DNA from: a virus
Virus record (IMG/VR): IMGVR_UViG_3300009155_000237
Coordinates: 1 to 25,041 of that record
DNA: 25,041 nt
Reading direction: 5' to 3' (one strand)
Shown: positions 1-25,041 of the stretch, piece by piece
How the letters are laid out: each line of letters begins with the position of its first letter
Position numbering within the stretch: position 1 is the first letter of the stretch
Notes under the pieces: generated by a model
Database searches by the model: none
The model's input: the letters and a program-made list of their open reading frames with translations, nothing else
Told to the model about the DNA's origin: nothing
Made by a program: the position numbers and the translations under genes

Positions 1-1077
1 CTCCTTGAGAGTTTCCATCGTGTCAGTATCGCGCACAACAACTTCGGATAGATTGCAGAATTCCTTGTCGCGCAAGATAATCTCGGAACATGGATTGGTA
101 CCAAAATCATAATCAGGGTTACGACGACCATGCTTGATAACTGTAGCCTTCGCGCTCGCACGATTGAAGATACCGCGCTCACCAGACTTTGATTCATAGA
201 GAGACTTCCACTCTTCCATGAAAAGACCCATATCAGGCTTTTCTTTATAGACCGCTGAGTTATTAGCTAATGCTCGCTGTGATTGGTCCATCCACCATTG
301 ACCAGATTTTGCCACGCGCATACGGTCATCAGACAAGTCAGAGAGACTAATAAGAGCGGAGCGACGAACACCACCGACAACGACAATATCAGCAATCTTA
401 CAAACGATATCATGGGCTTCCAATGTGTTTAGACGACGACCAGCGGCCTTCTTGAATGTTTCTACGCAGAACTTGAAGAGAGCCTCAAGCGGCTCAGGGC
501 CAGATGCACGCCCACCGAACGTCTTTAGTGGTGTACCAGCAGCACGAACCTTAGACACATCCCACTGAGGAATTTGCCCAACATAAAGCATACCGATAAG
601 CTCCTTGAGCGACTTAGCCCAACCAAGCTTTGAATCAGCAACTACGATTGTGGTATCGGTGTTATGAAAATCTTCGGAAACGATGGGGAGTTGTTCTACG
701 TCTTTGGACTCTACAGAGAATCCAACGCCTGTACCATTCATAAGAATATAAAGGATCTCATCAAATGACCGTGGGCTATTCACAGCAACATAAGAGCAAT
801 TGTAAGCTGCGATATTCTCGCGCTTCAATGCTTCACCAGCAGTCATAATGCAACGCATAGATGGCATGACCTTGAGAGACAAAACAGCATCTTCAAGTTC
901 GGCCCTAATCTGAGCAGTATCATAACCATGGTTTGTCTTCAGGTGCGATTCAAAGAAATCAAAGAAGCGGCTGATCGTTTCACTCCAACTTTCTCGTCGC
1001 CCCTCATCCCACATGAACCTCGAATATCTTGATAGATGAATGAACTGCTGATAGAGGGAAGGTAACGAGTTAGACAT
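1..1077 (-). CDS. nrdJ: Adenosylcobalamin-dependent (class II) ribonucleotide reductase, partial
   Basis: The first 359 codons are present and the C-terminus lies beyond the left edge. The enzyme reduces ribonucleotides to deoxyribonucleotides using coenzyme B12. The active-site block NPCSEI carries the presumed thiyl-radical Cys330, and Cys341 follows 11 residues later, the same spacing as Cys408 and Cys419 of the Lactobacillus leichmannii enzyme. Cys94 in NCSYVAV matches the other member of the redox pair. The blocks GGVRRSALISLSD and GERGIFNR are typical of the monomeric RTPR type. The ATG follows TTGGAG at a good ribosome-binding distance. It sits downstream of primase, and the glutaredoxin at 15.7 kb may serve as its reductant. 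Class II rather than the class Ia NrdAB of T4 points to a host that makes or imports B12, as in rhizobia and cyanobacteria. Fold assignment is firm; subclass is very likely. Confidence 0.93.
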   Translation of the reverse strand, partial: MSNSLPSLYQQFIHLSRYSRFMWDEGRRESWSETISRFFDFFESHLKTNHGYDTAQIRAELEDAVLSLKVMPSMRCIMTAGEALKRENIAAYNCSYVAVNSPRSFDEILYILMNGTGVGFSVESKDVEQLPIVSEDFHNTDTTIVVADSKLGWAKSLKELIGMLYVGQIPQWDVSKVRAAGTPLKTFGGRASGPEPLEALFKFCVETFKKAAGRRLNTLEAHDIVCKIADIVVVGGVRRSALISLSDLSDDRMRVAKSGQWWMDQSQRALANNSAVYKEKPDMGLFMEEWKSLYESKSGERGIFNRASAKATVIKHGRRNPDYDFGTNPCSEIILRDKEFCNLSEVVVRDTDTMETLKE

Positions 1078-1116
1078 ATAATTCTCCAATTTTCTTTTTG
1101 AACAAACGGCATCGTT

Positions 1117-1133
1117 CCGAGAATTGCTCTCGG
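1117..1133 (-). other. Small hairpin between primase and nrdJ
   Basis: The arms CCGAGA and TCTCGG enclose a 5-base loop, a perfect 6-bp stem just after the primase stop codon. No U-run follows on the minus strand, so it is not a convincing intrinsic terminator. It could be an RNA-processing or mRNA-stability element between the two cistrons. Confidence 0.4.
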
Positions 1134-1138
1134 CTATT

Positions 1139-2143
1139 TCAACACTTTTTCCAGGAACGTATCGCAAGCTTGAGAGACAAGCCAGTATGCGTAGCTGTAT
1201 TTATTATAGAGTGAATTGCTTCTGGCGACAAACCATCAATAATTGCTTCATTTATATCTTTATATTTCCAGTGATCTGGCCAGATGACGACCCCGTACCC
1301 ACCAGCGACAAATGATTCAACTTTCTTTACGACCTGTGGATTACGCGGTTGATTATCAAATACAAGTACCACACGATCGGTAGGAATGCTTCGTACCGCG
1401 CGTGTGAAGTCGGTGCCACCAGCAGCAATTGCGTTCGGTAAGAACATGCTGTCGATGGGACCTTCTACAACGTATATAGTTTTTGTTGTATCTACCTTAT
1501 CGAGCCCATAGACAAGGGCTTCGTCTTCAATACGCATAGTGACATATCGGAGTGTGGATGTACCGAGCGCACGCCCAGACACGCCTGTTAGTTTACCATT
1601 CGCATTACGAAACGGTATGACAAGGCGAGCATCTGATACCAGGCGGCCCTCATATGCAGGGTTAAGTGTTTCTAGGGCTTTCATATCCCGTGCGAAATAT
1701 AGATCGTCGTAACGATCCTTTGGTATCTTGCGACCCTTGACATATTGCACAGCAAAATGATCTGACGGAAGATCCTTGATCTTTATCAGCATATCATCCA
1801 GAACTGTCTTGGTTATGATTTCTTTGCGAACATCTGGAATAGAGAACTGCAATGGCTCGTTACCTAAGCCACGTTCCTTGAATGATTCCAGCTTGTATGC
1901 GCGAGCGAGATTAGGATCAATGGTATCAATCACCTTGTACAGTGAGGTACCTAGATCGCAGTTGTGACATTTGAATATGTAGCCATCTTTCTTTGGAAAA
2001 AGATAGCCTCGGGCTTTGTATTTGTTTTTCTGGGAATCGCCACAGAAAGGACAACGAAAATTATATGCGCCGCCCTTCTTCTTGAATACCAAGAGTTTGG
2101 GAGAGATGAGGGCTATGTATTTCGAATCAGTGATATTAGACAT
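1139..2143 (-). CDS. 61: DNA primase, T4 gp61-like
   Basis: 334 residues, close to T4 gp61 (342). It makes RNA primers for the lagging strand together with the gp41 helicase. An N-terminal zinc-binding module has Cys31/Cys34 (CPFCGDS) and Cys59/Cys62 (CHNC). A TOPRIM catalytic core follows, with YVVEGPIDS (Glu227, Asp231) and the acidic loop VFDNQPRN around residue 262. The start is preceded by no Shine-Dalgarno sequence. A near-consensus sigma70 promoter lies so close that transcription should begin at the ATG itself, so the message may be leaderless. It is far from the rest of the replication genes, between the spanins and the ribonucleotide reductase. Confidence 0.95.
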   Translation of the reverse strand: MSNITDSKYIALISPKLLVFKKKGGAYNFRCPFCGDSQKNKYKARGYLFPKKDGYIFKCHNCDLGTSLYKVIDTIDPNLARAYKLESFKERGLGNEPLQFSIPDVRKEIITKTVLDDMLIKIKDLPSDHFAVQYVKGRKIPKDRYDDLYFARDMKALETLNPAYEGRLVSDARLVIPFRNANGKLTGVSGRALGTSTLRYVTMRIEDEALVYGLDKVDTTKTIYVVEGPIDSMFLPNAIAAGGTDFTRAVRSIPTDRVVLVFDNQPRNPQVVKKVESFVAGGYGVVIWPDHWKYKDINEAIIDGLSPEAIHSIINTATHTGLSLKLAIRSWKKC

Positions 2144-2149
2144 AGGTTC

Positions 2150-2178
2150 ATTATAATCAGAATTATCGCACTAGTCAA
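2150..2178 (-). promoter_or_regulatory. Sigma70-type promoter for primase
   Basis: On the minus strand TTGACT (2178-2173) and TATAAT (2155-2150) are separated by exactly 17 bases, an 11/12 match to the host vegetative consensus. The expected start, seven bases past the -10 box, is position 2143, the A of the primase ATG. It lies between the o-spanin stop and primase, giving early transcription independent of the late genes upstream. Confidence 0.75.
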
Positions 2179-2179
2179 G

Positions 2180-2539
2180 TTATTTCTGAGCCTCTAGCTT
2201 GTAGTTACGGTAGTATTTTTTGTAGCCAGCAATTATGGTATTTTGTTGTACAACATAGCGGCGCATCTCAGCCGCATTGATTGCAAGAGTTTCATAGCCT
2301 GCAGGTGTCACAGCAAATAGTACAACTGGACCACCACTGGCAGCCATTTCTTTTATCTTAGCTTCGATATTGTTTGGTGTGAGAACAATCCACTCCACAT
2401 CGTTTTGTGTGGCTGGCATTACCGTTGGTAGAATAAGTTCTGGGCGATCAATCAGAACTGGCTTATCAAATACCTTGGGTGTTGAATTGCAACCCGCCAA
2501 CAATAGTGTAGCGCATAGCAGTAAGATTTTATTTTGCAT
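2180..2539 (-). CDS. Predicted outer-membrane spanin lipoprotein (Rz1-like)
   Basis: 119 residues. It begins with a lipoprotein signal: a short basic start, a hydrophobic run and the lipobox LLAGC with the lipidated Cys17. The mature part (PELILPTV, WIVLTPNN, VLFAVTPAGYETLAINAAEMR) matches, from memory, a lipoprotein common in T4-like marine phages. It overlaps by 11 bases the end of a gene for an N-terminally anchored coiled-coil protein, the classic Rz/Rz1 arrangement. The pair would fuse inner and outer membranes at the last step of lysis. The spanin role is inferred from topology and gene order rather than a firm family match. GGAG lies 9 bases before the ATG. Confidence 0.72.
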   Translation of the reverse strand: MQNKILLLCATLLLAGCNSTPKVFDKPVLIDRPELILPTVMPATQNDVEWIVLTPNNIEAKIKEMAASGGPVVLFAVTPAGYETLAINAAEMRRYVVQQNTIIAGYKKYYRNYKLEAQK

Positions 2540-3002
2540 TTGCAGCCACTCCCTTAGGCATAAGAGAAGAAATTAATTCTGGACATATTGCATTTTTCAT
2601 AGTACCAGAACGCTCGTCTTTTGTCAAGGGTGAACCTGTAGCAATCGCATTACAACGAAACGCTGCTTTTGTGCCACGGTTGATTTTCATTTGAACATCA
2701 TCAGCATTTGCGATAGACGCGGCTGTTAGTCTTGGCGCTGCAACCTTCGAGCGAAGGTCAGATGCTTCCTGTTGTGTCTTGATAAAGTCTTTGGTTATTT
2801 CGGTGTTGATTTCCTGCATCTTCTGGATATCTTCATTCTGCCTATCCATCTGTGCTTTTTGCTGATTGATAACACCTTCCATGCGCTGCTGAACTTCCGC
2901 AGCAGCCTCTAACTTACCTTCTAATGCTTGAATGTAGAAATACCCACCTGATACGATGGAAAAAAGAATTGCCGCTATTGCGACTTTGATACCTATACCC
3001 AT
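2529..3002 (-). CDS. Predicted inner-membrane spanin (Rz-like)
   Basis: 157 residues. A single N-terminal transmembrane segment (about residues 4-26) is followed by a long charged coiled coil (about 27-90, rich in Glu, Gln, Lys) and a C-terminal region with Cys118 and Cys141. This is the type II topology of i-spanins, with the body in the periplasm. The next gene encodes a small lipoprotein and starts inside its 3' end. The gene's own ATG overlaps the stop of the gene upstream (TAATG), so translation is probably coupled. An unrelated coiled-coil membrane protein is possible, but the pairing makes a spanin the best reading. Confidence 0.7.
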   Translation of the reverse strand: MGIGIKVAIAAILFSIVSGGYFYIQALEGKLEAAAEVQQRMEGVINQQKAQMDRQNEDIQKMQEINTEITKDFIKTQQEASDLRSKVAAPRLTAASIANADDVQMKINRGTKAAFRCNAIATGSPLTKDERSGTMKNAICPELISSLMPKGVAANAK

Positions 3003-3334
3003 TACTCGCTCCCGTCTGAACCGTCTCCCATTGCGCTTGTGCGACTGACCGCAGGCAAACGCTTCTTTAAGACTTTGTAATATACGGATTTTGATTCATT
3101 TGCACCAGCATCTTTCTTACGATCTAATTCATGCTGGTAATCCACTTCTGTGCGTCTGGCTTCTTTTATAGCTTTACGACGAAGGGTCTTGAACAGTATG
3201 GGTTGCCCATACTTTTTCATGGTACCTTTGAGGCCCAATTTTGGTTGTCTCTTACTCCAATGAACACCGCCACCTGTGCCTGCGACTGCTGCGCCTGTGG
3301 CATTTCCTGGAGCATCTTCTTTGATTTCGCTCAT
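3002..3334 (-). CDS. Conserved phage protein of unknown function, basic
   Basis: 110 residues, rich in Lys and Arg, with no membrane segment. The N-terminus contains an APGNATGAAVAGTGGG segment. I recall similar Asn/Gly-rich openings at the start of several small proteins in marine T4-like phages, but no function is known to me. The centre (KLGLKGTMKKYGQPILFKTLRRK) is strongly basic and the tail is Gly/Ser/Asp-rich. Start and stop codons overlap both neighbours in TAATG junctions, so it belongs to the same translationally coupled run as the spanin genes. A virion or lysis accessory role would be guesswork. Confidence 0.6.
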   Translation of the reverse strand: MSEIKEDAPGNATGAAVAGTGGGVHWSKRQPKLGLKGTMKKYGQPILFKTLRRKAIKEARRTEVDYQHELDRKKDAGANESKSVYYKVLKKRLPAVSRTSAMGDGSDGSE

Positions 3335-3723
3335 TAGATTTTCCTTAGAACATCCATTATTTGACGATCCATCATAACGTCCGTGGATCTAATTGTCTCG
3401 TTTCTTTGACCAATGCCGTACACATTTTCGGGCCAATAATTCAATAACAACAAGAATGGTTTTAGATACTCAAGGTAATCATATAACTTAAATGTCAGCA
3501 TTCGCGTCAAAGCTTCTGGCTCAAACACATTGTAAAGAACCACCAAGTGATTCAGTATCAACCGTTCCTTCAACTCACCTTTCTTTTCATAGCGATTAAA
3601 CAATCGACGCAGATTTTTAATTCTATCTAGGTCTTCGTTGAACTCTATTTCGTCAATGCACGGATTGGTATAATGCTTTGCGGCAAACAGAAAAAAATTT
3701 GATTCGTCCAAGGTACCTTTCAT
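3334..3723 (-). CDS. Conserved hypothetical T4-like phage protein
   Basis: 129 residues from the ATG at 3723. A TTG 21 bases upstream keeps the frame, but the ATG gives MKGTLDESNFFLFAAKHY, where I recall homologues beginning. The body (ERLILNHLVVLYNVFEPEALTRMLTFK, then LKPFLLLLNYWPENVYG) resembles a soluble, mostly helical protein found widely in T4-like cyanophages and relatives, always unannotated. It has no recognisable catalytic motif. It lies between a coiled-coil membrane protein and a basic unknown, with its stop overlapping the next ATG. Confidence 0.7.
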   Translation of the reverse strand: MKGTLDESNFFLFAAKHYTNPCIDEIEFNEDLDRIKNLRRLFNRYEKKGELKERLILNHLVVLYNVFEPEALTRMLTFKLYDYLEYLKPFLLLLNYWPENVYGIGQRNETIRSTDVMMDRQIMDVLRKI

Positions 3724-3733
3724 ATCTCTTTCA

Positions 3734-4117
3734 CTAGTGCCCAAGTACCTTGAAAAATGTGGCTATAAACGAGAACCCATAGCCAAGTACAGTACCACCT
3801 CCAATAGCCATCCATATGTATTTCTGAATAGCAGCTATCTTTTCATTCAAACATGCATAATGTTTATTTTGTTCTTCTCTTACTGCTTTTATTTCGTCTA
3901 ATATGGCTTTGTCTTGTGTGCGGATCGTATCATAAACATCTTTCAATTTCTGATCCAATTCTTCACGACGTTTTTCCAATTTGGTTTCAATAACCTCAGC
4001 TTGCTTTTCGTGCTGAGTCAGTCTGGCTTCTTGAACTGCAATCATAGCCTTTAGATCACTGGAAATATCAGTGAGCTTGTCTATAGCAGCTTCGATTCTT
4101 TCTGTTGCACCGACCAT
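3734..4117 (-). CDS. Coiled-coil protein with C-terminal membrane anchor
   Basis: 127 residues. Residues about 5-98 form a long charged heptad-like helix rich in Glu, Lys and Gln. Residues about 101-123 (WMAIGGGTVLGYGFSFIATFF) form one membrane-spanning segment at the C-terminus. The architecture resembles XhlA-type haemolysin/holin accessory proteins. With the spanin pair 700 bases downstream, a part in lysis is plausible but unproven. The ATG overlaps the stop of the preceding HD-like gene (TAATG). A virion membrane-contact protein is an alternative. Confidence 0.65.
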   Translation of the reverse strand: MVGATERIEAAIDKLTDISSDLKAMIAVQEARLTQHEKQAEVIETKLEKRREELDQKLKDVYDTIRTQDKAILDEIKAVREEQNKHYACLNEKIAAIQKYIWMAIGGGTVLGYGFSFIATFFKVLGH

Positions 4118-4560
4118 TAGTAGACCTTTAAATAATTGATTACGCTCTTGCGAACTTCATGTGGTAATGATATAGCAAGAGCAGCAGCCAAATGGTGTGG
4201 CTCAACTTTCTGCTCTATAAGGTTCGCGCACTCAATAACAACTAAATCTGTTTCTTGGTTTTGTATAAACGAAACAATGCGTGGGTTCTTGCGATTGCCG
4301 AACTCCCACGCTAATGCTTCTGCTTTCTCTCCGATCAAGGCACGGACTTCATCGCGCTTTGATGGATCTATGGTAACCGTATGATATGAATCTGTACCAT
4401 AAATTGAGTGACACAATCCAGCATATACAACGTCACTAGAACATCCCCAGTCCATAAGTAAACTTGCTGTACCGGTTAGATGCTCTAATAAGGATCTTTG
4501 GCTGTGATTATTTTCTTCGGCGCCATTATCTAAAAGAAACTCAATTACCTTATGAATCAA
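4117..4560 (-). CDS. HD-like domain protein (DUF6817 type)
   Basis: About 147 residues. The pattern LLEHLTGTASLLMDWG followed by VVYAGLCHSIYGT and, later, ALIGEKAEALAWEF matches the DUF6817 family as I know it. This has an HD-phosphohydrolase-like helical arrangement with a HL...CHS signature in place of the usual HD pair. Substrate is unknown. I place the start at TTG 4560, where GAGGTG stands 6 bases upstream. A TTG at 4572, overlapping the previous stop, is the other option. Either way the gene lacks an ATG near its conserved N-terminus. It is coupled to the next gene by a TAATG overlap. Confidence 0.7.
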   Translation of the reverse strand: MIHKVIEFLLDNGAEENNHSQRSLLEHLTGTASLLMDWGCSSDVVYAGLCHSIYGTDSYHTVTIDPSKRDEVRALIGEKAEALAWEFGNRKNPRIVSFIQNQETDLVVIECANLIEQKVEPHHLAAALAISLPHEVRKSVINYLKVY

Positions 4561-4568
4561 ATCACACC

Positions 4569-4949
4569 TCAAAATGTATTAAGCGCAACTCTCTTTATGG
4601 TAGTTGCGTTGACTGCAATGTAGATATATGTATTAGTGAAACGCATCTCTCCTACAGCCATACCAACAGTTGTCGCATTATTGGAAGCTGGTGTGCTACC
4701 TAATGTGACGTTGACAATATTTGCAGTGAGAGTTTTTGTAACATTGACGTTTGCTGTAGTTGTGGTACGTGCGCGTACAGTGAGTGTTGACCCACTGAAC
4801 ACGGTGTTGGATGGAACTGCACCAAATAGCTTCTTTACAGTAATCTGTTTAGATGTAGGTGTTCCATTAGCGTCAGTAACAATCAGGAGCAAATCGGGAG
4901 ATGCAGCCGTTGTCGCTGATGGTAGTTGAGATACTTTCTTGTCAGCCAT
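4569..4949 (-). CDS. Virion structural protein, small
   Basis: 126 residues. The N-terminal module (KVSQLPSATTAASPDLLLIV, then SKQITVKKLFGAV) is a recurrent opening of structural and fibre proteins in T4-like cyanophages and their relatives. The middle is Thr/Asn/Val-rich, beta-like and low in charge. The end (FTNTYIYIAVNATTIKRVAL) looks like the terminal strand of a fibre or decoration domain. A clear GGGAG site precedes the ATG. It sits directly downstream of another structural gene. Whether it is a head decoration or a tail/fibre piece cannot be decided from sequence. Confidence 0.65.
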   Translation of the reverse strand: MADKKVSQLPSATTAASPDLLLIVTDANGTPTSKQITVKKLFGAVPSNTVFSGSTLTVRARTTTTANVNVTKTLTANIVNVTLGSTPASNNATTVGMAVGEMRFTNTYIYIAVNATTIKRVALNTF

Positions 4950-4970
4950 TATTCAGCTCCCGATCCTTTA

Positions 4971-5717
4971 TTAGCGTCCGCCTGGTGATACTGTGAAGTT
5001 GGTAATACGCTCGCCGTTGAAGCGAGTAAGATTGTTAGCAACTGCGCCTGTGATTACAAGGTTAGCTGTAATCGTAACACCGAAGTCTGGATTATAAAGT
5101 GGATTACCACCACCGGTTACTGAGATTGATTGTGCGTTCACATGATATGTAGCCTTCGCAGAACCAACACCACCACGCATTGCAGGTAGAGTGAAGATCA
5201 TTACGTTATTGGCCACGTTTGCACGAGCGGCCGAAGCTGCTGTGATACGAGCAACTGCGTTGTTACCACCAGCAGTGTTTGCAATGCTAATTGACATAAG
5301 GTTACCTGATGGGCGCTTATGAACTGGCATATTAAACACAACATATAGGTTAGCACCAGATGCGTTTGCAGAAATAACTCCGTTAGCATTTAGCTTCACG
5401 AAGATTTCTACAATGTCTGGACTACCAAGAAATGTATTAGATGTATATCTAAATCCACTGCCTGGATTTGCTGCAACCAAAATTTCATCAAACTGACGTT
5501 GATTGCCATCTGATACGCGATTGGTGCGACGAACCCATCCAGCAGATGTTGCGATGACGTTACGCTTGTTTGCATAACTACCACCATCTGGTAAATCAAA
5601 TGAGTGACCAATACCGCCTGCTAGTGGAAGTGGGCGATAACCTTTGCGGATAGCAGCTTCCGTATTTGCTCCGGAAGCTACCTGTGTGCTTTCTCTACTA
5701 AAACCCCATAGTGCCAT
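4971..5717 (-). CDS. Virion structural protein
   Basis: 248 residues starting MALWGFSRES, an opening I associate with an abundant structural protein of T4-like cyanophages and relatives. The protein is Gly/Asn/Ala-rich, beta-like and without membrane segments or catalytic motifs. The last third has repeated short hydrophobic strands ending in FTVSPGGR. It lies immediately downstream of the large repeat head protein and upstream of a second small structural protein. This supports expression as a late virion gene, though the 69-base gap before it holds no exact TATAAATA. Position in the particle is unknown. Confidence 0.68.
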   Translation of the reverse strand: MALWGFSRESTQVASGANTEAAIRKGYRPLPLAGGIGHSFDLPDGGSYANKRNVIATSAGWVRRTNRVSDGNQRQFDEILVAANPGSGFRYTSNTFLGSPDIVEIFVKLNANGVISANASGANLYVVFNMPVHKRPSGNLMSISIANTAGGNNAVARITAASAARANVANNVMIFTLPAMRGGVGSAKATYHVNAQSISVTGGGNPLYNPDFGVTITANLVITGAVANNLTRFNGERITNFTVSPGGR

Positions 5718-5786
5718 TTTCTTATTCCTTTTCGCTTTTCGTTGTGACTACTCGGCATAATATAGATTTTATTCGCTATACCCTAT

Positions 5787-7817
5787 TTAGTCTCTGAGTG
5801 GTGGGTTCATTAGGATTGGCTCTTTGCCACCCTTCATTCCCTTTGCTTTATCACCGTGTGTCTCACATGTCATAGACTTTTTACCTTCAGTGCAAGAGCA
5901 TTTACCCTCTTTCATTGAAGACATTTGCTTATTAGCTTTAGACTGCATAACCTGCATTTTCTTCTGAACGATTGTCTTCTGAATCGCAGCCTTCTTTGCA
6001 GCCAATTGCTTTGCCATTGGATTCTCAGTGGCTTCATCCATACGACCATTAGCAGCAAGTCTCTCTTTGCGTCTTTGTGCCGCATAATCTGCTCCATTAG
6101 GTAACTTCTTTTTTGGCTCAGTCCAATTGTGTGCCTTCACTATTTTCTCTTTTTGACCAGGACCAACATCGACAACCTTATACCCAATGTCTTTTGTTGT
6201 CTTCACTTTAGTCATGGTCTTAGCTTCAGCAAATCCTGGATCAGTCTCTTCTTTAGTAAGTTTACTGATTGCTTTATCAACGCCTTTACGACGATTCATA
6301 AGCTTGCCTGTATTAGATTTGTCGCCTTTACCAAGAGCATACTGACGAGAAGCAATGTCTCTTACTCCTGCTAGAGCATAATTACCAAGAGTATTTTTTG
6401 ATAGTTCATCAACAGATTCTACTTCTTCAGTAGCAGGAACCTTTACCTTGTGGCCGTAATACTTACCGTAAGCCAACTTAGAACCCTTTTCACGATTGGT
6501 GCGCTTACGAAACTTATCAGGATCAGATGGTTGATTACCTTGCATTTGTCTACCGGCCTTATAACCATAAGATGCAAGAGTTCCTTTCGAGATTTCATCA
6601 ATCTGAATCTCTTCTTCCATATTCTTATCACGATCAGCACGATAGGCTTTCATCTTTGCAGACTTAGCATCCTTAGACGCCTTCTCTTTCTTCTCCTGAT
6701 CCATACCCTTATCACGGAACTTATTAGCCATTCCAGCATACTTCTTGAAGATAGGACCAGAACGACCCTGAGCATCACCCATAGCTTTCTTAGCAGCCTT
6801 GTGTGCTGCGCTGTGGTATGTATCAGTTGATAGCTCATCAATTTGAGTGTCTTCTTTAGCCAATTTACCTACAGCTCTTTTGATGCCAGCTGATCTCTTG
6901 TTTATAGTATGAATGTGTGGATCCAACTTAGCCGCAGTGCCATCGGTACTGCCGGCGTTGTAACCAGCCTTTCCGAGACTTGCTGCTGATTTGTTTACAT
7001 AAGAACCAAGAGTAGCCTTTGAAAGCTCGTCTACCTGCTCGGCTTCTTCCTTAGTTAGTTTGTCGGTAGCCTTAGCGATACCCGCGCGGCGCTTCCATGA
7101 CTTGTTGAACATCTTATCAGCGGTTGCATCATCCTTCTTACCTTGCTGGTAATTTGAATAGTCGCCCTTCTTCATCTGATCCTTAACCGCATTGGCACGA
7201 TCAGCATAACGACCAGTTGCAGCAGACTTAGTTGCCACATCATGTGAAGCCTTCTTAATATACGAACCCATGGTCTTCTTTGATAGCTCGTCTACCTGCT
7301 CGACTTCTTCCTTGTGTGTAGGAAGGCTCTTTGTCTTTGTACCAGCAAACTTACGAAGCTCTGAAGTCTTCATAGAAGCCATGCGGTTGATTGCGCCGCC
7401 CTTCTTGCCACCATCATACTCACCGCGCTGTGTAGCAAGTGCTGCGCCAGCTGCATGTTGCTGAGCCTTTGATACGGCCTTCTCGTCAACCTGCTCGACT
7501 TCTTCGAACTGCTTACGATCATTGCCTGACATCTTTTCGCGACCACGAATCTTATCAGCCACAGATGGATTCATTCTGCTTAGGTACTGACTATCTCTGT
7601 TCTTAGCACCGACAGCCGCCGCAGCTGCGTTCTTCTTTTCCTTATTAGCAGGATTTCCTTCATCAACAATTTCTTCCTTACGGAGCATCTTGAAATCTTG
7701 CCCATCAATCTTGCCGTTGTGGTTCTTGTCGATTTTGACTTGACCACCCTTGAGTGCTTCGCTTACCGCACTGATTAGCGAATCGCTAAGACCAAATGCT
7801 TTCTTATCAATAGACAT
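5787..7817 (-). CDS. Large basic repeat protein, predicted internal head polyprotein
   Basis: 676 residues, very rich in Lys, Ala and Met, with no membrane segment. Residues 30-41 form an EF-hand-like loop (DKNHNGKIDGQD). From about residue 105 a module recurs. An acidic link ending QVDE, QIDE or SVDE (Glu112, 177, 264, 328, 408, 471) leads into DELSKxTLGSY-like helices and a basic end such as KRRAGIAKATDKL. The C-terminus has a Cys/His cluster (Cys640, Cys642, Cys651, His654). Similar proteins occur in many T4-like phages without known function. The Val/Ile-Asp-Glu links resemble T4 gp21 prohead-protease sites (Leu/Ile-X-Glu), so I infer maturation into basic peptides that lie with the DNA. 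AAAGGG precedes the ATG. Confidence 0.72.
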   Translation of the reverse strand: MSIDKKAFGLSDSLISAVSEALKGGQVKIDKNHNGKIDGQDFKMLRKEEIVDEGNPANKEKKNAAAAAVGAKNRDSQYLSRMNPSVADKIRGREKMSGNDRKQFEEVEQVDEKAVSKAQQHAAGAALATQRGEYDGGKKGGAINRMASMKTSELRKFAGTKTKSLPTHKEEVEQVDELSKKTMGSYIKKASHDVATKSAATGRYADRANAVKDQMKKGDYSNYQQGKKDDATADKMFNKSWKRRAGIAKATDKLTKEEAEQVDELSKATLGSYVNKSAASLGKAGYNAGSTDGTAAKLDPHIHTINKRSAGIKRAVGKLAKEDTQIDELSTDTYHSAAHKAAKKAMGDAQGRSGPIFKKYAGMANKFRDKGMDQEKKEKASKDAKSAKMKAYRADRDKNMEEEIQIDEISKGTLASYGYKAGRQMQGNQPSDPDKFRKRTNREKGSKLAYGKYYGHKVKVPATEEVESVDELSKNTLGNYALAGVRDIASRQYALGKGDKSNTGKLMNRRKGVDKAISKLTKEETDPGFAEAKTMTKVKTTKDIGYKVVDVGPGQKEKIVKAHNWTEPKKKLPNGADYAAQRRKERLAANGRMDEATENPMAKQLAAKKAAIQKTIVQKKMQVMQSKANKQMSSMKEGKCSCTEGKKSMTCETHGDKAKGMKGGKEPILMNPPLRD
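6243..7493 (-). repeat. Tandem DELSK-module repeats within the head protein gene
   Basis: Six imperfect copies of a 63-87 residue unit start at Glu112, 177, 264, 328, 408 and 471 of the protein. The DNA also repeats: GCTCGTCTACCTGCTCG-like stretches recur near 7025 and 7290, with diverged copies near 6410, 6835 and 7485. A seventh copy lies outside the gene, in the short protein at 13727-14113. Copy-number change by recombination is expected. Confidence 0.75.
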
Positions 7818-7818
7818 T

Positions 7819-8055
7819 TTAGTTACCCTTTCTAGTAGTCATATAATCGTGGACTGTTGTTACATAATCTTCAGCCATTGTGATCTTGCTCTGTACCCAA
7901 GCTTCTAGCTGCATATCGTCTTTCATCATATCAGCAAGAGCGGAGGCGCGCTGTGCAATTATCTGCAACTGTGCGCGGGCCATCTGCCCTTCGTAGTCCT
8001 TTTCTTCTTTGATAGGGCCAAAACGAATTGTGTTTTCTAAGCTACGATATGACAT
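7819..8055 (-). CDS. Conserved small phage protein
   Basis: 78 residues from the ATG at 8055, which has AAAGG five bases upstream. An in-frame extension further upstream lacks a ribosome site. The sequence opens MSYRSLENTIRFG and continues with AQLQIIAQRASALADMM and LEAWVQSKITMAEDYVTTV. I recognise this all-helical pattern from small proteins, and from segments of repeat-type head proteins, in T4-like phages. Its start overlaps the 3' end of dps and it ends two bases before the repeat head protein, so it is probably a head-assembly or internal protein. No catalytic residues are evident. Confidence 0.68.
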   Translation of the reverse strand: MSYRSLENTIRFGPIKEEKDYEGQMARAQLQIIAQRASALADMMKDDMQLEAWVQSKITMAEDYVTTVHDYMTTRKGN

Positions 8056-8066
8056 AATTACCTTTC

Positions 8067-8504
8067 TTAGCTCTTCTTTGTCGCTCTCAACATCCAAGCG
8101 TGTTTGTTATGAATATCAATACGGTCTTGTAGGTAGTTTTCAATTCCTACCGCACCAGCAACCTCCGCTGCTTTCTGTGCAGGAACAAGCGTAGCAATAA
8201 CTGCATTGTTATCATCGTACAAACGATTTAACATACCAGCAGCATTAGGAACTGTTAGCTCATCCTGAATGGTTGATAGCTCACCAAAACGCTTGAATGA
8301 ACCTGGCGCATAAACATTCAATGCGCGAATGTGTTCTGCAAGGCCATCGGTAGCTTCAAACGCATCGGTGTATAGAGTTTCAAAAAATTCATGGTACTGC
8401 GAGAAGAATGGACCTTCTACGTTCCAGTGAAAGTTATGAGCCTTCAGATAAAACGCAAAGGTTGTAGCGAGTGATTTCTTGAGTAGTTCTGAAAGCTCAT
8501 CCAT
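8067..8504 (-). CDS. dps: Dps/ferritin-like DNA-protection protein
   Basis: 145 residues forming the four-helix ferritin-like pattern of Dps. Ferroxidase-type ligands are present: His26 in NFHWNVEGP, His38 in YHEFF, and Asp53/Glu57 in DGLAEHI. The C-terminal helix ends RIDIHNKHAWMLRAT, also family-like. Dps dodecamers oxidise and store iron and shield DNA from hydroxyl radicals. In a phage this could protect replicating or packaged DNA, or host DNA during takeover. Its ATG overlaps the stop of the membrane protein upstream (TAATG), and it sits inside a late block of predicted head proteins. Family is clear; role in infection is unknown. Confidence 0.9.
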   Translation of the reverse strand: MDELSELLKKSLATTFAFYLKAHNFHWNVEGPFFSQYHEFFETLYTDAFEATDGLAEHIRALNVYAPGSFKRFGELSTIQDELTVPNAAGMLNRLYDDNNAVIATLVPAQKAAEVAGAVGIENYLQDRIDIHNKHAWMLRATKKS

Positions 8505-8776
8505 TAGTTCTTCCCTTTTCTGCCTCTCTTAGGCTTAGGCGCATCTTCTGGCTCAATAACAACGACTGGTGCTTCTTCCACAACAGCTTCCACAACAGGC
8601 TCTGGCTCTGGTACAACGACGACAACCGTTTCTTCAGCCTTTACTTCTTCAACTGCTGCTTTAGCTTCTTGCTCATCAGCAACAATAAACTCTTCATTTT
8701 TCCATGGCTTTGCATATACCAAATACCCAACAATAGCTAGAAAAATAACGCAACCAATAATTACATCCATATCCAT
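8504..8776 (-). CDS. Small membrane-anchored acidic protein
   Basis: 90 residues from the ATG at 8776, chosen because AAGGAG lies 8 bases upstream; an upstream GTG is too close to that site. One N-terminal membrane segment (about residues 4-22) is followed by a low-complexity Glu/Val/Pro-rich stretch (VVVVVPEPEPVVEAVVEE) and a basic tail, KPKRGRKGKN. The layout suggests a flexible tether facing cytoplasm or periplasm. It is translationally coupled to dps. I do not recognise the family. Confidence 0.6.
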   Translation of the reverse strand: MDMDVIIGCVIFLAIVGYLVYAKPWKNEEFIVADEQEAKAAVEEVKAEETVVVVVPEPEPVVEAVVEEAPVVVIEPEDAPKPKRGRKGKN

Positions 8777-8803
8777 TTTCACTTCTCCTTTTTTATTTTG
8801 AAC

Positions 8804-11602
8804 TTATTCTCGTTTACCAGCAAGCGCCTTACGAATCTCTTTGAAATGTGCTGGTGTCTTTGTGACCTTATCTGGACCATCGGCTGCATCGCCAACAATC
8901 GGCTTGTCAACTGAATATTTAGCTATACTAATAGGTTCTTCATATACCTTACGATATCTGAAGTTACTGCCGTCTTTCACGCGAATCACTTTATGGGATG
9001 CATGGCGGGCCGTAATATCTTCTGTTCTTGAAACTCTGAGATCCTTGTTTGATGGAGATCCTTCAGAACCTGGCTTACGCATATGCTCGCCAGAACCATT
9101 CTTGATACGGTTCTGTTTAGCGTGAATATTATCCCATAGTCCACGCTTTTCGTCAACGCTTGTTTCTTCGCTACGGCAGTTCCACTTACGCAATGCTAAG
9201 GCTTTACGAGATGGCTCACCGTTTGGTTTCTTCATCGGTCCGTCAACACCACTCATGCGAGCGCAGAATGATTTACGACGACCAGCGGCTTTTGATCCAG
9301 CTTTTAATTTAGATGGTGGTGTAGTAACTGGGGCTTGCAGATTACCACCAGTTTCTCTATTATAGCGATCTCGGCCCTTTTGAGTTAACCCACCGGTTGG
9401 ACTCTTATACCCGCCATCTTCAGCTAGATCCTCATCCAACTTAGCAGCGAAGCCGCCAGCAATAAATGAGTCCACGCGATTATATGCGCGACTGACATTG
9501 TTTGATTCAGCCATTTCACGAGCGAACACCTGATTCAAAACACCTTCAGATACACCAGACTTCTTTGCTTTCTTGCGTAGATCAGGATTTGGTTGACTAT
9601 CAAGTTCCTTATTCACTACGTTATAACGAACGCGAGAATATGTTGCAGGATCTTGCGTAGTCAAATCAATAAGCTTGTCTAATAGATCAGCAAGGTTCTT
9701 ACGAAGCTGTGGGCTTTGCAAAGCAAACTGCTTGCTACTACGCAACGCACGACGATAACCTTGAAGCTCGGTTGTGTCAACAAGGCCGAGACGCAATAGA
9801 ACATCCATCTTTTGATTCAGACGACGCGACTGATTTGGATCTTCCGAATCTTCCTTTACTGCTGGCTTCTTCTTTTCATTAGCTTGTGTGATACCAGGAG
9901 GTGCATCAGAATCATTTGGATTCCAATTGCGAGCATTGAATGATACCTCATCAAGCTTTCTGCCACCAAGAGAAATTTTTGGCTTGTCTTTTGGAATACC
10001 ATGTGACAAAACATTTCTAAATGCAGTCAAACTCTTACTAGCTGCAACGGTTAGCTTTTGTTTATCAGCTGGCAAACGTGTTCTATCAAATAGATCCAAC
10101 ATCTTTCTCGCATCAACCACAGAAATCTTTACCTTGTGCTTATCACCAAATACCACCTCATGCTCACCGCGAGCGATGATAACCTTACGCATTTGATAGA
10201 TGATATTGGTATCGCCAGCATCTACAGCATCGGCTGCGCTTGAACGTGCTTCGGTACGCATACGAAATTGAGCAAGACGCTTACCACCACCATGTGTTGT
10301 ATGCTTTGGATTTGGCGCTGAACGATCAACCGTTGTAGGGTCAACATCTGTTGAAACAATTTTTGTTGCGTCAATATGCAATGGGCTATCATGTGCGACA
10401 TCAGCTTTTGATTTTTCCCAATCTGATACCGAAATCTTCTTTGCTTTTGCTTGCTTGATATCTGTTGCTCTGTCTTTTGCAGAACCTTCTTTGCCTTCTA
10501 GGAACATGTGAAATGCCTCGTTTGTAGATGAGCGAGCCTGCGCTACAGAAGCCTGCGCTTTGCTACGGATACGTGGAAGAATGCGTGTGGCTATTCTATT
10601 GATAGCACCCTTTAGTGATTTACCAAAACGCTGTGTCAATGCATTATCAACTGAGATGCGCTGCGAACGTGATAGCGCATTATAATCTAGGTTCTTGCGG
10701 CCGCTTGCGCGAGCGCGAAGGATCATAATAGCAGCCTTACGCGCACGAAGGCGTAGGCGTTGCCCAGCTGGCATCTGCTTTGATTTAAGCTTACGCAGAC
10801 GAGCAAGACGCTTGCTCATAGATTTCATCTTTTGTGAACGCTTCTGGCGTTGCTGAGATGTTAGGCCTTCATGAACATTCTTTGGTTCATCATCATACGC
10901 AATCATATCCAACATCATAGCATCTTCATCGCGAAGATCCAGCTCACTCATATCGGTTAGCTTGTCAAGATATCTATCAATCTCAGCGTCAGATGGTAGT
11001 GGAATTTCTTCCTCAGCAACTACGGATTCATTCATTGTTTTTCCTAGACGCGATTGGATGATGCGGATCATTTGCTTTACATCTGCATCGGTAAGATGTT
11101 CCGACATAGCATCTCTGACCTTAGCAAAGTCACCAGCTTGGGCCCACTTGCGAATGTCGGATGCGTGAACGCCATCAAGATCACCAACGCGAGTGTTTAC
11201 GATAGAGTGGCGAGAATGAACCTCGATCTTATCGTAGTTGTAATCTGTTCCGTTGTACTTATCAACAAACGCTTTTATTTCTGCAACTCTATCGTCACCC
11301 AATACGATATGCATGGTATCATATTTACCAGACAAACTCTTTAGTACGCCAACCATTGATGGATTAGAAATCGGTGGCACATCAAATAGTTTCTTATGAC
11401 CAGGAAACATCTTATTCAGGAATCGGATCTTTTCCTGTGGTGTCAGTGGATCTTTCTTCTTATTGACGGTGCGCGAAACAAAAACTTTGGCATCGCTGTG
11501 TGTTGATTTAGCAAGCTTGATAACTGCGTCAACTAGGTGCGCGTGTTCTTTGTGTGGCGGATTGAAACGACCAAGCGGTACGATAACGATAGATTTACTC
11601 AT
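8804..11602 (-). CDS. Nucleotidyltransferase / basic / DUF6321 multidomain protein
   Basis: 932 residues from the ATG at 11602, which overlaps the preceding stop. Residues 1-185 are a cytidylyltransferase-like domain. GRFNPPHKEH (His17, His20) is the HxxH nucleotide-binding motif, with Glu in place of the usual Gly, and VHASDIR (146-151) recalls the ISSTxxR motif of NMN adenylyltransferases. Residues about 250-355 are highly basic and helical. Residues about 595-665 form a further helical block (LLRLGLVDTTEL). Residues about 735-810 match DUF6321 (GGLTQKGRDRYNR, RRKSFCARMSG, LRKWNC), followed by GLWDNIHAKQNRIKNGSGE, a block I know from marine phage head-associated proteins. It is probably a virion-associated enzyme. 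LDE and VDE tripeptides (549-552, 816-818) are possible prohead-protease sites. Confidence 0.78.
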   Translation of the reverse strand: MSKSIVIVPLGRFNPPHKEHAHLVDAVIKLAKSTHSDAKVFVSRTVNKKKDPLTPQEKIRFLNKMFPGHKKLFDVPPISNPSMVGVLKSLSGKYDTMHIVLGDDRVAEIKAFVDKYNGTDYNYDKIEVHSRHSIVNTRVGDLDGVHASDIRKWAQAGDFAKVRDAMSEHLTDADVKQMIRIIQSRLGKTMNESVVAEEEIPLPSDAEIDRYLDKLTDMSELDLRDEDAMMLDMIAYDDEPKNVHEGLTSQQRQKRSQKMKSMSKRLARLRKLKSKQMPAGQRLRLRARKAAIMILRARASGRKNLDYNALSRSQRISVDNALTQRFGKSLKGAINRIATRILPRIRSKAQASVAQARSSTNEAFHMFLEGKEGSAKDRATDIKQAKAKKISVSDWEKSKADVAHDSPLHIDATKIVSTDVDPTTVDRSAPNPKHTTHGGGKRLAQFRMRTEARSSAADAVDAGDTNIIYQMRKVIIARGEHEVVFGDKHKVKISVVDARKMLDLFDRTRLPADKQKLTVAASKSLTAFRNVLSHGIPKDKPKISLGGRKLDEVSFNARNWNPNDSDAPPGITQANEKKKPAVKEDSEDPNQSRRLNQKMDVLLRLGLVDTTELQGYRRALRSSKQFALQSPQLRKNLADLLDKLIDLTTQDPATYSRVRYNVVNKELDSQPNPDLRKKAKKSGVSEGVLNQVFAREMAESNNVSRAYNRVDSFIAGGFAAKLDEDLAEDGGYKSPTGGLTQKGRDRYNRETGGNLQAPVTTPPSKLKAGSKAAGRRKSFCARMSGVDGPMKKPNGEPSRKALALRKWNCRSEETSVDEKRGLWDNIHAKQNRIKNGSGEHMRKPGSEGSPSNKDLRVSRTEDITARHASHKVIRVKDGSNFRYRKVYEEPISIAKYSVDKPIVGDAADGPDKVTKTPAHFKEIRKALAGKRE

Positions 11603-12776
11603 CTTTCGGTGCCGCCTTTCTGAATGAACCCTGAGCAAAGTTCTGCATACTGAATACGCGGCGCTTGACTAGCTTTGCAGTACCGTGCTTACCGAGAAGA
11701 ACATAACCTTCTGGATTTGTCTTTACCAACGCACCAAACTCATTCTCAAAATATCTACGAATAGGTTGATATGTGTCTAGCTCGTCAATAATCTTGTCCT
11801 TGATATCAGCAAGCTTGTTGTGAACATCAAGGACATTTGTGATTAGGTTTTTATTGGATTCAATTTGGCTGGTAATGGTATCATATACCACCTGCTTTGA
11901 AGCTTTACCTTTTTCACTAGCAGCCTTGTCAATGAACTTCTGAAGCTTCTCTTTCATATACGCAAGGAAACCAGCATACGACTGATCGGTGTTATTACGG
12001 ATCACATAGTTGGCATATGCAAGAAAATGTGGATTCATCTCTTCGGATGAAATGTATGCAAACGCATCACCCGGTATAGATGCAAGGAGCTTATCGACCT
12101 CTGTGATATGGGCCTTCAAATGACCAACATGATCCAACGATGGCGCATCAATTGGCATCAGGAACACATGTGAGTTTTTCTTCATGTCACGCGCTTGAAT
12201 TGTCACGCGACTACCAGATGCATTGTACTTAGTATGCGGTGCGAATCCAACAACCGACTTAGCAATCTCTCTACCAAGCACCGAGTTCACAGGTACCGCA
12301 TTGATAACTGTGTTTGGTTTGAACAACCAGTGCTGGACACCTTCAATGTCAACCTTCTTCAGGTCAACCTTAGCGAACATCATATCGCCTTGAAGGATCT
12401 CATTCTTGTTGTTTGTAATGTAGGGGAAATATTCTAGAGCGAGCTTTAGTTTAGCTACGAGCCCTGGTGCGTGGCCGTGATTACGCTCAATGTCGTCTAC
12501 GGTGAAATTGACCTTAGGATCTTTGTTGAAGATTGATTTGGTCGCTACAAAGAACTTACCATTCTGATAGCCATAGAATACGCTAGGAGCACCGTCGATC
12601 TTAGTTTGATTTACAGTTTCAGGAATGCCCTTTATGAGGTCATGGAAGTAACCACTGATCTTAGCAATGGACTTCTTTCCAGAAACATAAATCTCGTCTT
12701 CAATGTGGGTATAGTGCGACTTGTCTTCCTCAGACGAAAACGCAGCTTCTACCACGAAGCTCTTGAATCTTTTCAT
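11595..12776 (-). CDS. KxDG ligase-like protein (DUF6267 type) with capsid-targeting-like N-terminus
   Basis: 393 residues from the second of two tandem ATGs (12776), 4 bases after AGGAG; the first ATG is only one base from it. The block TKIDGAPSVFYG carries Lys60-x-Asp62-Gly of the mRNA-capping/nucleic-acid-ligase superfamily (numbered from the first Met). FFVATKSIFNK and ILQGDMMF follow in the expected order. I recognise this as a protein common in T4-like phages, listed as DUF6267. The catalytic role is inferred from KxDG and unproven. The first 11 residues, MKRFKSFVVEA, align without gaps to the T4 internal-protein targeting sequence MKTYQEFIAEA, which is cut after Glu10. It heads a late operon behind TATAAATA at 12852-12845. 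Confidence 0.75.
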   Translation of the reverse strand: MKRFKSFVVEAAFSSEEDKSHYTHIEDEIYVSGKKSIAKISGYFHDLIKGIPETVNQTKIDGAPSVFYGYQNGKFFVATKSIFNKDPKVNFTVDDIERNHGHAPGLVAKLKLALEYFPYITNNKNEILQGDMMFAKVDLKKVDIEGVQHWLFKPNTVINAVPVNSVLGREIAKSVVGFAPHTKYNASGSRVTIQARDMKKNSHVFLMPIDAPSLDHVGHLKAHITEVDKLLASIPGDAFAYISSEEMNPHFLAYANYVIRNNTDQSYAGFLAYMKEKLQKFIDKAASEKGKASKQVVYDTITSQIESNKNLITNVLDVHNKLADIKDKIIDELDTYQPIRRYFENEFGALVKTNPEGYVLLGKHGTAKLVKRRVFSMQNFAQGSFRKAAPKDE

Positions 12777-12844
12777 CATACTCCTAGCGGGATTGGCGTA
12801 CCCTAACCGCGACCATGCAGGACTGCCTTAGCTTTCTGCTCGTC

Positions 12845-12852
12845 TATTTATA
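12845..12852 (-). promoter_or_regulatory. Late promoter TATAAATA upstream of the KxDG gene
   Basis: An exact match to the T4 late consensus on the minus strand, in a 130-base gene-free gap. Transcription should start near 12839, giving a leader of about 60 bases that ends in AGGAG before the tandem ATGs. It should serve the whole head-protein run to its left. Confidence 0.75.
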
Positions 12853-12856
12853 ATAC

Positions 12857-12885
12857 TTGACAAATTAATATTTCCATGGTATAAT
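12857..12885 (+). promoter_or_regulatory. Perfect-consensus sigma70 promoter pointing rightward (antisense)
   Basis: TTGACA (12857-12862), a 17-base spacer and TATAAT (12880-12885): a 12/12 match to the vegetative consensus on the plus strand. Transcription would start near 12892 and run into the 3' end of the nuclease gene at 12910-13713, antisense to it. No credible plus-strand gene follows; the first ATG closes after two codons. It begins five bases from the oppositely directed late promoter, so the two polymerase footprints must overlap. Confidence 0.7.
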
Positions 12886-12909
12886 AAGGATGTTGTAACC
12901 GGTCAGATA

Positions 12910-13713
12910 CTACGCTTTAGTGTCAAAGCTAACTACCACTTCATTCAATCTAACTTCTTTACCGGCAACCATTTCTTTACCACGACCCTTAAGTCTAATT
13001 CTAACTGAAGTTTTATCTGAAACGGTTTTGATGAGTGCTGGTGTAACCAATTCTAGTTTTTTGTCGGATAAGATATGATCTGCTGCCAATTTTGATGTTG
13101 CACCAAAAGTGTATTTCCCTGTTATCGCTTCTTCAATAATAGCTAATTTTATTTTTTCATACTCTTTTGAAACCACAGGATTTTTACCAGATCCTAAAAT
13201 ATTTTGAAGAAGGTCATTGTATCGCTGTGCTTTCCCTAACACAACGTCAGCTTGTGTTCTACGCATTTTCCCAAGATCACCATATCCCTCATCTAATTCA
13301 GCTAGAACAGACATTATTGATTTGATTTTTTTAGCGTCATACCCAGGCTTCTTTGACACATTCTTCAATACACCATTGAGAAATTTTACTGTCGTTTTAA
13401 TACCACCAGATGATAGTTGAATAGAACCACCATGCTTTAGAGAGCATTTGATTGCTTTCTTAGCGCATGTAATATATAGATCAGTTTTCGGTTCTACCCC
13501 ACCACCAGATGTTTTTTCGATATCTTTGATTTTACCATACGCTTTTTGTATCATAACGATAGCATATTCGGCATCTTTTTTTACATCTGCATCAGCCGTG
13601 GCGTAATTGGCCTTGGCTGTTTTGGCATTTGCATCGTTAGCAAATTTTTTAGGATCCACTTTAGCTACGAGATGGTAGATGCACCATTCAAATTGTAAAC
13701 CTTTATTTGCCAT
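12910..13713 (-). CDS. Predicted PD-(D/E)XK nuclease-like protein
   Basis: 267 residues, noticeably more AT-rich than its neighbours. The motif order fits the restriction-endonuclease fold: a helix with GLQFE (Glu9), then EPKTDL (Asp78), then CSLKHGG (Lys93 of an S-x-K motif) and QLSSGG. The remainder is Lys-rich and helical, ending in a beta-like RIRLKGRGKEM. A nuclease acting on host or competing phage DNA is a reasonable inference, though I cannot name the family. The ATG is 11 bases from GAGG. A nearer ATG at 13720, made by a 7-base tandem duplication, opens only a five-codon frame and may reduce initiation. The opposing promoter at 12857 would yield antisense RNA across its 3' end. Confidence 0.55.
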   Translation of the reverse strand: MANKGLQFEWCIYHLVAKVDPKKFANDANAKTAKANYATADADVKKDAEYAIVMIQKAYGKIKDIEKTSGGGVEPKTDLYITCAKKAIKCSLKHGGSIQLSSGGIKTTVKFLNGVLKNVSKKPGYDAKKIKSIMSVLAELDEGYGDLGKMRRTQADVVLGKAQRYNDLLQNILGSGKNPVVSKEYEKIKLAIIEEAITGKYTFGATSKLAADHILSDKKLELVTPALIKTVSDKTSVRIRLKGRGKEMVAGKEVRLNEVVVSFDTKA

Positions 13714-13726
13714 TTGCCATTATACC

Positions 13727-14113
13727 TCATCTATCCAACTTCTTAACTGCAAGCTTGATGCCTGCTTTTCTAGCTCTCATTTTATCCGCAGGATCTTTAC
13801 CAAGTTCCTTGTTCTTGCCTCTGTAATGACTTGGAATACCAGCCTTGTGACTAGGACCAGTTGCATCAACTTTACCAAGCTGATTGTCTGCCTTGTAAGC
13901 ATATGAACCAAGTGTCTTTCTTGATAGCTCATCTACCTGCTCGTAGTTTTCTTCAATGTACTTTTCGGTTAGCTCAGGGAAATTTTCCATGACATAATCA
14001 AGAAAGTGTTCTACATCAAAATCAATGTCCATTTCGGTATCATTTACCTGCTCAGCGGATTCATTGATAGGAACAATTGGTCTACGACCATTTGGTGTTA
14101 GAATATATGTCAT
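13727..14113 (-). CDS. Short DELSR-repeat protein, single-module relative of the head polyprotein
   Basis: 128 residues. After an unrelated N-terminus (MTYILTPNGRRPIVPINES) and an acidic helix (about residues 28-56) comes one full copy of the module repeated in the 676-residue protein: YEQVDELSRKTLGSYAYKA at about 57-75, then a basic end RARKAGIKLAVKKL. INE at 16-18 and VDE at 60-62 resemble prohead-protease sites, so the basic half could be released as an internal peptide. It lies between the HAD phosphatase and the nuclease-like gene in a late run. It is probably a virion-associated protein; exact function is unknown. Confidence 0.68.
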   Translation of the reverse strand: MTYILTPNGRRPIVPINESAEQVNDTEMDIDFDVEHFLDYVMENFPELTEKYIEENYEQVDELSRKTLGSYAYKADNQLGKVDATGPSHKAGIPSHYRGKNKELGKDPADKMRARKAGIKLAVKKLDR

Positions 14114-14129
14114 GCTTATACCTTTCTTG

Positions 14130-14738
14130 TTATCCGTTGTAACGTGTTATTCTTCCATCCTCATGGATTAGGAATGCTTCAAAATTAATCTTTGGAAACT
14201 CGGTATGCAGTTCAATGAACTTATCAAGGTTGGCCTTAGCGTCATCAAACATTCTAGCTACCTGATACTTACCAGCTTTTAGTTGGTCACGAACAATTTG
14301 CTTTTTGGCTTCTGCACCTGGGGCTTTAATATTGCCTGCGCGATACACATGCACCTGCGTGATATCAAAGCCATACTTTTTAAACGTATCAAGGAACAGC
14401 TTCTTATCGTCTAGATCCGCGCGAGCGGTACAGATGATAATGCGCTTGTTAGGATGCGCACGGAATCTGCTAATCATTTTCTTAGCCGTCTTGAATACAG
14501 TCTCAATTGGCTTTGCGGTATCAGCGAACACCTTAGATGATCGGAATTGAGCGAAGTCAAATTCCTCACCGTCTTTTAGCTTGTACACATTGAACTCGGC
14601 TGGTGTTAATTTCTCAACAACCTTGCCATCTTTTCTGACGAGGACTTGTGTCGTGGTGCTGAATAGCGTGTCGTCAATGTCAAACACCGACAGACTACCA
14701 GAAACATCCTCAGCTATGAACTCGCGGAATTTTAGCAT
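14130..14738 (-). CDS. HAD-superfamily phosphatase with capsid-targeting-like N-terminus
   Basis: 202 residues. The HAD nucleophile motif FDIDDTLF places Asp20 and Asp22. IICTARAD is motif II, and RMFDDAKANLDKF near the C-terminus supplies the acidic motif. Closely similar proteins are frequent in T4-like phages. Substrate is unknown; polynucleotide 3'-phosphates or nucleotides are possible. The first 11 residues, MLKFREFIAED, share EFIAE at the same positions with the T4 internal-protein leader MKTYQEFIAEA, cut by prohead protease after Glu10. The catalytic domain begins just beyond that cut. The ATG lies only 7 bases past a TATAAATA box, so its late transcript may be leaderless. Confidence 0.85.
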   Translation of the reverse strand: MLKFREFIAEDVSGSLSVFDIDDTLFSTTTQVLVRKDGKVVEKLTPAEFNVYKLKDGEEFDFAQFRSSKVFADTAKPIETVFKTAKKMISRFRAHPNKRIIICTARADLDDKKLFLDTFKKYGFDITQVHVYRAGNIKAPGAEAKKQIVRDQLKAGKYQVARMFDDAKANLDKFIELHTEFPKINFEAFLIHEDGRITRYNG

Positions 14739-14745
14739 CGTACCC

Positions 14746-14753
14746 TATTTATA
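14746..14753 (-). promoter_or_regulatory. Late promoter TATAAATA upstream of the HAD gene
   Basis: An exact late consensus on the minus strand directly downstream of a terminator, which isolates this unit from the genes to the right. With T4 spacing, transcription starts at about 14740, two bases before the ATG. Confidence 0.72.
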
Positions 14754-14761
14754 ATAAAACG

Positions 14762-14790
14762 AAAAAGGGGAAAGCGTTATTGCTTCCCCC
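14762..14790 (-). terminator. Rho-independent terminator after the NlpC/P60-like gene
   Basis: On the minus strand GGGGGAAGC, loop AATAAC, then GCTTTCCCC: nine base pairs with one G-U, followed at once by TTTTT. It separates the replication-side genes from the late block and sits next to a late promoter. Confidence 0.88.
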
Positions 14791-14800
14791 TGACTAACAT
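14777..14800 (-). other. Seven-codon leader-like frame ending in the terminator loop
   Basis: A strong AAGGAGGTG lies 10-11 bases upstream of an ATG at 14800 that opens MLVRGKQ and stops (TAA) in the loop of the terminator hairpin. A ribosome there would cover the 5' arm. Whether it is translated is unknown; the spacing is slightly long. Confidence 0.3.
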
Positions 14801-14823
14801 AATAAAAGGCACCTCCTTGTATG

Positions 14824-15687
14824 CTAGCCCAATTTTCTGTAGCCCAGCAACTTGTTTGCTGGGTAGTAAGCTACGCTAACCTCTTTGTTCTGGTTACCAC
14901 CAAGAACCTTGATGTATCTAACACCATCAACAGTTTCCTCACCGACATAGAACCCAACATGGCCTGCTGAGCTATTCTTGCCTCGTGAAAACACCGCAAT
15001 ATCACCTTCTCTTGGATATGTAGTAGGAATTCCGTACCCTAAAAAGCTGCGAGCTAATAGAGAACCTGTGCCCTGGTATCCAGCCTTATTTAATACCGCA
15101 TTTGCGAAAGCTGCACACCATGGAATACGAACTGGGTCCACCTTCATATCATTACCAGCTGATAGTAGCTTGGTAAGATCGGAACGGTCGTTTCTTACAT
15201 TTAGCCCTTCCCACTCTCTCGCAATCCGCACTGGTTCTGGTGCAAACACAGGGCGTGGATTTTCACGGCGCATAGGTTGTTCTGGATGCGACTGAGATAC
15301 ATTGGTGTTACCCTTAGGAAGCTCGGTATTCAAATCAATAACAGCCATTACCGGTTTAGCTTTAGGCTTCTTATGCTCTACCGGTGGCGCATCTAGCTTT
15401 TGCCAACCAGCAAAAAACTGTGATGCTTCGGCTCTCTCCCTATCCTGTCTGAAGAAATTTGCAGGCGTGTCGTCATCATATGTAGACGCAACAATAGCAG
15501 CTGCGGCTGGGACTACTCTCTTTGCTTGCAACTGCTTGCAGAATTTTGCAAGATGTGCGTATCTGTCTTGTACGCTTAGGTTACAGTAGCGTTCCGCGGT
15601 CTTCGCTGAAACTTTCTTCTTGGGTTCGGCTTCTGCGGTGTTACATAAGAACACCAGCATGAGTACAGCCATGGTTGTTTTTAACAT
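14824..15687 (-). CDS. Secreted NlpC/P60-like peptidoglycan peptidase (TIGR02594 type)
   Basis: 287 residues. A Sec signal peptide (hydrophobic residues about 5-17, likely cut after AEA at 20) is followed by a low-complexity linker rich in Lys, Pro and Glu to about residue 155. The catalytic domain follows: PWCAAFANAVLNKAGYQGTG with Cys191, PREGDIAVFSR, GHVGFYVGE with His243, then VLGGNQ and a final LLGYRK. This is the TIGR02594 pattern as I know it. It should cut wall peptides from the periplasm without needing a holin. It is distinct from the GH19 endolysin at 22.9 kb. Roles in lysis timing or in blocking superinfection are possible. AGGAG precedes the ATG and a terminator follows the gene. 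Confidence 0.85.
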   Translation of the reverse strand: MLKTTMAVLMLVFLCNTAEAEPKKKVSAKTAERYCNLSVQDRYAHLAKFCKQLQAKRVVPAAAAIVASTYDDDTPANFFRQDRERAEASQFFAGWQKLDAPPVEHKKPKAKPVMAVIDLNTELPKGNTNVSQSHPEQPMRRENPRPVFAPEPVRIAREWEGLNVRNDRSDLTKLLSAGNDMKVDPVRIPWCAAFANAVLNKAGYQGTGSLLARSFLGYGIPTTYPREGDIAVFSRGKNSSAGHVGFYVGEETVDGVRYIKVLGGNQNKEVSVAYYPANKLLGYRKLG

Positions 15688-15696
15688 TTTAGTCTC

Positions 15697-15924
15697 CTAT
15701 TTAAATCTAGGATCCTTAACTAAATCGTCGTAACCACCAACATGTTCGTCATTGATAAAAATCTGAGGTACTGTACGATAGTCAGGATACTGCTTAACGA
15801 AATCTTCACGGGTAATATGTTTGCCAATCTTAAACTCGGTGAACTCAAGATGGCGGTCGTTGAAGAAATCTTTGGCCGCAGCACAATAACTGCACACGTC
15901 CTTTGTGAACATCTTAATCTGCAT
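15697..15924 (-). CDS. grx: Glutaredoxin
   Basis: 75 residues with the dithiol active site CSYC (Cys11, Cys14), the cis-proline segment YRTVPQIFI and the glutathione-side motif GGYDDL. Phage glutaredoxins typically keep ribonucleotide reductase reduced; here the likely client is the class II enzyme at the left edge. GGAG precedes the ATG. It follows the helicase by 30 bases and precedes the secreted peptidase by 9, so all three are probably co-transcribed. Confidence 0.93.
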   Translation of the reverse strand: MQIKMFTKDVCSYCAAAKDFFNDRHLEFTEFKIGKHITREDFVKQYPDYRTVPQIFINDEHVGGYDDLVKDPRFK

Positions 15925-15954
15925 TACTTAATTCTCCAGCCGTCGAATATCTAT

Positions 15955-17376
15955 TTAGAATTTGAAATTACCAAACTTTGACTTTGGTTTGGTACGCTCA
16001 CGGTCTTCCATACCAAACTTAGAGTTGTCCATTACGGAGTCAGACCGCTTGGTCTTACCACCACGACTATCATCAATCAGATCATCCTGTGCGCTATCCT
16101 CAGCGTCAAAGAGACGCATTTTGGTTCTATCAATACCAAGCATAAACCTTTTATTGATAGCTGGATCAGCATAGCGGTTCTTCAATTGCTTTACCATTAC
16201 CTGCCCACGCTCGTCTGCGTCTTCGGTACGGATAAGAGCAATCATAAAGTCGGCCGTGGCTGGTAAACCAAACGACTCAGATGTATCTTCAAGCCCAGGA
16301 TCGCTTGAAGTATAGCCAGACCTGGTTGTCTGTGTGGCTGATACGATGGGTAGATTTTTCTCTACCGCAAGGCCACGAAGCTCTTCTGCAATAGCCTTAA
16401 TGTATGTATAACTATTCACATTTGCACCAGGTTTGATTCGTGCGGACATGCAGATATTCAGGTAATCAATATAGATGATATCTGGCATAAAATTTCGCTT
16501 TAGATTTAGCTCATTCAGGAGATGCCTAAAATGTCCCGCGTGTGCGGATGCAGTAGGATATTCCTTGATGATAAGCTTACCAGTTGTCTTCGCACGAAGG
16601 CGTTCAATCTTCTTTTCGTACATATCACGCGGTAGCTGCCCAAGGTCTTCTAGTGGCACATTCAGCAGGTTGGCATCAATGCGCTCTGCGATTTTCTCTT
16701 CGGCCATTTCCATCGTGATATAGAGAACATTCTTACCAGACGCAAGATTATTTGCTGCGAAGTGGCACATCATCAAAGTTTTACCAGCACCGGTGCCAGC
16801 GAGGATGATGTTGAGAGACTTACGAGATAGACCACCACGAGTGATATCGTTCATCAGACCTAGATCAAACGGAATCTTTTCTTCTACGCGATGGTAGAAA
16901 TCATATCGCTCACCGAAGTCCTCGATGAAATCGTGACCAACATGAGAATCAAAAGATACGCCGAGGGCCTCTGATAGGATCTCAGGGATGCTACTAGACG
17001 AGCGGTTCTTATCTTTACCATCAAGAATGGTAATGCTTTCCATGATTGCATTATGGACAGCTTTCTCTTGGCAAAACTTTTCGGTGTTGTCAAGCAACCA
17101 TTGAATGTCAGTAGGTTCTGGTTCGCTAAGATTAGCAACTACCTCAAGAGCCCGCTTATGCTCTTCTTCTGGCATGTTGGTTGCATTGTCCAACTCAACT
17201 GCAAGAGCTTCGCGTGTGGGCCTAGAATTATACTTCATCATAAAATCATGAACGCGCAGGAATACCGCGCGTTCACTACCATTGGTAAAATACTCGTCTT
17301 TAAGAAACGGCAGGGTCTTCCGTGCGAAGTCCTCGTTGTGCACCAGATTCTTCAGGATTGTCTGTTCTATTCTCAT
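15955..17376 (-). CDS. 41: Replicative DNA helicase, T4 gp41-like (DnaB family)
   Basis: 473 residues from the ATG at 17376 (T4 gp41 has 475); an in-frame TTG lies three codons upstream. The RecA-like motor has Walker A GTGAGKT at about 194-200, a Walker B segment MPDIIYIDYLNI, and the DnaB-like stretches ITMEMAEEKIAERI and SATQTTRSGYTS. The N-terminal 150 residues are helical, as in gp41. The C-terminal tail is Lys/Arg-rich and ends KSKFGNFKF, probably a contact for primase or the loader. The start lies inside the 3' end of the upstream gene by 77 bases, an unusually long overlap. It unwinds DNA at the fork with the gp61-like primase found at the other end of the window. Confidence 0.95.
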   Translation of the reverse strand: MRIEQTILKNLVHNEDFARKTLPFLKDEYFTNGSERAVFLRVHDFMMKYNSRPTREALAVELDNATNMPEEEHKRALEVVANLSEPEPTDIQWLLDNTEKFCQEKAVHNAIMESITILDGKDKNRSSSSIPEILSEALGVSFDSHVGHDFIEDFGERYDFYHRVEEKIPFDLGLMNDITRGGLSRKSLNIILAGTGAGKTLMMCHFAANNLASGKNVLYITMEMAEEKIAERIDANLLNVPLEDLGQLPRDMYEKKIERLRAKTTGKLIIKEYPTASAHAGHFRHLLNELNLKRNFMPDIIYIDYLNICMSARIKPGANVNSYTYIKAIAEELRGLAVEKNLPIVSATQTTRSGYTSSDPGLEDTSESFGLPATADFMIALIRTEDADERGQVMVKQLKNRYADPAINKRFMLGIDRTKMRLFDAEDSAQDDLIDDSRGGKTKRSDSVMDNSKFGMEDRERTKPKSKFGNFKF

Positions 17377-17674
17377 CGGATCCAATCTTCCCTACACTGT
17401 CAGATAAAATATGATAAATGATGGAAGCAATAACATCTTCCATACGGCGCTTCACTTCAGGATCTTCCGGTGTTGAACCTTCAACGATATGATAATTGAA
17501 GGTAAGCAATGCACCTTCTTCATCTGGTGCGCCAATCTTTAGGTTCTCATAGTGATATACCAAACCTTCGAACTCACCATCTTGAACATGGATGCATGTG
17601 AAATTCTGTACGCTTGGATGATCTAAGTGATTATAGCGTGGTGCAACGGGATTGTCAATAACATTATTCGGCAT
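17300..17674 (-). CDS. Conserved hypothetical protein between uvsX and helicase
   Basis: 124 residues from the ATG at 17674 (MPNNVIDNPVAPRYNHL); ATG at 17680 is also possible. The middle (GLVYHYENLKIGAPDEEGALLTFNYHIVEG) is predicted beta-rich. It is followed by a helix ending DVIASIIYHILSD and a polar tail. I recall a similar unnamed protein at this position in T4-like cyanophages, so it is probably tied to recombination or replication. It overlaps uvsX by 11 bases and helicase by 77. No catalytic motif is visible. Confidence 0.7.
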   Translation of the reverse strand: MPNNVIDNPVAPRYNHLDHPSVQNFTCIHVQDGEFEGLVYHYENLKIGAPDEEGALLTFNYHIVEGSTPEDPEVKRRMEDVIASIIYHILSDSVGKIGSDENRTDNPEESGAQRGLRTEDPAVS

Positions 17675-18716
17675 CGTCATCACCACTATCTTCCATGATA
17701 GCACCCATAGCCATCTTGTACTTGCTTTCAATGTACTGAGAGAAATCCGTTTCCTTGAACATTTTTAGCCAAAACTCTTTGTTGTTGACAATATCTCCTG
17801 CTCGGAAGTTTGGTGTATGGACTTCTCCAGTTTCCTTATCGACTGTTGCATACCATCCATTCTTAGGCTTAATAATATAACCGCCGTCGAGAGCAACATC
17901 AAGGAGGCCTGACCAACGATTAATACCACCTTCGAAAGAGACGGTAATTGGGATCTTGGACTTCTCTTTGACATAGCGCGACTTCTCAACATTGATAACG
18001 AAATGGTAACCTTGGATCTCAGTACCGTCCTTGTCTTGCTGACGACCAAGAATCCAAATAGCATCGGATGAATAGTACGAGCCGGTACCACCGCCAACGA
18101 TATCTTTTGGATATAGACCGATCTCTTTATAGGTATGATTGACGACGATCATAGGCATATCCTTGAGCGTCAAGTGTGGCGTAATCATACGGAACAAAGA
18201 CTTCAACTGCTTTGCTCTGGACATATCAGCGACCGACTTACCGTCTAGCGCATCGTCCACTTCTTTCTTTGATGCAAGATTACCAATAGAATCAATAACA
18301 ATCATAACATGTTCGTCGCGAGTAATCTCTTTCATTTGCTGCATGATATCAAACTTTAGTTCCTCGATATCAGTGATCGGTGTATGCACCACACTATCAA
18401 ACGGAATACCAAATGTTTCAAAATAAGACTGAGGAGTACCAAACTCAGAATCATAAAACAGTACGATACCATCAGGATACTTCTTTAGAAACGATGAAGC
18501 CATAAGCAAAGCAAAGCCAGTCTTGAAATGCTTTGATGGACCAGCGAGCATTGTAAGGCCTGGTACAATACCGCCATCAACGCTGCCAGATAGTGCTACG
18601 TTAATCATGGGAACAGAAGTAGGAATCATATCCTTCTTCGCGAAGATTTTGCTATCAGCCAATGTGGACGTGAAAGCGATTGTAGAATTTTTGATTAGCT
18701 TATCTTTGAGTGACAT
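17664..18716 (-). CDS. uvsX: UvsX RecA-like recombinase
   Basis: 350 residues, similar in length to cyanophage UvsX and shorter than T4's 391. Walker A is AGPSKHFKTG (Lys65, Thr66) and Walker B is VMIVIDSIGNL. The segment VGGGTGSYYSSDAIWILGR matches the DNA-binding loop region, and the acidic tail ends SGDDDAE, as expected for binding partners. It forms filaments for strand exchange, repair and recombination-dependent replication. A strong sigma70 promoter stands just upstream, and GGAGG precedes the ATG. Confidence 0.96.
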   Translation of the reverse strand: MSLKDKLIKNSTIAFTSTLADSKIFAKKDMIPTSVPMINVALSGSVDGGIVPGLTMLAGPSKHFKTGFALLMASSFLKKYPDGIVLFYDSEFGTPQSYFETFGIPFDSVVHTPITDIEELKFDIMQQMKEITRDEHVMIVIDSIGNLASKKEVDDALDGKSVADMSRAKQLKSLFRMITPHLTLKDMPMIVVNHTYKEIGLYPKDIVGGGTGSYYSSDAIWILGRQQDKDGTEIQGYHFVINVEKSRYVKEKSKIPITVSFEGGINRWSGLLDVALDGGYIIKPKNGWYATVDKETGEVHTPNFRAGDIVNNKEFWLKMFKETDFSQYIESKYKMAMGAIMEDSGDDDAE

Positions 18717-18737
18717 ATTACCTCCATTAATATAAAC

Positions 18738-18766
18738 ATCATATCACAAGTTTATTAGATTGTCAA
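18738..18766 (-). promoter_or_regulatory. Sigma70-type promoter for uvsX
   Basis: On the minus strand TTGACA (18766-18761), 17 bases, then TATGAT (18743-18738): 11/12 consensus. The start would be near 18731, leaving a short leader with GGAGG before the uvsX ATG. It lies entirely between the methyltransferase stop and uvsX. Confidence 0.8.
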
Positions 18767-18772
18767 CCACAA

Positions 18773-19357
18773 TTATTTTTCTAGCAACATATACAAAACT
18801 TTTTCATTGCTATCATTATCAGAATCGTGGGTGGCGTAGCCCACGATATTTTTCCATTCATTTAGAGTTTTATATGTAAATTCTTTGATCGTGAATTTAC
18901 TTTTTGCTATTTTCTTGATAAATTCTTCGGCTGTTGATATGTGCATCCCGGGAACAATTATGTTACATATTACGGCCTTGTTTGTCAAATTATAAATGTT
19001 TTTCATAACCTCATCAAAAAAATCAGGTTCAATCGCGTTTAATACATTATTGCATACTACGATATCTGAAGCTTGTGAAGGCTGAATAGAATATTCTTCG
19101 ATAAAGGGGTCATATCTAGTAACATTGATATTATCAGTAATTTTTTTTTGATGCGATCCATCTTTTGCATAGCTATAATCAAAGCCACATCCATAATCTA
19201 AAATTGATATAGTTTTATAAATTTTACAGAAGTTGTAGATATCTTTTATGCCATTAGGCGTGACATAAACATATCTATTTGTTCTGGAACAATGCTGCCA
19301 TTTTAAATCTTTATTTTTTGTATAATCATTATAATCTATGCTCCAGAGTTGTGTCAT
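18773..19357 (-). CDS. Class I SAM-dependent methyltransferase-like protein
   Basis: 194 residues, strikingly AT-rich with many Asn, Lys and Ile codons compared with the replication genes on either side. Motif I is ILDYGCGFD (residues 52-60), motif II YDPF (82-85) and motif IV DIVVCNNVLNAIEP (98-111). No target-recognition domain is seen, so a small-molecule, nucleotide or base substrate cannot be chosen. It is inserted between the conserved small gene after polymerase and uvsX, where it looks like a recently acquired cargo gene. A run of nine A residues within the coding strand (opposite 19141-19149) could slip but the frame is intact. AGGG precedes the ATG. Confidence 0.75.
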   Translation of the reverse strand: MTQLWSIDYNDYTKNKDLKWQHCSRTNRYVYVTPNGIKDIYNFCKIYKTISILDYGCGFDYSYAKDGSHQKKITDNINVTRYDPFIEEYSIQPSQASDIVVCNNVLNAIEPDFFDEVMKNIYNLTNKAVICNIIVPGMHISTAEEFIKKIAKSKFTIKEFTYKTLNEWKNIVGYATHDSDNDSNEKVLYMLLEK

Positions 19358-19368
19358 ACGATTGCCCT

Positions 19369-19584
19369 TCAGGACTTCATGTAGTCATCCATCTTCTTGA
19401 TGAAAGTTTTGATTGTCTTATCCCGGTTAGGCCATACGATGGTATCCTTTTCAGGATTCTTCATCAAGTTATTCAGCAATGGCATAATCATCTTACGCAA
19501 GCCTTCTGCCTTGTCAACAGCCTGACTTTTAATTTCTTCGGTGTCAGAAAATGTAAAGCCAAAATCGTATTCGTCGTCTTTCAT
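19369..19584 (-). CDS. Conserved small protein following DNA polymerase
   Basis: 71 residues from the ATG at 19584, which overlaps the polymerase stop (ATGA) and has GGAGG 10 bases upstream. An in-frame extension upstream lies inside the polymerase gene and is unlikely. The sequence DDEYDFGFTFSDTEE leads into a helix, then LRKMIMPLLNNLMKNPEKDTIVWPNRDKTI. I recall the same protein next to gp43 in T4-like cyanophages. It may bind polymerase or another fork component; no activity is known to me. Confidence 0.8.
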   Translation of the reverse strand: MKDDEYDFGFTFSDTEEIKSQAVDKAEGLRKMIMPLLNNLMKNPEKDTIVWPNRDKTIKTFIKKMDDYMKS

Positions 19585-22112
19585 GTGAAGAATGCCTCCA
19601 GTGTGGATTGTTTTTCGGTGTGCCAATTAATGGTGTTAAGAATAGTGCGAAGTGGATCGAGAAATGCCTTATCAAATTGCATATCATAGTCAATATATGC
19701 GTTTAATTTAAACTCAGGTGGCAACTGAGAGATTACGGCAATCACATTCTCATGGATAGGATTTGGCATCTTCATATAAGCAAAGCGGATCTTTTCACCG
19801 TCTTTGATTTGCTCGTATTTTTTCGTAAGCTTCATCTGTTGCAGCTTCTTATTGAATACGATAGCACCACGCACATGCATGGGAACGCCTTTTGTCTCGT
19901 ACTGATATTTAGTGAGGTTCTGGACACTGCGAGGGAATGCAATATCTTCAAATGGTAACTTGCAAAACTCTTTACGGAACTTTTCAATGTACCTATGCAG
20001 GTCATCTTCGCTCTGTGTCATAACGATGTTAAGAACATCTTTAATAGCCGTGCGGCAAGCTGCTGGTGTTGAGGACTTTACAGCTTCCATACCCATGATT
20101 TTTAATTTTGGCTTAGCATATCGCACACCTTCGGAATCATGGACATTGAGAATGTATCGCTTCTTTGCGGTCCAGATGCCACGGTCTGCAATTACTTCGC
20201 GCTTCATATTCATTTTTTGCTGGAAGGCACACATACGTTCAGCAAGATCCTGATAGATGCGATCAATAACTGGTTCCATTTTATCACTAGCCACCTTATC
20301 AAGAAAGTTAATGATCTTTTCTTTGAGTTCCGGAGTAAGCCCTTCAGCCTCAATTCTCTTTTCAAAGACGCTATGTACCAATTTATCAAAGCTAATATAA
20401 AGCGAATCTGTATCAGACGCAATAACATAATCATAATCCTCCGTCTTCAATAATTTGTTGAGATACTTATTCATTTCATTTTCAGCCCAACGAATTGATA
20501 GTTGCCCACCAAGAGTGATAGCGGTAGCTTGGTCAATATCAAAGAAACGGAAATGCTGATTACCGATAGCGCCATATGCGGAGTTCAACTGTACTTTCTT
20601 TGCAAGCTGCATATTCTTGTAGCGTGAGATATCTTTAACAGCCTGTTTTTTCTCAGCTTCGGTCTTTGCATTCTCGTAGGCCTTTTGAGCAAGGATCATC
20701 TTGTCCTTATACACCACACGGTCATTGTACATGCGTTGCATAATCGTAGGCAAGAACCCTTGCTTCGCTTTACTAAAGAAACAACCGTTAGCTGCAAGGC
20801 CATAACCATCAGGCACTTCTGGCATATTACCAGCAAGCAGATCATCAATCGTAACGTCTGCTTGGATTGCATAGCCTTTCGCGTTCACATGAATGGTTTC
20901 AGGTGAAATGTTATACTGCATAATCAAATGTGGATACAGACTGTTCAAATCAAAAGACATGACCCATGAGTGCGAACCAACCTGTGGGTCTTTCACATAC
21001 GCACCAACAAACACTTCGTCCTTGCTACCACCACCGTTGAGTGGTACTGCGATTCTCTTCTTCCACAAATGGTTGTGCGTGATAACATCCCACATACGCA
21101 CCTGCGTGAACACGTCCGCGATGGTAACTTTCGCGTCATACGCGAGCGCGAGGGCCATATCAATTAGTTTCATCTTATCGTCCATCTTCACGATAAGTTC
21201 CACGTCGATGATATTGTAGTCAATAAACTTAGTATGATCTTTCATGTAGAATTCGTGGAGTGTCTCAAATTCAGAATGGTCTAGTTTCTTCTCACCAAGT
21301 TCAACGAATGCAATATGGTCAAGACGATATGATTCCTGCTGAGAGTATGTGAATTTCTTATACATCTCAAGATAATCAAGTGTAGCCACACCACCAATAT
21401 CATATGCAACCTGCACCTTGTTGAATGTCATTTGAACTCGTCTCTCACGGACATTTTTCCATGGTGAGAGGCGCTTCATTTCACTTTCACCAATGACCGT
21501 TGTCATACGTTTGGCAAGATAAGGAATATCAAACCATGTGATATTCCAACCAGTGACGATATCGGGATAACCATCGTGCGCCCACTCACTCAGAAAACGA
21601 ATGAGCAATTCTTTTTCGTTGACACAGTGATGGTAGAAAACGTCATTGCGTGTTGGTGTGTATGGCTTTAAACCAAACACATGAAAGATCGGGCCTTTCT
21701 TCAACGTGATGGCTGTGACGGTATCCGATGCTCGCTCTACCGCAGGAAAACCATTCTCAGAACTTACTTCGATATCAAGATATGCGACCTTGATTTGGTC
21801 ACGATCATATGGCACATCGGTTGGATATTCTTCATTCAGGTATGTGTAGACGAACCGCTGTAGACCAAAGATATTGAAATTGGTTACGTCTTCATATTGC
21901 TTGAGAAAGTCCTTAGCTTCATTGATGGATTCAAATTGGATTGGCTCAAGCGAAAGCCCACGAATGTCGGTCCAGCTTGCATTCTCATGCTTTGACTGGA
22001 CAAACATCGTGGGCTTGTAGGGAATCTTTTCGTTGAACTGTAGCCCGCGGTCGTAACCGCGAACCAAGATGTTGTTGCCGAACTGCATCGCATTGGTGTA
22101 AAATTTGCTCAT
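19581..22112 (-). CDS. 43: DNA polymerase, family B (T4 gp43-like)
   Basis: 843 residues (T4 gp43 has 898). The 3'-5' exonuclease has Exo I YLDIEVSS (Asp113, Glu115), Exo II GWNITWFDIPYL (Asp195) and Exo III YNIIDVELI (Asp303). The polymerase has motif A SFDLNSLYPHLIMQYN (Asp388), motif B KKVQLNSAYGAIGN (505-518) and motif C ASDTDSLYI (Asp567, Asp569). The C-terminus ends TLEAFFT, a likely sliding-clamp-binding tail. No intein or split is present. The start codon is embedded in an 8-bp hairpin and has no good Shine-Dalgarno sequence, which suggests translational control such as the autogenous repression known for T4 gp43. Confidence 0.98.
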   Translation of the reverse strand: MSKFYTNAMQFGNNILVRGYDRGLQFNEKIPYKPTMFVQSKHENASWTDIRGLSLEPIQFESINEAKDFLKQYEDVTNFNIFGLQRFVYTYLNEEYPTDVPYDRDQIKVAYLDIEVSSENGFPAVERASDTVTAITLKKGPIFHVFGLKPYTPTRNDVFYHHCVNEKELLIRFLSEWAHDGYPDIVTGWNITWFDIPYLAKRMTTVIGESEMKRLSPWKNVRERRVQMTFNKVQVAYDIGGVATLDYLEMYKKFTYSQQESYRLDHIAFVELGEKKLDHSEFETLHEFYMKDHTKFIDYNIIDVELIVKMDDKMKLIDMALALAYDAKVTIADVFTQVRMWDVITHNHLWKKRIAVPLNGGGSKDEVFVGAYVKDPQVGSHSWVMSFDLNSLYPHLIMQYNISPETIHVNAKGYAIQADVTIDDLLAGNMPEVPDGYGLAANGCFFSKAKQGFLPTIMQRMYNDRVVYKDKMILAQKAYENAKTEAEKKQAVKDISRYKNMQLAKKVQLNSAYGAIGNQHFRFFDIDQATAITLGGQLSIRWAENEMNKYLNKLLKTEDYDYVIASDTDSLYISFDKLVHSVFEKRIEAEGLTPELKEKIINFLDKVASDKMEPVIDRIYQDLAERMCAFQQKMNMKREVIADRGIWTAKKRYILNVHDSEGVRYAKPKLKIMGMEAVKSSTPAACRTAIKDVLNIVMTQSEDDLHRYIEKFRKEFCKLPFEDIAFPRSVQNLTKYQYETKGVPMHVRGAIVFNKKLQQMKLTKKYEQIKDGEKIRFAYMKMPNPIHENVIAVISQLPPEFKLNAYIDYDMQFDKAFLDPLRTILNTINWHTEKQSTLEAFFT

Positions 22113-22129
22113 GGTGTATAGTACACCAT
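22111..22129 (-). promoter_or_regulatory. 43: Hairpin overlapping the polymerase start codon
   Basis: ATGGTGTA, loop CTA, TACACCAT: a perfect 8-bp stem whose last two bases are the AU of the polymerase AUG. It would mask initiation when folded. T4 and RB69 gp43 repress their own mRNA by binding a hairpin near the ribosome site, so an operator is the natural reading. As DNA it is also a 19-bp palindrome. Confidence 0.6.
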
Positions 22130-22146
22130 CGTCATCAAAATGTCAA
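22118..22146 (-). promoter_or_regulatory. Candidate sigma70 promoter for DNA polymerase
   Basis: On the minus strand TTGACA (22146-22141), 17 bases, then TACTAT (22123-22118). The -35 is perfect and the -10 is 4/6. The -35 lies within the last codons of the upstream gene. Transcription would begin within a base of the polymerase AUG, so its message would lack the hairpin's 5' arm. Confidence 0.45.
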
Positions 22147-22446
22147 CCCGCTTTTCGGCAATACCAATCCAGAACCAAATGAGGTGTTGTAAGCATTTTC
22201 AACATCAAGCATTGGCTCATAGACAAAGAGAATATTGGACGAACTAACCACAATCTCTTTACTCTTTGCCATTGGTAGGTAATCAAGAAGGCCCATACTG
22301 GCTTTACCATTTGTGCCCTGTTGCATCACAATAGCGGCGGGCTTTTTGATTACAATATTATGCTGACCAAACGCACTCACTTTACCAATCACTTCATCGC
22401 CAGTGAAAAACCTAACGACCATCACACTTTCAACATCATCATTCAT
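22135..22446 (-). CDS. Conserved small T4-like phage protein, possibly Sm-like fold
   Basis: 103 residues. VVRFFTGDEVIGKVSAFGQHNIVIKKPAAIVM reads like the bent beta-sheet of an Sm1 motif. It is followed by GLLDYLPMAKSKEIVVSS, NILFVYEP and NAYNTSFGSGLVLP. I recall similar unnamed proteins upstream of gp43 in cyanophages. The Sm-like idea (an RNA- or protein-binding barrel) is inference from pattern only. It follows the holin gene and its stop lies 22 bases before the polymerase start. AAGGA precedes the ATG. Confidence 0.72.
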   Translation of the reverse strand: MNDDVESVMVVRFFTGDEVIGKVSAFGQHNIVIKKPAAIVMQQGTNGKASMGLLDYLPMAKSKEIVVSSSNILFVYEPMLDVENAYNTSFGSGLVLPKSGLTF

Positions 22447-22456
22447 TTTAAAATCC

Positions 22457-22918
22457 TTATTTTGTTACACCTTGCATTTTCTCTTGTCCTCTTGACCAAG
22501 CAGAGATACCAAGAACTGCACCCATTGCTAGATGGAACAAACCAGCGCCTTGCAGCGTAAGTGGATTCCATTGGGTTAGTGGTTGCTTCATCATAACTTG
22601 AATCACATTCCACATGATTGGGAATATAGCCATGTCTAAACAACAAATGACCATGTAGCACCAACCCATTGCGGGTCGCCACTTCTTGACCATCCAGTCT
22701 TCATTCTGCTTTGCGTTCTCTGCTTCCCACTGTTTCTTTTCCAGTTCAATCTTAGCAAGCTGAGCTGCTTCGGATAACTGTGGGGCTGATGGTGCACCTG
22801 CTCTAGGGGTTGAGTCGATATATGTAGTCTGGATTGAAGCGCCTGCTCCTTTAGTTGCAGGGGGAATCTGATCCATTGCTGGTTTAGGTTCATCCGTTTC
22901 TACTGTAAATTTAGGCAT
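22457..22918 (-). CDS. Holin, GTA-type
   Basis: 153 residues. A polar N-terminal region (1-78, Pro/Ala-rich then a charged helix) leads into WRPAMGWCYMVICCLDMAIF, a first membrane segment (about 83-107) with a buried Asp95. LTLQGAGLFHLAMGAVLGISAW forms a second (about 122-141), followed by a short charged tail. This matches the holin family associated with gene-transfer-agent release (GTA_holin_3TM, as I know it) and phage relatives. It lies 9 bases downstream of the GH19 endolysin gene, so the two form a lysis cassette. The long cytoplasmic N-terminus may regulate timing. Confidence 0.82.
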   Translation of the reverse strand: MPKFTVETDEPKPAMDQIPPATKGAGASIQTTYIDSTPRAGAPSAPQLSEAAQLAKIELEKKQWEAENAKQNEDWMVKKWRPAMGWCYMVICCLDMAIFPIMWNVIQVMMKQPLTQWNPLTLQGAGLFHLAMGAVLGISAWSRGQEKMQGVTK

Positions 22919-22927
22919 CGCATTTCC

Positions 22928-23545
22928 TTATGCTGTGAATATCTCCAGGGCAGCAGCATAATGAGATTTACGATCTTCAAGTCCAATGGTACCACCATTG
23001 ATTTTTTTAGTTACATTAACAACGTCACCTTTATCAGCCCAATTGTTTAGTTCACGCGAGTCCCAGAACCATCCAGCACTCCACGCAGCTCCTTCTTCTG
23101 TACTCAACCACTCGGTTGCTTCTTCTAGTGGCCACCCCATGTCTTTGGCAAAAGCTTCATAATTTGATTTGCCTGTCAATTGGATAAGCCCACGTCCGCA
23201 GTAGCGATACCCATCTCCTGATGCTTCATCACCGTTACCCATGCGCGAAGCATAGACACGATTGGCAATTTTCTGTGGATTCTTAGCGAACGGTGTTGGA
23301 TCTACTCCACGAAAATACTTAGGGAAAATTACCTTCAAGCGATCTGCTGAATAGTTTAGATTTTCCTTGATCGTTCTTAGTCCACCAGATTCATGGCCTA
23401 CCTGAGCAAGGAACATTGAGATACGTTGAGGGGTGTTGATTTCATAAAAATCCATAACCTCATTTAGAGGTTCCACATATTTCTGAATAACATCTTCGCC
23501 CGTATCTTCGAAGAACTCATTCAACTGTTCGAATGTAATAGCCAT
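22928..23545 (-). CDS. Endolysin, glycoside hydrolase family 19 (chitinase-like muramidase)
   Basis: 205 residues from the ATG at 23545, with AAGGAG five bases upstream; an upstream GTG overlaps that site. The catalytic region has FLAQVGHESGG (Glu52) and ENLNYSA, then NRVYASRMGNGDEASGDGY and GRGLIQLTGKSNY, all hallmarks of phage GH19 lysins. No signal peptide or wall-binding domain is present, so release depends on the holin encoded next. It hydrolyses the glycan strands of peptidoglycan. Confidence 0.93.
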   Translation of the reverse strand: MAITFEQLNEFFEDTGEDVIQKYVEPLNEVMDFYEINTPQRISMFLAQVGHESGGLRTIKENLNYSADRLKVIFPKYFRGVDPTPFAKNPQKIANRVYASRMGNGDEASGDGYRYCGRGLIQLTGKSNYEAFAKDMGWPLEEATEWLSTEEGAAWSAGWFWDSRELNNWADKGDVVNVTKKINGGTIGLEDRKSHYAAALEIFTA

Positions 23546-23562
23546 AGTCACTCCTTATTGAG

Positions 23563-23727
23563 TTACTTTCTATTTAGTACCGTCATAGCAATCATAGGAA
23601 TTTCACCACGATATAATCCAATGTCAGATAGTTCTCTATCCGATAGACGATTCAATTCATTCAACGCCTTGTAGTAGCGGCGTGTGTCTTCTACTTGCTT
23701 TGCGATTAAGTTAAAAATATTTTGCAT
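23563..23727 (-). CDS. DUF1127 small basic protein
   Basis: 54 residues from the ATG at 23727, with GGAG 9 bases upstream; a longer frame runs back through a terminator-like hairpin and is unlikely. The signature RLSDRELSDIGLYRGEI is the DUF1127 (YjiS-like) motif. In alphaproteobacteria such small proteins occur in many copies and have been tied to phosphate and carbon metabolism and RNA-level regulation. A phage copy is likely a host-takeover factor taken from an alphaproteobacterium. It sits between Hsp20 and the endolysin. Confidence 0.85.
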   Translation of the reverse strand: MQNIFNLIAKQVEDTRRYYKALNELNRLSDRELSDIGLYRGEIPMIAMTVLNRK

Positions 23728-23740
23728 TTGTCTTTCTCCG

Positions 23741-23773
23741 AACAATAATAGCGAGCCAGTTTCCCAGCTCGCT
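23741..23773 (-). terminator. Hairpin terminator candidate after hsp20
   Basis: On the minus strand AGCGAGC and GCTCGCT form a 7-bp stem around a 10-base loop, with two possible G-U pairs inside it. ATTATTGTT follows. The U-tract is interrupted, so termination may be partial, letting some transcripts reach DUF1127. Confidence 0.55.
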
Positions 23774-23802
23774 TGCATGATGTAGGATTCAATGGGTTGT
23801 AA

Positions 23803-24258
23803 TTAGTCGATCTTGATGTTCTTAGGCTTCTGGTTCTCAGGGATAAAGTTTTCCAACCACACCTTGAGAATGCCGTTCATCAATTCGGCATTGTTTACCA
23901 CTACAGTATCAGCAAGAGTGAATGTGCGATTGAAGGCACGCTCTGCAATTCCCTTGTAGTAGTAGAATTCGGTAGCCTTATCCATATCACTGGAGTCTTT
24001 AGTCTTACCAGCGATGGTTAGCTTACCACCATCGAGAGTCAGCTCGATATCTGTCTTTGCGAATCCCGCGACAGCCATTTCGATAACATACTTGTTATCA
24101 TCGACCTTCTTGATATTGTAAGGTGGATATCCAGGAAGGTTCTTACCGATGCCATCCAACTGCGAAGATAGCAGCTTAAATGTCTTGTCGAAGCCGACAG
24201 AGAAAGGATCGAAAGATGCGAATGGAGATGGGATTTGTGCGTAGTCGTTCTTAGTCAT
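23803..24258 (-). CDS. hsp20: Small heat-shock protein (Hsp20/alpha-crystallin)
   Basis: 151 residues from the ATG at 24258, which has a perfect AGGAGGT 7 bases upstream; an in-frame extension to the right overlaps regA and should be ignored. The alpha-crystallin domain runs from YPPYNIKKVDDNKYVIEMAV to NGILKVWLE, with the typical G-x-L-like NGIL turn. The C-terminus carries the I-x-I motif NIKI that locks oligomers. IbpA-like proteins hold unfolded proteins for refolding, and are common in T4-like cyanophages. A late promoter and a 5'-terminal hairpin lie upstream, so expression is probably strong and late. Confidence 0.94.
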   Translation of the reverse strand: MTKNDYAQIPSPFASFDPFSVGFDKTFKLLSSQLDGIGKNLPGYPPYNIKKVDDNKYVIEMAVAGFAKTDIELTLDGGKLTIAGKTKDSSDMDKATEFYYYKGIAERAFNRTFTLADTVVVNNAELMNGILKVWLENFIPENQKPKNIKID

Positions 24259-24290
24259 AGTATGACCTCCTATTAGGCAAGGTTGATTAT

Positions 24291-24309
24291 GTGACCCCGA
24301 GGGCATCAC
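24291..24309 (-). promoter_or_regulatory. 5'-terminal stem-loop of the hsp20 leader
   Basis: GTGATGCCCTCGGGGTCAC begins where the late transcript is expected to start (24309). GTGA pairs with TCAC, and CC with GG around a CTCG loop, with one bulge. A hairpin at the very 5' end usually protects mRNA from decay. Confidence 0.45.
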
Positions 24310-24314
24310 GGTTT

Positions 24315-24322
24315 TATTTATA
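24315..24322 (-). promoter_or_regulatory. Late promoter TATAAATA upstream of hsp20
   Basis: Exact late consensus on the minus strand in the 127-base gap between regA and hsp20. The expected start is 24309, leaving a leader of about 50 bases ending in AGGAGGT. Confidence 0.72.
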
Positions 24323-24385
24323 TGTAGCGAAGGAGATATACCCCCAACACTACACATAAATTCAAGAGGGTAGAAGCTGCGTCGA

Positions 24386-24796
24386 TCAAGCGACCTTTCC
24401 GCGGTTCTTACCGATGTTGTATTTAGCTTCCAGTTTCCAATCACTCTTCTCCTTGTGTGTGAGAATTTTGATTTGATTTAATGAAGCAATAGGGTCTTCC
24501 GATGCTTTAGGATCGACGAGATCAATCAACTCCCATTCAGCGAGTAGATTAGCGATCTTGTTTCGACGAGCCTTATCATCATCAGAGAAGTTGGTTGGCT
24601 TGCCATCAAGCGCGAATAGTTCCTTGAAGTGAACCACATAGTAGCGGCCCTGCTTGTGGAAAATATGGCAAGATTGATAGAGTGTTGATTTTTCTGCGGA
24701 CGCGACACCGATGCGGCTGAGCGTTTCGCGAATCTTTAGGAAATCTTCTGGTGTCTTTAGTCGTACCTCAATCATGGATTCAATAATGGATTGCAT
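24386..24796 (-). CDS. regA: RegA translational repressor
   Basis: 136 residues from the ATG at 24796, which has AAAGGTGA upstream; the internal ATG at 24775 (MIEVRLKTPEDFLK) matches the T4 RegA start but lacks a ribosome site. The conserved core LYQSCHIFHKQGRYYVVHFKE, then RRNKIANLLAEWELIDLV and WKLEAKYNIG, follows T4 RegA closely. RegA binds the start regions of early mRNAs and shuts off their translation, including the clamp-loader genes and regA itself. It starts 5 bases after the gp62-like stop, the T4 gene order. Confidence 0.96.
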   Translation of the reverse strand: MQSIIESMIEVRLKTPEDFLKIRETLSRIGVASAEKSTLYQSCHIFHKQGRYYVVHFKELFALDGKPTNFSDDDKARRNKIANLLAEWELIDLVDPKASEDPIASLNQIKILTHKEKSDWKLEAKYNIGKNRGKVA

Positions 24797-24801
24797 TGTG
24801 T

Positions 24802-25041
24802 TCACCTTTTGCCAAGTAACGACCCGATCTGGTCTACTTGGCTGGGTGTCAATACGGTCAGTGCTTGTTTAGCTTCTGAACGCCCATAGCCGAAGAACTC
24901 CATAACCAGGTCGACAGAATCGTTCTTTTCTTCTTTTTGCCACTTGGCAAACTTACGGTTCTGTTTCCTGATTATATTTATAAAATACTCATACTGGAGT
25001 AATTTGTCTAGATGCCCACGCATGTTCATCTCGTTGGCATA
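24802..25041 (-). CDS. 62: Clamp-loader small subunit, T4 gp62-like, C-terminal part
   Basis: Only the last 79 codons and the stop are inside the window; the frame is open to the right edge. YANEMNMRGHLDKLLQYEYF followed by NRKFAKWQKEEKND aligns with the gp62 segment YAMNLIGSGL...RGKRYGKWAKLVED of T4. VMEFFGYGRSEAKQALTVL matches the helical end of cyanophage gp62. With gp44 it loads the sliding clamp for gp43. Its immediate partner downstream, regA, supports the call, since T4 has 62-regA-43 in that order. Confidence 0.82.
   Translation of the reverse strand, partial: YANEMNMRGHLDKLLQYEYFINIIRKQNRKFAKWQKEEKNDSVDLVMEFFGYGRSEAKQALTVLTPSQVDQIGSLLGKR

Follow-up and report, generated by a model that had tools for sequence, protein, structure and literature searches.

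A basic repeat protein of a T4-like phage as a candidate head-cargo polyprotein for a gp21-type prohead protease

Results

The window, by which we mean the whole stretch of DNA that was analysed (25,041 nucleotides), covers positions 1 to 25,041 of the IMG/VR virus record IMGVR_UViG_3300009155_000237. It contains an open reading frame (ORF) for a protein of 676 aa, for which the translation gives a mass of 74,011 Da and a pI of 9.7 (Table 1). A preliminary description of this DNA had already noticed the repeats in this ORF, and it stands with small corrections.

Table 1. Features at the polyprotein locus, in positions of the window.
Feature	Position	Strand	Remarks
Basic polyprotein, predicted prohead-protease substrate	5787..7817	minus	ATG start; phrog_5709 E 1.4e-9
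Leader, aa 1-53, one EF-hand-like loop DKNHNGKIDGQDF	7659..7817	minus	sub-threshold in Pfam; like the leader fused to gp21 in L015
Module aa 113-177, DUF3008 (PF11450)	7287..7481	minus	Pfam E 1.5e-12; VDE before, Glu112 codon 7482-7484
Module aa 178-264, DELSK/TLGSY type	7026..7286	minus	relative L006 lacks this exact unit
Module aa 265-328, DELSK/TLGSY type	6834..7025	minus	two-helix hairpin predicted
Module aa 329-408, LSTDTYHSA type	6594..6833	minus	sequence
Module aa 409-471, ISKGTLASY type	6405..6593	minus	sequence
Module from aa 472 (LSKNTLGNY type) and basic C-terminal part	5790..6404	minus	sequence
92-aa ORF (WVQ domain)	7819..8097	minus	homologous to C-terminal domain of G002 gp68-place polyprotein; L256 E 9e-12
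Dps/ferritin-like protein	8067..8504	minus	Pfam Ferritin E 8.3e-22; phrog_3636
944-aa cytidylyltransferase with DUF6321 and GLWDNIHAK	8804..11638	minus	LAE before DUF6321 (Glu740), VDE before KRGLWDN (Glu830)
DUF6267 protein	11595..12779	minus	N-terminus MMKRFKSFVVE|A, capsid-targeting-like
128-aa protein	13727..14113	minus	acidic pre-sequence to YEQVDE (Glu62, codon 13928-13930), then one DELSK module
Polynucleotide-kinase-like protein	14130..14738	minus	phrog_415 E 6.8e-9; N-terminus MLKFREFIAE|D, capsid-targeting-like

The modules are introduced by acidic links. The six link glutamates named in the preliminary description (Glu112, 177, 264, 328, 408 and 471) are all there, and Glu53 is a seventh. 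From Glu53 to Glu471 the link tripeptides read VDE, VDE, VDE, VDE, IDE, IDE and VDE, which agrees with the earlier reading of two exact IDE links and Val at P3 in the rest (2/7 and 5/7). A leader link had been given as VVE, where the sequence is in fact I-V-D-E. Segments between links are 59–87 aa long. Six modules of 63–87 residues had been proposed; five bounded segments of 65, 87, 64, 80 and 63 aa bear this out, and the sixth is open-ended, running from residue 472 for 205 aa up to the C-terminus, with a repeat unit of about 50 aa. The units had also all been taken for the DELSK type. This holds for the later ones, which are of the DELSK/TLGSY type or similar, but the first module (113–177) is DUF3008 (48 bits in Pfam against a gathering cut-off of 24, the first module being the only member). 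From residue 54 onward the segments have a pI of 9.2–10.0, and the leader (1–53) has a pI of 5.7.

Full-length AlphaFold2 prediction gave a poor model (mean pLDDT 51, pTM 0.24) of helices without a common fold. It places the link residues Glu112, 264 and 328 outside helices and Glu177, 408 and 471 inside them; the latter three speak against cutting, but carry little weight in a model of this quality. A single module with both of its links was modelled as a two-helix hairpin (mean pLDDT 70), with no secondary structure in the preceding link; a fold search with this module model found no match in the PDB.

Relatives often differ from the polyprotein by whole modules. Exactly module 178–264 is missing from one (L006). 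Another (L008) has neither the DUF3008 module nor the sixth unit, and carries insertions, one of them a unit with VDE at both borders and another starting at LDE. Hence, gains and losses often involve whole cassettes. At least 549 stretches of IMG/VR contigs have a confirmed DELSK module. When the species-genome collection was scanned for the DUF3008 module, there were 491 pattern matches and no confirmed relative. Two small proteins at other loci (L016, 7853–8107; L017, 9595–9936) end in the EF-hand-like leader motif with no [LIV]xE before it and are exceptions to the link rule; the one in L016 also has CWKGY.

A 58-kb IMG/VR contig (G003) carries a 100% identical polyprotein together with T4-type genes resembling gp20, gp21, gp22 and gp23. 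The same phage therefore encodes a gp21 protease (Peptidase_S77, E 2.2e-35). We also found gp21 in contigs of 155 kb (G001), 141 kb (G002) and 55 kb (G005), and the profile matched none of the four shorter records among the eight searched, all four of which are fragments. In T4, gene 68 occupies the place between gene 67 and gene 21. The order in G002 is gp20, a gp67-like gene, a homologous polyprotein (474 aa), a small ORF, gp21, gp22 and gp23. In the phage studied here the polyprotein does not lie between the portal gene gp20 and gp21/gp22; about 40 kb separate it from gp21, and another protein sits in the gp68 place, which counts against a role as head cargo cut by gp21. When another polyprotein in the gp68 place (L253) was compared with phage records by tblastn, one weak match was obtained.

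For a survey of gene place we collected up to 80 loci each by the module, the leader and the WVQ domain of the 92-aa ORF. The survey covered 279 loci; among the matches listed, these contain 349 ORFs with one of the three, or 264 after deduplication. At least 39 of the 264 lie no more than three ORFs from gp21, all 39 on the same strand, and many loci stop at contig ends. At about 200 genes per genome roughly 8 would be expected by chance (a rough estimate), and the observed count includes close relatives, G002 at least twice. Of those listed, 31 are two upstream of gp21, five are three upstream and one is one upstream; one lies downstream as a fusion with gp22, and one is a gp21 fusion itself.

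Some relatives have the module fused with the gp22 scaffold (L108; T4_CASP in Pfam, E 1.8e-19; phrog_237 E 3.7e-25) or with gp67-like proteins (phrog_1064 "prohead", E 1.4e-6 in L108 and 2.1e-8 in L067; the Pfam GP67 match of L067, E 7e-4, is under its cut-off), and the EF-hand-like leader is joined to the gp21 protease (L015; Peptidase_S77 E 3e-26). Since three parts of the prohead core occur in such fusions, the core is the likely site of action. The polyprotein ORF itself matches none of the gp67, gp68 or gp22 models in Pfam and the PHROG profiles. In L015 (1472–2428) the leader is on the C-terminal side of Peptidase_S77, and a calcium link to targeting or activation of the protease is possible.

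T4 gp21 cleaves after Glu in L/I-X-E (passages in PMC9026906). We counted the motif in 43 distinct modules. They come from 24 loci, some of them of this phage, that had been fetched without using the link motif, and seven profile hits that started late were dropped. P1 is Glu in 43/43, P3 is Ile in 21, Leu in 14 and Val in 8, and P2 is Asp in 38, Asn in 3, Gly in 1 and Ser in 1; because the modules share common ancestry, these counts are not independent. An exact L/I-X-E is present in 35/43 family links (the other 8 have Val) and in 2/7 links of the polyprotein ORF (the other 5 have Val). The ORF contains [LIV]-x-E eight times, once in the leader (Glu20) and otherwise at the links. That seven of its eight sites are links, and that P1 is invariant in the family, means that the links exceed chance. 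In loci fetched by the motif, only 1 of 106 modules deviates from the link pattern.

Two features of the link sequences count against cutting by gp21. One is the Val at P3 in five of the seven links of the polyprotein, and the other is P1′, which is mostly Leu in the family. The bond cut in T4 gp22 is reported to be Glu-Ala (among the passages of PMC9026906). All 17 gp23 sequences listed have [LI]xE 21–27 aa before FDPVLIS, and the presumed N-terminal site of gp21 has Ile at P3 in 20, Leu in 10 and Val in 5 of 35 distinct N-termini. By analogy with T4, both would be cleavage sites. The five with Val include this phage (G003) and its relative G001; hence Val is maybe a lineage trait. The eight family links with Val come from this phage (four; L124, L202), its near relative L127 (two), L132 and L136. 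Val may thus be a minor, lineage-bound variant of a site that otherwise follows the T4 rule. A strict coupling of Val at the gp21 site with Val in the polyprotein was rejected: in G005 the gp21 site has Ile, yet its polyprotein (L010) has Val links.

The same motif is found before unrelated domains. We assembled 72 distinct copies of KRGLWDNIHAK (phrog_16028), from 80 of 552 confirmed loci and from earlier loci. Among the matches listed, four of the 72 are at an N-terminus, and 52 of the other 68 have [LIV]xE no more than four residues before the domain (background elsewhere in the same proteins, 7.7%); three have MxE, and the 13 with neither count against gp21 cutting. The closest 46 sites listed show ten different P2 residues, with Leu at P3 in 25, Ile in 15 and Val in 6. 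What stands upstream varies from acidic links to other domains and short N-termini (MINFKQYLEE, MIKFKDFLEE), which we take to resemble the T4 capsid targeting sequence. [LIV]xE also precedes CWxGY in 15/21 cases (background 11.2%) and DUF3008 in 4/4 (8.4%; three from near relatives). For ACYHKVK the fraction is only 4/12 (8.6%), weak and on the negative side. From GLWDN, CWxGY and DUF3008 it follows that the motif marks the borders of otherwise dissimilar domains.

GLWDNIHAK also occurs as a free-standing gene. In seven of eight phage records, six of them labelled Autographiviridae, the gene starts 2–8 residues before the domain; the S-RIP2 gene is longer (171 codons), and the eighth record has no annotated gene at the domain. 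A Peptidase_S77 search was positive for S-SZBM1 and S-CREM2 and for none of these eight. The gene lies between the scaffold and capsid genes in HTVC168P and CRP-804. Limnohabitans phage DC33 (L365, PQ492659, 39 kb) is labelled Inoviridae yet has a GLWDNIHAK gene, which we otherwise met in tailed-phage records; the label seems doubtful.

Several neighbours of the polyprotein resemble it or may share its destination. The 944-aa ORF has [LIV]xE directly after its enzyme domain (Glu209) as well as before the later domains, and looks like a second predicted polyprotein. The Dps/ferritin-like gene overlaps the 92-aa ORF beside the polyprotein, and its product could be a DNA protector carried as head cargo. 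The short N-terminal targeting pattern of the DUF6267 and polynucleotide-kinase-like proteins is absent from the polyprotein ORF. In G001, 3/184 ORFs have such N-termini (0.42 expected), namely the homologues of both neighbours and the gp68-place protein; the same three are found in G003 (3/71; 0.15 expected), and G005 has 1/54 (0.10 expected). The absence of the pattern from the polyprotein ORF and from all ORFs of G002 (0/163; 0.43 expected) counts against the head-cargo reading.

If the modules survive the protease, they should be poor in internal sites. Cutting the sequences at acidic [LIV]xE was discarded as a test, being circular (the same segmentation of control ORFs gave a ratio of 0.93). 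The final test used 117 module bodies delimited by HMM envelopes, compared with shuffled sequences. These contain one [LI]xE where 17.2–17.5 are expected (ratio 0.06), and 21 of the mirror motif Ex[LI] where 18.0 are expected. There are also few [LI]xD (19 where 42 are expected; 0.45), which counts against the argument; together with kinship, it means that part of the [LI]xE depletion comes from shared columns. The 24 gp22 sequences have 342 [LI]xE against 171 expected (2.0), the mature part of gp23 (11 sequences) 12 against 22, and 150 control ORFs 778 against 616. T4 destroys gp22, and the mature part of gp23 survives. The near-absence of [LI]xE from the modules and its excess in gp22 therefore make the modules resemble pieces that survive the protease; judged by sequence, they look like protease-proof cargo.

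Relatives of the neighbouring enzyme have been reported in virions. The enzyme domain of the 944-aa ORF is homologous to S-SZBM1_140 (E 6e-23) and S-CREM2 ORF154 (E 5e-24), whose N-termini are MRFRQFIIE|A and MKNFSSFLTE|A. According to passages of the respective papers, these two and an NMNAT-like protein of S-SCSM1 were detected in virions by mass spectrometry (PMC9146016, PMC10665884, PMC9602691), with a warning of possible carry-over in two of the three. S-CREM2 ORF160 was found in virions with seven unique peptides (passages in PMC10665884). It has two modules in common with the P-TIM68 polyprotein (E 1e-22 and 5e-13), which also contains a DELSK module; no DELSK module was seen in ORF160. 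A likeness between S-SZBM1_139, the virion protein beside the cytidylyltransferase, and the S-SKS1 polyprotein was not significant (E 0.005) and was set aside.

Discussion

Our results suggest, with a probability of roughly 0.77, that the ORF encodes a head-cargo polyprotein that a gp21-type protease cuts into surviving basic proteins. We infer packaging, cutting, retention, ejection and DNA binding as follows. The polyprotein would be made as a single chain and would enter the prohead core via its leader and an affinity for core proteins. The prohead protease would then cut after Glu at the [I/L/V]-x-E links and so set free one DUF3008, five DELSK-like units and a basic tail, as small helical proteins of basic charge. 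These would resist more cutting and remain with the DNA in the mature head, and some would probably accompany the genome into the host, like the internal proteins of T4. That the modules bind or condense DNA is a guess from their charge. The preliminary description had read the ORF as a substrate of the prohead protease, and the sequences favour this reading: the link motif fits the T4 rule and precedes unrelated domains, core proteins carry the same parts as fusions, some relatives sit in the gp68 place and gp21 is present in the same phage.

Modules fused to gp22 and gp67-like proteins, and relatives at the gp68 position, would also be expected of a sacrificial scaffold, a core chain that gp21 dices into peptides that exit the head before DNA packaging. 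This is the fate of T4 gp22, gp67 and gp68, which are cut to small peptides, most of them presumably exiting (passages in PMC9958956 and PMC9026906). Such a scaffold is unlikely here, given that [LI]xE is at 0.06 of expectation in the modules against 2.0 in gp22, that the related GLWDNIHAK domain has a gene of its own in phage records in which no Peptidase_S77 was found, and that a module-sharing protein, S-CREM2 ORF160, was detected in mature virions (passages in PMC10665884).

One could also argue that nothing is cut at all, and that the acidic links serve a multidomain protein as flexible linkers or as the starts of module helices. P1′ and the following SKxTLGSY are indeed conserved along with the link, the helix of the module model begins three residues past Glu, and three of the last six links are helical in the full-length model. 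Nevertheless, [LIV]xE precedes unrelated domains and follows unrelated upstream sequence, with ten P2 residues in the GLWDN set, where short targeting-like N-termini can replace the link before the same domain; we consider an uncut protein very unlikely. Least probable, and hardly credible to us, is cutting by some other protease, which could for instance act once the protein has been ejected into the host, or by self-cleavage. Such processing has been proposed for polyvalent phage proteins and their metallopeptidase domains (passages in PMC5512222), but no peptidase family matches the polyprotein ORF, and its link motif is the one at the presumed gp21 sites of the same phages.

The proposed head-cargo polyprotein has partial counterparts. 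T4 IPI–III and Alt are packed into the prohead core, where gp21 trims them after L/I-X-E, and some are ejected (passages in PMC9026906 and PMC9958956). Core packing and gp21 trimming are proposed for the polyprotein too, but the T4 proteins each lose terminal peptides, whereas one polyprotein chain would yield several proteins, and in place of their short targeting peptide there is an EF-hand-like leader. With T4 gp67, gp68 and gp22 it has in common the gene place in some relatives and the module fusions to gp67-like proteins and gp22; these T4 proteins are degraded, whereas the polyprotein modules are almost without internal sites. Polyvalent proteins are multi-domain, mosaic and thought to enter the host with the DNA (passages in PMC5512222). 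The polyprotein is likewise a multi-domain mosaic, but it has no matched enzyme or peptidase domain and would be cut in trans by the prohead protease; the disparate activities of polyvalent proteins are not seen, as Pfam matches only DUF3008 and a sub-threshold EF-hand. In phiKZ and SPN3US many head proteins are cut after a short X-E motif, some repeatedly (passages in PMC10052503 and PMC9026906); those cuts remove propeptides, whereas cuts in the polyprotein would separate products.

Judging by the relatives compared here, many related phages seem to follow this polyprotein strategy too. We lean, with some caution, towards a general system of cargo cassettes in T4-like aquatic phages, in which small basic proteins stand behind [I/L/V]-x-E plugs and are released in the prohead by gp21. 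The cassettes would hang on core proteins, on targeting peptides or on the EF-hand-like leader, at least one of the proteins has a separate gene in T7-like phages, and cargo would be added or swapped by recombination. Our literature search found no description of such cargo polyproteins, subscription journals being mostly outside its reach. The libraries give neither function nor processing for phrog_5709 and DUF3008, which match the polyprotein ORF, or for DUF6321 and phrog_16028, which match the 944-aa neighbour. Head cargo is a testable role for these families. If our reading is true, polyproteins can serve to fill a phage head, and the sequences of uncultured phages can be searched for cargo by means of the cut motif.

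Other genes in the window

Also on the minus strand of the window are a CHAP-domain protein (14824–15687, E 1.8e-8) and a candidate GH19-type endolysin (22928–23551, E 6e-5, slightly below the cut-off). Two adjacent small ORFs (2180–3002, minus) look by eye like a spanin pair, one with an N-terminal hydrophobic stretch and the other with a lipobox-like LLAGC.
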